Assembly (NCBI RefSeq): GCF_029525575.1
Contig: NZ_JAPDIA010000008.1
Span: forward strand, 1,798,001 to 1,862,000
Reading direction: 5' to 3'
Source: Cohnella rhizosphaerae
GTDB taxonomy: Bacteria > Bacillota > Bacilli > Paenibacillales > Paenibacillaceae
Length of the DNA: 64,000 nt
A program made the position numbers and the translations under genes. Every line of letters begins with the position of its first letter. Position 1 is the first letter of the stretch. The notes under the pieces are model-generated. The model ran no database searches, was not told the DNA's origin, and saw only the letters and a program-made list of their open reading frames with translations. This document shows positions 1-64,000 of this stretch, piece by piece.

Positions 1-558
1 CTGCGATTTAAGTCGCTGCAGCGTATCCATGATGACCCGCTCCGTCACGGCGTCCACGCCCGCCAGCGGTTCGTCGAGCATATACAGCTCGGCGTCCTGC
101 GCGAGCGCCCGCGCGAGGAATACCCGCTGCTGCTGCCCGCCGGAAAGCTGGCTGATCTGGCGCCCCGCATAGTCGGCCATCCCCATTTCGGACAACGCGC
201 GCATCGCCAGTTCCTTGTGCGTCCGTCCGGGACGCCGCAGCCATCCGATCTTGCCGTACAATCCCATCGTCACGACATCAAGCGCGTCGGTCGGGAAGTC
301 CCAATCCACCGAGCCGCGCTGCGGCACGTAACCGATCCGCGACTTCACCTTCCTGAACGCCGAGCCGAAAAACGAAACGTCGCCGGAAAGCCGCGGATGC
401 TGATCCAGCAGCGTCTTGAGCAGCGTCGATTTGCCTGCCCCGTTCGGTCCGACGATCGCCGTGAGCGTTCCCGGCCGAATCTCGAAGGTCACGTCTTCCA
501 GCACCGCGTTTTTCCGATACGAAGCGAACAAATCCCTTACCTCGAGCACCGCCGCCAT
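1..558 (-). CDS. Metal (Mn/Zn) ABC transporter ATP-binding protein, partial at the window edge
   Basis: This is the ATPase subunit of a manganese/zinc-type ABC importer; it hydrolyses ATP at the inner face of the membrane to drive uptake through a partner permease. The minus-strand frame is open from the ATG at 558 to base 1, so the C-terminus lies outside the window. Visible motifs in order are Walker A GPNGAGKST (about residue 38), Q-loop VPQRG, signature LSGGQQQR and Walker B LYMLDEP followed by the LAGVDAVTE stretch typical of metal-type ATPases. An AAGGAGG ribosome site precedes the start. It begins only 2 bases after the stop of the TroA-like binding protein, so the two are co-transcribed; the permease is expected next, beyond base 1. 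MntB/ZnuC-type assignment is secure; the exact metal is inferred from the partner and operator. Confidence 0.9.
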   Translation of the reverse strand, partial: MAAVLEVRDLFASYRKNAVLEDVTFEIRPGTLTAIVGPNGAGKSTLLKTLLDQHPRLSGDVSFFGSAFRKVKSRIGYVPQRGSVDWDFPTDALDVVTMGLYGKIGWLRRPGRTHKELAMRALSEMGMADYAGRQISQLSGGQQQRVFLARALAQDAELYMLDEPLAGVDAVTERVIMDTLQRLKSQ

Positions 559-560
559 CT

Positions 561-1520
561 TCAGCCCTCCTTCGAGGCCAACGCCTCGCCGATCGTGTCC
601 ACATTGTGCCTGTACATGCCCAGATAGGTGCCTTCCGCCGTGCCGCCGGCCCCCATCGCGTCCGAATACAATTGACCGCCCAGCCGAACGTCGTGCCCTC
701 TCTTCTTCGCGCCTTCGACGACCGCCTCGATCGACGCGGGATTGATGCTGCTCTCCACGAAAACGGCGGGGATGCCGCGATCGACCAGCAGGTCGATCGT
801 TTTTTCGATATCGGACAGTCCGATCTCGTCTTCCGTGCTGAGCCCCTGCAGGCCGATCACCTGAAGCCCGAGCAGACGTCCGAAGTAGCCGAACGCGTCG
901 TGCGCGGTGACGAGCACCCGCCGCTCAGCGGGGATGCGTCCCAGCTTCTCCAGCGCTTCCGCCTTCAACGCGTCGAGCTGCTCGAAGTAGGCCTTCTTGT
1001 TCGCCTCGAAGTATGCCGCATCCGCCTCCGAATATTTCTTCAGCTCTTCCGTCGCCGCGCCGAGCGCCTGCTTCCAAAGATCGATGTCGAACCAGATGTG
1101 CGGATCAGTCGCGCCCTTCGGATCCTTCAGCAGCCGCTCCTTCGGCAGCGTCTCCCCGATCGCGAGCACCGGCCGCTCCTTGCCGATCTGCTCGAATACT
1201 TTTACCATGTTCGCTTCCAGATGGAGCCCGCTGTAAAACACGATATCGCCGCTTTGCAGCTTCTTGATGTCGCCTTGGGTCGCCGCGTACAGATGCGGAT
1301 CGACGCCCGGCCCCATCAGGCTGTCTACCGCGACCTTGTCGCCGCCGATGACGGCAAGCGGCTCCGCGATCTGCGCGATCGTCGTGACGATTCGAATTTT
1401 GCCGGATTGTCCGTTTTCGCCGGTCCGGTCCCCGCCATTCGCGCAAGCGGTGTTCAGCGCAACTAAAATCGCCAAAAATAAAAATACCATCGCTACTCTT
1501 TCCAGCCGTTTGGTCAGCAT
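561..1520 (-). CDS. Metal ABC transporter substrate-binding protein, TroA/MntA family
   Basis: This is a surface-anchored binding protein that captures Mn2+ or Zn2+ for the downstream ATPase/permease. I chose the ATG at 1520 (MLTKRLERV) because GGGAGG lies just upstream; a longer in-frame start at 1574 lacks a ribosome site. The N-terminus is a hydrophobic export signal ending in LNTAC, an imperfect lipobox. Cluster A-I family ligands are recognisable: His in DPHLYAA, His in DPHIWFD, His in AHDAFGYFG and Asp in LYSDAMG, giving the His-His-His-Asp set of TroA rather than the Glu-containing set of PsaA/MntC. There is no His-rich loop, unlike the ZnuA at 1893-2878. An MntR-like operator and a promoter lie immediately upstream, so manganese is the likelier substrate, but zinc cannot be excluded. 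Confidence 0.88.
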   Translation of the reverse strand: MLTKRLERVAMVFLFLAILVALNTACANGGDRTGENGQSGKIRIVTTIAQIAEPLAVIGGDKVAVDSLMGPGVDPHLYAATQGDIKKLQSGDIVFYSGLHLEANMVKVFEQIGKERPVLAIGETLPKERLLKDPKGATDPHIWFDIDLWKQALGAATEELKKYSEADAAYFEANKKAYFEQLDALKAEALEKLGRIPAERRVLVTAHDAFGYFGRLLGLQVIGLQGLSTEDEIGLSDIEKTIDLLVDRGIPAVFVESSINPASIEAVVEGAKKRGHDVRLGGQLYSDAMGAGGTAEGTYLGMYRHNVDTIGEALASKEG

Positions 1521-1592
1521 TGCGGTCCTCCCCGTATTGGTCGTTCCTCTTGCGAAATCTGGCATGGCAAACACTTGTACAACAACAATTTT

Positions 1593-1608
1593 GTTTCCTT
1601 TGGGAAAC
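1593..1608 (-). promoter_or_regulatory. MntR-like operator
   Basis: GTTTCCTTTGGGAAAC is a near-perfect dyad, flanked by AACAACAA and TTGTTGTT arms (1581-1588 and 1611-1618). The TTTGGGAAACTT core resembles MntR boxes of Bacillus mnt promoters as I remember them. It lies just downstream of the predicted start point of the TroA/ATPase operon, a position suited to repression. Confidence 0.45.
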
Positions 1609-1624
1609 TTTTGTTGTTAACTAC

Positions 1625-1653
1625 AAAATAATTACCCAAAGGCAATATGTCAA
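1625..1653 (-). promoter_or_regulatory. Sigma-A promoter of the TroA/ATPase operon
   Basis: Read on the minus strand there is a consensus TTGACA (-35, 1653-1648), a 17-base spacer and TATTTT (-10, 1630-1625). Transcription would start near 1617 and run into the MntR-like dyad and the coding region at 1520. Confidence 0.55.
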
Positions 1654-1828
1654 CCCTTTTTTTTGGGCGGATTGTCCGGCTAACCATCGCTTTCCGCGCT
1701 TAGTACAGCGTTGTTTTCCACGCCTGCAGGGGCTCGATGCTGTGTCCGCTGCCGTGAAACCGCGCTTTTCTCGCTTGCTAGAGTAACCTCTCGGCGGCGC
1801 TTCGGCACGGCGGTGCCGGCCAAAATAG

Positions 1829-1872
1829 CAAAAGGGGTGAAGCAGATTTCGAATCTGCTTCACCCCTTTTTG
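1829..1872 (-). terminator. Bidirectional-looking rho-independent terminator
   Basis: A long perfect stem (AAAAGGGGTGAAGCAGATT pairing with its complement around a TCG loop) has T-runs on both strands. It lies just past the stop codon of the ZnuA gene at 1893, so it ends that transcript and shields the TroA operon promoter. Confidence 0.85.
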
Positions 1873-1892
1873 CTGCGGGCCGTCCAAATTTC

Positions 1893-2878
1893 TTATTGCG
1901 CGTTTAACGCGTTTACCAACGCTTCGAGGTTCTTTTTCATGACGCCGATATAATCGAGTCCCGCTTTTTTTGTCTTCTTCCGTCAGCCCCTCCAACGGGT
2001 TTAGCACGTCCGTCTTCGCTCCGATCTCGTCCGCTACCGTACGCGCAACCTGGGGATCGACCAGCGTCTCGAAAAAAGATCGTCTTGACCTGGTGCGCCT
2101 TCGCGAACTCCACGATCTCGGCCATTTTGCCGGGGGACGGCTCCTGCTCGGGCGACAGTCCGGCGATCGGCACCTGCTCCAGGCCATAGGCATGCGCCAG
2201 ATAGCCGAAGGCCGCATGCTGCGTGACGAACTGCTTCGTCTTGACATCCTTCAAGCCTGTCTCGAACGCCTCGTCCAACGACTTTAATTCGGCGATATAG
2301 GCATCGGCGTTTTTCTTGTAAGCGTCCTTATTCGCAGGGTCCGCCTGCTCGAACGCCGCTTCGATCGCGGCAACCTCCCGCTGCGCCAATTCCGGATCGA
2401 GCCAAACGTGCGGATCCTCCGCATGTTCGCCTTCCGCATGCCCGTGTTCGTGCGCGTCTTCGTCCGCCGCTCCCTCTTCTTCCTCCGTCGTCCCTTCAAG
2501 CGTCGTCAGTCCCTCGCTCGCCCGCACGACGACGCGCTTGTCGTTCGGCGCGCTCGCGAGCGCCGCATCGACCCAGCCTTCGACGATCCCGTTGTAGACG
2601 AACACGTCCGCTTCCTTCACCTTCGCCATATCCTGCGCGCTCGGCTCCCAATCGTGCGGCTCCGTCCCCGCCGGGATCAGCGCGACGACGTCCGCGAGAT
2701 CGCCCGCGACCTTTTTGCTGAATTCGTACATCGGATAAAACGTCGTCACGACGCTCAGCCTGGCGTCCGATCCATTCGCGCCTGACCCCTCGCCTTTGCC
2801 GCAAGCCGCCAGCAGCAGCGCCAGACTCGCCGATATCGCCACCGCTTTCTTCATACTCGTCTTCATGCTCGTCTTCAT
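1893..2878 (-). CDS. znuA: Zinc ABC transporter substrate-binding lipoprotein, ZnuA type (frame broken twice)
   Basis: This lipoprotein captures zinc for an ABC importer. The signal peptide ends in lipobox LAAC; ligand motifs are EPHDWEPS, DPHVWLDP and QHAAFGYLAH. A His/Glu/Asp-rich loop (EDAHEHGHAEGEHAEDPH) before the second ligand is the hallmark of ZnuA/AdcA zinc binders. As sequenced, the frame is broken by one extra base in the A6 run at 2072-2077 and one in the T7 run at 1965-1971. Removing both restores KTIFFETLVDP and then TEEDKKAGLDYIGVMKKN to a stop at 1893-1895. The start at 2878 follows GGGGGATAGGAGC; MKTS is repeated twice by a 12-bp duplication, so alternative ATGs exist. No ATPase or permease adjoins it. 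The upstream region carries two Zur-like boxes, so it should be induced by zinc starvation. Confidence 0.85.
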
Positions 2879-2899
2879 GCTCCTATCCCCCGCCTTTAT

Positions 2900-2914
2900 T
2901 CGTAATTTTTACAC
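2900..2914 (-). promoter_or_regulatory. Zur-like box overlapping the znuA -10 region
   Basis: TCGTAATTTTTACAC matches the left half of the Bacillus Zur consensus (TCGTAATNATTACGA) fully and the right half partly. It overlaps a minus-strand TATAGT (2918-2913), a plausible -10 for znuA, so binding would block transcription. Confidence 0.45.
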
Positions 2915-2963
2915 TATAGAGATTTAAAAAAAGCAACTATGTATAGGAACCAAGACCGCTTCC

Positions 2964-2985
2964 TTATTGTAATTATTACGTTTAA
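2964..2985. promoter_or_regulatory. Zur box between znuA and the YcgRQ-like operon
   Basis: The core TGTAATTATTACG (2968-2980) is a near-perfect match to the Zur consensus TCGTAATNATTACGA and lies between the divergent genes at 2878 (minus) and 3125 (plus). A possible plus-strand -10 TAATAC follows near 3005. One dimer site could therefore control both directions. Confidence 0.65.
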
Positions 2986-3124
2986 TAAACGCAAGCTAAA
3001 AATAATACCTGTACATGCCGTCTTTTTCTGCCATTCTGCAAAACTAGCAGCCTAGCGGTTCTGATCGTCAAAGACTCGCATAAGTTGAGAGAAGTGAACG
3101 TTACGATGATCGAGGTGAAAAAGC

Positions 3125-4191
3125 ATGACGAACGCCGCTTCCAAATGGACGATCATGCTGTCTGCGGTTTTCATGCTGGCGATACTCTGTCTACTTGTTT
3201 CATGGCGACAAATCCCTTGGCAGGTCGGCGTGCCGGACATCGGCGCAGCGGAGTGGCGATCGGTCAAAACGGTGTTCGTCAGCCTGTTTCTGGAGGCGCT
3301 CCCCCTTTTATGCTGCTCGGCGTACTCGTCTCTGCGGCGCTGCAATCGTTCGTATCCGAAGCGGCGCTCGCCCGTCTCATCCCGCGAAATCCCCTGCTCG
3401 GCGTACTCTGCGCCTGTCTGCTCGGCATCGTGCTGCCAGTCTGCGAATGCGGAATGATCCCGGTCGTGCGCAGGCTCCTGCGCAAAGGGATGCCGGCTTA
3501 TATCGGCATCGCCTACATCCTGGCGGCCCCCATCGTCAATCCGGTCACGGTGCTGGCAACCTACAGCGCCTTCCGCGCCGCGCCGGAGATGGCGCTGTAC
3601 CGAACCGCGCTCGGCTTCGCGACGGCGGCCGCCGTCGGCTTGCTGCTGTATCGCGTTCGCGGCGGCGCTGCTGCCAGCCCCTTGAGACTTCAAGCGGAAG
3701 GCGCGCATGCCGCAGGCGCTGCGCATGGCCATAACCATGACCATGTCCGTCATCCGTCCCGTTCCGCGCCGCCGTCGCGCTTGCTCTCCTTTTGCTCGCA
3801 CGCGGCCGACGAATTTTTCGAGATGGGAAAATTTTTGATGCTCGGCGCTTTTCTGACCGCATCGATCCAAACCTTCGTCAGCCACGACGAGATGCTCGCG
3901 ATCGGAGGCGGCGCGTTCGGCTCGCATTTGCTCATGATGGGTTTTGCCTACGTCGTCTCGCTTTGCTCGACGTCGGACGCGTTCGTCGCCGCCTCCTTCA
4001 ACGGCGTTTTTCCCGCCGGCGCGCTGCTCGCCTTTCTCGTATACGGTCCGATGGTCGACTTTAAAAACACGCTCATGCTGCTCTCCGCCTTCAAAGCCCG
4101 CTTCGTACTGCTTCTTCTCGCGCTCGTGACGGCGGTCGTCCTCGCGCTGTCGCTGCTCGCCGGATGGCAGCTTGGCGGCGCCACGAGCTGA
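3125..4191 (+). CDS. YcgR/YraQ-type permease (DUF318, COG0701 family), one frameshift
   Basis: This is a multi-spanning membrane protein of the DUF318 permease family. Family members are proposed efflux or uptake permeases for metals or arsenicals, and pairing with a YcgQ-like partner recalls the B. subtilis ycgR-ycgQ pair. The start at 3125 follows GAGGTGAAAAAGC. The frame breaks at the C5T4 run at 3301-3309, where one base appears to be missing; restoring it joins VFVSLFLEALP to PFMLLGVLVSAAL. Roughly eight hydrophobic helices are visible, with conserved LPVCECGMIPV (Cys-rich, family hallmark) and LAAPIVNPVT, a His-rich cytoplasmic loop (HAAGAAHGHNHDHVRH) and a C-terminal half repeating the fold (SLCSTSDAFVAASF). 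The His-rich loop and the Zur box upstream suggest a role in zinc handling; substrate and direction are unknown. Confidence 0.8.
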
Positions 4192-4210
4192 ATTCGAAAG
4201 GAGTGTCCGC

Positions 4211-5116
4211 ATGACAAAACGAACGAGTCGCAGCTTGATCGCCCGTCATCTGTCGCGTGCCGCGGTCCTGGCCGGCATCGGCGTGTATGTCGCCAGACTA
4301 TCCGCGATCGGCAGCCTAAGTCTGTACATCTCGCCGCGCATGGCCGTATACACGAAGCTTGCCGCCGCCTGTCTCTATCTGATCGCCGCCGCGCTCGTCT
4401 ATCAAGCGCTGAAGGCATGGGACGGCGACGGCGCCGAAGGCTGCGGAACGGCTTGCCGTCATGCGCCGACAGGCAACTGGCTGCGCCAGCTTCGCGCCGT
4501 CGCCTTGTTCGCGCTGCCGCTCGCCTTGTTTTTCCTGACGCCGGATACGACGATCGGCAGCGCGATGGCCGCGCAGAAGGGGATGAATCTGAGCGGCGGG
4601 GCCGTCCCGCCTGCGAAGCCTGCCGCCTCCGATCCGACCGCCGCCTCCGCCCCGCCTGACGCGGACGAGCTGGACCGGCTGTTCCCGCACGACTCGCTCA
4701 CCAAGCCTTACGCGGATTACGGCAAGCTGCTGTATGCCGAACCCGTGATCGAGATTGCGGCCCCGCGTTTCCTCGAGACGCTTACGACGCTTTCCTTTTT
4801 CCCGGACTCGTTCGTCGGGCGCCGCGCGTCGATAGCGGGGTTCGTCTACCGGGACGATACGATCGGAGACGGGCAGTTCGTGCTGGGAAGATTCGCAGTT
4901 CAATGCTGCGCGGCCGACGCGATCCCGTACGGCATCGTCGTCGAATCGCCGGATGCGGCGAAGTATGCTAGCGATAAATGGATGACCGTCACGGGCATAC
5001 TGGCCAAGACGACGGTCGGCGGTAGCGAGGTGCTCCTGCTGAAGGCGGACGCCGCGACCGGGATCGAGCCGGCCGACGATCCTTACGTTTATCCGGACAT
5101 GAGCTTCGGCGCGTAG
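4211..5116 (+). CDS. YcgQ-like protein (TIGR03943 / COG3689 family)
   Basis: This is the predicted partner of the upstream permease; the two families are habitually encoded side by side. The start at 4211 follows AAAGGAG with a 19-base gap from the previous stop. The N-terminal third has three or four hydrophobic segments (about residues 15-90 and 105-120) containing a Cys/His cluster (GCGTACRHA). A Pro/Ala-rich linker (about 130-155) leads to a soluble C-terminal domain with SFVGRRASIAGFVYRDD and FAVQCCAADAIPYGIVV, the conserved CC pair of the family. The C-terminal domain could act outside the membrane as a metal-binding or chaperone module, but this is inference. It would share the Zur-like control of 2964-2985. 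Confidence 0.78.
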   Translation: MTKRTSRSLIARHLSRAAVLAGIGVYVARLSAIGSLSLYISPRMAVYTKLAAACLYLIAAALVYQALKAWDGDGAEGCGTACRHAPTGNWLRQLRAVALFALPLALFFLTPDTTIGSAMAAQKGMNLSGGAVPPAKPAASDPTAASAPPDADELDRLFPHDSLTKPYADYGKLLYAEPVIEIAAPRFLETLTTLSFFPDSFVGRRASIAGFVYRDDTIGDGQFVLGRFAVQCCAADAIPYGIVVESPDAAKYASDKWMTVTGILAKTTVGGSEVLLLKADAATGIEPADDPYVYPDMSFGA

Positions 5117-5145
5117 GCGCGGAGCGCGGCGCAGCGCGCGAACGT

Positions 5146-6234
5146 TCAAGCCTTCGGCAGCCGGACCGTAAACCGCGTCATTACCGGGCCGCTCTCCGCC
5201 TCGACCGTGCCCGCGTGGCGCTCCACGATATTTTTGACGATATAGAGGCCGATGCCCGTGCCGCCCTCCCGCTGCACCCGCGCGCGGTCGCCGGTGAAGA
5301 ACATCTCGAATAGATGAGGCAGCTCCGCCTCGGGGATTCGATCGCCGTAGTTGTCGACCCGAACGACCGCCGTTTGGCCGTCCCACTCGCCGCGGACGTC
5401 GATGTAGCGGCCGTCCGCCCCATAGCGGGCGGCGTTGCTGAGCAGATTTTCGAACACTCTCGCGAGCAGCTCGCCGTCTCCCCGAATGTTCAGGTCGGGG
5501 ATCACGTCCGAGCGAAGCGTCAGCCCGTTTTTCTCCAGGATCGGATACAGCTCCTCGCCCAGCTGGACGAGCAGCTCGCCGAGGTTGATCGGCTCGCGCT
5601 TGACCGGCAGCATGCCGTAATTCATCCGCGTGATCTCGAACAGCTCGTCGATGAGCTTCTCAAGCCGCTGGGACTTCGTATAGGCGATCGACGTAAAATG
5701 GCGCACCTGTTCGTCGGACAGGCTGTCTGCCTGCAAGATGTAATTCAAATAGCCGATCACGGAGGTGAGCGGCGTGCGGAGGTCGTGCGCGAGGTTGAGC
5801 ACCAGCTGATCCTTGCTCGTCTCCGCGAAGTCGCCGCGCGCGATCGCCTGGCGCAGCTTGTCGCTCGCCATGTTGATATCCTCCGCGATCGCCTGGAATT
5901 CGTCCTGCGAGGAGATGCGGACCGGCGTGTCGAAGTCGCCGACGGCCAGCCGGTGGATGCCGCTGGATATCCGGTCGAAGTATGTGGCGTAGGGCTTCGT
6001 ATACAAGAAAAAAAACAGCACCGACAGCGGGATAAAAATGATCAGAAACACGTTGACGTCGCCGATGGTGCCCATCATGTTGCGGAACGCGTTCAAAGAG
6101 TCGCCGCGATACGCATTCTGATGATAGTAGGATTGCAATGCACGGTAGACGAGATAGGTAATGAGGAAGGACGTCAGCAAGCTGAGTCCGAGCAGCACGA
6201 TCATCTTGGATCTGAAACTGATGCCGCTAGCCAT
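5146..6234 (-). CDS. VanS-like membrane sensor histidine kinase
   Basis: This 362-residue kinase phosphorylates the regulator encoded just upstream. Two transmembrane helices (about 12-32 and 62-80) enclose a short extracellular loop of about 30 residues, too small for a separate ligand domain, so it probably senses the membrane or cell wall. A HAMP-like region (RISSGIHRLAVGDFDTPV) is followed by the H-box LAHDLRTPLTSVIGYLNY, N-box ENLLSNAARYG, a G1-type DNYGDRIP, the F-box region and GGTGIGLYIVKNI. The H-box and short sensor match the VanS/intramembrane-sensing class. It overlaps the regulator by 8 bases, so translation is coupled. It converges with the YcgQ-like gene; the 29 bases between contain only a weak GC-rich hairpin. 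Confidence 0.9.
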   Translation of the reverse strand: MASGISFRSKMIVLLGLSLLTSFLITYLVYRALQSYYHQNAYRGDSLNAFRNMMGTIGDVNVFLIIFIPLSVLFFFLYTKPYATYFDRISSGIHRLAVGDFDTPVRISSQDEFQAIAEDINMASDKLRQAIARGDFAETSKDQLVLNLAHDLRTPLTSVIGYLNYILQADSLSDEQVRHFTSIAYTKSQRLEKLIDELFEITRMNYGMLPVKREPINLGELLVQLGEELYPILEKNGLTLRSDVIPDLNIRGDGELLARVFENLLSNAARYGADGRYIDVRGEWDGQTAVVRVDNYGDRIPEAELPHLFEMFFTGDRARVQREGGTGIGLYIVKNIVERHAGTVEAESGPVMTRFTVRLPKA

Positions 6235-6925
6235 TAAACGTATATCCCACTCCCCAAATCGTCTTGATCCATTTGTCCTTGTTGTTGTCCTCGCCGAGCT
6301 TCTTGCGCAGCGTACGGATGTGGACCATGACCGTATTGTTGCCGACCTCGTAATAGGCTTCTCCCCACACCTGCTGGAAAATCTGCTCCACGCCGAACAC
6401 CTTGCGGGGGTGGCTCGCGAGCAGGCACAAAATGTCGAACTCTTTGGGGGTCAGCTCGACCGGCACGCCGTAAATGGAGACGCGGCGCTGGTCCGGGACG
6501 ATCGCGAGTCCGCCCGATTCGATCGTAATCGGCTCGTCCGCCCTGGCCGAATTCAGCCGCGTCGTCCGCCGCAGCAGCGCTTGCACGCGCGCGACCAGCT
6601 CCATCGGATTAAACGGCTTGGTCATATAATCGTCCGCGCCGATGACGAGGCCCGAGATCTTGTCGAAGTCCGACGTCTTGGCGCTCACGAACAGGACGGG
6701 CAGCCGGTGCCGCTCGCGGATCTGCCTCACGACCTCGAAGCCGTCGAGTTCGGGCATCATGATATCGAGCACCGCGAGATCGACGGCCTGCGTCTCGATC
6801 GCCCGAACCGCCTCCTTGCCGTCGTGCGCGAGCACGATTTTATAGCCTTCCTTTTGCAGATGCAGCGAGATGAGATCGGCGATCTCCTTCTCGTCGTCCG
6901 CGATCAAGATGGTGACGGGGTTCAT
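6227..6925 (-). CDS. OmpR/VanR-family response regulator
   Basis: This is a cytoplasmic DNA-binding regulator phosphorylated by the overlapping kinase. The receiver domain (1-120) has the acidic pocket DDEKE, phosphoacceptor Asp in AVLDIMMPELDGF, the switch Ser in LFVSAKT and Lys in YMTKPFNP. The C-terminal winged helix (135-232) has ELTPKEFDILCLLASHP, the recognition-helix region YEVGNNTVMVHIRTLRKKLG and the wing IKTIWGVGYTF. The start follows GGAGCGCGATAAGGC. It lies 40 bases downstream of the D,D-carboxypeptidase gene in the same direction. That order suggests control of, or response to, peptidoglycan stem-peptide processing; there are no vanHAX genes, so glycopeptide resistance should not be assumed. 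Confidence 0.92.
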   Translation of the reverse strand: MNPVTILIADDEKEIADLISLHLQKEGYKIVLAHDGKEAVRAIETQAVDLAVLDIMMPELDGFEVVRQIRERHRLPVLFVSAKTSDFDKISGLVIGADDYMTKPFNPMELVARVQALLRRTTRLNSARADEPITIESGGLAIVPDQRRVSIYGVPVELTPKEFDILCLLASHPRKVFGVEQIFQQVWGEAYYEVGNNTVMVHIRTLRKKLGEDNNKDKWIKTIWGVGYTFNG

Positions 6926-6965
6926 GCCTTATCGCGCTCCTTCACAACTCCCATTGTAACGGATG

Positions 6966-8033
6966 TCAAAGCGCGTTGCCTAATTCGTTGTAGACGCTCA
7001 CGGCATCCGCGATGTCGTAGGCCTCCGTCGTTTTGCGGTTCCCTTTGGCGCCGGTCGTGACAAGAATGTATTCTTCGCCGTTCAGGCGGCCGAGGCTCGC
7101 AAGGCACAAACCGGCCTTGTCGGTATAGCCCGTCTTGCCGCCCAGAATCTCTCCGCCCGCCAGTCCCGACCCGCCAAGCTCCTTGAACATGGAGCTTCGC
7201 AGCGTGATGCCGTCCGGATGCTGGTCCGTCGGCGTCGTCGAATGGCGCGAAGCGGTGAACACCTCGCGGAACGTCTCGTTCCCGAGCGCGTAGGCAAGCA
7301 GGACGGACAGATCCTTGACCGTCGTATAATGAGCGGGATCGTGCAGTCCCGTCGCGTTGACGAAGTGCGTGTCCGTCATGCCGATCGCCTTCGCCTTTTC
7401 GTTCATGAGCGCCGCGAACTTTTTCTCCGAGCCGGCGACGCGCATCGCCAGCCCGACGCTCCCGTCCGCGCCGGACGGGAGCATCGCCCCGTACAGCAGG
7501 TCGACGGCCGGCACCCGCTCCCCGGGGAGGAAGCCCGCCATCGAAGCGTTCTGCTGCCGCAGCGTCTCGAACATGTCCGGATCGAGCTTAACGGTCTTCT
7601 TCAGGTCGGGGATGCGCTCGATGGCAAGGATGGCCGTCATGATCTTCGTGAGCGAGGCGGGATATACGCGCGCTTCGCCGTTTTTGTCCAGCAGCACCTT
7701 GCCGTCGTCCAGACGGACGAGGATCGCTTGGGCGCTGTGCAGCCCGGCGGCGGCGAGCTTGAGGTCCGCGCTCGCGGACGCGTCGTCCTCGCCGGACGCC
7801 GAAGGTTGCGGATCTCGCGCAGATTCGGCGGGCAGCGCCGTTGCAGGCTCAAGAGCGACTGCCGGGTTCGCAGCCGGCCCCGCACCGGCGGTCGCCGCCA
7901 CGGATCGCGCCGTACCGGCATTGGGCGGATGGCCCAGGAGCGTATCCGCCGCGCGGGCCAGATCGGCCTTGTGCCGGGCGGCCGCGCATACGAGTCCGAC
8001 GATGAGCAGCAGAAGCAGCAGTCGCGATTTCAT
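6966..8033 (-). CDS. Serine D-alanyl-D-alanine carboxypeptidase (peptidase S11)
   Basis: This penicillin-binding-protein-like enzyme trims the terminal D-Ala from peptidoglycan pentapeptides outside the membrane. A signal peptide or anchor spans residues 1-25, followed by an Ala/Pro-rich linker to about residue 95. Catalytic motifs are SxxK in PASLTKIMTAIL, an SGA variant of SxN in LPSGADGSVGLAMRVAG and KTG in GGKTGYTDKAG, the DacF/DacB arrangement. The C-terminal beta domain of PBP5 is absent (355 residues in all), so it resembles short VanY-like S11 enzymes. It is followed at 40 bases by the VanR/VanS-like pair, implying one transcriptional unit. The SGA(D) tetrad in place of SGN occurs in some S11 enzymes as far as I recall and need not mean inactivity. 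Confidence 0.9.
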   Translation of the reverse strand: MKSRLLLLLLIVGLVCAAARHKADLARAADTLLGHPPNAGTARSVAATAGAGPAANPAVALEPATALPAESARDPQPSASGEDDASASADLKLAAAGLHSAQAILVRLDDGKVLLDKNGEARVYPASLTKIMTAILAIERIPDLKKTVKLDPDMFETLRQQNASMAGFLPGERVPAVDLLYGAMLPSGADGSVGLAMRVAGSEKKFAALMNEKAKAIGMTDTHFVNATGLHDPAHYTTVKDLSVLLAYALGNETFREVFTASRHSTTPTDQHPDGITLRSSMFKELGGSGLAGGEILGGKTGYTDKAGLCLASLGRLNGEEYILVTTGAKGNRKTTEAYDIADAVSVYNELGNAL

Positions 8034-8126
8034 AGGTTCGGTCTCCTCCTATTCCGAAATCCAGAATAGGACAAACATTTTAAACAAAATGAAGGACGGA
8101 TATTAAATATTTCTTAAAATTCCGCG

Positions 8127-9041
8127 TCAACGAAGCAGCGAGCGCAGCTTGATGAGATTGAGCTCGAAGTAGCTCGCGTACATTTTGACGAGCTGCCGGT
8201 CTTCGAGATCGTACAGCACCTCATTGAGCTCCTTCATTTTGACGCCCGCCATCTGGGACAGCTCGTGCCTGTCGAGCGGCATCTGAACGACGATCGTGTG
8301 ATCGCTCCGCTCGCCGAACCGGTTCGCCAGCTTGACCAGGCTCTTGATGACCCGCGTACGCACGTCGAAGAACATCAGGTCGGACACCTGGTCGTTCGTA
8401 TCGCGCATCCGCTGCACGATCTCGGCCATAATGACGAGGTTCAGATCGAAATGGGTTTTCAGCATGTCCAGGAAGTGCGCCCTGGACATCACGACCAGTT
8501 CCGTATTTTCGAGCGTCTGCGCCGTGGCGGAACGCGGCTTGCCGTCGATCAGCGACAGCTCGCCGAAGCTGTCCCCGGCATTGAATACGGCCAATATTTT
8601 CTCGTCGCCCTCCGGGCTCGTCCTGTAAATCTTGACCGTGCCCGAGAGGACGATAAAAAACGAATCGCCCGGATCGTTCTCCCGGAACAGAATCGTCTGG
8701 GCGTCCTGCTCCCGCTTTTCCATCCGGTCGGCGAGCAGCCCGATATGCTCGGGCGCCAGACTCGAGAAGAGCGGAATGTGCTTCATCAGCTGGCGCAGCT
8801 TCTCTTTTTCCGCTTTGGCCTGCCGGGCGGGGTCGAGCTGACGGGCTTTGTCCGCCCTGGGCTCTCCGCCCGGCGCTTCCCCGTCGATGTCGATCTCCCG
8901 AATCTTGTGGCTCTGCAGCATTTGAATGTGCTGCGCGGTGATCGCCGTGCCCTTCGCCAGCAGCTTGATCCCGCTGTCCGAAAATATATCTATGCCGACC
9001 TTCATGCCGGCCTGTACATGATTGACCAGAAACAAAGCCAT
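8127..9041 (-). CDS. Crp/Fnr-family regulator with an N-terminal extra domain
   Basis: This is a cytoplasmic transcription regulator, 304 residues against about 220 for ordinary Crp/Fnr proteins. Residues 1-60 (GMKVGIDIFSDSGIKLLAKG, then THIQMLQSHKI-like sequence) resemble the short domain found at the N-terminus of many Firmicute HD-GYP phosphodiesterases. A charged linker (about 60-85) follows, then the cyclic-nucleotide-binding fold with GDSFFIVLSGTVKIY and GDSFGELSLIDGKPRSA, and a C-terminal winged helix (LSQMAGVKMKELNEVLYDLE). Family binding-pocket residues look largely present, but the ligand cannot be named. GAGGTG precedes the start. It stands alone, 93 bases upstream of the carboxypeptidase gene on the same strand, so co-transcription with the cell-wall genes is possible but unproven. 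Confidence 0.85.
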   Translation of the reverse strand: MALFLVNHVQAGMKVGIDIFSDSGIKLLAKGTAITAQHIQMLQSHKIREIDIDGEAPGGEPRADKARQLDPARQAKAEKEKLRQLMKHIPLFSSLAPEHIGLLADRMEKREQDAQTILFRENDPGDSFFIVLSGTVKIYRTSPEGDEKILAVFNAGDSFGELSLIDGKPRSATAQTLENTELVVMSRAHFLDMLKTHFDLNLVIMAEIVQRMRDTNDQVSDLMFFDVRTRVIKSLVKLANRFGERSDHTIVVQMPLDRHELSQMAGVKMKELNEVLYDLEDRQLVKMYASYFELNLIKLRSLLR

Positions 9042-9163
9042 GCCCGACTCACCTCAAAGGATTCATATAGGCCTTTTATCGGTGAATGCGGCCGAAAGGT
9101 TAATCCCTGGGAATCGTGCCTACTAATTGTCATTCACGCGAAAGAACGGGATACATGCGCAGC

Positions 9164-10144
9164 CTACACGACCAAGCGCCCCTTTTTCTCCGCCACGCCG
9201 ATCGTTGCCCGAAGTCCCGACCTGAACGCCAGGTAATCCTCTTCGACGCCGTCGCTGAAGATGACGCCGCCTTCGGGCATCTGCGACACGACCTCCAGCG
9301 CTTGACCGCTCTCGATGCGGCCATACACGAGCTCGGTCCCGGTCGTACGGCTCGGGAACGGCTCGCGGACCGTGAAGCGAAGCCAGTCGCTCTCCCACTC
9401 CAACCGCTCCGCATCCGCATCCGTTTTGCCATCATGTCTCCCGCTTCCCGGGACAATCGTCTCTCCGGCACCGACGAAGCCCGCTCGCCTTGCAATACCC
9501 GACGCGCCGGCCAGCACGCTCTTCAGCCATCCCGTGGAGCCGACGCCGGTCGATACGATGATGCCGCTCGACGATTGCTGCTCCGCTTTGCCTCCCGAAG
9601 CGATGCGGTAGCGTGCCGATACATGCGTCCTCCGTCCGATGTAGAAGTCGTTCACGGCGTATAACGATTGTCCGTCGTTCAGCGCCGCCTTTGCCATCGT
9701 CACCTCGCGGACCCGCCGCCGTCCCGCGGCGGTCTCCGGTACGATCTTGGGCAGGTCTCCCACTCGAAAAGGCAGCAGGACGCCGTCCCAGCGCATCGGG
9801 TCCGGATTGACGCCGATCAGCGGCTGGCCGTCCAGATATTTCAGCGTTCCCGCCACCAGGCCGTCCTGCCCCAACGCCACGACCGTATCGGACGGACCGA
9901 ACAAATAATTGGGAACGTGCGCCCTGTCCAGCAGCTGCACGATGCCCAGTTCGCCGAGCGATTGCTGCGTCCGGGAGAGCGCCTTGCGGTAGGCTTCATC
10001 CTCGCGCAGGTAGTCGGAAAAATCCTCGCCCATCGACTCGATGACGAACTGCGCCTGCCGGACGGTATTATACCGCGCGACCAGCTCTTCGAGGCGCGTA
10101 CGCCGCTTGACCAGCACCAGCCGAATCCCGCTTGCGCCGCTCAT
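9164..10144 (-). CDS. NAD kinase-like protein with a variant GQDG motif
   Basis: This belongs to the ATP-NAD kinase/diacylglycerol-kinase-like superfamily, whose classic members phosphorylate NAD to NADP. In place of the invariant GGDGT it has ALGQDGLVAGTLKYL (about residue 92): the catalytic Asp is kept, the second Gly is Gln and the Thr is Leu. The second conserved block SSGIIVSTGVGSTGWLKS (about residue 198) is intact, matching the STGSTAY region. An N-terminal extension of about 80 residues (RLEELVARYNTVRQAQF) is helical and precedes the nucleotide-binding core. AAGGAG inside the end of the SPFH gene and a 3-base gap show tight coupling to it. A sugar or lipid substrate instead of NAD is possible; the family is sure, the reaction is not. 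Confidence 0.8.
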   Translation of the reverse strand: MSGASGIRLVLVKRRTRLEELVARYNTVRQAQFVIESMGEDFSDYLREDEAYRKALSRTQQSLGELGIVQLLDRAHVPNYLFGPSDTVVALGQDGLVAGTLKYLDGQPLIGVNPDPMRWDGVLLPFRVGDLPKIVPETAAGRRRVREVTMAKAALNDGQSLYAVNDFYIGRRTHVSARYRIASGGKAEQQSSSGIIVSTGVGSTGWLKSVLAGASGIARRAGFVGAGETIVPGSGRHDGKTDADAERLEWESDWLRFTVREPFPSRTTGTELVYGRIESGQALEVVSQMPEGGVIFSDGVEEDYLAFRSGLRATIGVAEKKGRLVV

Positions 10145-10147
10145 AGA

Positions 10148-11191
10148 TCATCGCTCCTTCCTGCCCGCCGGCTTCGCCGCGTCGCCTTGCAGCAGTCCCT
10201 GAAGCAGATCCGGCGAAATATTCAGCTGCCCGATTCTGTCCGCCTGACCGGCCAGGTCCTGGAAGGCGACGGCGATCAGTTGGCCCGGATTCATGCCTGC
10301 GCGCGTCAGCGATTGCAGCACTTGATTGTCCGCGCCGCCGAGCGCGCGCATGACGGCCGTCAGCTCGTACGCTTTGGCGTCGGCCTCCGAATGCCTGTTG
10401 CCGACCGAGAGCTCGAGCAGCGCCTTCCGCTCCTCCTCGTAGTCCGTGTCGAACCGCAGTTGCTCCTGCTGCATCTCGTTGCGCTTCTGCTGAACGAGAC
10501 GTTCCGCCGCCAGCTGGCTCTCCCGGATTTGCTTCTTCTTGGCCTCGACCGCGATCTCCGTGCTCAGCTCATTCTCGCGTACGATCCGCTCCTGCTCGAT
10601 CGACGCGTTGCGCCGCTCGTACAACGCCTCGTCGGCTCGACGCAAAATCTCCTCGCGTGCCTGCGCCTCCAGCGCCCGCAGCGTCTCCTTGTTCGGCAGC
10701 ACGGCCAATATCGCGGCCCCCATCGCTTCGATTCCGAGCTTCGCCAGCTCGGGGCTCGCGTCCAATTCCTGGCCGATCGCGGCCGCCAGGCGATCGCCGG
10801 ATTGAATGGCTTCGCGCAGCGGCATCCGTTCGAGATGCCGCTTCACCAACACCTTCACCAGACCGATGACGCGCTGCCCGAGCTTGGCGGGATCGTCGGA
10901 CAAATACGTTTTTTTCCGCAAATTGTACGTGTAATCCAGCATGCGGGACGTTTGGCGGAAGTCCGCGATCCGGAAGGTCAGCTGCCCCTGCACCGTCACG
11001 CTCTGGAAGTCGCGGGTAATCTCCTCGAACATGAACGGCGCTTCGATCGAAGACACCGGCATGACCACGGCCGTCGTGACCGGCGCGTAATAGTAAAAGG
11101 ACAATCCCAGCCCTTCCTTCACGACCTTGCCGTTCTGGACCTTCATCACGTACTCGCTCGGCTGGAATTTGACGAATCGGATTCCGAACAT
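10148..11191 (-). CDS. SPFH (band 7/stomatin-like) domain protein
   Basis: SPFH proteins form oligomeric membrane-associated scaffolds. The ATG at 11191 (MFGIRFVKF) is preferred because GGAGG lies 8 bases upstream; an ATG at 11206 has none. Residues 1-170 carry the band-7 fold (SVTVQGQLTFRIADF, REAIQSGDRLAAAIGQEL, LGIEAMGAAILAVLP). Residues about 175-265 are a long charged coiled coil rich in Glu/Arg/Gln, and the tail is Gly/Gln-rich (LLQGLLQG). Unlike stomatins there is no clear N-terminal transmembrane hairpin, so membrane contact would be peripheral. It is the first gene of a two-gene unit with the NAD-kinase-like protein; a T-rich minus-strand stretch at 11210-11260 may hold the promoter. 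Function unknown. Confidence 0.82.
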   Translation of the reverse strand: MFGIRFVKFQPSEYVMKVQNGKVVKEGLGLSFYYYAPVTTAVVMPVSSIEAPFMFEEITRDFQSVTVQGQLTFRIADFRQTSRMLDYTYNLRKKTYLSDDPAKLGQRVIGLVKVLVKRHLERMPLREAIQSGDRLAAAIGQELDASPELAKLGIEAMGAAILAVLPNKETLRALEAQAREEILRRADEALYERRNASIEQERIVRENELSTEIAVEAKKKQIRESQLAAERLVQQKRNEMQQEQLRFDTDYEEERKALLELSVGNRHSEADAKAYELTAVMRALGGADNQVLQSLTRAGMNPGQLIAVAFQDLAGQADRIGQLNISPDLLQGLLQGDAAKPAGRKER

Positions 11192-11390
11192 GGCGAACGC
11201 CTCCATTCGTTGTTATATTCATTTTGATATTATCATTATGATAATTTAAAAAGACAGAACTGTTCAACCTTCCTTATTGGCGCGATATGTCCCTTAAGCC
11301 CTAAGGATGAGCAAAAAGGTATAAATTGCGGACTCCGGCTCGCATTTCCTTCCGATTTCTCCATTTTTCTTGCCATAAGAAAAGCCGTCA

Positions 11391-11422
11391 GGGAAGAATG
11401 AGGGAAGAATGAGGGAAGAACG
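11391..11422. repeat. Short tandem repeat, 11-bp unit
   Basis: GGGAAGAATGA occurs twice in tandem (11391-11401, 11402-11412), followed by a third diverged copy GGGAAGAACGT. It lies in the 691-base non-coding stretch 11192-11882, in which I find no supportable gene. Confidence 0.8.
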
Positions 11423-11450
11423 TGAGGTTGGTAGCCGACACGCGCCGCCT

Positions 11451-11479
11451 CACCTCGCACGGGGGAGCTGCGCGAGGTG
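11451..11479. other. GC-rich hairpin in intergenic region
   Basis: CACCTCGC (11451-11458) pairs perfectly with GCGAGGTG (11472-11479) around a 13-base loop. No T-run follows on either strand, so it is not a simple terminator. Confidence 0.5.
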
Positions 11480-11641
11480 CAAAGGGCACGCCTTGACGAT
11501 CTTTTGCGGCAGTCTCGTGTACAATCGGCGGCCAGACAAACGCTCCTGACCACCTGAATGTGCGTCAAACCGCGCCAACTTCCCCGGAGCGGTTCGAATG
11601 CGTGGTGCGATGAGGCGGCGTCATCAATTCGATAACGGTTA

Positions 11642-11805
11642 AAAAGCAGTTATTTTGCTTGATCGCGACATGCTTGAGCAAATAAGTGTCGAAGCGCAAT
11701 TAATTGCTAGCATTCGAACGTTTTGACCCGGTTTTGAACAAAATAATTGCGGTTGAACACTTATTCCTCCCGAAGTCCGGAACAGCGCGCCGATTAACTG
11801 CTTTT
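11642..11805. repeat. Nested imperfect inverted repeat
   Basis: The outer arms AAAAGCAGTTA (11642-11652) and TAACTGCTTTT (11795-11805) are exact complements. Inside them, 11681-11702 pairs with 11744-11765 at 19 of 22 positions. The element is AT-rich against its GC-rich surroundings and ends 78 bases past the AraC gene's 3' end. It could fold into a long cruciform or RNA hairpin, or be a relic of a small mobile repeat. Confidence 0.55.
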
Positions 11806-11882
11806 CAACACTTATTTCCATATACCGTCACGCGCACGCAAAGAGAGAAAATATTGGCGTCTCCCGACCTTCGTCCGGGCCT

Positions 11883-12824
11883 TCACGGTCCGCTTTCTTC
11901 GCGCCGCGCATGCGGCTCGCGCTCGGTCTCCGGCTCGGGGCGCAGCCGGAACGCCGACGGGGTCAGCCCCGTCGCTTCTCGGAAGCTCCGCGAGAAATAA
12001 TGGACGTCGCCGTAGCCGAGCGACTGCGCGATCTCGGTAATCCGCTCCCCCGTCAGAAGCAGCCGCTTGGCGCAAGCGATGCGCTCCCGCATCGCATACG
12101 CCTTGGGGCTCAATCCCGTCGCTTCCCTGAAAATCTCGGCAAAATACGTCGGATGGTAGCCGCACAGCTGCGCCAGCTCACGGCTCGACCAGCTGCGCGC
12201 GGGCTCGCGGGCGATCGCCGCAAGCGCAGGCGCGATCCGCCGCGCGGTTGGATCGGGGCGCTCCTGCAGCTGCCGCCGTACCAGCGCGACCAGCAGCGCG
12301 GTCATGCCGCCGCGCATCGCGGCCTCGCAGCCGGGACGCTGCTCCCGGTATTCCTCGACGATCGGCCGGAAAAGCGGTTCGAGCTCGGGCGCATGCAGCA
12401 CGTTTGCCAGTAAAAGCGGCGAACGTCCGCCGCCGGCGTCGATCCGGTATTCAACCGGCGGCGCCTCCCGCTCCGGCCCGGCGCATGCGCGAATCGCCGA
12501 CGCCGGATGCACGGATACGGGCGCATCGCCGTCCCAGTCGAAATGGATGCTGTAAAAGCCCGCCGGCGCGTTCGCCGCCGTCTCGATGCGGTGCGGACTG
12601 CCGCTGCCGTAAAAGGCGCAGCTGCCCGGAGACAGCGAATAGCGATGCGGGCCAAGCGTCAGCTCCGCGCGTCCGAACAGCACGAAAAGCAGCTGGCAGT
12701 CGGGGTTGACGCGCGGCCCCCAGACGAATATCCGTTCATACGCTGCGCGTTCGGCGAAGTGTACGATCGGCCGGATCGACGCGAGCTCGATCGGCCGTAC
12801 GCCCTCTGTCGCTTGCATCCGCAT
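11883..12824 (-). CDS. AraC-family transcriptional regulator with cupin sensor domain
   Basis: This is a one-component, sugar-responsive regulator of 313 residues. Residues 20-130 form the AraC_binding cupin domain (CQLLFVLFGRAELTLGPHRY, GSGSPHRIE, FYSIHFDWDG). Residues about 200-295 hold the double helix-turn-helix, with SSRELAQLCGYHPTYFAEIF and ITEIAQSLGYGDVHYFSRSF followed by the family signature FREATGLTPSAFR. The start at 12824 follows GGGAAGGGGCG; MQATEG at 12818 is an alternative. It is divergent from the GH106-like gene at 12960, with a 135-base shared intergenic region, the usual arrangement for a regulator of that hydrolase. Confidence 0.92.
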   Translation of the reverse strand: MRMQATEGVRPIELASIRPIVHFAERAAYERIFVWGPRVNPDCQLLFVLFGRAELTLGPHRYSLSPGSCAFYGSGSPHRIETAANAPAGFYSIHFDWDGDAPVSVHPASAIRACAGPEREAPPVEYRIDAGGGRSPLLLANVLHAPELEPLFRPIVEEYREQRPGCEAAMRGGMTALLVALVRRQLQERPDPTARRIAPALAAIAREPARSWSSRELAQLCGYHPTYFAEIFREATGLSPKAYAMRERIACAKRLLLTGERITEIAQSLGYGDVHYFSRSFREATGLTPSAFRLRPEPETEREPHARREESGP

Positions 12825-12959
12825 CGCCCCTTCCCGTTATGGGCGTATTATAAAGCATCGCCTGTCAAAAGTGCACCTCATTCCCGGCACGGCTGCAAAG
12901 ACAGCCGGCAAACCGCCGGTTAAACTGGGCTGGAACATAGCCAAGGAGGTTGCGTCCGC

Positions 12960-15900
12960 ATGCGAAAGCCTGTCGCATCTGCTACATCTGCCACATCTGC
13001 CCAAATATCTGCCAATATTACCGCACCGGCCGATCCGGCCGACAAGCACCTGCCGTGCTTCGCCGCTCCCGCCGCCATCTACCGCCCCGCCCCGCTCTGG
13101 GTATGGAACGACGACATGGAGCCCGCGTCGATCCGCTTCCAGCTGCGCGAGCTCGCCTCGCACGGCTTCGGCGGCGCCTTCGTCCATCCCCGTCCCGGCC
13201 TCGTGACCGAATATTTGTCGGACGCGTGGTTCGAACGCTGGGGCGACGCGCTCGAGGAGGCTTCCCGACTCGGACTCAAGCTGTACATTTACGACGAAAA
13301 TTCGTATCCCTCCGGCTTCGCGGGCGGGCATGTACCGTCGGAGCTGCCGGACTGCCTCGCGAATTCCGTGCTGTTCAACGAATACGGGGCGGACGAAGTC
13401 GCGCGCAAACTGGCGAACGCCTCGCCGATGCTGAACCGCCCCGGTCACCCGATCAAAGCGTTCGCCGTGCGGGAGACGCCCGACCGGACGCCGGCCTGGG
13501 AGATCGTCCGCGACGTCACGCTGCTGCCGATGACGCAGTGGCAGGCGCACGGCGACCGATTCTGGGTATTCGAGCTCGGCACGCCGATGACCAACAACTG
13601 GCTCGGCGGCTTCGCGTATGCGGACCTGCTGCGGCCGGAGGTGACGGCGCGCTTCCTCGCCGTCACGCATGAAGCGTACCGCGAGCGCTTCGGCGACCGG
13701 TTCGGCGCGCAGATCCCCGCCTTGTTCACCGACGAGCCCGAGATATCGCCCGGCAACCTGTTCGAGCACGGCTCGCCGCTGCCGTTCAGCTTCTGGTTCG
13801 CCGGCGAGTTCGAGCGCCGCAACGGCTACGACCTGCGCGACTATTTGCCTTTTCTGTTCCGCGACGCCGCGATCGCCTTCGAGACTGCGCCCGCCGTCGA
13901 TGCGGCCAAGGTGCGCTTCGATTATTTCGAGACGATCCGCGAGCTGTGGGTGAACAATTCGGTGCGCCCGATCTCACAATGGTGCGAAGCGAACGGAATT
14001 GCCTATACGGGCCACTATATCGAGCATCAATGGCCCCATCCGTTTCACCGCACGTCCCCGGCCGTCATGTCGCTCTACGAATTCATGCACTGGCCGGCCA
14101 TCGATATGCTGGAGACCAAGCTTCTCCGCGCCGATCCCACCGGCCCCGGCTCCGCCTTTTTGCCGTTTATGCCGCCGAACGAGGCGCAGCGCGCGCAAGG
14201 GGCGTACAACGATCCCGCCGCCCTGCTGACCGTGCGCGAGGCGCACAGCGCCGCCAACCAGTTCGGCAGGGAGCGCGTGCTGTGCGAGGCCTACGGCGCC
14301 GGCGGCTGGGACTCGACGTTCGAGGATTACAAGCGAATCGGCGACTGGCTGTACGTGCACGGCATCAATTTCCTCAACCAGCATCTGACCTACGGCACGA
14401 TCGTCGGCGCGAGAAAAAGGGACCATCCCCAATCGTTCGATTGGCGCCAGCCATGGTGGGACGAGTATGCGCGGCAGAACGACTACTTCGGCCGGCTCTC
14501 CTATGCGCTCTCCCAGGGCCGGACGGTCAACCGGATCGCCCTGCTCAATCCGACGACGTCCAGCTTCGTCGCGACGGCCGAGGCGGTCGAAGGCGATCCG
14601 CGCTACCAGCAGGGCATCGTCGACATGCTGGCGCTCGTGCAGTCGCTGTCCGACGATCAATGGGACTACGATCTGTGCGACGAATACATCATGGCGGGAC
14701 ATGCTTCCGCCGAGGGGGGCCAGCCTGCGCGTCGGACTTTGCCGCTACGAGATCGTCATCGTACCTGCGGCGATGACGCATATGAAGGCTTCGACCGTCG
14801 CGCTGCTGCGCCGCTTCCTGGAAGGCGGCGGCATCGTGATCGCCGCGGACCGGGCGCCGGATCGCGTGGACGGCGCACTTAGCGTGGAAGCGGCGGCGCT
14901 TGCCCGCCTTCCCGGCTGGCATCCGGCTGCGGACGCGGCCGGCCAGCTCGCGCTGCTGTCTGCGTTCGCCGCGCCGCGTCTTCGTCTTGCCGGCGATGAG
15001 GCGGCGGCGCCGAGCGGGATCGCGCATCTGCGCCGCGAGCTGGGCGACGGTTCGGCCTTTTACTTCTTCGCCAACTCCCGGAGCGCCCGCTTCGACGGCA
15101 CGGCGACGCTGCGCGGCCGGCGGGCAGAGCTGTGGAATCCGCTGGACGGCTCGGCGACGGCGCTCGACCTGTCGCCGGACGACGCCGGCAGTCTGACGCT
15201 CGACCTGGCGCTGAACGCGTCGGGGTCGCTGCTGCTGCGCGTCTACGAGGAGGCGCCGGCGGCGTTGGAAAGGAGCGACGCCAGGGACGCTGCGTCAACA
15301 GACCCGGATCGCGCGGACACGACGGCTAGCGCAGTCTCGGCCGCGGCGCCAGTGGCGCAGCGCCTTCAGCCGCTCCAGCGCCGATCGGACGAAGCCGCGC
15401 GCAGGCCGGTCGCGCTCTCCGCGCCGGAGATCGTGCCGGAGCGGGACAACGTGCTCCCGATCCTGCACTGCGACCTGTACGCCGGCAGCAAGCAATATTT
15501 CGGCTTGCACACGGTGCACGCCGCCCGCTTCGCCTTCGAGCATCACGGCTTCGAGAACAATCCGTGGGACAACGCCGTCCAGTTCAAGCGGCGGCTGCTG
15601 GACCGCGAAGCCGCTTTCGACGCACGCAGCGGAATTACGGCCGACTATTATTTCCACGTGGACAGCCCGGACGACGTCGGACCGGTGCGGCTCGAGCTGG
15701 AGCGGCCTTCCTGTTACCGAATCGCCGTCAACGGCATCCCGGTCGAAGCCGCTCCAGGCACCTCAAGGCTGGACCGTCACATGGGCGCCGCCGATATTAC
15801 GCGCGCGCTGCGCCCGGGGCGCAACACGATACGGCTGGAGGGCCGCCCGTTCTCGATCCGGATGGAGCTGGAGCCGCTCTATCTGTTCGGACAGTTCGCG

Positions 15901-16374
15901 GTCGCGCCGAATGCGGATGGGGGCTGGCGCCTGGCAGCCAACCAGCCGCTAGGGCTCGGCGCCTGGCGGGATCAGGGCTACCCGTTCTATTCGGACGCCG
16001 TTCGCTACCGCCATACGTTCACCCTGCCGGACGACGCCTCGCGCGTCTTTATGTCCGCGCCGTCCTGGCACGGTTCGGTGATCTCCGTAACGGTGGACGG
16101 CGAGCATGCCGGTCTGCTCGGCCTGGAGCGCGGCGACGAGCTGGGGCTCACCTCCCTCGTGCGTCCGGGCGCCGTCCACACGCTCGACTGCCGGCTGAGC
16201 GGCACCTTCCGCAACCTGCTGGGACCGCATTTCGACGCCTCCAAGCCGCGCAATATAGCGTGGCCCGGCGCCTGGAAGCGCTCGCCGCTCGAAGGGCCGC
16301 CGCCGGCGGAAGACTATGATCTGCTGTCTTACGGATTGCTCGCGCCTATTGAAATTTGGACGATCCCCCGTTAA
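12960..16374 (+). CDS. Large cytoplasmic glycoside hydrolase, GH106-like (putative alpha-L-rhamnosidase), one frameshift
   Basis: This enzyme of about 1137 residues probably cleaves a terminal sugar from imported oligosaccharides; no signal peptide is seen. AAGGAGG at 12943-12949 sets the start. The N-terminal catalytic region has APLWVWNDDM, HGFGGAFVHPRPGLVTEYLS and LYIYDENSYPSGFAGGHVP, a signature shared with enzymes annotated as GH106 or related rhamnosidases; ALFTDEPEISPGN and VLCEAYGAGGWDSTFEDYKR supply candidate acidic residues. A mid-region has a glutamine-amidotransferase-like block, then a low-complexity Ala/Arg linker (about residues 770-820) and C-terminal beta-sandwich domains. 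The frame breaks at the G6 run 14714-14719; removing one G gives HASAEGASLRVGLCRYEIV. The family assignment is by motif memory, so GH106-like is the safest wording. Confidence 0.72.
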
Positions 16375-16438
16375 CATACGACTAACGCCAGGTAGTCGTG
16401 GCGCCTCGGCGGCCGACGCGCGGAAGGACGGGAACGCT

Positions 16439-18266
16439 TTGAAAAAAATATGGACGTTCAAGCAGAAGCTGGTGCTGACGTATGTCATTTTTATCGTGCT
16501 TCCCATGTCCGTGCTCGGTCTGGGCGCCTACCGTCTGTACAGCGAGGCCATGGAAAAAAAGGTAAGCGATTTCGTGCAGCAGGTCGCCGTAAGCACCTCG
16601 TCGAACATCGAGATGTACATCCGCGAGCTGGAACAGTTCACGCTAATGCCCTATTACAATCGCGAGCTGCAGGATATGCTGACGGCCGGGGTCGCAACCG
16701 GGGGAATCGCCTGACGCGGACATCAAGCTGACGCTGGAAAAAAACTTCAGCTTCTGGCAGTCGCAGCGAGGCAGCATCGAAAATATTACGTACTTCAGCA
16801 AGCCGGGCGAAGGCGCGAGACGGATCTACAGTCTCAGCTATCTGCTGCCCGGCCTTTCCATCGAGCAAATGCCCTGGTATAAAACCTTCGACAGCTCCGA
16901 CGCGCTATTGGCCACCCTAAGCCTGCACCGGCCCGAAGCCAGCCAGCTCGTTCAAAACGGCGAGCCGCTTCAGGTTTTCTCCCTCATTCGCAGAATTTAC
17001 TACACCTCTACCATATTGAAAACCGCAGGGTATTTTCAGGTCGACTTCACGCTCGAGGATATCGAGCGCATCATGAGCCGGGTCAACAGCGAGAAAAACG
17101 GTTCCTTTTTTCGTTCTCGACGCGGACAGCCAGGTCGTATACGCCGACGATCCGGTGAATCCCGAACTGCTGGCGTCCGTCGCAGGTCATCAAGCGGGCG
17201 GCGACGGTCCGCGGATCATCGATCTGGAAAAACGAAAAACGATCGTCGTGCAGCATCCCGTAGGAAAGATGGGCTGGACCGTCGTTGGCTACGTTCCCGT
17301 CTCCCGCATCGTATCCGGCATCGCCTCGGTCCGCAACTCCATGCTGCTGATCGGCATCGTTTGCATGGCGATCGCCCTGGCGGTGTCCACGGGCATTTCC
17401 TATAGCATGACCAAGCCCATCTACCGGCTCATCTCGCTCATCAAGCGGGTCGAGCGCGAAGACTTCCAGATCGACTACGACAATCCCCCCGCGCAACGAG
17501 CTCGGACAGCTGATCCGCAGCTTCATCCGCATGAGCCGGCGGCTGGACGAGTCGATCCGCCATCTGTACCAGGCGGAGATCGTCCGCAAGGAAAGCGAGC
17601 TGCAGGCGCTCAGGTCGCAGATCAATCCGCATTTTTTTGTTCAACACGCTGGAGACGATCAAGATGCGGGCGGAGCTCGACGAGGCCGACGACACCGTCG
17701 ACATGATCACGGCGCTCGGCAAGCTCGTCCGGTCGTCGCTACGGTCCGGCAGCGACTTCATCACGCTGCAGGAAGAGAAAGATGATTTGATGAACTACCT
17801 TTTGATCCAGGAAAACCGCTATGGCGGACGCTTCGACATCTCGGTTCGCGTCGAGGAGGCGCTGCTGTCGCATTATATACCTCGGCTGCTCGTGCAGCCG
17901 CTGATCGAGAACGCATTCTATCACGGACTGGAGATGAACCCCGGCAAGGGCAGGCTGACCGTCGCGATCACCGCCGAACCGGGCGCCATTAAGGTACTCG
18001 TCGCGGACGACGGGCTCGGCATGCCGCTCGACAGGCTGCTGGAGCTGCGGCGGCTGATCGGCATGGAGACGCTGAGGCCGCAGCAGGACGGCGGCAGCAT
18101 CGGACTGGTCAACGTAGCTGCCCGCATCCAGCTGTATTTCGGTCCTCCCTTTGCCATGAACATCGACAGCCGGCCCGGTCAAGGCACGGAAGTTACGCTG
18201 CTGCTGCCCCTTATTGCAAATGAAAGCGAGGTCGAACGTTATGTATCGCGTTATCATCGCGGATGA
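16439..18266 (+). CDS. YesM/LytS-type sensor histidine kinase, locus 1 (four frameshifts)
   Basis: This membrane sensor senses extracellular sugar or loaded binding protein and phosphorylates the regulator at 18241. The likely start is TTG at 16439 (KKIWTFKQKLVLTYVIF). Order: TM1 (about 12-32), an extracellular dCache-like domain, TM2 (MLLIGIVCMAIALAVSTGI), HAMP (PIYRLISLIKRVEREDF), His_kinase motif LRSQINPHFLFNTLETIKM and HATPase motifs ENAFYHGLEM and DDGLGM. One extra base occurs in each of G5 16700-16704, T6 17106-17111, C6 17485-17490 and T7 17632-17638; removing all four gives an uninterrupted family-length protein of about 608 residues. Four independent +1 events in one gene, all in homopolymers, argue for sequence error. 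The end overlaps the regulator by 26 bases. Confidence 0.82.
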
Positions 18267-19851
18267 CGAATCCGCGATTCGTCAAGGCATCCGCAAAATT
18301 TTGCAGCGCTTTGCGCCGCAATGGGAGCTCGTCGCCGAAGCCGAGGACGGCGAGGCCGCCATGCGGGAGATCGCCCGGCTGCAGCCCGATCTCGTCATCC
18401 TCGACTACCGGATGCCCGGGCTGACCGGGATCGAATGCTGCGAACGGATCGCGGCGGATTCGCCGCACATCCACCGGATCTTGCTGACCGCCTATCAGGA
18501 ATTTCAGCTTGCCAAGCAGGCGATCGACCACGGCGTCGCCGCGTTCATCACCAAGCCGCTCGACCGCGGCGAGCTGCTGCGCACGCTGGACAAGATCGCG
18601 CAAGCGATCGAGCACGAGCGCGGCGAACGGGCCAGACTGGACGCGCTGCGGCAGTCGCTCCAAAAAGCAGCGCCGCTGGCGGAGAAGCTGTATTATCAGC
18701 ATTTCCTCTTCGGACAGGATGACCAGGAGATCGCCCAACTGCTCGTAGAAGCCGGTTATCCGCCCCTGCACGACCGCGATGGGCACGATCTGATCGTCCT
18801 GGCCGTCAGTCCCGACTGGATCGAGCCGCAGCGCTTCCGCCCGTCCGACGAGGAGCTGTTCCGCTATGCGCTGACCAAATTCGTTCAGGAGTGGTGCGCC
18901 GAAGATCCGCGCTGCTGCGTGCTGCAGGACCATATCGGCCAGGTCGTCGTCCTGATGAGCCGGACGGCCGGCGATTCGGCGTTCGCCTCGGAAGCTCGCG
19001 GCCGGGCCGCGGCGCTCAAGCAGGCGATCGAACAGAGCTTCCGCCGCGCCGCGACCATCGGCATGAGCGGGCTGTATCCCTTCGCCGCGGCATCCGGCGC
19101 GTACCGGGACGCCTCGCTCGCCGTCACCTACCGGCTCGTCTGCGGCGGCGGACAGCTGCTCTCGCTGCCGGAGCTGCGCGCCGATCAAAAAATGAATCTG
19201 TCTTCGGGTCCTGCCGAGCAGATCGAGCTGTCTCTGGAGCAGCTGCTGCTCGGCAACGGCGAGGAGGCGCTTGCGATTTTCGAACGGCTCGCCGGCGCCG
19301 ACCTGATGCTGCCGGTCGAGCTGCGCCGGATGACGACCCATTATTTGCTGCGGCTCGGCGCGCAGATTCGGCTGATGGAACTGGACCTGTCCGCCATCAG
19401 CGGCAGATCGATGGAGGACTGGCTGCAGGCGGCGGAGACGGCGGTGACGCGAGATACGCTGATGGGCATGATCGGCACGCTGCTGCGCAGCCTCGCGCAG
19501 ACGATCGCCCAGGAGCGCAGCGGGCAGGACGCCCCGCTGCTGCAGCGAGTCCAGCAGTACGTGTCGGAATCGCTGGCCGAAGGCGTCAGCCTGCAGTCGG
19601 TCGCCGACCGCTTCGGCATGAACGCGAGCTACTTCAGCCGGCGGTTCAAGTACGAGACGGGACGGAACTTCGTCGTTTTCCTCAAGGAATGCCGCATGGA
19701 GCGGGCCAAGACGCTGATCGAGCAGAGCGAGCGCAGCCTTCAGGAGATCAGCGAGCTGATCGGCTATGCCGACCTCAAGCATTTTTACCGGGTATTCAAG
19801 GAATACACCTCGTACTCCCCCACCGAGTACAAGCGGCGGCACGGCTTCTAA
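18241..19851 (+). CDS. YesN-type response regulator with AraC output domain, locus 1
   Basis: This is the cytoplasmic partner of the upstream kinase and probably activates the binding-protein/permease operon that follows. The start at 18241 (MYRVIIADDES) follows GAGGTCGAACGTT. The receiver domain (1-120) has IIADDES, phosphoacceptor Asp in LVILDYRMPGLTGIE, LLTAYQEFQ and FITKPLDRGELL. A helical linker region (about 130-420) is typical of the family. The C-terminal AraC double helix-turn-helix (about 435-535) contains LQSVADRFGMNASYFSRRFK and LQEISELIGYADLKHFYRVFKEYTSYSPTEY, written here in segments. It is intact, unlike the kinase. The 139 bases to the next gene hold a weak promoter lacking a good -35, as expected for an activator-dependent promoter. 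Confidence 0.93.
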   Translation: MYRVIIADDESAIRQGIRKILQRFAPQWELVAEAEDGEAAMREIARLQPDLVILDYRMPGLTGIECCERIAADSPHIHRILLTAYQEFQLAKQAIDHGVAAFITKPLDRGELLRTLDKIAQAIEHERGERARLDALRQSLQKAAPLAEKLYYQHFLFGQDDQEIAQLLVEAGYPPLHDRDGHDLIVLAVSPDWIEPQRFRPSDEELFRYALTKFVQEWCAEDPRCCVLQDHIGQVVVLMSRTAGDSAFASEARGRAAALKQAIEQSFRRAATIGMSGLYPFAAASGAYRDASLAVTYRLVCGGGQLLSLPELRADQKMNLSSGPAEQIELSLEQLLLGNGEEALAIFERLAGADLMLPVELRRMTTHYLLRLGAQIRLMELDLSAISGRSMEDWLQAAETAVTRDTLMGMIGTLLRSLAQTIAQERSGQDAPLLQRVQQYVSESLAEGVSLQSVADRFGMNASYFSRRFKYETGRNFVVFLKECRMERAKTLIEQSERSLQEISELIGYADLKHFYRVFKEYTSYSPTEYKRRHGF

Positions 19852-19937
19852 GCGCACCGGCTACCGAGCGCGCCAAGGTAAAAAAATTCATCCGAAAGTA
19901 AAATCTCCCCCCACTACTCGCGCGCACACGCCTGAAC

Positions 19938-19968
19938 TAAGATGAAGACAGGAATGAGCACGCTTTCA
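19938..19968 (+). promoter_or_regulatory. Candidate activator-dependent promoter with cre-like site
   Basis: TAAGAT (19938-19943) is a possible -10 without a recognisable -35. TGAGCACGCTTTCA (19955-19968) matches 8 of the 10 fixed positions of the Bacillus cre consensus TGNAANCGNTNNCA and lies downstream of the start point, a roadblock position for CcpA. This is tentative. Confidence 0.3.
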
Positions 19969-19990
19969 AAAACAACGATCTCGAGGGGGG

Positions 19991-21537
19991 ATGGCCATGA
20001 TAACGAACAAACTCGCCAAAAGCTCCGCGGCCTTGGTCGCGCTGGGTCTCGTGCTTAGCGCTTGCGGCGGCAACAACGCCGAAAACGGGCAGTCCGCTTC
20101 GACGGCTCCGGCAGCCAGCGGCACAGCTAGCGGCACGGCTAGCGGCACGGCCGGCGGCGCTTCCGGCGCTGCGAACGGCTGGAAGGGCACGATCACGATG
20201 TACGCCCAGGTGTATACGCCCAACTCGAAAAATATCGCCGGATTGAAGCAGCAAACGGCGCTGCAGGAAGTCGCGGGCGAATACGAAGCCGCGCATCCCG
20301 GCATCAAGATCGAATTCGTCGACGAAGAATTCAAGGACTACACGCAAACGGTGCGGGTCAAAGCCGCTGCCGGCGAGCTGTTCGACGTATTTTGGGGTCA
20401 ATGGGCCGAATTGAACAACACCTTCCCCAAAGGCATCGCGGAGGACCTGACTCCCTATTTCAGCCAGCCGAACCCGTATATTCCCGGCAAAGCCACCTGG
20501 GGCGAAGCGATGAACGCCACCGTCGTGAGCGAGACGAAGTCTCCCGACGGCAAGAGCTACAACATCAACGGAGACTACGTGGCCACCGCGTTTTTCTACA
20601 ACAAGGATCTGTTCGCCAAAGCGGGCATCTCCCAGCCGCCGGGCAGCTGGTCGGAGTTGATCGAGACGACCAAAAAAGCTCAAGGACGCGGGCATTACGG
20701 CGATGTCGCAAGCGCCCGACTACGACTGGTTCCAGCGACACTTCCTGTCGGACTTCTACGCCAAGGAGTTCGAGCAAATCGCCGGCTTCGATCAAAGCCC
20801 GGGCGTCTCCTCGCTCGATCAGAGCGTCGCCATCGCCAAAGGCATGCTGAACACGTCCGACCCGCGCTTCATGGGCTGGTGGCCGATGTTCAAATCGTTG
20901 ACCGACAACTGGAAGCCCGACTATCTGTCGTCCGAGCCCGGCATCGTCGGCAGCAACGCCCGCAACGACTTCCTGGCCGGCAAAACAGCGATTTTCTACG
21001 ACGGCAGCTGGCTTCCGGAAAACGCGAAAGACGCCAAAGTCAGCTTCGAGCTCGGCTCCTTCAACTTCCCGGTGCTGGCGCAGGCGGACTCGCCGTATAC
21101 GACCGGCACCGACGTCTCCGGCGCGGTCGGCGGTCCCAACGCGGCCTTCCAATTCGCCGTCGCGACCAAGCAAGCCAACGCCTCGATGAAGGAAGCGGGC
21201 AAGCAAGCCGCCGTCATCGACTGGCTGCAATTCGTCGGCACGCCGAAAAACGTCGAGCGCATCGTCAACGAGCACGGCACCTTCGTACCGACCTGGCCGG
21301 ATACGAAGCCTGCGGAGAGCATGGCCGAGCTCGCCAATCAGGCGTCCAATGAATTGAAGGCGCTCGGCGTCGGCGGCTCCTCGCCCAACCTGAACAAAAA
21401 CATGCAGCGGATCTTCGGCCTCTATCTGAGCGGCAATATCGACATCGCCAAAGCGACCGCGGACGTTAAAAAAAGAGCTGGACGGGGCGATCAAGGAATA
21501 CCAATCGAAAAACAGCGTCGATCTCGGAAAATACTAA
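19991..21537 (+). CDS. ABC transporter sugar-binding lipoprotein, locus 1 (two frameshifts)
   Basis: This extracellular solute-binding protein of family 1 delivers an oligosaccharide to the two permeases downstream. The signal peptide ends in lipobox LSAC (about residue 25) followed by a Ser/Ala/Gly-rich tether with SGTASGTASGTAGG repeats. The core has GTITMYAQVYTP, EYEAAHPGIKIEFVDEEF, AAAGELFDVFWGQ and FFYNKDLFAKAGI. The frame breaks at A6 20672-20677 (corrected: TTKKLKDAGITAMSQAPDYDW) and A7 21468-21474 (corrected: DVKKELDGAIKEYQSKN, stop at 21535-21537). Both are one extra A. The start is at 19991 or the ATG at 19997, after GAGGGGGG. A hairpin after the stop may limit readthrough. Confidence 0.87.
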
Positions 21538-21556
21538 GGCGCCGAGAGGCTGCAAG

Positions 21557-21593
21557 AAAAAGGGGCCGCCGCTTCGCAGCGCTCCCTTTTTTT
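21557..21593 (+). terminator. Intra-operon terminator or attenuator
   Basis: A GC-rich stem with a TTCG loop (AAAGGG.. pairing with ..CCCTTT) ends in T7 between the binding-protein gene and the first permease. Such leaky terminators commonly keep binding-protein expression above that of the permeases; it also serves as the mRNA 3' end of the first gene. Confidence 0.6.
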
Positions 21594-21626
21594 CATCCTC
21601 CGAAGCCATGAAAGGACGAATGCCGC

Positions 21627-22509
21627 ATGACCGGAAAAGCCAAGCTGAAAACCGCGCTGACCGGATACGCCTTTATACTGCCGACGTTTATTTTCCTGAT
21701 CTGGTTCACGTATTATCCGGTCTACCAGGCGCTGATCGGCGCCTTCACCGATTGGGACGGCTTCAATGCGCCGCGCTATATCGGACTGGACAACTTCGTC
21801 CGTCTATTCGGCGACGAGGTACTGCGCCAATCGACGATCAACGCCTTGATCTGGGTCGTCCTGTCGATCGTGCTGGCCGTCGTACCGCCTTTTCTTGTTG
21901 CTGAACTGATCTTCCAGCTGCGGCGAGCGCGCGCGCAGTATATCTACCGGACGCTTTTCGTTCTGCCGATCGTCATCCCCGGCATCGTCACCATCCTGCT
22001 GTGGCGGTTTTTGTATCAGGGGGACGGCGCCATCAACCAGCTGCTTGAGCTGATCGGACTCGGCTCGCTTCAGCAGCTTTGGCTCGGCAATCCGAATATC
22101 GCGCTTTATTCGATCATCCTGATGGGCTTCCCGTGGATCAGCGCCTTTAATCTGCTCATCTTCTACTCCGGTCTGCAGAGCATCTCCACCGAGGTGCTGG
22201 AGGCCGCCAGGCTGGAAGGCGCGACCGGCTGGAAGCGCGTATGGCGGATCGACATCCCCTCCTCCTTCCCGCAGCTGCGTCTGATCGTCATCCTGACCTT
22301 GATCGGCAGCCTGCAGAACATCATCCCGCCGCTCATCATGACCAACGGGGGGACCCGGCTACTCCACTTACGTGCCGATTCTGCATATGTACAACGTCTC
22401 GACCGTTAACGGCGAGTTCGGGTACGGCATGTCGATCGCGCTGGTCATGTTCGTCGTCATCCTGCTGTTGACGCTGGTCAACATGAAGCTGGTCAAATCC
22501 GAATCCTGA
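21627..22509 (+). CDS. Sugar ABC transporter permease 1 (MalF/LacF type), locus 1, one frameshift
   Basis: This inner-membrane channel subunit of a CUT1 sugar importer shows six hydrophobic segments, beginning with GYAFILPTFIFLIWFTYYPV. The cytoplasmic EAA loop, which docks the ATPase, reads EAARLEGATGWKRVWRIDIP (about residues 195-214). The frame breaks at G6 22348-22353; dropping one G gives TNGGPGYSTYVPILHMYN and a final helix ending KLVKSES at 22507-22509. TNGGP is the usual family sequence, so the correction is firm. It begins 89 bases after the binding-protein gene and 17 bases before permease 2. No ATPase gene is present in the locus, so a shared MsmK-type ATPase encoded elsewhere is expected. 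Confidence 0.9.
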
Positions 22510-22526
22510 GGACAGGAGGTCCAACG

Positions 22527-23354
22527 ATGCGCGCTCTCCGCCTGCCAGGAGCGGGGCAACTTTTGCTGCTGCTGCTGCTTGTGTTCAATCTGCTGCCCAT
22601 TTATTTCATTGTCGAAAACTCCGTCAAATCGCCGCTCGAATTCGCGTCCAGCACGCTGTCCTTCCCGAAATCGCTGCTATGGAGCAATTACGGCGCGGCC
22701 TGGGAGAAAGTCGGCCTGTCGCTGTACCACACGTCCGTCATCATCGCGGCCAGCGTCGTCGCCATCGTCGCTTTTTCCGCCATGAGCGCCTACTCCTTTT
22801 CCAAGCTTCGGTTTCCGCTCAAAAACACGCTCTTTCTGCTCGTATTCGGGCTTCTGCTGATTCCGGGCTTTCTGACGCTCATTCCGCTTTATTTGCAGAT
22901 CAAAAAGCTCGGCTTAAGCGACAGCTACCTGGCGCTTATCCTTCCGTATATCGCCGGCGGGCAGGCGTTCAGCATCTTTGTCCTCAAGACGTTTTTCGAG
23001 CAGTTGCCGGACGAGATCTTCGAGGCCGCCCGCATCGACGGCGCGGGCAACATCCGCATCTTCTCGACGATCGTGCTGCCGCTCTCCGTCCCGATCTGCA
23101 CGACGGTCGCCATCATCAATATCACCAGCCTGTGGAACGACTACCTTCTGCCTTCGCTGCTGCTCGATCGCAGTCATCAGACGATCACGATGGCGCTCGT
23201 CGCGTTCGAAGCCGCCGCCGGCAACTACGGCCTGAGCGACTACGGCGGCATGATGGCCGCCTACCTGATCGCGGCCGTCCCGCTGCTGCTGCTGTTCTCG
23301 CTGTTGATGCGGAACTTCGTCGAAGGTATTTCCAGCGGGTCGATAAAGATGTAA
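22527..23354 (+). CDS. Sugar ABC transporter permease 2 (MalG/LacG type), locus 1
   Basis: This is the second membrane subunit of the locus-1 CUT1 importer, 275 residues, intact. Six transmembrane segments are visible, the first being LLLLLLLVFNLLPIYFIV. The EAA loop EAARIDGAGNIRIFSTIVLP (about residues 169-188) and the C-terminal FVEGISSGSIKM are characteristic of MalG-type subunits. GGACAGGAGG precedes the start. It is the last recognisable gene of the operon; the next feature downstream is the 51-bp repeat array, followed by a plus-strand terminator at 24026, so the operon transcript may run through the array. Confidence 0.93.
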   Translation: MRALRLPGAGQLLLLLLLVFNLLPIYFIVENSVKSPLEFASSTLSFPKSLLWSNYGAAWEKVGLSLYHTSVIIAASVVAIVAFSAMSAYSFSKLRFPLKNTLFLLVFGLLLIPGFLTLIPLYLQIKKLGLSDSYLALILPYIAGGQAFSIFVLKTFFEQLPDEIFEAARIDGAGNIRIFSTIVLPLSVPICTTVAIINITSLWNDYLLPSLLLDRSHQTITMALVAFEAAAGNYGLSDYGGMMAAYLIAAVPLLLLFSLLMRNFVEGISSGSIKM

Positions 23355-23445
23355 GACGCCGAGTGCCTTCGGCCGATCGCTCAATCAAGCCCAAGAGGTC
23401 CCATCCGGAGCCACTTGGGCTCGGTTGGTGGTGCAGTTCCGCGAA

Positions 23446-23988
23446 GTAACTCTCTACAGCGTCTCTTGTGCTCGATTGGCCACACTTTTCCGCGAAGTAG
23501 CTCTGTACAGCGTCTCTTGCGCTCGATTGGCCACACTGTTCCGCAAAGTAACGCTGTACAGCGTCTCTTGCGCTCGATTGGCCACACTGTTCCGCAAAGT
23601 AACGCTGTACAGCGTCTCTTGCGCTCGATTGGCCACACTGTTCCGCAAAGTAACGCTGTACAGCGTCTCTTGCGCTCGATTGTCGACGCTGTTCCGCAAA
23701 GTAACGCTGTACAGCGTCTCTTGCGCTTGATTGTCGACGCTGTTCCGCAAAGTAACGCTGTACAGCGTCTCTTGCGCTCGATTGTCAACGCTGTTCCGCA
23801 AAGTAACGCTGTACAGCGTCTCTTGCGCTCGATTGTCGACGCTCCTCCGCAAAGTAACGCTGTACAGCGTCTCTTGCGCTCGATTGTCGACGCTACTCCG
23901 CAAAGTAACGCTGTACAGCGTCTCTTGTGCTCGATTGGCCACACTGTTCCGCAAAGTAGCTCTGTACAGCGTCTCTTAGGCGCTGCTG
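23446..23988. repeat. Array of eleven 51-bp direct repeats, each with a 14-bp palindrome
   Basis: Units start every 51 bases at 23446, 23497, 23548 and so on to 23956; the eleventh is truncated. Central units are almost identical and contain the perfect palindrome ACGCTGTACAGCGT (for example 23551-23564), flanked by CGCAA and TTGCG that can extend the stem. Most variation falls in one window after GCTCGATTG (GCCACACTGTT, TCGACGCTGTT, TCAACGCTGTT, TCGACGCTCCT, TCGACGCTACT). Because 51 is 3 x 17, several frames stay open on both strands and encode 17-residue repeats. None has a convincing ribosome site, so I do not call a gene. It is not a CRISPR array because whole units, not only spaced repeats, are conserved. 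Confidence 0.95.
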
Positions 23989-24025
23989 TTGAGGCCGACC
24001 ACTTGGTCATGTTTAGTGGCAAATA

Positions 24026-24066
24026 GCCCAATCGTCATTTTCATGACGATTGGGCCTTGTTTTTTT
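24026..24066 (+). terminator. Rho-independent terminator after the repeat array
   Basis: GCCCAATCGTCAT (24026-24038) pairs with ATGACGATTGGGC (24043-24055) across a 4-base loop and is followed by CTTGTTTTTTT on the plus strand. Its orientation fits a plus-strand transcript that passes through the 51-bp array, not the convergent MFS gene. Confidence 0.85.
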
Positions 24067-24072
24067 GCAACG

Positions 24073-25305
24073 CTACGTTGGATTGGCCGCATTCGCAGGC
24101 TCACCTGCGGACCTGCCCGTTCGCGCAACCGCGGCCCGGTCGAACCCGCTTGCCTTGATGAACCAGGCCGCGCCAAGCAGGACGCCCCCGGTCAACGCGA
24201 AGACGAGCGAGATGCCAAAGGCACTGCCTATGATTCCGCCAAGCAGCGGCCCGAGCACGAAGCCGAGCATATTCGCCGATTGGCTCAGGCTCACGGCTCT
24301 TCCCCGGAAATCGCTGTCGGCGAATCGCACGATCAGCGCGTTCAGCGACGGGAAGACGGCCGCATAGAAAAGGCCGTAGCCGAAGCGCAAGCCGGTGAAG
24401 GCCGCGACGCCGGGAACAAGGAGCTGCAGCAGACTGCCGATCCCGCCGCCAACAAGGCCGACGATCAGCGTTTTCCCCAAACCCCAGCGCCCGCCCATTC
24501 GTCCCCAAAAGGCGCCGGTCAATACGGTAGCCAGCCCTACAGCGGAGAATGCGATCCCCGAGCTAAGCATGGCATCGCTCTCGTCCGCGCCGAGTTCGAC
24601 GACATAGAGAGACAGCAGCGGCTCCAGCATGTAGGTCGACACCGTGACGACGACGATGATGCCATAAATACGAAGCAACATGGGCGCCTTCGCCGCCTGC
24701 CGCAAGTCTTGCCGAATGGTCGTTCGGACCGTATCGCGCCGTCGATTGGCTTCCCGGACACCCATGACAACCAACGCGGATAGGATCATTAGCGCACCGG
24801 AGAGGATGAAGCATCCCCGGAGGCCGATCCATGTGCTGATCAAGCCCCCTGCCAGCGGGCCGATAATGCTTCCAGCGGCTGTGGATGTCGACATGACGCC
24901 GAGCGCGTACCCGACATGTTTCTCCGGCGTATTGGTCCCGACCAGCGTCATGGATGCCGGATAGAAGCCCGCCATGACGCCCTGGAAGACGCGAACGGCC
25001 AGAAACGAGATCAAATCGAAGACGAAGATGTTGGCGAAATAAGCGAGACCAAGCCCGATGCCCGAACGGATCAGCATTGGCTTGCTGCCGAAGCGATCCG
25101 AGAGCGAGCCCCAGAACGGCGCGCATAAGCCGCTCACCAGGAAGCTGATCGAGATCGCGGCGCCGGCCCACGTCTCGACATGTTGAGCTACGCCAAGATC
25201 CTGTCGCAGAAACAAAGGGTAAAAGGGCGTGGACAGCGTGGCCGCCATGCCGTTGATAAACAGTCCGCACCAAAGCAGATACATGTTGCGTTTCCAATCG
25301 GGCAA
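24073..25305 (-). CDS. MFS drug/metabolite exporter (DHA1 family)
   Basis: This twelve-helix major facilitator protein of 410 residues probably exports small amphipathic compounds by proton antiport. The start is TTG at 25305 (PDWKRNMYLL), well placed 8 bases after AGGAGG. The motif-A loop between helices 2 and 3 reads GSLSDRFGSKPMLIRSG (about residues 66-82), and motif C-like GSIIGPLAGGLIS lies in helix 5. The second half repeats the pattern with GRMGGRWGLGKTLIVG. It lies 80 bases downstream of the flavin monooxygenase gene on the same strand, so the pair may process and expel the same compound; this link is inferred from position only. Confidence 0.88.
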   Translation of the reverse strand: MPDWKRNMYLLWCGLFINGMAATLSTPFYPLFLRQDLGVAQHVETWAGAAISISFLVSGLCAPFWGSLSDRFGSKPMLIRSGIGLGLAYFANIFVFDLISFLAVRVFQGVMAGFYPASMTLVGTNTPEKHVGYALGVMSTSTAAGSIIGPLAGGLISTWIGLRGCFILSGALMILSALVVMGVREANRRRDTVRTTIRQDLRQAAKAPMLLRIYGIIVVVTVSTYMLEPLLSLYVVELGADESDAMLSSGIAFSAVGLATVLTGAFWGRMGGRWGLGKTLIVGLVGGGIGSLLQLLVPGVAAFTGLRFGYGLFYAAVFPSLNALIVRFADSDFRGRAVSLSQSANMLGFVLGPLLGGIIGSAFGISLVFALTGGVLLGAAWFIKASGFDRAAVARTGRSAGEPANAANPT

Positions 25306-25385
25306 TGCGACGCCTCCTGTTCGTTATCGCTCTCCCTTACGCCGCCTCTGGAGAGCCGGTGTCGCAGCGCCTTTTCCTTCGTTTG

Positions 25386-26720
25386 TCAGCTTCCGATACC
25401 GGCGCTCTCCTTCGCATACCGGTTTTCCCGGAATGGCAGGCCGAGATTGCCGCGCAGCGTGTCGCTCTCGTATTCCGTGCGGAACAGGCCGCGCTCCTGC
25501 AAGATCGGAACGACCAGGTCAACGAAGTCTTCCAGCCCTCCGGGAACGGCTTCGAACAAAATGAACCCGTCCGCCGCGCCGGCTTCGAACCATTGCTGAA
25601 TCCGGTCCGCCACCTGCGCAGGCGTCCCGATGAATTCGCTCCGCCGCGTCGCCGCACGCAGCGCGACCTCGCGCAGCGTCCAACCATTGGCTTTGGCATC
25701 CGCCTTGATCTTGTCTGTACCGCTCTGGAAGCTGTTGCGCCCCAGCTCTCCGATATCCGGGAACGGCTCGTCCAGCGGATACTGACTGAAGTCGTGGTGC
25801 TCGAAAAACCGGCCAAGGTGCTCGAGTGCCTTTTCGACGGTGACAAGCTCAGCGATCTCCCGGTACTTCCGTTCGGCGTCGGCTTCCGTCTCGCCCACGA
25901 TCGGTCCGATGCCCGGGAACACGAGCACTTCATCCGGAGAACGGCCGAACGCGCGCGCGCGTTCCTTGATGTCATTATAGAAGGAGATCGCATCCTCGAT
26001 CGTCTCGTGTCCGGTGAAGATGGCGTCCGCTTCCTTCGAGGCAAAGTTCTTGCCGACCTCCGACGATCCCGCCTGGAAGATCACCGGCTGGCCTTGCGGA
26101 GAACGTGCGATATTAAGCGGCCCCTTGACGGAGAAGTACCGGCCCGAGTGATTCAGCGTATGCAGCTTCTCCGGCTCGAAAAATACGCCGGTCTCCTTGT
26201 CGCGAACGAAGGCGTCATCCTCCCAGGAGTCCCACAAACCTCTCGTAACTTCCAGATATTCCGCCGCGATCTCGTAGCGCTGGTCGTGCTCGGGATGCGC
26301 CTTATTGTTGAAGTTCGCGGACGTTCCCTCGAGCGGAGAGGTGACGATGTTCCAGCCGGCCCTGCCGCCGCTGATCTTGTCGATCGTGCCGAATTGGCGC
26401 GCGACCGTGAACGGCTCGCTGTAGGTCGTCGACAACGTCCCGACAAGTCCGATATTAGCACTCTGCGAAGCGAGCGCGCTCAGCAACGCGATCGGCTCGA
26501 AGCGATTCAGGAAGTGCGGAATCGACTTCTCATTGATGAACAAGCCGTCCGCGATAAAAATAAAATCAAGCTTGCCCTCCTCGGCTTTGCGCGTCCAGCT
26601 CTTGTAAAGATCGAAGTTGACGCTTGCATCCGCTTGAATCTTGGGATGCCTCCACCCGCTCACATTGCCGCCTACGCCGTGAAGCGCCGCGCCGAATTTG
26701 ACCTGTCTGCGATTCGCCAT
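25386..26720 (-). CDS. LLM-class flavin-dependent monooxygenase (NtaA/SnaA/DszA type)
   Basis: This is a cytoplasmic FMNH2-dependent monooxygenase of 444 residues, in the group that includes nitrilotriacetate monooxygenase component A and B. subtilis YtnJ. Characteristic blocks are [21 protein letters not shown]-type sequence, [63 protein letters not shown] and the C-terminal [20 protein letters not shown] luciferase-like TIM barrel is implied. AGGAGA precedes the ATG. It needs a separate flavin reductase, not seen here. The upstream region has a minus-strand ATAGGAATATA (26753-26743) that recalls CymR-type sulfur-control sites, hinting at organosulfur use; this is weak. Substrate unknown. 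Confidence 0.9.
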
Positions 26721-26904
26721 TACGTTTCTCTCCTATTCGCTTTATATTCCTATTATTTCAGTAGGTTTTATTCCATTGTACGTCTCCATGGAAGCGATTG
26801 ACTAATTAATAAATCCAATTGATGCATTCAAACTTTAAATCGTAGCGGGAGCGATTTCCGCGACGGGAATGCGAAAGCATTGCTTGAATTGACGTCCTAA
26901 AATA

Positions 26905-26943
26905 AAATGTGCCGCAGAGATCGGAAATCTCTGCGGCACATTT
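26905..26943 (-). terminator. Strong bidirectional terminator
   Basis: AAATGTGCCGCAGAGA pairs perfectly with its complement around a 7-base loop, flanked by AT-rich tails on both strands. It lies 28 bases past the end of the gene at 26971 and closes the long minus-strand sugar locus 2 transcript. Confidence 0.9.
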
Positions 26944-26970
26944 ATTTTAAATCGGCTCCTGCGGTCCCGT

Positions 26971-27495
26971 TCACAATTGTCTATAAATCGTGTAACTAAC
27001 AGTCCAATGCCCAATCGCAAGCAGTGCGGTCGAGACGCCCAGCCAGACGCATTGTCCCCACCAGGCTGCGAAGCCGAAGGCCAGCACGGGGAATACCGCC
27101 AAGGGTATGGGTACGATCATAAAAGGTTTATACAAAGAAGCGAAGGATTGCCCGTCCTTTAAATATCTGAACCATAGGCCGTAATAAATTACGATGCAAA
27201 CGACCATCAGTAGCATAACGATCGTACTGCCATGGCTAGGCGGAAAGAAGTCCTTTGAGATCGCCAGGAAAACCAGAGAGCCGACCTGACCGGCCTTTTC
27301 CAGGATCGTAAATATTCGATTGCTCTCCCGTAGCCCATGCGGCACCCGGATGGGCGGAAACCAGGTAAAAAATACAAGGCTGGGAAGCAGCATAAAGACG
27401 GCGATCAAGGTCCCGACCATTGAAAATCCCACCGGCATCTCCCCCTTCCATTCCCCCTTGCGAGGAACATCCTCAAGATACCATGCGGAAATCAA
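26971..27495 (-). CDS. Membrane protein of unknown function, start uncertain
   Basis: I do not recognise this protein. It has at least four hydrophobic segments (FSMVGTLIAVFMLLPSLVFF, STIVMLLMVVCIVIYYGLWF, the IVPIPLAVFPVLAFGFAAWW region and CVWLGVSTALLAIGHW) in 174 residues. The only near-consensus start in frame is TTG at 27495, which falls inside another hydrophobic stretch: the 21 codons upstream are open and read LLFVSLFVLFLISAWYLED, written here without the first residues. They run back to the TGA that ends the GH36-like gene. The real start may thus be a CTG, or a sequence error may hide an ATG. It is the last gene before the 26905 terminator and may be a passenger of sugar locus 2. 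Confidence 0.6.
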   Translation of the reverse strand: MISAWYLEDVPRKGEWKGEMPVGFSMVGTLIAVFMLLPSLVFFTWFPPIRVPHGLRESNRIFTILEKAGQVGSLVFLAISKDFFPPSHGSTIVMLLMVVCIVIYYGLWFRYLKDGQSFASLYKPFMIVPIPLAVFPVLAFGFAAWWGQCVWLGVSTALLAIGHWTVSYTIYRQL

Positions 27496-27558
27496 AAATA
27501 AAACAAATAAAGATACAAAAAGCAGGTTAGCCCACTGGAATCTGCTTGCTTTGGATGA

Positions 27559-30500
27559 TCAGGAATAAAGCCGGATCATCGGATCCCAAACAGTTGAATC
27601 GAAATATTTCGTACCGTTCTTGTTGACGATAAAATAGATGGCATCGCCCGCTGTTACGGTCGTCGTGATATTGTGGCTGACGCCGGTCGTCGTGTCGGTT
27701 CCCGCGATCGTCTGGGGCCCCCATATCGTCGTACCGTTTTTCTTGACGGTGACGATAACGCCGTCTCCCCCCGGATTGATACATCTTCGCCGTGCCGGTA
27801 ATGTCGATCGTCCCGCCGGCTGGCGCAACCCACTTGCGCACCGAATCGTTCGCGTCGGGATGCTGAAAGTTCGCTCCAACCAGCAGATCCGTTCCGGCGC
27901 TTTGCCAGGTGGCCGAACCAACGTTGTAGGTCGACAGATTGGCATAGGCACTACCGTTCCACTCTTGATAGAACCAGCCGCCGCTGCCTTGCGTTGAAGA
28001 AAATCCGGATGAAGCGTCGTAAAAGGTTCCGTAGGTCACGACCGGGTTCCAGTAGGTGCCGTCGAAATAAGAGTTGCCGTTTTTGTTCACGACGAAGAAA
28101 AGCGCCTGTCCTTTCTTTACTTGCACGACGAGATCGTGGCTGATGCCGGCCGTATCGTTGCCGGCCAGCGTATGGGGTCCCCACAGATCTCCGATCGTAT
28201 ACGGGGAATCGGTCGGACCTTTGATGCGGGCGACGATGCCGTCACCGCCTTGCCCGGACTGGCTTAGCGACACGATACCCGTCACCCGGACGGTTCCGTC
28301 CTTGGGCGCGATCCACTTGATGACGGGATTATATGCATCGCCGGGATGAACCCAGCCCGGCGCCACCAGCGGGTAAGTATCGTTCCCCTTCCATCGGCCG
28401 TTGGCGCTGTCCCAGAAAAGATTCGTCAAATAATTGTAGCCGGCGAACGGCGCGTACTGCTGCTGATACGCCCATTGGTTGCCGCCTTGGGAAGAGCCGA
28501 AGCCGGTTGCGAATTCGTAGCGGTCCGGAATGACCGGCTGAGGGGGCGCAGCAGGGCCGCCCGCCTGCAAGGACGCCGTCGCATAACCGGAGACGTTGCC
28601 GTCGCCGTCGACGCTTCGGACCCGGTACGTATCGCCGGCAGCGCCGTTTTCCAGGAAATCAAACGTACCGACCGAGACTTTATCGACGACGACGCCATTT
28701 CGTTCGATCTCATAGTAAGACAGCATCCGGTTGTCCGTTCCTGCGTTCCAGTTCAGCTCGACGCCGTATTTCCCCATATACGATGCTTTTTTTTACCGTA
28801 ACGCCGCTTGGCGCCGTCGGGTTCGCCGCGTCCGTTCCGGCGCCCGGATAATCGGTCATATTAAAAAATATAGTCTCGCCGGCCTGCAGATTCGTCAGCG
28901 ATACGCCCGTTGTTTTCCAATAGCTGCCCGAGCGGGTCTGTGACACGCAGCTTCCCTTCGGACAACTCAAAGTGTAGCTCGTGGCATCGAGCAGCCCTTT
29001 TGGATATACCGTAATATTACTGTTAAAGTACGGCGCATATCCGCTGAACATGATCATCGCTTTGGTCAGATCGCCGTTTGTCGTCTGCAGCATGTACGTG
29101 GCATCTCCCGAGGCCATCGTCGGGCGGAACACCTTGCTCCATCTGCCGTTTACGCCCTGCGTGCCGATATAGCGCTGCATCTCCACGAATTTGCGGTATC
29201 TTTCTTTCGCCGCCGCGCTTTTCGGCTCCGAGGTCGTAAAATCCGCATCGATGTCGGGTTCCGAATAAAAGCTGTGGCCGAGTTTCGACAGGGGCAGCTT
29301 CAGCGATTGATAGTACCCTGCATAATGATAGGCGAGTCCGTCCGTCAATTGCTGCGCGTCGACGTACCGCAAGGCTTCCATCGACAGGATCTCCCCGCCG
29401 GAGGCGCAACCGTGAATTGTCGCCAGCGGGTTGGCATCCTTAAACGCTTTTAGCAGCCGGAAAAAGTTCTGGGATTGCAGCAGCATGTCGTTGTCGCTGC
29501 CGCCCGTCTTCCAGGCAGGCGCTCCGTCGTACCGCCAATCGTAAGCGCCCCATTCCGCCTGCTTCAACGATGCTTTGCCGAGAATCCATTGGTACGCGTC
29601 TTCGTTGGCCAGATTCAGATGGAGGCCGTAGAACGTCACCTCGTCGCCGTCGACGAGCCATTCGACATGGTCATTGACGACCTCCGAACCGTAATCCGCA
29701 TGCCAGAACGGCGACCACACCCTCATCTTCATGCCGCTCTTCTGCACGTATGCATTCAGATCGGCGAAGCTCTCGCCCGACAGCGCCTCGTTCCAGTCGC
29801 CTTTGCGATCGTACCAGTTGTCGTCGACATGCACGACAGTCCCCCCCGCCATATCGGGCGTAGTTGGCCGATTCGAAAGCGTTCGGCATTTGCGGGCTGA
29901 TCCGGTTCTGCCAGGAGCCGCCGCCCGAGCCGCGGGTATAATCCCACAGATAGCGGTAAGTGTAGTCCAGGATCGTATTGCCCATGTCGTCCAGATCGCC
30001 GCTGAATACGCCGATGATGCTCTTCGGGCCCTGAATCGAGGCATTGTTCGCGACCGAGTAATCGGTCATGCTGGCATAGCCGCTCAGATTGATTGGCGTG
30101 CCGCTCTCGCTGATTTGCGCAAGCCAATGCCCGTTATAATCGAACGACAGCCAGACGCCCTCGGACAACGACCGGTTGCGAAGCACGAACAACGAGTCGT
30201 AGACCGAAGTGCCTTGCTCATAGGTGCCGATCGCGTTCTGGGTGTGTCCGTCGACGGACGTGACCTCTGGCGCATCGTACGAATCGAAGATTCGGCTGTA
30301 GCTGCCCGTCATCGGCACCGTTTTCAGCATACCCGATCCGGTAAAATTGCCTCCCCCCGTCATGTACTGCAGATCGATATCGGCTCGATCGTTTTGCATC
30401 AGCCGCTGCTTGAACATGTACGGCGAGGAAAAGAGCTGCGCGCTGCCCGACACGTTCTGGAATTCCGACCATTCCCGGATCGCTCCGGTGAAAGGATAGA

Positions 30501-30936
30501 CGACATAATAACGTTGGACCTTTACGATGGCGTTATGCATCGTGATGCGGAGCTGGCTTTCTCCCTGTGAAAGCGTGGATACGGCATGCGAATCGTATAC
30601 CCATCCGGTCGAGGAGCCGTTGTAGACCATGCTGTCGATCTTAATCTGGAATTCGTCCGAATTTTGCGTTCCCTGCACGTACTCCCGGTTCGTCAATTTG
30701 TTCTTGAAGCTGGTTTGCAGGAACTGGCCTGCGCCGTTCAACCGTACTTTCTTTTCGACCGCGGCGGTGCCCATCGTCCATGTACCGGTACCGGCGTCAT
30801 AATTCACGTAGGCATCCGAGGAAGGATCGGCATAGGCGGATCGTTCATTCGAAAAGTTTTGAATCAGTAAAATCGGCCATACGAGCAGCAGCGCCACGGA
30901 CCATCTGACCGTCGTTCCCTTTACCCATGCTCTCAT
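27559..30936 (-). CDS. Secreted GH36-like (clan GH-D) glycosidase with FN3 and two C-terminal modules, three frameshifts
   Basis: This is an extracellular enzyme of about 1124 residues. The signal peptide (residues 1-35, ending AYA) precedes an N-terminal beta-sandwich (to about 300) and a TIM barrel. Candidate catalytic residues are Asp in YDWRYDGAP (about 470, nucleophile position of GH36/GH27) and the acidic end of HGCASGGEIL (about 512). An FN3-like domain (VELNWNAGTDNRMLSYYEIE region) and two copies of a roughly 130-residue beta module, each with a GDGI/GDGV and VNKNG motif, follow. One extra base occurs in C7 29841-29847, T8 28787-28794 and C6 27767-27772; removing them joins the segments cleanly. 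Alpha-galactosidase-type activity is a reasonable guess; specificity is unproven. It is 24 bases after the GH116 gene. Confidence 0.75.
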
Positions 30937-30960
30937 CCCGCTTCACGCTCCCGTATGATT

Positions 30961-33390
30961 TCAATACCATTCGACGCGATCGACCGCAATGTCGCCCGCC
31001 GCGCAAGAGACGAACGGCCGGCCGCCCTTCACGCCCGCCGTTCCGTAACCGGAAGCCGTCGAGATGAAATTGGAGAAGTCCCTTTCAGCCGCAGCGCGTC
31101 TCACGTAAAGCGTCCGGTCGACCGCATCGTAGCGGATGCCGCCGTACGCCCACAGCAGCGCGTAAGACGATAGCGACCGGCCGTACCATTCCCCGCATTC
31201 GTACTCGGAAAACGGGTTGCGTACGCGTCCGTCGTACCGGGCACGGCAAGCCCTTACGATCGACAGCCCCTCCTCCTCATAGCCCAAATAGATAAGATGC
31301 GAAGCGACCTGGTACTCCAATCCCGGCCACACTTCGTTGCTGTATTGCAGCGGCAGCGTCGGCTCTCCGCCCCTGGGCCACGTGCAGATCAGCAATCCGC
31401 CCTCCTGCCCCAGCGCGAAGCCCGGACGCTGCGGATTGACGTGCTCCGACATGTCCGGTTTAAAATTGTAGCGGTACACGCTGAGCAAATGACTGGCGAC
31501 CTTCGCCGGGTCGAGAATATCTCCGAGTCCGCATACCGCGGCCAGCCAGCATCCGATCACGCCGTCGGCAAGACAGCCCGCGCCGTATTGATACTTCGGG
31601 CCTTCCCGCAGGAAGATCTCATAGGCTTCTTCGGAATAATCGACGTTGTTCGCCTTGTGCCCCACCTGGGGAAGCTCGGCGTTTAAGCCTTTCCATCGAA
31701 CCTGCTGTTCGAAATATTCGCCGTTGAACAACGCCGATTCGGCATACAATCGGCCTTTGGCGTACAAGGTCTCGTATTCTTCGGCGGATTCGCCAGCCGC
31801 TTCGGCCATCGATGCCGCCGCCTTCAGCGCGCCCAAATACAGCGAGGCGCTCATGCCGTTCGGCCCCCACAGCTCGATATCGTACGTGTTGTGATGCGGC
31901 TCCTCGAGCACGCCCGTGCGCCTGGGATCCCACGTTCGAATCGCGTACTGCAGGCTCGCCTTCGCCTTCGGCCACAACGCGAGCATCCAATCGGTATCTC
32001 CCCCGATTCTCCATTCCCGGTACAGCTTCATGATACCGCCCAGCTGTCCGTCCGCCGCAGCCTGCTCCGCGTGGGCGGACGGCGCGATCGGCAGCGGCAC
32101 GCGAAAGCTCTGGTGTCCCGCTTCATCCTGCCCCTCCGTGAATTCGGTGCGCCGGATTTCCCGCTCAAGGCCGGGGAACAGATGCGCCAGCGCCTGCGCG
32201 TAATTCCAGACATGCGTGCAGGTCCCATAGCAGCTTCCCTCCTCGTCGAAGCAGCCTTCCCAGGCCCATACCCTGCCGTCATACTGCCGCAGCATCGTCG
32301 GCGATTTAAGGATCGGCAGGTTGGCCGATACGGCTTCCACGATATCCCCGGGCAGACCCGAACTGTGGAGGCAGTCCGAGAATGCTGCCGTCTTCGACCT
32401 TAACCGGTCGTATTCGCTGCGCCAATACCGATCCAGTGTCTCGCCGTCCGCGAACGCCGATGCGTACCACGGCTTGTAATAGCCTGGATCGGCCGCATCG
32501 GCAAACTCGCCGTGACGCTGGCCCGACGCCGGCACGAACCAGCTGAGCCGCAGCCGTACGGTGACGCTCTCTCCCGGCTGCAGCGACAGCGGCACATACA
32601 GGCTGGCGCCCTTCCCGCCCTTTCCGCTCCCTTGCGGGAGCCGATCGGCGGCAGCACCCTCGATGTTTCGCCACAGCATGGTCAGCGTATCGAACCAGTA
32701 GTCCCCGCGGAACCAAGCCGTATCGGTCACGGCGCCGGGATGATCGGTCGCGGCGCAGAAACGCCCCTCCGTCCATGGCCTGCCCGGCGTGCCGTCCTGA
32801 ACGAGCGCGAAGCCGCCGTCGATCCGGCTGGCGGATGCTTCGCCTTCTCCGCAAGCCATCACATTGCGGGCGTGGAACGAATAGACCAGTTCGACGGGCC
32901 TGTCCGTGACGTTATGGAACCGGTATTCCAGCGCCGCCGCCGGCAGCGAGGAATCGTCGGCATTGCCGGGCACGAACGGGCTCCAGCCCGTCAATACGAC
33001 ATTCACAGGCAGTGACGGGTGACTCATCCTCACTTCTGCGAACGGAAAGCGGGCTGCAAACGCGCTCTCGGCCATTCTCGGCAGCCCGTAATTCCGGCCG
33101 TTCTGCCCGCCCGCGGCTCCGCCGTGCGGGCCGTCCCTTAGATCGTAAATCGCGCGCGCCGGTATCGGCCCTTCAAGCACTTTGGCGACCGCGTTATCGC
33201 CGCGCACCGTTATCGCCGAGAACGTCATCGGCTTGTGTCGAAGATCCGGCTTATGCCGGAGGGAAAAATGAGACAAGGCGCCCGTCCCTTCCAGCGCAAT
33301 CATCCCGGCTCCCAGCCCGCCTAGCGGGTAGGCAATCCTCGCATCGAGGCCGTTTCCGTAAATCTTTCCTGCGTACCCTTTATCCTGCAT
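30961..33390 (-). CDS. GH116 family beta-glycosidase (GBA2-like)
   Basis: This is an intact 809-residue cytoplasmic enzyme of the family of human non-lysosomal glucosylceramidase; bacterial members hydrolyse beta-glucosides or beta-xylosides. There is no signal peptide. The N-terminal beta-sandwich begins with ARIAYPLGGLGAGMIALEGTG, and the C-terminal (alpha/alpha)6 barrel holds EEPHHNTYDIELWGPNGMSA (about residue 500, likely nucleophile Glu) and CLADGVIGCWLA (about residue 604, likely acid/base Asp). The motif RNPFSEYECGEWYGRSLSSY near the C-terminus is the usual substrate-binding block. GAGGTG precedes the start. It lies between the SGNH hydrolase (9-base gap) and the GH36-like enzyme in sugar locus 2, consistent with final breakdown of imported oligosaccharides. 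Confidence 0.9.
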   Translation of the reverse strand: MQDKGYAGKIYGNGLDARIAYPLGGLGAGMIALEGTGALSHFSLRHKPDLRHKPMTFSAITVRGDNAVAKVLEGPIPARAIYDLRDGPHGGAAGGQNGRNYGLPRMAESAFAARFPFAEVRMSHPSLPVNVVLTGWSPFVPGNADDSSLPAAALEYRFHNVTDRPVELVYSFHARNVMACGEGEASASRIDGGFALVQDGTPGRPWTEGRFCAATDHPGAVTDTAWFRGDYWFDTLTMLWRNIEGAAADRLPQGSGKGGKGASLYVPLSLQPGESVTVRLRLSWFVPASGQRHGEFADAADPGYYKPWYASAFADGETLDRYWRSEYDRLRSKTAAFSDCLHSSGLPGDIVEAVSANLPILKSPTMLRQYDGRVWAWEGCFDEEGSCYGTCTHVWNYAQALAHLFPGLEREIRRTEFTEGQDEAGHQSFRVPLPIAPSAHAEQAAADGQLGGIMKLYREWRIGGDTDWMLALWPKAKASLQYAIRTWDPRRTGVLEEPHHNTYDIELWGPNGMSASLYLGALKAAASMAEAAGESAEEYETLYAKGRLYAESALFNGEYFEQQVRWKGLNAELPQVGHKANNVDYSEEAYEIFLREGPKYQYGAGCLADGVIGCWLAAVCGLGDILDPAKVASHLLSVYRYNFKPDMSEHVNPQRPGFALGQEGGLLICTWPRGGEPTLPLQYSNEVWPGLEYQVASHLIYLGYEEEGLSIVRACRARYDGRVRNPFSEYECGEWYGRSLSSYALLWAYGGIRYDAVDRTLYVRRAAAERDFSNFISTASGYGTAGVKGGRPFVSCAAGDIAVDRVEWY

Positions 33391-33399
33391 TTCCGCGCT

Positions 33400-34546
33400 T
33401 CACCTCGATTCCTGTATGACGCCGATGAAGGCCAGTTTGAACCGCGTACCCGTGCACCCGGGTCCGTCGCCATGTACGACCTCCAGCTCCGCATGGTGCT
33501 TGCCGGACGGCAGATCGCCGGCCACGACGGCCAGCTGGAACATCCCTTCGTCCGGACACCAGTCCTGCCGATCGAAGACATGCACGGCAGGCTCTCCCCC
33601 ATTGATCCGGTAGCGAAAATCGGCCGAACGCTTGCCGAAGTCGAACGCGAGCGCCAGCCCCGTCCCTTCGAACGCGAAGCTCAGCTTCGCTCCGACGGCG
33701 GACGTCGCCAGCATCCGGTCGATCCAGACGCTGCGGCTGCTGCGCCGGATCGTCCAGGGCCCTTCCGTCGCGACATCCGCGAAGGAAAGCTGCGACACGC
33801 GACCCCAGTGTTTGTCGTTTAACGGCGCTGGCATCATGCCGGTTGTCGACGCGCGATTACCGGACTCGCCCGGACTTACGCCGCTGCTATCCGCGTCTTC
33901 CGGCTGCAGCTCGCGCTCCAAATAGGCGATCGCGGCTTGCGCGTAGCTCAAGCTTCCCCCGGTGGGTCGGATGCAAGCCGTCAGGCAGCCATTCGTCCCA
34001 ATCCATGCGACCCTTGCGAACTTCCTCGAAGGCGTACAGCCCCGCCCAGATCGAGCCGATCCCGTAATGACGGGCCAACTGCTCCAGCTCGGCTACCGAA
34101 TCCGGCACCCTGCCTCCCGACATATCCGCGTACATCGCCTGCAAATAGGTATAGACGAGCACGATATCGGCTTCGCCCCATGCCAGCAGTTGTCGAATCA
34201 GTCCTTCGCGTGCGCGCTTGCGGATTTCCTTGTCCGCATAGTGGTCGTTGACGGCATATTCGACGAAAACGATATCGCATTGTCGGTCGATGATGTCCCG
34301 CCGGACGCGAAAGCAGGCCAGATCGCTGCCGGTCGCGCCGATCGCGGCGTTCTCGACCGTGAAGCGGACGGCGGGATACGTCTCCGTCAGCCAGGCCAGC
34401 ACCTTCTCCGGCCAGTTATATCCCGGTGCCGCTTCGGTAATCGAACCACCGAGAAAGCCGATCGTCGCCGCACCAGATTTCAGCTTTTCGCGCAGCTTCG
34501 CAAGCGGCCCGCGATGACGCCAAACGTCGGGATTCATTCGCGCCAT
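33400..34546 (-). CDS. SGNH/GDSL hydrolase (putative carbohydrate esterase), one frameshift
   Basis: This is a serine esterase of about 381 residues, probably a deacetylase of sugar substrates. The catalytic blocks are GFLGGSITEAAPG (block I Ser, about residue 32), NAAIGATGSD (Gly, block II), VEYAVNDHY (Asn, block III) and DGLHPTHRG (Asp-x-x-His, block V, about residue 193). A C-terminal beta domain of about 130 residues follows (VWIDRMLATSAVGAKLSFAF region). The frame breaks at C5 33956-33960; dropping one base gives HPTHRGSLSYAQAAIAYL. No signal peptide is evident, so it likely acts on imported material. Its start overlaps the end of the beta-helix gene by 13 bases, showing translational coupling. 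Confidence 0.85.
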
Positions 34547-36192
34547 GCCTCCCCGTCATCGATTCCCTGCGCATTTGCGGTCGTAATCGCGGGAACGCCG
34601 AATCGCGCCTCCGGCAATGCGCCGATCATGACATTATGACGCACCGCAACGTCTGCCGCCGATTGAATATGAACGAGCGGACGGCGCGGCTGCACGAACC
34701 GGTTGTCCTTGATCAAAATGCCTGTGATCGGTTTGCCCCAATTCGCTTCAGAAATCCCGGCCGGCGTGCCGGCGGCGATATGAACGGACGCCATGACATT
34801 GTCGTCATCCCCTGTGAACGTGTTCCTTGTTATCGTCAGATTCCGCGCGATGGGTCCTTCCTCCCAATCCGGCTCGTGCTGGACGGCGATTCCCCAGCCT
34901 TCCGCGTTGAGAAATTCATTGTCTACGATCGTACCGTCCGGACTGCGAACGAGAATACCGCGACCGCGGTGCCGTCCGAACCGGTTGCCTCGCACGACGA
35001 ATCCGCGGCCGCAAGCGGACAAATTGTAGACGTGGTCGGCGTCGTGCAGCCCAATGCCTGCTTGCAAGCCCGCTATATCTCGGTCCATCCGAATCGCATG
35101 TAAGCCGTCCGGCCGCGCAGCGGCATGCAGCACCGTCGCCTCTGCCAAGATGCATCCGGTTCGCGGACGATACAGCTGTACCTTGTCGCCGGTTCTTGCT
35201 TCGAACAAGCCGCCATGCACGAGCAGCTCGTTCGGAGCAGGAACTTCTCGCACCGTTCCCGCCCGTACGTGGATGTTAATGGCATCGTCGGCCATACCGG
35301 AAAAGGCGCAGTTGCGAATGTCCAATCGTCCGCGCGTGTTCAAATTGTGAATGCCGTCTCCGTTGGCGGACAGCAGTCTGTTCGAGCCGGGGAGAACCTC
35401 CACCCGCAAGCCGTCGATGTCAACGTCGCCGTTCTGTCCCCATATCGAAGCCAGCGAGGGTCCGGCATATACTGTGACGTCGCGTACGGATGCTGTTTCC
35501 GTGCGCCAGAAGTTAATCGCGCTCTCGGAATGCCGCCTCGCCATATGAGCGTACCTGTCGCCAGGGCGCATGCCCGAAGCCAGCAGCATCTTACGATCGG
35601 GCGCTTTCACGCGCCACTCGTCCGCGCTCACCCGCTCCCAGGTCAGATCAATCAGCGGATGCGGGCCGTAACGCGGCTCCGGTCCGCCCGCCCCTCGGAC
35701 GAGCAAGCCAAAACGCGCTTCCGCTTCGTGAAAATTTCGCTCGTCGAGCTGCCTGTAGCCCGCGTCTACCCGAAACGAGAACCAGCCTGCGGCCCCGTTC
35801 ACCTCCGTCACCGTGCCCTGCGTATAAGGCAGCGGATCGTAATCGACGGCCAGCGATTGCACGAGAACGTCCCCGCTGTCCGCGACTTCGATGCCGCCGG
35901 CCATCGGATTGCACACGACGATAACCGTGTCGTCGCCCTCGCCGGTCAGGACCAGCTTGCTTGCACCCGCGATGCGAATTGCCGCTTCGTTGCCGTGTCC
36001 GCTCGCTACGCGGTAGCGCCCGCGTCCCAGTCTCACCTCCGCCTCTTCGCCCGTGGCGATCGCAGCCGCGATCGCGGCGCGTATGGCCGGTCCCGCATCG
36101 GTGACGCCGTCCCCTCTGGCGCCGAATTCGCTCGCATGGAATACGAGCGGCGCGGCTTCATGCTGTCGTGCATCTCTCGCAGAATGTGTCAT
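34534..36192 (-). CDS. Right-handed parallel beta-helix protein (pectate-lyase-like fold)
   Basis: This is a 552-residue protein with the pectate-lyase superfamily fold. The start at 36192 (MTHSARDAR) follows GGAGGAG; a longer open frame continues upstream but overlaps the permease gene and is spurious. FGARGDGVTDAGPAIRAAI (about residues 21-39) is the classic entry motif of GH28/Pectate_lyase_3 proteins. Successive beta-helix turns follow, such as NGDGIHNLNTRGRLDIRNCA, DDAINIHVRAG, RGFVVRGNRF, RGILVRSPDGTIVDNEFLNA and ARNLTITRNTFTG. No signal peptide is seen. The catalytic residues of GH28 are not all obvious, so lyase, hydrolase or epimerase activity is open. It is co-transcribed between the LplC-like permease and the SGNH esterase. 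Confidence 0.82.
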   Translation of the reverse strand: MTHSARDARQHEAAPLVFHASEFGARGDGVTDAGPAIRAAIAAAIATGEEAEVRLGRGRYRVASGHGNEAAIRIAGASKLVLTGEGDDTVIVVCNPMAGGIEVADSGDVLVQSLAVDYDPLPYTQGTVTEVNGAAGWFSFRVDAGYRQLDERNFHEAEARFGLLVRGAGGPEPRYGPHPLIDLTWERVSADEWRVKAPDRKMLLASGMRPGDRYAHMARRHSESAINFWRTETASVRDVTVYAGPSLASIWGQNGDVDIDGLRVEVLPGSNRLLSANGDGIHNLNTRGRLDIRNCAFSGMADDAINIHVRAGTVREVPAPNELLVHGGLFEARTGDKVQLYRPRTGCILAEATVLHAAARPDGLHAIRMDRDIAGLQAGIGLHDADHVYNLSACGRGFVVRGNRFGRHRGRGILVRSPDGTIVDNEFLNAEGWGIAVQHEPDWEEGPIARNLTITRNTFTGDDDNVMASVHIAAGTPAGISEANWGKPITGILIKDNRFVQPRRPLVHIQSAADVAVRHNVMIGALPEARFGVPAITTANAQGIDDGEAWRE

Positions 36193-36206
36193 GTCTTCTC
36201 CTCCGC

Positions 36207-37097
36207 TCATTCCTTCACGCTTCCCATCACAATGCCTTTCACGAAGTACTTTTGCAGAAACGGATAAACGCACATGATCGGCAGCGCGGCCAGAAAGATC
36301 TGCGCCGCCTTGAGCGTACGGTCGGATACGGCCATCAGCGATTCCAGCTCCTCCTTCGTCGCGCCGAGGAGCGCATTGGCGTTGAAGCTGATCACCTTCG
36401 TCTGCAAATACGTCTGAAGCGGATAATGCTCCGGCCGCTTCATCAGAATGAGCCCGTCGAACCAGGCGTTCCAATGGTTGACGCAGGCGAACAGCACGAG
36501 CGTCGCCAGCGCCGGCTTCGACAGCGGCACCATGATGCGCCATAAGATCGTCCAGTGTCCCGCTCCGTCCACATGGGCGGACTCCTGCAGCTCCTTGGGC
36601 AGCTGCCGGAAAAAGTTCAACAGCAAAATGCAATTGAATACCGGTACGGCCGACGGCAAGATAAGCGCCCACAAGGAGTCCATCAGGTTTAACTGCCGGA
36701 TCGTGACATACCAGGGAATTAGACCGCCGTTGAACAAAATCGTAATAAACAGAAGCCAGACGTAATACGTCCGCAATCGAAACTCCCGAACCTCCTTCGA
36801 GAGCGGATAAGCCACGAGAATCGTCAGAAACATATTGATCGCGACGCCGAGCGCCACTCTTTGAACGGATATCCAATAGGAGGGGAGCAGCAGTTTGTCC
36901 TGGAAAGCGTAGATATAGGACTCTATCGTAAAATGCACCGGCCACAGCTTCACGCTGCCGGCCGCCGCATAGGCGCTCTCGCTCAGCGATATGGCCAGCA
37001 CGTTGACCAGCGGCGCCACGCAGGCGATCGCGACGCAAGCAAGCAGGGCGTAGTTGAGCAATTGAAAGGCGGATCTTCCCATGCCGGTCCGGTTCAT
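36207..37097 (-). CDS. LplC/YtcP-type sugar ABC transporter permease, locus 2
   Basis: This is the second membrane subunit of the locus-2 importer, 296 residues, intact, with six transmembrane segments. The start follows GAGGATGGC. The EAA-type loop reads LQESAHVDGAGHWTILWRIM (about residues 185-204), with the Glu-Ser-Ala variant common in LplC/YtcP proteins. FNGGLIPWYVTIRQLNLMDS and the C-terminal LQKYFVKGIVMGSVKE are hallmark stretches of this subfamily, which typically serves complex plant oligosaccharides such as rhamnogalacturonan fragments. It is 18 bases downstream of the LplB-like gene. Confidence 0.93.
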   Translation of the reverse strand: MNRTGMGRSAFQLLNYALLACVAIACVAPLVNVLAISLSESAYAAAGSVKLWPVHFTIESYIYAFQDKLLLPSYWISVQRVALGVAINMFLTILVAYPLSKEVREFRLRTYYVWLLFITILFNGGLIPWYVTIRQLNLMDSLWALILPSAVPVFNCILLLNFFRQLPKELQESAHVDGAGHWTILWRIMVPLSKPALATLVLFACVNHWNAWFDGLILMKRPEHYPLQTYLQTKVISFNANALLGATKEELESLMAVSDRTLKAAQIFLAALPIMCVYPFLQKYFVKGIVMGSVKE

Positions 37098-37115
37098 GCC
37101 ATCCTCTTCCTTCTA

Positions 37116-38027
37116 TTAAAAAATGCGATAATTCGCAAATCGATAAGCGCAGATATACGAGACGACGATGCAAAAGGACGAAACGACGGACTTGAACAAA
37201 CCGACCGCGGTCGCCACGCCGTATTGCGCATCGACGAGCCCTAGCCTGTAAACCAGCGTATCGAGGATGTCGCCGGTGCGGTACACGACCGGACTGTAAA
37301 GATTGAATACCTGATCGAAGCCGGCGTTCAGCACATTGCCGAGACTGAGCGTCATCATCAGCACGATAATCGGCGCCATGCCCGGCAATGTGATATGCCA
37401 TACCTGCCGCCAGCGGCTTGCGCCGTCGCATAGGGCCGCTTCATACAGCACCGGGTTAATCGACGTAATGGCCGCCAGGTAAATAATCGTGCCGAAACCG
37501 AATTCCTTCCATATATCCGTAACGACCAGCACATAGGGAAATGTCTTCTCGTCGCCGAGAAAAAAGACGGGATCGGCTCCTAACCAGCCAAGCAAGCTGC
37601 TCACGAGTCCGCCGGACGGCGACAGGATGTCCGTCAGTACGCCTCCGAGAATGACCCACGATAAAAAGTGAGGCAAATAAATGAGCGTTTGCACCGTTCG
37701 CTTGAACTTCGTGCTCACCACTTCGTTTAACAGCAGCGCGAACGCAACCGGAACGAGCAATCCCCCCGCGATTTTCATGCATGCGATGTAGACGGTATTC
37801 CACAGCACTTGACCGAACCCCGGCATCTTCACGACATATTCGAAATTGTCCCACCCGACGAACGGCGAACCGAAAAAACCTTTGCTCGGATTAAAACGCT
37901 CGAATGCGATCGCAAGTCCCGCAAACGGAATATAGCTGAATAAAACGATGAGCAGTACGGCCGGAAGCATCATCAGATGCATCGGCCATTCGCGCGCCCA
38001 CATCCGGCTCGCGTAGCCTTTCTTCAT
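37116..38027 (-). CDS. LplB-type sugar ABC transporter permease, locus 2
   Basis: This is the first membrane subunit of the locus-2 importer, about 303 residues. I prefer the ATG at 38027 (MKKGYASRM), 9 bases after GAGG; an ATG at 38036 abuts the ribosome site. Six transmembrane helices are visible. The subfamily signature FSYIPFAGLAIAFERFNPSK and WDNFEYVVKMPGF is clear, the EAA loop reads YEAALCDGASRWRQVWHITL (about residue 207) and the end is AYRFANYRIF. It lies 55 bases downstream of the binding-protein gene. No ATPase gene is present in the locus. Confidence 0.93.
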   Translation of the reverse strand: MKKGYASRMWAREWPMHLMMLPAVLLIVLFSYIPFAGLAIAFERFNPSKGFFGSPFVGWDNFEYVVKMPGFGQVLWNTVYIACMKIAGGLLVPVAFALLLNEVVSTKFKRTVQTLIYLPHFLSWVILGGVLTDILSPSGGLVSSLLGWLGADPVFFLGDEKTFPYVLVVTDIWKEFGFGTIIYLAAITSINPVLYEAALCDGASRWRQVWHITLPGMAPIIVLMMTLSLGNVLNAGFDQVFNLYSPVVYRTGDILDTLVYRLGLVDAQYGVATAVGLFKSVVSSFCIVVSYICAYRFANYRIF

Positions 38028-38091
38028 CTGTAACATCCTCTCCGGGTCGATGGGAGGCGGCGCATAGACGCCCTCCTCCGACTTTGTGCGA

Positions 38092-39862
38092 TTATTGCGC
38101 CGCTGCCCAGTCGTTGACTTCCTTTGCGATGTCCGCGCCGCCGAGGGAATCGAAGTCTTTTACGAACTGCTCGAATTCGCCGATCGGTCGGACGCCCATA
38201 ATGAATTTCGTGTAATTTTCCAAAATCAGCTTCTCCAGCGTCGATTGTTTGGCGGTCATCGTCGGCGTCGGCGCGCCGTAGAATAGCGGTTCGACGATTT
38301 GTTTATTTTCCAGGTAGCCGTTTACGACGCTGTATGCGCCGATCGGCCCCGACCACATCCAGCCCGGCCATATTTCCGTTTTGACGCCGGCCGCTTTTCC
38401 TTCGCCGTCCGTGCCGTTGTAGCCGTTCTCCAGCAGCTCGATGTCGGGCTGGCTGCCCCGGTTCCAGGCGCTGAGCACTTCGGGATCCCGCGCTTTGCCG
38501 TATTCCACGTAGCCTTTGTGAATTAAAATATTTTGCTGCGGATGGAACGCGAAGATCGGCGAATATTTGTATTCGTTATGGGAGCCTTCCGGATATTGCG
38601 GGCCGTTATGATATCTTGGATCGTAGTCCGGACTAAGCGGGTTTTGTTTTTGCAGGAAGTAGTTGAGTATTTTGATCGCCGCTTCGGGATGTTTGGCCCC
38701 TTTTTTCACGACGAAGAAATTCGTTACGCCAAGCAAATTTTCGGCGGTAACCGTGCCGCCTGCCGTCGGAATCGGGTACGGACGCCAGTCGGCAGCCGGA
38801 TTTTTCTGCACGGCGCTCGGCAGCGGGGAGAAGACGTTCCAGTGAAGCCCGTAGAACATGCCGATTTTTTCCGAAACGACGGACTCGCCCACTTTTCCGA
38901 CGTCCTTGACCGCAAAGTCCTTCTCGATGTATCCGGACTTGTACATCTCCGCCAATTTGCCCAGCGCGGTTTTCGCTTCCGGCTGCACGTAGCCCAAGAT
39001 CAGCTTGCCGTCGCTGCCCTTGTTCCAAAGCAGATTGCCCGGCGAGCCGGTCATGACATGGTAGCCGTTAAAAAAAGCCGTTCAGCACGAATTCGCCGCC
39101 GAACAACCCTTTTTCGAGGGCAAGACCGTAAGTGTCCTTTTTGCCGTTTTGGTCCGGATCGTTTTCCGTAAACGCTTTCGACACCTCGTAGAGCTCATCC
39201 ATCGTCTTGGGAACGTCCAGCCCCAGCCGATCGAGCCAATCCTTGCGAATCCACAGAATCGGCGCGGAATCCGATGCGCCGTTCATCTGGGGAATCGCCA
39301 TCAGCTTGCCGTCGAAGGTGGCCTGCTTCAGTCCGATTCCGCCATCGGCCGTCATGATTTGATCCGCGAGCTCTGACTTATACTGTGCGTACGCGCCGGT
39401 CAAATCCGCCACCATATCGTTGTCGACCAGCTGCTTGAGCTGCACCGCGTTCACCATCGTGATGTCCGGCAGATCGTCGGAAGCGATCATCACGTTCAGC
39501 TTCTGCTCGTATTGATTGTCCGGCACCAGCCATTCGACCTTCAGCTTGATTCCGAGGTCCTTCTCAAAGCCTTGCGTCCACAAGTTGTTGTCTATCGTTT
39601 CCCCTTCGGGGAATTTCATCGATCCGTCGTCCAGCGATTTGACGGTCGTCACCGCGATCGGCGAATCGTATTTCCCGAGCGGGTCGGCCTTCGCCTCAGC
39701 CGCCCCCGAGGCTTGCGTCGTACCCGCAGCCGCGCTTCCGGACGAGCGCTGTCCCTCACCTTCGTTACCGCCCGGATTATCGCCGCCGCTGCACGCCGTC
39801 AATGCCAGCAAAATCGCGGCCATCCCGATTCCCGTTCCCTTTTTCCATTTCTCGTTGTTCAA
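38092..39862 (-). CDS. LplA-type extracellular sugar-binding lipoprotein, locus 2 (one frameshift)
   Basis: This large (about 590 residues) solute-binding lipoprotein feeds the LplB/LplC permeases. A lipobox LTAC follows GIGMAAILLA. The start is uncertain: TTG at 39862, 7 bases after GGGGGGA, fits better than the ATG at 39910, which lacks a ribosome site. The core includes NLWTQGFEKDLGIKLKVEW, DDLPDITMVNAVQLKQLVD and RKDWLDRLGLDVPKTMDELY, typical of the family. The frame breaks at A7 39070-39076; dropping one base turns a stop into FVLNGFFNGYHVMTGSPG. The gene lies 104 bases downstream of the response regulator. The size and partner subfamily suggest a complex pectin-type oligosaccharide, which is inference. 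Confidence 0.88.
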
Positions 39863-39966
39863 TTTCAATCCCCCCGCGTTCCTGGATTTGGAGTGAGTCC
39901 GCTGCTCCATGGTCCGAATTATGGCAGGAGGCGCTCGCTTTGAAAACGCATAACTTTTTGACTTGC

Positions 39967-41629
39967 TTATATTCGATTGACATCGCTCGCCATACGATCT
40001 CGGTATTCCTGCGGGCTAAATCCGAAGTGTTTCTTGAACGTCTTGGTGAAATAGGGCGCATACTCGAAGCCTGCGATTCTGGCGATCTCATACACTTTAA
40101 AGTCTGATTCGCGCAGCAGCTCTATCGCTTTGTTCATCCGTGCCTCCTGGATGTAGACGTTGAGGTTAACGCCCGTCACTTGTTTGAACAGTCGGGATAA
40201 ATACGACGGATTGAGCCGGCTGACTTCCGCAAGCCGCACGAGAGACAGATCGCCGTCCAGATGCGATAGCAAATATTCCTGCACTTGGGCGATCGCCGTA
40301 TGCGCATGACTGGTCTGCGCGTTCTGCCTCCATTCAAAAAGCAGCGGAGCGATATGACGAAACGCCTCCGAAGTCCGATTCGGCGCGGCTGCCGGATGAT
40401 GAAGCGCTTGAATATAAACATCCGGCGCCCCGTTCAGCCTTTCTTCCATGTTCCAAGTGTGGATATGGGACTGCACGAGCAGCGACAATGGAAAATAAAT
40501 GCCGAGCGCTGCATGCGTCAGATGACATGCCTGAGCCTTCTCGGCGCTTAGCAGCAGCTCCTCCAGCAAAGATAGAAATTCGTCTTTGCGCCCCGTATCC
40601 AGAAAGCTGCCGAGCAAATCCAGCCGCTTCACGTGCCGCATGATCGTTTCGAGCAGCTCGCTTTCCCCCGCAGCCGTCCGGGCAGCATTCGCAAAAGGGT
40701 ATTCCGCGATGCTTCCCCTGCCGCCGACGACCGGCAGGCTGCCGCTTGCCGCCCGGAGGACCGAATAGCGCTTGGCGATTTGATCCCAAGAGACGGCATG
40801 GCTGTCCACGATAAAATGGACCGATATACCGAACGTTTCCTCGCACATCTCCAGCACAAGCTCCAGCATGCCTTTCAGCTGCGCAATCCCGCCGATTTCC
40901 TCTTCGGCAACTTCGCCCTTGTCGGCCGCTAACGGTTGCTGCAACCATACGAGCATGCCGTCTTCTCCCACAAAAAAAGGCGGAAGCGAATCCATGGCCC
41001 ATGTATCGTTCAGCCGCCATTTTAACTTGATAGGCGCTTTCCGCCTGATTGACACGCTCCAATCGGCCCAAGGTCAGGTGCACTTCCCGTCCCGCGTTCA
41101 TCGGCAGCGACAGCTGTCGAAACTGGCCAGAGAGCTGCTCCGTCGAAAAAGGCGCTCCGCGGAGCAGGCCCGCAAAGAAGTCCTTTTGCAAAACGGGAAG
41201 CGCAAGCTTCATCTGCCGATTGGCCGTAGAGACGAGATCCTCCGATTTGCGGGCCTCGTCGATTTCCGCGACGGCTGCCCGGACAAATTCGAGTATGCGA
41301 TCGTACCCTTCCGTCTTCAGCAAGTAACGAACCCCGTCGTGTCGAATCGCCTGATAGACATAATCGAACTCGTTGTAGCCCGTCAGTAAAATGACTTTGC
41401 AATGCGGCCATCTTCTGCGGATCAGCTCGAGCAGTTGCAGGCCGCTCATGGAAGGCATCCGGATATCGGAGATAACAATATCCATTTTAGTGCGTTGCAG
41501 CCACTCCGCCGCTTCGTCGCCCGAGTAAGCTTTGTATACGTCAAGCTCGAGTCCGGACCCCAGCAGCATAAACTCGTACAAACCGTTGACGATAAACGGC
41601 TCGTCATCGACGATCATGAGTCGTTTCAT
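39967..41629 (-). CDS. YesN-type response regulator with AraC output domain, locus 2 (one frameshift)
   Basis: This is the regulator paired with the overlapping kinase and probably activates the binding-protein operon downstream. The receiver has LMIVDDEPFIVNGLYEFM, phosphoacceptor Asp in DIVISDIRMPSMSGLQLLEL and LLTGYNEFDYV; the usual TKP lysine is represented by YLLKTEGYDR, a small variation. The C-terminal AraC domain has LVRLAEVSRLNPSYLSRLFK and VYEIARIAGFEYAPYFTKTF. The frame breaks in the middle region, most likely at A7 40972-40978; dropping one base joins GHGFASAFF to VGEDGMLVWLQQP. The start at 41629 overlaps the end of the kinase gene by 26 bases, the same geometry as in locus 1. 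Confidence 0.86.
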
Positions 41630-43392
41630 CGCTTGTCGCCTCCCGTTCTTGAATGTTAATGATCACTCGGACCCCTCCATGGCTTCCATGACGAAAACCC
41701 AGGCCGCTATTCTCTCCGAACTTGAGCCGCAGTCGGCGATGAATGTTAACGATCGCGGTCATCTCGATCGCGTCGGCGCTTCCGATCGACAGCATGCCGT
41801 TTAATTCCCTCACTCTCTCATCCGTTACCGCCGGACCATTATCTTCCACCGAAATTGAGAACCTCCCGTTTTCAATTTCCTCTTCGAAACGGACGGCAAG
41901 AAGTCCTCCGCTCTTCTTGTCGGCCAAGCCGTGCTCGAACGCATTCTCGATGATCGGTTGCAGAATGAGCCGTGGCACAAGTCGATCCCGGCAGCTTGAC
42001 GGGAGATCGCCGAATTCGACGACGATGCGGTTGTAGAAGCGCAGGCTCTGAATGTCGCAGTAAGTCCTGGCGTGGTCTGCCTCGACATGCAGCGGCACAT
42101 CCTCCGCGGCGTTTCGCGTAATGTATTTGAAATATGAGCCGAGCTGGTGGGTGAACAGCTTGACGTTGTCGTAATCTTCGGTCATCGCCATGTTGTAGAG
42201 GACGAAATACGTGTTGTACAGAAAGTGCGGATTGATCTGCGACTGCAATTGCTTTAGCTCCGCCTGCTGCGCAAGAATTTGCTGCTTGTACACCTGGTCG
42301 ATCAGATGGTTAAGGTTGCGCATCATGCCATTGAACCGCTGAAAAAGAAATCCGAATTCATCGTTGCGCGCGTGGGTGATCTCGACGTCAAGCTTGCCCT
42401 TTTCCATTTGTCGCAGCACCCGAATCAGCTTCAGCATCGGCTGTTGAATAAACTTGAAGGCGGACAACATATACAAGACGACGATCATAACCGCGGCAAT
42501 TGAAAAAGAGGACGAAGATCGTCTTGAATCGATCGGCCTTGTCCGTCAGCGCCTCGTTCGGAACATACTGAACCAAAGCCGTCTTCAAGTATTCGGATTG
42601 GATATACACGGCGAAGTAATTTTTCCCCTCGTTTTTCAGTTGAAACGACCCGCTCTGCGACGCCCCCAACCTTGCCTCGACAGCGGTTTTTAAATGATCG
42701 ACGAAGCCGGAATCGGCCGTCTCTCTCGCGATCAGCCGGCCGTTCGGCAGCAGCAATGCGGCACCGCTGCCCTCCCGCGTCTCCAACTGACTCAATGCTG
42801 CACGGATTCGATCGACGGACAGCGTCGCCGTCAACAGATGTACGCGCTTGTCCAACCGATAGTCCTTATCCAGAGGAAGCAAGGCCCGCAAATAAATATC
42901 GTCGCGGTAGAAGATGAGCTGAGATTTCGAATCTGTCAGCGCGCTATTAAAAAACCGCAGCGCCGCCGGATCCAAGGCGCCGATACCGGTATTGGAGGAA
43001 ACGATCATATCCGCGGAGGGAATATGCGCAGTCACGTCCTTCACATAAATATTGCTGTTCTGCAAGACGAACAATCGCTGCTGCAGATTGTTGACGGAAT
43101 GGTAAATGTCGTAATCCGACATCTTGGTGATGAGATTGGAGAGATCGGTCAGATTGCTGTCGTACAGCGAATTAAACAACAAGGCATTGACGCGCTGAAT
43201 CTCCGTGTCCAGATTGCTTCCGTAGAAGTTCACTTGCGACCTCATCGTGCCTTCCAGCTCATCCTTCATGCTGGCGATCCCCCAGTTGTAAATCATAAAG
43301 CCGACCAGGTAAATCGGCGAGATGATCAACATAAACGTGAGAATCAGACGGGTGAAAATCGATTTTCGCCACAAAATGAAAGCGCTTTTCAT
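41604..43392 (-). CDS. YesM-type sensor histidine kinase, locus 2 (one frameshift)
   Basis: This membrane kinase is at the head of sugar locus 2. The start at 43392 (MKSAFILWRKSIF) follows AGGAGA. TM1 (LILTFMLIISPIYLVGFMIY) precedes a large extracellular sensor domain (about 45-285), TM2, HAMP (MLKLIRVLRQMEKGKLDVEI), the phosphoacceptor motif LQSQINPHFLYNTYFVLYNM, and HATPase motifs ENAFEHGLADKK and VEDNGPAV; the second DxGxG-like box is degenerate. The frame breaks inside TM2 at A5 42503-42507; dropping one base yields FVLFSIAAVMIVVLYML. A dyad AAAATGAAAGCGCTTTTCA overlaps the start codon and resembles a cre site with the right half shifted by one base. Confidence 0.86.
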
Positions 43393-43438
43393 TTTAAGAT
43401 CTCCTTTTGTCGCGCAACGCTGTATGCCCGCTGAGACC

Positions 43439-43444
43439 ATTATA
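43439..43444 (-). promoter_or_regulatory. Candidate -10 box for the locus 2 kinase
   Basis: TATAAT on the minus strand, 47 bases before the kinase start codon, is the only consensus-like box upstream of locus 2. I see no matching -35, so this is tentative. Confidence 0.3.
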
Positions 43445-43523
43445 GCGAAAGCGCGGAAGGCAATCGCTTATATTATTTTTACGGGCTGACAAATGGTTTA
43501 CATTACCCGCCCTTTGATAGAAC

Positions 43524-43565
43524 ACAAAAAAGCCCCCCGTCCGTTCCGAAGAACGAATCGGGAGC
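43524..43565 (-). terminator. Rho-independent terminator of sugar locus 3
   Basis: On the minus strand a stem (GCTCCCGATTCGTTC pairing imperfectly with GAACGGACGGGGGGC, TTCG loop) is followed by a T6 run. It lies 39 bases past the stop of the sialidase-fold gene at 43604. Confidence 0.75.
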
Positions 43566-43603
43566 CGGTCACAATGATTACCGTCGCGGATGGTCCGGCG
43601 ACA

Positions 43604-45527
43604 TTAATTCAACGATACATCGTCGATTCGGGTCCATTGATTGCCGGTCGTTGATTTGACGTGGAAGGCTACGCGCACTTTACCCGTCGTTACGTTAATC
43701 GTCCCGCTGCTGATCTGCTGATAGCTGGAAGTTCCCGTTGGAACGGAGACGTTCACGGCGCCTCCGTATTCGCTGACTTCCATCCGGTTGATGGCCAAAC
43801 CGCCCGTCGATTCTGTCCATGCGGTGATCGTATGCGTACCGCTGGGCACATGATCGAAGTCCTTGTAAATCCAAGTTTCGAAAGGCGACGCGCTCCACAT
43901 CGCATCGTGATACGAGCCGCTGTGGCTGCCTCCGTACGATTCGGGGAAATTGAAATCGGGATTCGCGCCGGCCACGTACCAGCCGCTGATGTCGTTCGAT
44001 TCAAAGCCCTGGTTTTTTTTGAAGGCTCACGTCGTCGATTCGGATCCACTGATTGCCTGTCGTCGATTTGGCGTGAAAGCATATATTCACGCTTCCCGTC
44101 GTCACGTTTATATGGCCCGAGTTGATCTGCTGGTAGCTCGACGTGCCGGTCGGTATCGGTACGTTGACGGAGCTGCCGTAGTTGCTGATCTCCATCTGGG
44201 AAATGGCCAATCCGCCGGTCGATTCCGTCCATGCGCTTATGTTGTAGCTGCCGTTCGACAAATGGTCGACGGTTTGGCAGACATACGTTTCATAAGGCGT
44301 TGCGCTCCACATGGCGTTATGATAAGCGCCATTTTGGCTACCGCCCGGCACGCCGGACGCCTCGACGAAGTTAGCCGAAGGATTGGGACCGGACACGCTC
44401 CAGCCATTTGGCGTTTGACCGGCGTTTTCCTCGAATCCGGCGTTTTTCACATAGCCTTTACTGACGAATGTGCCGAATTTCAACTGAACATTGCTTCGAT
44501 AGCTTCCCTGGTCCACGCTCGTCATGGCGGCGATCTCATTCGGGCCCGTCATATAAAGGCTGCTCCAGGCCTTGCCGAACGGGGTCCAGGGCGCAGCTCC
44601 GTTCAAATACCACGAAGTGCCGTAGTCGTCGCTGAAGGAAAGATTGCCGCTGTTGGAGGTAACGGCAAGCTGACCGTCGGGCAAAGAGAGCAAGAAGGGC
44701 GCCGAGTATTGGCCCGGGATCGTTCTGCCGATCCCGCTTGACCAGGTCGTTCCATCCATCGAGGTTTTGTAATGAATGTTGCAGTTGTCGGTCCCGCATA
44801 CTTCAAAGACGACCATATACTGTCCATTGTTCATCTTGGTCCACACGGGCATGCCGGGTCTTGCGGCCGCGTTGTTCGGATCCCATGCGACCCAAATTTC
44901 GTTGCCCCAGGTGACGCCGTAATCCGTCGACACGCGCTGGGATATGATTTGACTGTAGGAGGGGGTTTCCGTTACATGTTTTTCATTCGCGTACATGACC
45001 GCGAGATTCCCGTTATCGAGGAAATAAAAATGAGGTTCGTACATCCCTTTATCCGGGTTGCTCAAGCTGCCGGGCGATCCATTGTTCTGATCGATCGTGC
45101 TTAAATAGCTCCAGGTCGCGCCCAAGTCCGTGCTTTTATAAACCTTAAGCTGGTAGGAGGTCCCCCATATGACCGATCGCGAGCCGACAAGCACGTCGCC
45201 GTTCGGCAACTGAACAAGCATGCCGTTGTCCACGTCCCGGCCGGGATCCGATATGCTGCCGATCGGCGTCCACGTGCGGCCGTTGTCGGTGCTTCTGGCG
45301 ATTTCAAGCTGAACGTTCGTTAAATAGACGGAATAAACCGACAACCAATTGCCGTTGGACAGCTTTAGCATCCTGCCGTATTCTACATTGTGCGCGGAAT
45401 CGTTCTTCACGACGGTTCCGGAGCTCCAGGTCCCGACCAAATTATAAGCGTAAGCCGGTATGGACAAGCCGACAAGCGAACCGATCAACAGCAAAGTAAA
45501 CGCCAGTCGAATTTTTGATTTCATCAC
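43604..45527 (-). CDS. Secreted sialidase-fold (BNR-repeat) protein with duplicated CBM, one frameshift
   Basis: This is an extracellular exo-glycosidase-like protein of about 640 residues. The start is probably GTG at 45527, 6 bases after GGAGGG; a paralogue at 47599 has the same layout. The signal peptide ends in IPAYA. A six-bladed propeller carries Asp-box repeats STDNGRTWTPIG, STDLGATWSYL, STDYGVTWGNE and SDDYGTSWY, plus MYEPHFYFLDNGNLAVMYAN. Two copies of a roughly 125-residue lectin-like module follow, sharing ITAWTESTGGLAI and TGNQW-RIDDVSL motifs. The second copy is reached only after removing one base from T8 44013-44020 (corrected SLQKNQGFESNDISGWYVAG). GH33 sialidase and GH93 exo-arabinanase share this fold; with GH127 next door GH93-like activity is plausible, but not shown. 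Confidence 0.75.
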
Positions 45528-45611
45528 ATAAATCCCTCCATTTTAGAATGGACAACAAATTTATGCGGATTCATAGTTGGAAGTTAGTGGAAAGTTAATG
45601 TTTAAGTAAAG

Positions 45612-47599
45612 CTATAGCGACTCCAAGTAAAACTTTTGGTTGTTCAGATTCAAATCCGACCACTGGGTCAGTTGGGCGCCGTTAGTCAACGACTCCCCGG
45701 CCATATCCCAGAGCAATCCGTCGTGCTTGAAATACAGTTTGAAGCTTCCGTCGCTTTGCGGTACGAGACGAACCTGCTGATTGCTTCCGCCAACATAATC
45801 CCAAAGATTCGTAAAGGCTCCCGGACTTGTCGAACTTCCCGACACATCGATGACCTTGCCCGGGGCATGCAGACTGGATACCTTATACCATCCCTCCCCC
45901 CGCGCTTTCGAATCTCCATTTGAACCAATTGTTCGTTTCAAACGGCCATTGGATAATGACCGCGCCGTTTAAGACGGAGCCGCCTCCGATATCGATATAC
46001 TTGCCGCTGTGCTTGGCCTGAATATAATAATCTCCGACCGGCTGCAATCGCCATTTTTGCGCATTGATCCCGTTCCAGTCCCATTGCTGCAATTTGGCGT
46101 TATCGTTCGTCGAATCCCCGGAGACTTCAAGGACTTTCCCGCTTCCGACATTCACGATTTTGAACCAGCCGTCCCCGACGTCTACGAAATCCCATTGTTG
46201 CGACGTGTTTCCTTCCACGTAGGATGCGTTGACGATTTGAGCGCCGTTTGACATCGAATCGTTTTGTACGGTAGCCACTTTCCCGTTGATCCTGGAAGCA
46301 AACTTAAAGTGTCCGTCGCCTGTCGGAACGATGGACCAGCGCTGATTGAGGCTGTTCGAGTCATACGACCACTGGTTCACGACGGCGCCCTCTGCGGGAT
46401 CCCCGCCGATCAAATCGACGGTTTTCCCGTTTCGATTGACGAGCATGAACACATTGCCATTAAACGTATTGTTGGACGGGCGAATATCGATCGTTCCGAC
46501 CTTCACATCTTTATTCCCCGTCGCACTGTTCGACACAGTCCCGACCGCGAGTACGGTCGCTCCTCCGACCGGAACTAAACTTCTGCTGTAGGATGCGGGC
46601 AACACGGCGTCCTGCGTCGTCCATACGCCTTGCCCGTAATTGTAATTTAAAAACAGCTTATCCGATCCGCCGCAGGACAGGACAACCGTTCCATTCGGGC
46701 CTCCGGCTGGAATCCACACGACGTAGGGCTGAGAACCGGGCACTTCGCCTTTGGAAAAATTGACGCTAGTTCCCCGATCGGTCGGGCTTCCCCCAATTTT
46801 CGGGATTCGAGGAGATTTTGAAATGAACCTGGTCATGGGGCAGACCGACGATCTCGTACACGAGCATGTACTGACCGTTTCCCATTTTCGTCACGACCGG
46901 CATACCCGGCCTGAGCTCTCCAAGCGTAACGTCATTAACCGTTCCGCTCCAGTTCACGCCATCCGTCGACGTCCGGTGCACCACCATTTGATTATGGTCC
47001 GGACTCTGCTCATCGGCGTAGTAACAGATCAATTTGTTGTTGGCCACCAAAAGGAACGGCTCCCAGATTCCTTGGCTTTGCCAGTTCATCCCCCCTCCGT
47101 AAGCGCCCCCCGACGCAATCGTCGAAACGTATGTCCATGACCTGCCCAGATCGTTGCTCTTGTACAACTGAAGGTTATGAACCTGTTCTCCATCCGGAAA
47201 GGAATTGACGGCGAGCAGCATCGTGCCCGCGGGCATGCTGCCGACCTGTTGCGGCAATTCATACAAAAAACCTTGCTCCCGCAAGTATTCGCCGGCGCCG
47301 GCATTGACGTCCGTTACCGTACCGACCTGCGACCACGACTGTCCGCCGTTCGTGCTTTCGAAGATGGGAAAAGAGGGGCCTGGCACATTTCCGGTCCACG
47401 TTTCGAAGGTTGCGTACATTTTCCCGTTGTTAGATCCGTTGTACTGCAATTGCAAGGCTCTGGCATAACTTGCGGATTGCGCGGAAGAACCGGACCACAC
47501 CGCAACCGGACCAAAAGCTTTGGCGGCATTTCCGAATAACGGGGTACAGATTAAGGCAATCAACAGGATGAGCGCCATTTGAATTTTAAGCTTCGACAC
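45612..47599 (-). CDS. Secreted sialidase-fold protein with two ricin-type (CBM13) trefoils, two frameshifts
   Basis: This is an extracellular protein of about 660 residues. The start is GTG at 47599, 7 bases after GGAGG, paralleling the neighbour; an ATG at 47605 abuts the ribosome site. After a signal peptide (ending AAKA) the propeller has ESTNGGQSWSQVG, KSNDLGRSWTYVS and STDGVNWSG Asp boxes and IWEPFLLVANNKLICYYADE, equivalent to the neighbour's EPHF motif. The C-terminal half holds two ricin-B trefoils with repeated Q-x-W (NQRWSIVPTGDG, SQQWDFVDVGDG, AQKWRLQPVGDY). One extra base in C5 46790-46794 and one in C6 45896-45901 break the frame; corrected joins are NWGSPTDRGTSVNF and ESAGEGWYKVSSLH. 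Likely a galactose- or arabinose-binding exo-enzyme. Confidence 0.75.
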
Positions 47600-47652
47600 A
47601 TGCATTCCTCCATTGGAATGGATTGCAAACCCTTGCAAACCTATGTCGATCG

Positions 47653-49495
47653 TTAATAGAGATACAGTCGCCTATCTTCCGCCTCTCGAATCCACACCTG
47701 CATAAAGCCTTCTTCCCGGTTATCCCATGCATAATAAGGAATCAGCAGACAAGGCTTTCCCTCCTCCGCTAGGCCCGTCAATACGGTTACGCCGCCAAGC
47801 AGGTCCGGCCGGTAATGAATATTCAGCGGTTCGCGCGCAGCAAGGGCAAAGGCATCGTAGGTCAAATCCGGATTGTCGGCTTGCTCTGCGCAATACACGA
47901 TGGGACCGCGTTGAATGGCAAGCCGACCGCGGTCGGCTTCAACCGCCTCCCTGGCGCGAACGACCTCTACGGGCATATCGAGTTCCAGGACGATGACGTC
48001 TCCCTGCGACCATTTGCGATCCACGATCAGATAACCGCGGTCCGTCAACGCCCCGGCTCCGAAGAGGCGCTCGCCGCCGACCTTTAGCTTGTAGCCTCTG
48101 CACCAATCCGGCACGCGCAATCGAATGACGAAGCTCTCTTCTCGTTCAGGATGAACCGCTAGCTCGATCCTGCCGTCCCACGGATAGTTCGTCGTTTGCT
48201 TCAGCTTCACGGCTAGCCCGCTACCTGTCTCGAATTCCGCTTCGCTGTTCATGAACTGATTGACGGCGAGCCCGTCGTCGGTCCTCGCGTAGGCATACTG
48301 ACCAATGGAAGGCAGATATCTGGCTAAATTCGTCGGGCAGCAGGACGTGCCGAACCATTCGACGCGGTGGTGGCCGCCCTGCGACGCCAGCGGATTGACG
48401 TAAAAAAAACTTGTCGCCGGACAAAGAGATGCCGGCTAAAGCGCCATTGTACATTTCACGCTCCACCACGTCGGCATATTTGGCGTCGCCGAACAGCAGG
48501 TTCATCCGATGATTCCAGAACGCCATGGCGATGGCGGCGCAAGTCTCGCAGTAGGCCGACTCGTTCGGAAGATCGTAATCGTGGGTAAAGCCTTCATTGT
48601 GTTGGGAAGGTCCGATCCCGCCGGTCACGTACATGTTGCGCTCCACCGTATGCGCCCATACCCGATGCAAGGCATCCACGTAGGCCCGATCGCCTGAAGC
48701 GTGGACGACGTCCGCCATTGCCGTGTAGAGATACATCGCGCGGACGGCGTGCCCGGTCACCTTCTCGATGTCGCGAACCGGAACGTCGTCCTGACAGTAG
48801 GCCGGCCCCCATTCTTCTTTATCCCATATCTCGCCCTTCCCGTGACCGTGACCGCGTTCCTCCAGCAGCCAAAGCGCAAGCCGCCAATAACGCGCCTCCT
48901 GCGTGACGCGATACAGCTTCACGAGCGCCAGCTCGATTTCTTCATGTCCTTCCACCCAGTGACGCTTGCCGGGGCCGAATAGGCGATCGTAATGGTCAAC
49001 CATCCTGCAGGCGACGTCGAGAAGCTTGCGTTTGCCCGTCGCTTCGAAATACGCAATCGCCGCCTCGATTAAATGACCGCCATTGTACATTTCGTGTTTT
49101 TCCATATCCGTCCATTTGCTCTCCGGCGCAACTAACGTAAAGTAGGTGCACAAATAGCCATCAGGCTCCTGCGCGGCGGCGATAAGCGCGATGATTCGGT
49201 CGATCTCCGCCTCCAGCTCCGGATCCCGATCCGACATGAGCAGATAGGCTGCGCCCTCCAGCACTTTATACACGTCGGAGTCGTTGAAATAGATGCCTTC
49301 GAACGCGCCGTCCATGAGACCGGCGGCCTTGGCGAAGTTCGAGATACGCCCGGTTTTTTCGCATTGCGCCAGGCAGGCTTTAATCGTGACCTTGCTCAGC
49401 ACTTCAAGACGCGGACGCCAGAAACGATCCATGATCGTCACCTTCGTAAAAGGAACGCCCTGCCAATTCATCAACGGTGCTTCTGTCGGTATCAT
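47653..49495 (-). CDS. GH127 beta-L-arabinofuranosidase, one frameshift
   Basis: This is a cytoplasmic enzyme of about 613 residues that releases L-arabinofuranose from beta-linked arabino-oligosaccharides. No signal peptide is present. The Zn-Cys site of HypBA1 is fully conserved: acid/base Glu in HNEGFTHDYDLPNESAY, Glu and Cys of YCETCAA 16 and 18 residues later, and the adjacent CysCys of FGTSCCPTNLAR, the first being the expected nucleophile. The N-terminal (alpha/alpha)6 barrel is followed by C-terminal beta-sandwiches. The frame breaks at A8 48412-48419; dropping one base gives GDKFFYVNPLASQGGHHRVE. AAGGAA precedes the ATG. It sits directly behind the locus-3 permease genes, pointing to arabinose-containing oligosaccharides as the imported substrate. 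Confidence 0.9.
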
Positions 49496-49520
49496 TCGGG
49501 TTATTCCTTCTTTCGTTATT

Positions 49521-50352
49521 TCATCCTTTAAGACCGGTCAGCGTGATTCCTTCAAGGAAGTAGCGCTGCCCGACCAAAAACACGATGACGCAGGGCAGCA
49601 CGACGGCCGCCGAAGCCGCCATGAGCAGATCCCATTGCGCGGAATAGGAGCCTTGGAACATTTGCAGGCCGAGCGCAAGGGTAAACAGGCTGTCGCTTTT
49701 CAAATAAATAAGCGGTCCCATAAAGTCGTTCCACGAGCCGAGGAAGCTGAACAAGGCGACTACGATGATGGCCGAGCGGCTGAGCGGCAAAATGATGCGC
49801 CAGTAGATTTGAAAATATGTCGCGCCATCCACGAAGGCCGCTTCGTCGAAATCCCGCGGTATCGTTAAATAAAATTGACGCAGCAGAAAAATATTGAAGA
49901 TGCCGCCGCCAAAATAGGCCGGCACGATCAACGGGTAAAACGTGTCGTAGAAGCCGAGCATTTTCCAGCCGAGAAAGCTAGGAATCAAGGTGACGGCCGC
50001 CGGCAGCATCATGCTGGACATCAGAATGCCGAATACGGCGTCCCTACCCTTCCATTGAATGCGCGAGAACCCGAACGCCGCGATGCTGCTCGTCAGTACA
50101 GTGCCGATCAGCACGCCGGCCACGATGATCAGCGTATTGGTGAAGAAGGTGCCGAACGGCAGAACCGTTAGCGCGCGATGAAAATTGTCCCACTGGAATG
50201 GTTTTGGAATCCACTCCGGCGGCATGGTGAAGATCTGCGACAGGTTCATGAGCGAACTTCGCAGCAAGCCAAAGGAACGGAACGATAAACATGGCCGAGA
50301 TCAGCAATAATGCCGTATAACCTGCGGTTAGCGCCAGTCTGGATTGCCTCAC
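49521..50352 (-). CDS. Sugar ABC transporter permease 2 (MalG type), locus 3, one frameshift
   Basis: This is the second membrane subunit of the locus-3 importer, about 276 residues. Translation probably starts at GTG 50352, which overlaps the stop of permease 1 (GTGA). The N-terminus RQSRLALTAGYTALLLISAM then breaks frame between 50262 and 50283, one base extra; correction gives FIVPFLW followed by LLRSSLMNLSQIFTMPPEW. The exact extra base is unclear because the local runs are short. MPPEWIPKPFQWDNFHRAL, the EAA loop DEAAFVDGATYFQIYWRIIL and the C-terminal QRYFLEGITLTGLKG are characteristic. GH127 follows 25 bases downstream. Confidence 0.88.
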
Positions 50353-51236
50353 GCACGCTCCCCTCCTTCGTAATGCACCCAGGACTTCGAGGTTTTGAAG
50401 ACAAAAAAGGTGAAAATGAGGATGATGACGAACAGCACCCATGCCAGCGCGGACGCGTATCCCATCTCGGTATCCCGAAAGCCCGTTCGCCAGAGATAAA
50501 ATACATAAAACAAGCTCTTATTGTTCGGTCCGCCCTGCGTTAATATATAAGCCTCGTTAAACACCTGGAAAGAACCGATGATCGTCATAATCGTATTGAA
50601 GAAAATCGTCGGCGTGACCATCGGAATCGTAATGTGGCGCAGCTTGCTGTACCACCCGCCGCCATCCACGTCGATCGACTCGTAATACTGCTTGGGAATG
50701 CCCGACAGCCCCGCGAGGAAGATGATGACCGTCCCGCCGATCCCCCACAGCGTAGTGATGACGACGGACGGGATGACGCTGCCCTCCGAATACAGCCAAT
50801 TGCCCGTCGGCAAATGCAGCCAGCTGAGAACGGTGTTGATCAGGCCCAGATCGGGATTCAGCAGCCACATCCAGATCATCGCCGACGCGACCGCCGGCAC
50901 GATGCTGGGCAGGTAGATGATCGTGCGGAAGATGGATCTTCCCTTGACGTTCAGGTTAAGCAGCAGGGCAATGACGAATGAAACGATAATAACGGCAGGT
51001 ACCCGCAAAAGAACGAAATAAAAAGTAACCCCTAGCGATTGATAAAAGAGTTCGTCTTCGCCCGAGAACAGCTTCGTATAATTATCGATTCCGACGAATG
51101 CGGTTTGCGCTTTGAACACGTTATAATCTGTCAAGCTAAGCGCCAGGCTGGCAATCATGGGACCCAAGGTGAAGATGATAAAACCGAGTATGGCGGGCGA
51201 AGTGAACAACAATCCGTAAAACAGCCCTTTTCTCAT
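50349..51236 (-). CDS. Sugar ABC transporter permease 1 (MalF type), locus 3
   Basis: This is an intact 295-residue membrane subunit of the locus-3 CUT1 importer. GGAGGCAGGC precedes the ATG. Six helices begin with LFYGLLFTSPAILGFIIFTL. The EAA loop is divergent: YYESIDVDGGGWYSKLRHIT (about residue 191), keeping the D-G-G core that contacts the ATPase. YILTQGGPNNKSLFYVFYLW near the C-terminus is the usual TQGGP motif. It lies 93 bases downstream of the binding-protein gene and overlaps permease 2 by 4 bases. Confidence 0.93.
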   Translation of the reverse strand: MRKGLFYGLLFTSPAILGFIIFTLGPMIASLALSLTDYNVFKAQTAFVGIDNYTKLFSGEDELFYQSLGVTFYFVLLRVPAVIIVSFVIALLLNLNVKGRSIFRTIIYLPSIVPAVASAMIWMWLLNPDLGLINTVLSWLHLPTGNWLYSEGSVIPSVVITTLWGIGGTVIIFLAGLSGIPKQYYESIDVDGGGWYSKLRHITIPMVTPTIFFNTIMTIIGSFQVFNEAYILTQGGPNNKSLFYVFYLWRTGFRDTEMGYASALAWVLFVIILIFTFFVFKTSKSWVHYEGGERA

Positions 51237-51329
51237 GCCTGCCTCCGATCTTGAAGCTTCCCGCTCGGGAAGACGGCTGTCTTGCGCAAGAACGCCGTCT
51301 CCCCCCTGATGATCGCTTTGTCTGAACCC

Positions 51330-52794
51330 TTATTCCTTCAAGTCGCGGCGGCCCTTCACCTGCGCTTGCGCCTTGGCCGCGATAGCATCCATCGCTTCTT
51401 GCGCGGACTGTTGGCCAAGCCATACTTTATCCAAAGCGGGATTTACGATGTCCATAATTTTGTTGAAGTTTTTCACATAGCCCGTCGGCGTCTGGTGGCT
51501 GTCGTTCAACAGAACGTCAACGATCGCGTCTTTATAGCCCGATGGGCGGGAATCGAGGTTTTCCGTCCATTTGGCGAGCAATGCCGGATCCGTGTACCAG
51601 TCGCGATAAGAAGGCATCCACGTGCCTGCCGTAATGAGGTCGATCGACGAATCCGGGTCCATCAGCGCCTTCAGCAGCTCCCAAGCCTCTTTCGGATGTT
51701 TGGTCGATTTGAACATCGAGAACATCCCGCTTACGACGGTCGTCATCGGTTTTTGCATGATCGGCAATACGCCGACGTTAAAATTGAACTTCGATTGCGC
51801 CAATCCCGCGCTGACCCATTGCCCGTCGATGGCCATCGCCACTTTTTTTGGTCTGAAGCGCGATGTTCGGGGCCGGAATGTTTTTCGCTTGAACCGGAGA
51901 AGGCGCGACATGGTGAACGTTGATCAAATCCGCGATTTTCTGAAGGGCGTCCACCGCGGCCGGCTGATTCAGCGCGAAGGTTTTCCCGTCTTCGGAGATG
52001 AAGTCCCCGCCGTTGGAGAAAATAAAGTTGCTGTAGCCTCCCCACCACGTCGGAAAGTTCACGCCGAATTGCTTGATGTTTTTAGGATCGAAGGCCGGAT
52101 CAAGCGCATTCCTGCCTTTGTTGTCGATCGTCAGCTTCTTGGCGACTTCGATGAACTCATCCCATGTCCATGCTTCCGACGCTTTAGCCGGCGGAGGCGT
52201 CAGGCCGGCATCTTTGAAAATATCTTCGTTATAAAACAACCCGAACGACTCGGGGCCCGGCCCCAGGCCGATCACATTGCCCGGCTCGAGCGAATACGTA
52301 ATGTTCGGAACCAGTCTGTCCGCATTGATCTCCGTGTCCGAAGAGAGAAAATCCTGGAGATTGTAAAATTTGCCCTGCTCCGCAAGCGGGAACGCAATGC
52401 TGGCGGATTCCATCTGCGCGATATCCGGCACGTCGTTGCCTGCCACCATCGTCGTCAGTTTGGTGTCATAGTCGGCGGCAATATGCTGAAGCTTAACGGT
52501 GATATTCGGATATTTGTCCTCGAACTTCTTGATGGCCACCTTATAGGCGGCAACTTCCTCCGGCGCGCCCCATACCGTCATGCGAAGCGTGATCGGTTCG
52601 GTTGACAATCCTTCGCTTGTTGGAGCCGAGCTGGCCGTGCCGGCCGGAGCCGAGTTGCCGGATGCCGTGCCGGCAGGGGAGGAGGCGCTGCCGTTTCCGG
52701 CGTTCGAGTCGGACTTCGCGCACGCGGACAGTATCGTAACGAGCATGATCAGAAACGCAAGCAGAACGGAGAACGATTTCCTTTGACGTGGCAT
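51330..52794 (-). CDS. ABC transporter sugar-binding lipoprotein, locus 3 (one frameshift)
   Basis: This solute-binding lipoprotein of about 487 residues delivers sugar to the locus-3 permeases. The signal peptide ends in lipobox LSAC, followed by a Ser/Ala/Gly/Thr tether. The core has ITLRMTVWGAPEEVAAYKVA, YPNITVKLQHIAADYDTKL, AGNDVPDIAQMES and GLFYNEDIFKDAGLTPPP, then RDWYTDPALLAKWTENL near the end. The frame breaks at T7 51843-51849 (plus strand); dropping one base joins IALQTKKVAMAIDGQWVSAG. The ATG at 52794 follows AGGGG. A minus-strand TATAAT with a cre-like site lies upstream (52857-52885), so this gene may have its own promoter as well as being downstream of the kinase gene. Confidence 0.88.
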
Positions 52795-52856
52795 TTTCCG
52801 GACCCCTTTCGATTTTCAACCCGTAAGGATTCATAGCTGCAGTCTATGATGTTCTC

Positions 52857-52885
52857 ATTATAAGACCGGATGCAGCGCTTACATA
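52857..52885 (-). promoter_or_regulatory. Candidate promoter with embedded cre-like site, locus 3
   Basis: On the minus strand TATAAT (52862-52857) lies 17 bases from TATGTA (52885-52880), a weak -35. Between them is TGTAAGCGCTGCAT (52883-52870), which fits cre (TGNAANCGNTNNCA) at 8 of 10 fixed positions, failing only at the last two. CcpA-type repression plus regulator-dependent activation would suit the position. Confidence 0.4.
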
Positions 52886-52924
52886 ACCCGAGCCAATTTG
52901 GAATGGTGGACTTCGATTGGGTGT

Positions 52925-54692
52925 TTAAAGCGGAAGTCGGACGGTCACTTTCGTTCCGGCGCCCGGCGCGGAGTCGATGGCGATTCCATACGCTTCGCCG
53001 TACGTCATCCGGATCCGGGCGATCGTATTTTTAATGCCGACCGAAGACGATTCCCGATATAGAATGGCATGGATCGTGTCGCTGCTCATTCCCCGTCCGT
53101 TATCCGCGATCTCAAAATGCCGCGCGCCCTCCTCGATCCAGCCGCGTATGCGGATGCGCCCGCCCGATTCGAGCTGGTCGAAGCCATGCAATATCGCATT
53201 CTCGACAAAAGGCTGGAAAAGCGGCCTCGGCAGCTTGTACGGGTACACCGCCGATTCGATCTCGTAACTGACCGTGAACTTGTCCTCGAACCGGACGGAC
53301 ATGATGTAGAAGTAGTTTTTCATCCATTCGATTTCCTCGGACAGATGAACCGCTCCCCATTCCTTCCGCGAAGTATAGTGCAGCATGTTCGACAAGCAGA
53401 CAAGCATTTTGCTAAGCTCCTTCTGATCGTTCTCGATGGCGGTCCAGTTCATGACGTTTAACGTATTGTATAGAAAATGTGGATTCATCTGCATGTTCAG
53501 CGCCTGAATCTCGGCCTCCTGTTCCTTTAGCTTGATCTCGTAATTTTCCGATACCAGCACACGAATCCGATCGTTCATCCGATTGAATCGCTGAAGCAAG
53601 ATGCCGAATTCGTCGTTCGTGCTGACCGCAACCTGCGTCTGGAAGTCCCCTTCGCCCACCGACCGCATCGCACCGAGCAGTTTCTTGATCGGATTCGTAA
53701 TTCGGCCCGAAATAAAGTAAGCGAAAAGAAGGGAGACGATTCCCATGATGACGGCGATCAGCGTGATCGAGGTACGGATAAACGGCACCAGACTGCCGGC
53801 GAGCGTCGATTCGGGCGTCAAGACGACGGACAGCCAGCCAGTCACCTGCGAGCGATCGAAGCAGACGATCGTATGGACGCCGTCGAGCTTGATTCTCCGC
53901 GTGCCGCTGCCGTCGCGTTGAACCTCTCTCACCCAATCGTCCGAATAAATCTGCGTGATGGTGCCATTCTCGCTGCCGGCGACGATGCGATTGTTCGGAT
54001 CGAGAACGAAATAATGGGAGCCGTCTGGAATGCTTTTCTCGTACAGGGCGTTTAATGCGTCCGCTTTGAAGTTGATCGTGAGCACGGGTCGCTCTACGTT
54101 CGCATCCAGCTTCTCCAGCGTCGAGTTGCTTAAATAGGAGAAATCGAGGACCCGCGTCGCGGAGAAAAGATAGCGAAAGTCGAAAGCCCCCCTTCGTCAA
54201 GTACGGCTGGTCGAACATCTTTACGAAATCGTAGGTCGGGTACCAGACCATCTTGCCTCCCGCTTGCCTTGCCGCACGATAAATATCCGATTGCGTCGGA
54301 TCGCCCTGAGGCAGCGGCTGACCGAACGTAAAATAGGACGTCCACAGCTGATAGGCGTACACGTCGTCCATCTGCGAGAAATAGCCGCGCAGCCGATCGG
54401 ACACGAGACGATCGGCGGCAAGCAAATCCGCATTATTGTCCGGGTTCAAACTGTTAAAAACCCGGAACAAGTCTTTGTCTACGAACATGGACGCGCTGTT
54501 CTGCTCGATAATCCGCAGCTTGTTGTCCATAATTTCGTTATTTTTCTTGACGATCTCGTAGACGTTCTTCTGCGCTTGTTCCGTAACGACACGCAGGCCC
54601 GTCCGATAGAAAAGCGTCCCCAGCACGATCAGCGGAACGGCGATCAGGAATATATAGCTGGCCAACAACCGGGAGCGGAAAGTCATTTTCAT
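52925..54692 (-). CDS. YesM-type sensor histidine kinase, locus 3 (one frameshift)
   Basis: This membrane kinase of about 588 residues senses the locus-3 substrate. The start at 54692 overlaps the regulator's stop by 4 bases (ATGA). TM1 (LLASYIFLIAVPLIVLGTLF) is followed by a dCache-type sensor (about 35-290), TM2 (SITLIAVIMGIVSLLFAYFI), HAMP (ITNPIKKLLGAMRSVGEGDF), the His motif ALNMQMNPHFLYNTLNVMNW, and HATPase boxes ENAILHGFDQLE and DNGRGMSSDTI. The frame breaks at C6 54187-54192; dropping one base gives PYLTKGAFDFRYLFSATRV. Here the regulator gene precedes the kinase gene, the reverse of loci 1 and 2. No good terminator separates it from the binding-protein gene, 130 bases downstream. Confidence 0.87.
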
Positions 54693-56284
54693 GCCTCGCC
54701 GCTCCTTTGCGGCAGCGAAGTATGTTTATAGGCTTCCGGCGACATGCCGTATTGCTTTTTGAACACTCTGCAAAAATATTTCGTGTCCTGATAGCCGCAT
54801 TCGGCGGCGATTTCGTATATTTTCAGCCTGTTCGCCGCCAGCAGCTCCTTGGCCTTCCGCATTCTGGTCTCCGTGACATGTTCGGAGAACGTCTTTCCCG
54901 TCCGGCTTTTGATCAGTGTACTGAAGTAGGACGCATTAAAGAAAAAGTGCTCGGCTGCCCGCTCAAGCGTCAGCTCCTCCTTCGCATGTTCCCGTATCCA
55001 TTGCAAACACGCGGTCACGACCCTTTCGCTTTTGTCCGCTCGAGACTGCCCGATCGAATCGTGCACCTCCCGCAGACGAGTTTCCAATATCGCCATCAGA
55101 TCGTTGAAGGTGCGGCAAAACGGAACCTCTTTTAAAGCCGATTCCGTGAGAACGTTTCCAATTTGCCGATCGACATCGTCGCGAATTCGGCTTTTGATCT
55201 TCATCAGGGTAAGCGCGGCGCATTGTTTGATCTGATCGGGCGCCGCATGTCCGTTAGCGGCAAGCTGATCGAACGCGTCCCGGCACATCCGGACGGCCGG
55301 TTGCGCATCGCTTCCTTGCAGGGCTTCGTACAGCTTTTCCCCGTCAAGAAGCAAGGCGGCCCGGACCGGACGAAGCTCGTCATGGAACACAAGGCCGTTC
55401 CAGCAATCATGGAAGTTGTATTGTCGGGCCCCTTGCGCCGCGCGGTAAGCTTGAGGCGCTTCCGTCCATAAGCATCGGCAACCCGGACCGACGCCATGGG
55501 AGAGCTGCCCGTATTCAGCCCACGGCGTTCCCAGGGAGGCGACCGTCCGACGAATTTCATGCTTGCTTGCCCGGGCTAAGCGGGACGTCCGGACGATCGT
55601 AACCGCCTGGTACAGCGTCTCGTCCAACACGTTCAAAGGGAATGTGCTCGCTTCGCCGAATGCCGCCCATGCCTGCTCCAAACGCTGCAGCCATGCCGTT
55701 TTATCCCATTCCGCCCGGTGTCCGGGTTCGATTCGGAATTCCGAGAAAACAACCGTGCCGCTCCCGTGAATCCACGTGAGCGCATCCAGCTCGTTCCGCT
55801 CCGCCTCCGTCAAGCTTTCATTCAGCCAGGACATAACAAGGCGGCTGCGATAGACGGGGGAAGTGAGATTCAGCCGCTGCCTTAACGCTTCCGCCTCCGA
55901 ATGCTGCCGGGATTGTTCGTCTATCTGCTCTTCGATTCGGCTTAGTACGTTCTCGACCTTCTCGGCCTCCACCGGCTTCAAGAGATAATCGTATGCCCCG
56001 TGGCGTATCGCAGTCTGGGCATATTCAAACAGATTGTAAGCCGAGATCATGACCACCTTGGTATGGAGACGTTCGTCTTCCAGTATTTTCAGAAACGAGA
56101 GACCGTCCAGATTCTGCATCCGAATGTCGGTTAACACGGCATCGGGTTGTTCGGCCCTGACGAGCGCCAGAGCGCTTGCCCCGTCATTCGCGACAAGCAC
56201 TTGATCTTCGGGCCGCAGGGCGTGAATCATTTTTGCCATTCCTCTGCGATGTCTCGGCTCGTCGTCGACGACCAGTATTTTCAT
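54689..56284 (-). CDS. YesN-type response regulator with AraC output domain, locus 3
   Basis: This is an intact 531-residue regulator at the head of sugar locus 3. I place the start at 56284 (MKILVVDDEPRHRRGM), after GGGTGGAACGAG; the longer open frame to 56425 has no ribosome site and reads through a promoter-like box. The receiver has VVDDEPRH, phosphoacceptor Asp in AVLTDIRMQNLDGLSFLKIL, MISAYNLFEYA and YLLKPVEAEKV. The C-terminal AraC domain has LERAAEHFFFNASYFSTLIK and IYEIAAECGYQDTKYFCRVF, ending QYGMSPEAYK. It should activate its own or the downstream importer/GH127 operon on binding of the sugar signal by the kinase. Confidence 0.93.
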   Translation of the reverse strand: MKILVVDDEPRHRRGMAKMIHALRPEDQVLVANDGASALALVRAEQPDAVLTDIRMQNLDGLSFLKILEDERLHTKVVMISAYNLFEYAQTAIRHGAYDYLLKPVEAEKVENVLSRIEEQIDEQSRQHSEAEALRQRLNLTSPVYRSRLVMSWLNESLTEAERNELDALTWIHGSGTVVFSEFRIEPGHRAEWDKTAWLQRLEQAWAAFGEASTFPLNVLDETLYQAVTIVRTSRLARASKHEIRRTVASLGTPWAEYGQLSHGVGPGCRCLWTEAPQAYRAAQGARQYNFHDCWNGLVFHDELRPVRAALLLDGEKLYEALQGSDAQPAVRMCRDAFDQLAANGHAAPDQIKQCAALTLMKIKSRIRDDVDRQIGNVLTESALKEVPFCRTFNDLMAILETRLREVHDSIGQSRADKSERVVTACLQWIREHAKEELTLERAAEHFFFNASYFSTLIKSRTGKTFSEHVTETRMRKAKELLAANRLKIYEIAAECGYQDTKYFCRVFKKQYGMSPEAYKHTSLPQRSGEA

Positions 56285-56414
56285 CTCGTTCCACCCTTTC
56301 GTCCGCGCTGTCGTCGGAAGAATAATAGAAAAAAGCCCCTTCTTATGGAGGCGCTTTGAATTCCCGATTCGTTTGTTTCGGCGGCCAGCATTAAAGATGA
56401 TCGCAGCCTCTTCT

Positions 56415-56420
56415 ATTATA
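56415..56420 (-). promoter_or_regulatory. Candidate -10 box of sugar locus 3
   Basis: A minus-strand TATAAT lies 131 bases before the regulator start at 56284, implying a leader of about 125 bases. A consensus -35 is missing. The rest of 56285-56541 holds only this box and the terminator at 56493. Confidence 0.35.
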
Positions 56421-56492
56421 GTCAAATCGTCGACATCCCAAAATGCCGATTATCATTAGATAGGTGGATTTATATTTGCTTTTTGATCAAAA

Positions 56493-56531
56493 AACAAGGC
56501 TGCTTCGAATGGACTTCAAAGCAGCCTTGTT
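56493..56531 (-). terminator. Rho-independent terminator after the SLH hydrolase gene
   Basis: AACAAGGCTGCTT (56493-56505) pairs perfectly with AAGCAGCCTTGTT (56519-56531) around a 13-base loop; on the minus strand it runs into a T6 tract. It lies 11 bases past the stop at 56542 and insulates the promoter of sugar locus 3. Confidence 0.88.
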
Positions 56532-56541
56532 CAAATTCGCT

Positions 56542-59500
56542 TTACTTGTCCTTGTTCTTGTACGATAGCACCTTCAGCAGCACCGTAACTGCCTCGGCTC
56601 TCGTCGTTTTATCTCCCGGTGCAAATTGATTCGCGCCTTTGCCTTCGATGATGCCCGACTCTTTCATCGCTGCCACTGCGCCTCTTGCCCAAGCAGGAAT
56701 GTCCTTGTCGTCCGCGAATCCCGTTGCCGCAGCGTCTCCGCTTGACTGGCCCAAGGCTCTTGCCACTGACACCGCCATCTCGGGGCGGGTAATTGCGGCA
56801 TCCGGACGGAAAGAGCCGTCTTCGTAGCCCTTAATAATGCTTGCTTGAACCGCTTGCGCGACTGCATGCTGCGCCCACGCGCCGATCTTCTCTCGATCGG
56901 CGAACGTCGCCGGGCCCGCTCCGTCGTCTTGCGGCTTTAGGACATTCATCAGCATGACCGCAAACTCGGCGCGCGTCACGGTACGGTTAGGCTTGAACGT
57001 GCCGTCCGGATAGCCCTTGATGATTCCGGCGCTTACCGCTTGTTTGATATTCGCCTCCGCCCAGTGACCGGCAATATCGTCGAACAGATTCAACTGGTTC
57101 GCGCCATCTGTCCCCTGGCCTACGGCGAATACCGCATACTTCGTAAGGTGGTTAACCTTTACGGTGATCGTATTGCCGTTTGTCAAGCCGCCGACTTCCA
57201 CCCAGTTTTGCTTCGATTCGTCATAGTAAAACACGGATGGCTTTTGGCCCTTCTTTAACATTGTCGGATCGAAGGTAAAGGTCAGCGTGATCTCCTTGCT
57301 GAAGTTTTCCGAAAAGTTCTTCAGAATTTCGAATACCGGGCTGACCAGCGTGTCTTTGCTTGCGATCAGGCTTTGCGTGTCTGTCACTATGTCGACCGTC
57401 AGCTGCAGCTCTTTGCCGATCGCATCGGCGGGAATCACGACCTTGACCGCATCGCCCAAGCTAAGCTCACCTTTTTTGCCTACCGGCAGCGTTATTTTAC
57501 CGTTGGTCGAAATAACGGTATCGGTCTGCGGCGTCGAAGATGGACCGCTCCCGGAGTGTTCGTCCGTGCTTCTGTACGTCCACTTCGCATAAAGCGTCAC
57601 ATTCGCCGCGCCCATCGCAAACGATGCGCCGGGGCCATAGTTTGTCCCGCTTCCGTCCGCAGCCGTATTCCAGCCTTCAAACGTGTAGCCCGTCTTCTCC
57701 AGGTTGCCGGTATTGCCGAATACCGATACGGTGTCCCCCTGCTCATACGCCTTGCCGTCGAGCGGCACGCTGCCCGCCGAAGCTCCGTTGCCGTCATACG
57801 TCACGGAAAGGTTCGCTGTTGGCGTTGCGCTGACTTCGCTGGAAAAGTCGCTGCTTGCTCCCGCCTCATTGGTTGCCTTCACGGCAAAATAATAAGTCGT
57901 TCTGTTCGTCAGCCCCGTTGCCGTGTAGTTCGGGCTGTTCACCGTCGCGACAGGCGTCGGATCGTACGAGCCGGAAGCCGTCCCCCTATAAACGCTATAC
58001 GTTACGGATTGTTGTGCAGGGTTCCAGGTTAACGCCACTTGTCCGTTCCCCGCTATTGCCGTCAAGCCCGTAGGTGCGTTCGGCGCTTGTACCTTCGTAT
58101 CAACTTTTAGCCAGTAATCTCCGACGTGGGATTCGTCGACCCAACCGCTGCCATCGTATTTGCCGGATGAAAGATCTTGCCCATCCTGCCTAACCTGCGG
58201 ATTTTGGGCGTCGGGCTTCCACCAGTCGGGATTGCTCGTATCGGCGGACGCCATCCAGCGATAGTCGCTTCCGTCCTCGGCGATCGTCGATTGACCGAGC
58301 ACGATGGCGTATTTTTGACCGGCGACCAGGCCCTTATAGCCGAGATCCGCGTGAACGATCGTAGCGTTGCCGCCAATTTGGTCCTTGGCAATCGTCGAAT
58401 GAGCCAAAGCCGCTCCGGTCGGCAATCCGCCCTCATTGACTTCATACAGCTCGACTGTCGCATCATCCAGCGCATTTTTATTCATAATCTTGACGTCGAC
58501 GCCGGAAAGCTCCGTATAGCCGGCCCGAGCGATAAAGGTCTGGTAGCGCTTGACCTGGCTTCCCAAGGTCGTGCCGAAGTCGAGATCCGCATTCCCGTCG
58601 TGGGACAGATCGATGACGGACGCATCGGGATTTACGTAAGGCTCGAGTCCGTCGATGGCGGACTGAAGCGCTTCGAGCGCCGCATTGACATCCGCCTGGG
58701 AGGCGCCGACATTATTGTTGACGTCAATGGCCGCTTCAAGCGCGGTCTGCAATGCCGTCCACGAGACTGTCGAGTATGCCGACGCTTGCAAGCTTTGCGC
58801 AGCCGCGATCTTGTTCGCCAAATCTCCTTTGTATACGGCAGCCGACGTATACACTTTTAGCCAGTATGTGCCCACGTGGGATTCGTCCATCCAACTGCTG
58901 CCGTCGTATTTTCCGGAAGTCACTATTTGCCCATCCTGCTTGACCTTCGGATTTTGGGCGCTCGTTTGCCACCAGTTCGGATCGGTCATGCTCGCGGATG
59001 AATACCAGCGATAGTCATTGCCATCCGAACTAAGCGTCTTTTGCCCAAGTACGATCGCATATGTCTTCCCGGCGATCAGTCCCTGATAGACCAAATCGGC
59101 ATGGGTGATGACGCCGTTGACGATATCCGATTTTTCAATCTCCCCGTGGGCCAGCGCAGGGCCGGTCGGGAACCCGTTTTCATCCACGGCGTACAATTCG
59201 ACTGTCGCATCGTCCCGCGCATTCGCGTTCATTAGCTTCAGGTCAATACCGGACAAATTCGGATAGCCGGTTCGGGCGATAAATGTCTGATAGCGCTTGA
59301 CCTGGCTTCCCGTCGTCGTCCCGAAGTCGAGATTCGCATTTCCGTCGCTCGATAAGTTGATGGTCGACATATCCGTTCTGACGGTATAAACGTTGCTCGT
59401 CGCCTGATCCTCCGCCGTCACGACGAGCTGATACCCATTCTGAATATCGGTCGCCGGCGTTGTTCGATCAGCCTTAAAGACTTGGACGGAAGCGCCCGGC

Positions 59501-62500
59501 GAAGCCTCAACCGCTGCCAGAAAATCATCCAATGAATCGTCGTTGACGCCGTCTATCGTTTTCGATTGATCGTTAACCTTGTAACGCGTCGATGTGACGG
59601 CCGCTTCCCTGGAAGGCTCGTTGGTCGTTTGGGCGTATACTTTCAGCCAACCTTTGCCAACGCCGGATTCATCTACCCAGGCGCTTCCGTTCCACTTGCC
59701 CAATTGTTGAGACGGAGACGTCGCCCCGATTGTAGCGGCCCATGCATATCGGGAAGACGACGGCGATACTTGGCTCAGCACGATCGCATACTTCGCGCTA
59801 TCGACCAAGCCTGCGTAGTCTAGCGGGATGTTGACTACCGAATAGTCGTTGCCGATCGCGCTCGCCGATACCGTGCCGCTAGCGAGCGGCGCTCCTGTCG
59901 GCACATTGTCTTGGGTTGCGTACAGCTCTGCCAACAGATCGCTTTGGCCGGCTCCGCCCGTCTTCTTCACTTTGACATAAATGCTGTGCAAAACACCGTT
60001 CGAATTGGCGGTAAAAGTCTGATAGCGCTTGATCTCGTCGCTGCCGCTGCCGAATCCGAGACTGTTCAGGCCGGCATGCGACAGATCGATCACTTCCGGA
60101 TTGGCATCCTGAGCCGCGCTTGCAAGCACCTCCGCCACGCGCCCCGAAGTGAAGCTGACTTCATCTGCCTGCAGCAACCCGGTATCCGAGTCGCTGTAGC
60201 TCACGCCTGCGGTTCCGCTCACTACTGTTACGTTGCCGGTGCGCGAATTCCAGACGATATGCGCCAGCTTGTCCACCGTTGCGACGCGTTTGCCATCGAT
60301 GTAAATCGAGAGGCCTTCCGGCACGCCTTCATAAGCTGTCGGACTGCCCGGTTTGACCCAGACGACGGAAAGGTCGCGGTTGTGGTATCGAATGTTGTTC
60401 GCCGCGAAGCGATCCCAGCCGATATCCATCGGATTCAGCTCGATCGAATCGTCCGTTCGTGGCACCAGCCCGAACACATCCTCGATCAATCGGGTATTGT
60501 ACGTTGAATGAAAATTGTGGTGAATCCATGAACGCCACATATCGGTGCCGTTCCAGTCGCTGAAATACTCATTGGCATCGGGATAGTTCGAATCGCCGTT
60601 TACGTACATCGTCCATGTATACCAATACAGCAAATTTTTGTACATCTCGGTAGAAATGTAGTCGGTCGGATACTGTTTGATGGCGTTCGCGAAAATGCTG
60701 AGCGTGACCGCCGATATGGCAGGCGCAAAGTTCCGCGAGGGATTTTTGCCTTGCGCCTTCGCCGCATTGTAATCCTGCAGATTGCTGACGTAGGCCGGGA
60801 ACGTCGTGACGAACTGCGCGTTGTCGCTCCATGGCTTTAAAGCTTCTCTATAGTCGGGATTGTCGACGGGGACCATTCCTTGCTGGAAAACATAATAATT
60901 GTTGATATCCCTCCAGGGATTAAGCTGCCCGTCAAGCGTTTTGTTCAGAAATTGCTTGCTAGAGGAATCCCACAAATCGTTTAGCAGCGCATCGCGAAAA
61001 CCGTCCGCCATCGTCTGAATGGCGGCTGCCTTGTCGGCATTCCCTCCGTAGGCATACATCTGGGCCACCGCCTGCGCGTTCGCCCACTCCGCCGACGTCG
61101 CATCCACCTTGTCCTGGTGTGCGGCGTAGAAATTGGCGACGGTATCTCCGTCCCAGGCGTCGTATTGATCCTCCAGCAAGTTGTTGCCGTTGGAATCGCG
61201 CCGCTCCTTGTTCGTTCTCACGTCGTTCTCGCCATATTGCGCGACCTGATTCAAGAAGCTGGCCTGTCCGCCGAACACCTTGTAGCTTTCCCATCCGGCC
61301 TTGGAGATGTATTGAAAGCTATGATCCATTTTCCATTGCGGGTTGCCCGGATTGTCGGTAAAGTTGGCTCCCTTCGCCGTCCGCCCGGCCAGCAGCCAGG
61401 TTCCGTAATTGTAGACCGGATCGCGCAAATACCGGCCTTCTTCTAGCTGCCATGGGAGAGATACCGGGATGGAGTTGTTATAGCCGAGCACCCCTTCCAT
61501 ATATACCGGGTATTTGTAATTGGTAGAGTTGGCGTCAAGCGTATTGAACCGGACAATCCACCAGCGGTAGTAAGCCATCTTCTTCACATACGGATCCGGC
61601 ACATCGATATAAGGCACATTGTCGGCCCACCATGCGTTATAGGTCTGAACTTGCTTCTTGAAAGCCGTGTTGTTGTCATACGACTTGAACGTGTCGTATT
61701 CGGCAGCAGATTCGGGAATTTCCGGCGTGATAAAGCCCATGACGACCTTCATGCTCTGCGTCTGGCCTGCAGACAGTGCGAGCGTGCGCTTCAGCTTGCC
61801 GTTGCCGGATGTCATCCCGTCGCCCGACAGCTTCGGATAAATGGTCGTGTTGTTGAACGGAGCGTTGTACTGACCGAGCAATTCGTTCCCGCTGGCCGAC
61901 TTGGCCAGCTGCGAGCTTGCCGTTACGTCGAACGTTTTGGCGGAGCCGGAAGTATTCTGAATATCTAACAGCGTAACGGCGCTGTTATGATCGGTGATAA
62001 ACTTTTTAACCGTTACCTTCAAGCCGTTTCCGTTGTATTCGCTCGTCCAGTAGCTGGGGTAATCGACCCGCTTCGATACATCCTCTACGAAGCTGCCGGA
62101 CGAAAAAGCGATGCTATAGGCCTGCGGCCCTGCCTTGTTATCTCCCTTGCCGGTCTCGGTAGGGGCAATATAGGCGGAAGCGCCTCCAAAACCGATGATC
62201 GAAGGATCATGGTACGCCATAAAGAACGTTTTGCCTCGCGACATCATCCCCCCCGTTCGTTCCATAGGAAGGATCGTCCCCGGGTCTGGCTAACATTCGA
62301 TCCATGAAAAACGAGGTGCCGTCTCCGGCATTCAAATCCGCATCGTAGATTGCCCGCATCATATTGCCCGTTGAGTAGCCTACCGGCTCCGTGACGGCGC
62401 CGGGACCGGCGAACGTCGGCAATGCCGCTGCCGACGACGCCGCTGCGGGCGGCACAACGAGAGCGGATACGGCCACCGTACCGGCAATAACGGCCGATAA

Positions 62501-62518
62501 CATTTTTTTGAATGACAT
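56542..62518 (-). CDS. Giant S-layer-anchored multidomain glycoside hydrolase, one frameshift
   Basis: This is a cell-surface enzyme of about 1992 residues. The start at 62518 follows GGGAGG; a signal peptide (ending AAAS) opens the protein. The catalytic region (about 40-780) is (alpha/alpha)6-barrel-like, resembling MGH1/GH63-type glucosidases (YDAWDGDTVANFYAAHQDKV, DWNGTDMWRSWIHHNFHSTY). Three copies of a roughly 165-residue module follow (about 809-960, 1051-1221, 1300-1473), sharing KRYQTF and W-K-V-ending motifs, with a FIVAR helix bundle (about 1223-1291) between copies 2 and 3. Then come an FN3 domain (1476-1570), an InlB-type repeat (1572-1650) and three SLH domains (about 1812-1985; HWAEANIKQAV, GYPDGTFKPNRTVTRAEF) that bind pyruvylated wall polymer. 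The frame breaks at C7 62248-62254; correction gives GTNGGMMSRGKTFF. Specificity unknown. Confidence 0.85.
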
Positions 62519-62591
62519 TTGCAGCAGAACCTCCCGAAAAGTTTGAATGTCCGATTGTCATGCGAGCGGTTCATCCTTGCATTCGCCTTCG

Positions 62592-63413
62592 TCAGCCTTT
62601 GACGGCGCCCGCCGCAAGCCCCGATACAACCTGTCTCTGCATCAAAATATAGACGATGATGCTAGGCGCGATGACGATCATCGTGGCGGCGAACATGACG
62701 CCGTAGTCGCTCGCGAACTGGCTCTTGAAGTAATACAGCGCGAGCGGCAGCGTCCGGCTCTGGTTGCCCGTCGTGAGAATGATCGCAAACTGGAATTCGT
62801 TCCAGCAGAGCAGAAACTGCAGCACGGCCGCCGTACCGAATCCTGGCCGCGAGATCGGCAATATAATCTTGAAAAACGTTCGCATGAACCCCGCGCCATC
62901 CAGATACGCCGACTCTTCCATCTCCTTCGGAATCGTAAGGAAGTAGCTCGACAAAATATATAACGAGACCGGCAAGCCGAACCCCGCATATACGATGATC
63001 AGTCCGATCAACTTGTCGTACAGCCCGAGCGTATTCACGGTCAGGTACAGCGGCTGCAGCATGGCGGCGCCTGGAATGAGCAGCGACAAGGACAGCAGAA
63101 CCGTGAGCAGCTTCTTCCCGCGGAATTGGAACCGCGCCAGCACATAGGCGGACATGCCCAGGATGAGCAGGTTGAGGACGGTCCCGGCAATGCCCACAAT
63201 TACGCTGTTGATATAAAAACGGGATAACGGCGCGATCTTGAAGGCCATCGTATAGTTCGAGAAGCGGAAGTGGGAAGGCCAGGCCAGCGAATTGGACAAA
63301 ATCTCCGCATTCGTCTTGAAGGAGGCCATCAGCATCCATAAGAAAGGTCCGAGCGAGAGCAGAACGATAACGAAAACGAACAAATACTTGCCAATCGTGA
63401 AGGCGATTTTCAT
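62592..63413 (-). CDS. Sugar ABC transporter permease 2 (MalG type), locus 4
   Basis: This is an intact 273-residue membrane subunit of a fourth CUT1 importer. I choose the ATG at 63413 (MKIAFTIGKYLF), 7 bases after GGAGT; an ATG at 63440 overlaps the previous stop but has no ribosome site. Six helices are visible, the EAA loop is EESAYLDGAGFMRTFFKIIL (about residue 174) and the end is QRQVVSGLAAGAVKG. It is followed after 73 bases by the SLH hydrolase gene on the same strand, which suggests the surface enzyme produces what this importer takes up. Confidence 0.93.
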   Translation of the reverse strand: MKIAFTIGKYLFVFVIVLLSLGPFLWMLMASFKTNAEILSNSLAWPSHFRFSNYTMAFKIAPLSRFYINSVIVGIAGTVLNLLILGMSAYVLARFQFRGKKLLTVLLSLSLLIPGAAMLQPLYLTVNTLGLYDKLIGLIIVYAGFGLPVSLYILSSYFLTIPKEMEESAYLDGAGFMRTFFKIILPISRPGFGTAAVLQFLLCWNEFQFAIILTTGNQSRTLPLALYYFKSQFASDYGVMFAATMIVIAPSIIVYILMQRQVVSGLAAGAVKG

Positions 63414-63436
63414 TCCTGTTACTCCAATCGACCCGC

Positions 63437-64000
63437 TCATGTTGAAGCGTTGCCTATTCTGAATAAATAGCGGACCAGCAATACGAAAACGATGCCGAAG
63501 CCGATGAGGAAGACGCCGACCGCGTTCGAATAGCCGAAGTTGTTGTCCATCATGGCGGTCTTGTAAATGTACATCGGCAGGTTTAACGTCGTATTGCCCG
63601 GACCGCCGCCGGTCGTCATCATGATGATGTCCATCTTCTGCAGCATGCTCGTGCCGGCCAAAATGACGCAGGTGCCGATGATGTTGCGAAGCATGGGGAT
63701 GACGATAAAGAGGTTGATCTTCAGCTCGCTGGCTCCGTCGATTCTGGCCGATTCGAACAGGCTGTCCGGAATCGCGGCGATCTCCGCCAGAATGAGAATC
63801 GTCACGACGGCCGCATAGGGCAGCCAGGTCATCGTGACGGACAGGAAGGCCGTCGCGTAGTCCATGAACCAGTTTTGCGCGTATTCGCCGTCGCCGAACA
63901 GCCGGACGATGCTGTTCACCGCGCCGAAGTTGGGATTGAGCATGCACAGGAACAGCATGCCGACCGCCGCCCCCGAGATGATGTTGGGGAACATGAACAC
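63437..64000 (-). CDS. Sugar ABC transporter permease 1 (MalF type), locus 4, partial
   Basis: This is the C-terminal part (187 residues visible) of the partner permease; the frame stays open to the window end, so the N-terminus is missing. The EAA loop reads FESARIDGASELKINLFIVI, and MMTTGGGPGNTTLNLPMYIY carries the TGGGP motif usual in MalF-type subunits. It ends FRIGNAST 23 bases before the next permease's preferred start. The binding-protein gene is expected beyond the window. Confidence 0.9.
   Translation of the reverse strand: MFMFPNIISGAAVGMLFLCMLNPNFGAVNSIVRLFGDGEYAQNWFMDYATAFLSVTMTWLPYAAVVTILILAEIAAIPDSLFESARIDGASELKINLFIVIPMLRNIIGTCVILAGTSMLQKMDIIMMTTGGGPGNTTLNLPMYIYKTAMMDNNFGYSNAVGVFLIGFGIVFVLLVRYLFRIGNAST

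Follow-up and report, generated by a model that had tools for sequence, protein, structure and literature searches.

Tandem arrays with units of about five helical turns in intergenic spacers of Cohnella: a possible class of DNA-shape elements

What kind of element is a 51-bp repeat, present in eleven copies in strict register between a transporter gene and its terminator? The repeat lies in a window (the whole stretch of DNA analysed) of 64,000 nucleotides from Cohnella rhizosphaerae, assembly GCF_029525575.1, contig NZ_JAPDIA010000008.1, positions 1,798,001 to 1,862,000 of the forward strand; the genome is termed G000 here. TRF delimits an array at 23436..23977 on the plus strand, with a unit of 51 bp and 10.6 copies (542 bp in total, 94% matches, no indels). 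The palindrome ACGCTGTACAGCGT, with up to two mismatches allowed, has 11 matches, the first at 23449 and the last at 23959, spaced exactly 51 bp apart; 0.17 would be expected. The eleven repeats of the original prediction are therefore real, and the perfect 14-bp palindrome that it placed in each of them is found in eight: copies 3-10 (23551..23921, +) are exact, while copy 1 (23449..23462, +), copy 2 (23500..23513, +) and copy 11 (23959..23972, +) carry two mismatches each. A degenerate unit lies in register upstream of the array, at about 23388..23438 on the plus strand (L001:1346-1396), with 15 of 27 core positions matching.

The upstream gene encodes an ABC permease (BPD_transp_1; 22527..23354, +), whose stop codon precedes the array by 82 bp, and the convergent downstream gene encodes an MFS transporter (24073..25305, minus strand). 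A sugar importer had been proposed upstream; the permease is confirmed, and sugar as the substrate is plausible, judging from a solute-binding gene farther upstream. The intrinsic terminator expected on the plus strand at 24026 was also found (24026..24066), with a stem at 24026-24055 followed by a T tail, so that the array is 3' of the gene and ahead of the terminator. The stem core is common to G000 and its relative G010, in which the orthologous site is otherwise much shorter: left homology stops at 23359 and right homology starts at 24034, and the 674-bp G000 stretch at 23360..24033, which includes the whole array, corresponds to 17 bp in G010. The genes for the solute-binding protein and first permease (19991-22409) appear split across reading frames. 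SBP_bac_1 covers only residues 87-235 of the first upstream open reading frame and the overlapping second frame has no Pfam match, which suggests frameshifts resulting from decay or from assembly error; the listed completeness of this genome is 91.54%. Gene calls throughout are approximate, having been made with a home-made gene finder, and the own genome is an unfinished assembly.

Queried with three units, the own genome gave 58 matches; those outside the window array mostly have 69-77% identity. Searches with array units found matches in 6 of 37 Cohnella genomes, the own genome counted, and in 1 of 118 genomes sampled from the family, again the own genome. Against genome contigs, a 22-mer in which two positions are degenerate located eight stretches, all from Cohnella (the own genome possibly lying outside this search). 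The same 22-mer had no match in viral contigs, nor did the window array in plasmids or phages. These matches dispel the concern, raised with the original prediction, that the unit might not be conserved beyond this strain. Within G000, palindrome-family units are present at 29 of 31 loci examined, these loci having been preselected by similarity search.

When TRF was run on the regions around family matches, neighbouring arrays were encountered that differ in sequence and have the same period; for this reason we sampled 20-kb stretches placed regardless of sequence, counting noncoding arrays with a period of at least 30 bp. Arbitrarily placed stretches totalling 2.0 Mb from seven Cohnella genomes contain 79 such arrays, 61 of which have periods of 50-53 bp (44 at 51 bp, 13 at 52 bp, three at 50 bp and one at 53 bp, with 18 at other periods). 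By comparison, 400 kb sampled from five further genera of this family yielded three noncoding arrays, one of them at 51 bp, and one 50-kb stretch of E. coli contained no such arrays. The density of 50-53-bp arrays ranges from 7 to 62 per Mb across the Cohnella genomes, compared with 1 in the 400 kb of controls.

We assembled a set of 104 unique noncoding arrays, each of 2.8 copies or more, which includes loci fetched for similarity. Of these, 97 arrays with periods of 47-93 bp group into 47 sequence clusters, and the modal period is 51 bp in 33 clusters, 52 bp in five, 50 bp in two and another value in seven; 40 of the 47 clusters therefore lie at 50-52 bp. Individual unit spacings follow the same pattern (625 of 663 are 49-52 bp and six more are 53 bp; 21 of the 663 are 62-bp spacings contributed by two 62-bp arrays). 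The trait that is kept across these many sequence-distinct clusters is thus a unit length of 50-52 bp, or about five helical turns. Irregular spacings within arrays number only seven and gave no usable signal. Two 47-bp arrays do not correspond to an integral number of turns, and among the 15 periods outside 50-52 bp a hand count of those close to whole turns gave six against 4.3 expected, which is not significant. Two loci have unusual architectures: a noncoding array at L105:17258-18837 consists of 7.7 units of 204 bp (96% matches), 204 being 4 x 51, and at L034:3343-4707 a single spacer houses adjacent arrays of two families, where a step of 30 bp separates 51-bp units.

Unit length is accompanied by a periodic distribution of A/T. 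In the circular A/T spectra of 30 distinct 51-bp clusters the fifth harmonic (10.2 bp) dominates, with a power of 3.29 (z 12.3), compared with about 1 for shuffles and an average of 1.40 for array-free intergenic 51-mers, none of 2000 subsamples of 30 reaching 3.29. The 52-bp clusters (n=6) peak at k=5 (z 4.9) and the 62-bp arrays (n=2) at k=6 (z 5.0). The signal is weak in the 50-bp clusters (n=4; k=5 ranked third, z 1.9) and in one 93-bp unit (k=9, z 2.1), and units of 72 and 73 bp, contrary to the rule, favour k=8 (9.0-9.1 bp) over seven turns. Of 40 clusters, 21 have k=5 as their strongest A/T harmonic. WW steps keep to this phase and SS steps are displaced from it by 5.0-5.1 bp, a pattern seen in G000, G001 (44% GC) and other Cohnella. 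Clusters whose stems do not exceed 4 still show the phasing (n=18, z 7.4), as do those drawn solely from arbitrarily placed stretches (n=31, z 12.2), and it also stands out from shuffles that preserve dinucleotides (z 10.5); in coding arrays fifth-harmonic power is 1.4 or less in 11 of 14. The arrays can therefore be described as helically phased DNA, with A/T recurring once per turn and G/C half a turn off, above shuffles, and the near match of 51 bp to five helical turns, pointed out at the outset, gains strong support from dozens of sequence-distinct units. In the window array itself 10.20 bp is the strongest A/T period among 3 to 60 bp, a value equalled by 0.9% of shuffled window units, although the exact figure of 10.2 rests on unit length because the within-unit spectrum is broad.

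Variation among units was compared in 47 arrays, in which G/C variants occupy 79 of 534 of the most in-phase A/T columns and 45 of 162 of the most out-of-phase ones (Fisher p 0.0015, two halves compared); the mirror test on G/C columns of the same arrays was not significant (p 0.37). This lower variability of in-phase columns could represent decay of an ancestral pattern. Outside the arrays the AA/TT period is noisy, ranging from 9.2 to 11.45 among Cohnella genomes, and the AA/TT peaks of non-array spacers, at 10.20 in G000 and 10.25 in G001, possibly stem from decayed arrays. A 51-bp hairpin array from another genus of the family (L134:10793-11246 in G040) is without the fifth harmonic, so the evidence for the phased class is confined to Cohnella.

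The fate of the arrays at orthologous sites was followed by comparing eight G000 array sites with up to three relatives (G010, G026 and G031), the flanks being about 78-97% identical. Array sequence is common to relatives at site B in G026 and, partly, at site A in G026 and G031. The tandem array is missing from the window site in G010, from site F in G031, from site B in G010 and G031, from site E in all three relatives and from site G in G026, where a unit-like stub is left. Dissimilar sequences of nearly equal period occupy three sites in G000 and G010 (51 versus 52 bp at F, 51 and 52 bp at A, 52 and 51 bp at G); these replaced units resemble each other weakly (p 0.01 to 0.5), so they may still share a remote common descent. 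At site C, G026 contains a distant 51-bp relative (p 0.004), whilst G010 has a 72-bp array and G031 a 91-bp array, and the period is therefore not absolute. The right flank of site D is not comparable in most relatives. Since arrays are readily missing at orthologous sites, no single one of them can be essential.

Relative to genes, 55 of 59 arrays of 50-53 bp could be placed, with 21 in convergent, 32 in co-directional and two in divergent spacers, or 37.6, 17.6 and 2.6 arrays per 100 kb of non-array intergenic DNA, respectively. Stem-loops in general favour convergent over divergent spacers according to the excerpts available of PMC1590033, so on that evidence this part of the positioning is ordinary. 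In G000, 26 of the 27 sites that could be scored have palindrome-family units running in the same direction as the upstream gene, among them 18 of 18 co-directional ones; the 27 sites are the 31 loci minus two without units and two with units on both strands, and some of them have one to three units only or an upstream gene call more than 1 kb distant. This orientation goes beyond what shape alone explains, and transcription cannot be separated from replication as its cause because most of the contigs concerned are biased in gene and replication direction. When arrays are oriented by A[AG]TAAC, 24 of 26 agree with the upstream gene, although 16 of these are convergent and agree by necessity; amongst the co-directional arrays seven of nine agree and two do not.

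Several established repeat classes can be compared with these arrays. A CRISPR array is rejected because the repetition extends over all 51 bp, at 94% matches, leaving no unique spacers, and a protein-coding repeat is rejected by 21 arrays without codon-position bias (Fisher p 0.99) and by units of 50, 52 and 62 bp, which break the frame. A single sequence characterises REP units, which occur together with Y1 transposases. The Cohnella arrays resemble BIME-2/REP of E. coli as palindrome-bearing arrays in spacers, but they are free in sequence and fixed in period. Y1_Tnp (PF01797) is present in 12 of 37 genus genomes and absent from array-bearing G000, G001, G026 and G031 (array-bearing G010 has one match), which leads us to reject REP/BIME elements with a RAYT; the 47 sequence clusters among 97 units likewise reject a single conserved palindrome. 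MIRU form one related sequence family of tandem units of tens of bp that follow the direction of adjacent genes. Like MIRU and other bacterial intergenic minisatellites, the Cohnella arrays occupy many spacers, with units of tens of bp joined head to tail, and vary in presence among relatives; they accordingly qualify as intergenic minisatellites, but what 40 of 47 clusters share is period and A/T phasing rather than sequence. In the excerpts available of PMC3940949, A/T runs phased with the helix in prokaryotic genomes are tied to curvature, and intrinsic bends are proposed at plectoneme tips. The arrays have such runs in helix phase; the signal described in these excerpts is genome-spread, whereas that in Cohnella is concentrated in tandem arrays with units of five turns. 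The claim that the repeat belongs to no named family holds in so far as an Rfam scan of the window gave 0 matches above gathering score and no description of these arrays was found in the open-access literature searched, subscription papers being largely outside its scope. The excerpts of PMC4060949 deal with tandem repeats with units of up to 11 bp and with close direct repeats.

It is possible to read the array at the level of RNA, as a 3'-UTR element in which hairpins, or palindrome duplexes between units, would stabilise or tag the mRNA. Its place after the stop codon and ahead of a terminator with a stem core found also in G010 fits this reading, as does the sense orientation of the palindrome family, although the latter is confounded with replication direction through gene and skew bias. 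The window array and terminator fold as RNA with a z of -8.3 against 20 shuffles, mostly through pairing of self-complementary palindromes from different units; 8 of 40 clusters have a stem of at least 7, compared with 5% in shuffles; and at L045:3234-3675 two different stems are mixed among otherwise similar 51-bp units, the stem having been swapped with most pairs kept. A universal hairpin is nevertheless rejected by the 63 arrays folded (one from another genus), of which 15 have z below -2, with a mean z of -0.77 and 2 of 19 in G001, and A/T phasing is equally clear without hairpins. The proportion of paired cells among palindrome-family units is the same as in shuffles (72.5%), and both-side pair changes number 4 against 2.4 (31 of 500 shuffles), a covariation that is at most suggestive. 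Thus the position proposed for a 3' RNA stands while the moderately enriched hairpins argue less for it, and we regard this role as unlikely. Arrays of 62, 62 and 93 bp at L099:4246-5193, L196:4756-5157 and L105:4302-5256 contain strong A-loop hairpins, e.g. CATGCACATAAAATGTGCATG. A sequence-specific protein that binds the palindrome, the array serving as operator or decoy, would account for eight perfect copies at exact 51-bp spacing and for AGTAAC/GTTACT in 9 of 40 clusters, where 0.6 are expected. However, the other 31 clusters lack AGTAAC, which rejects it as a universal motif, and the same sites in G010 have dissimilar sequence or nothing. Because most other clusters are without this palindrome, only the DNA-level part of the protein-binding option originally suggested, bending or wrapping, fits, and an operator or decoy is the least probable of the readings considered.

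A topoisomerase could recognise shape in place of sequence. The excerpts available of PMC6379681 describe BIME-2 as strong, transcription-independent gyrase sites, report enrichment of gyrase sites 3' of highly transcribed operons and in BIME-2, define the E. coli motif as phased 10-bp G/C variation with an arm period of 10.75 bp, and note that 35-52-bp fragments wrap on the GyrA CTD. Judged by that account, the arrays share place and phasing with E. coli gyrase sites, and A/T and G/C alternate once per helical turn, half a turn apart, as in the gyrase motif and in nucleosome-like rotational phasing. Arms of 10.75 bp, however, predict units of about 54 bp and not 51, whereas the unit lengths give 10.2-10.4 bp (the within-unit spectrum alone being too broad to serve), and we find it improbable, slightly more so than an RNA role, that these are strong sites for gyrase or another topoisomerase, functionally like BIME-2. 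The main competing explanation invokes helix-stepped slippage and no function: curved or wrapped DNA would duplicate in five-turn steps, by slippage or topoisomerase-linked recombination, and yield neutral or selfish minisatellites, the third option originally put forward. Period and phasing would then reflect how arrays form, and the arrays would be tolerated in 3' spacers, where they do no harm. Turnover and loss at orthologous sites, degenerate edge units and the recurrence of one family at 29 of 31 similarity-picked loci are all consistent with this, and purifying selection alone would lead to avoidance of divergent (promoter) spacers. It is less easily reconciled with the roughly twofold preference for convergent over co-directional spacers per non-array bp, with phasing that survives in clusters diverged beyond recognition, and with the lower variability of phased A/T columns, although decay of an ancestral pattern could explain the last. 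We consider such an origin possible, but not the better reading.

The reading that we favour, at about even odds (roughly 0.5), is that the window array belongs to a Cohnella-wide class of DNA-shape elements locked to five turns, which curve or wrap DNA where transcription ends. The probabilities of these readings overlap and need not sum to one. With A/T on one face and an integral number of turns per unit, bends would add along the array, whereas other lengths would scramble them, and the DNA would curve or wrap coherently, alone or around a wrapping protein. Length would be fixed with sequence free because integral turns let bending accumulate, and unit length would not drift because non-integral turns would break the phase. 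The helical repeat of free DNA is about 10.5 bp, and phasing below the helical repeat favours a left-handed path, which is the writhe of positively supercoiled or of nucleosome-like wrapped DNA; a phase of 10.2 bp would therefore fit left-handed writhe, and hence positive supercoils or a wrapping protein. Positive supercoils would be expected to accumulate where transcription units end or collide. Together, a left-handed path and such build-up point to a likely role at 3' ends, in which the arrays would take up supercoils or hold them in place, or else serve as an anchor for a nucleoid or topoisomerase complex. More speculatively, the arrays may comprise hundreds of sequence-free shape codes, under selection solely for an integral five-turn unit and nucleosome-like A/T phasing, that wrap DNA to the left and store positive supercoils generated at gene ends or where genes converge, as a bacterial counterpart of nucleosome-positioning DNA; this extended version is doubtful.

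Repeats are usually classed by sequence, whereas in these arrays length and helical phase are kept while the sequence at a given site turns over between species. Should helix-stepped slippage prove to be the true explanation, the arrays would reveal how such minisatellites form. If the shape reading is confirmed, they would provide a route to shape-selected elements that sequence searches miss, and Cohnella genomes would offer many natural replicates for testing how bacteria handle supercoils at 3' ends.
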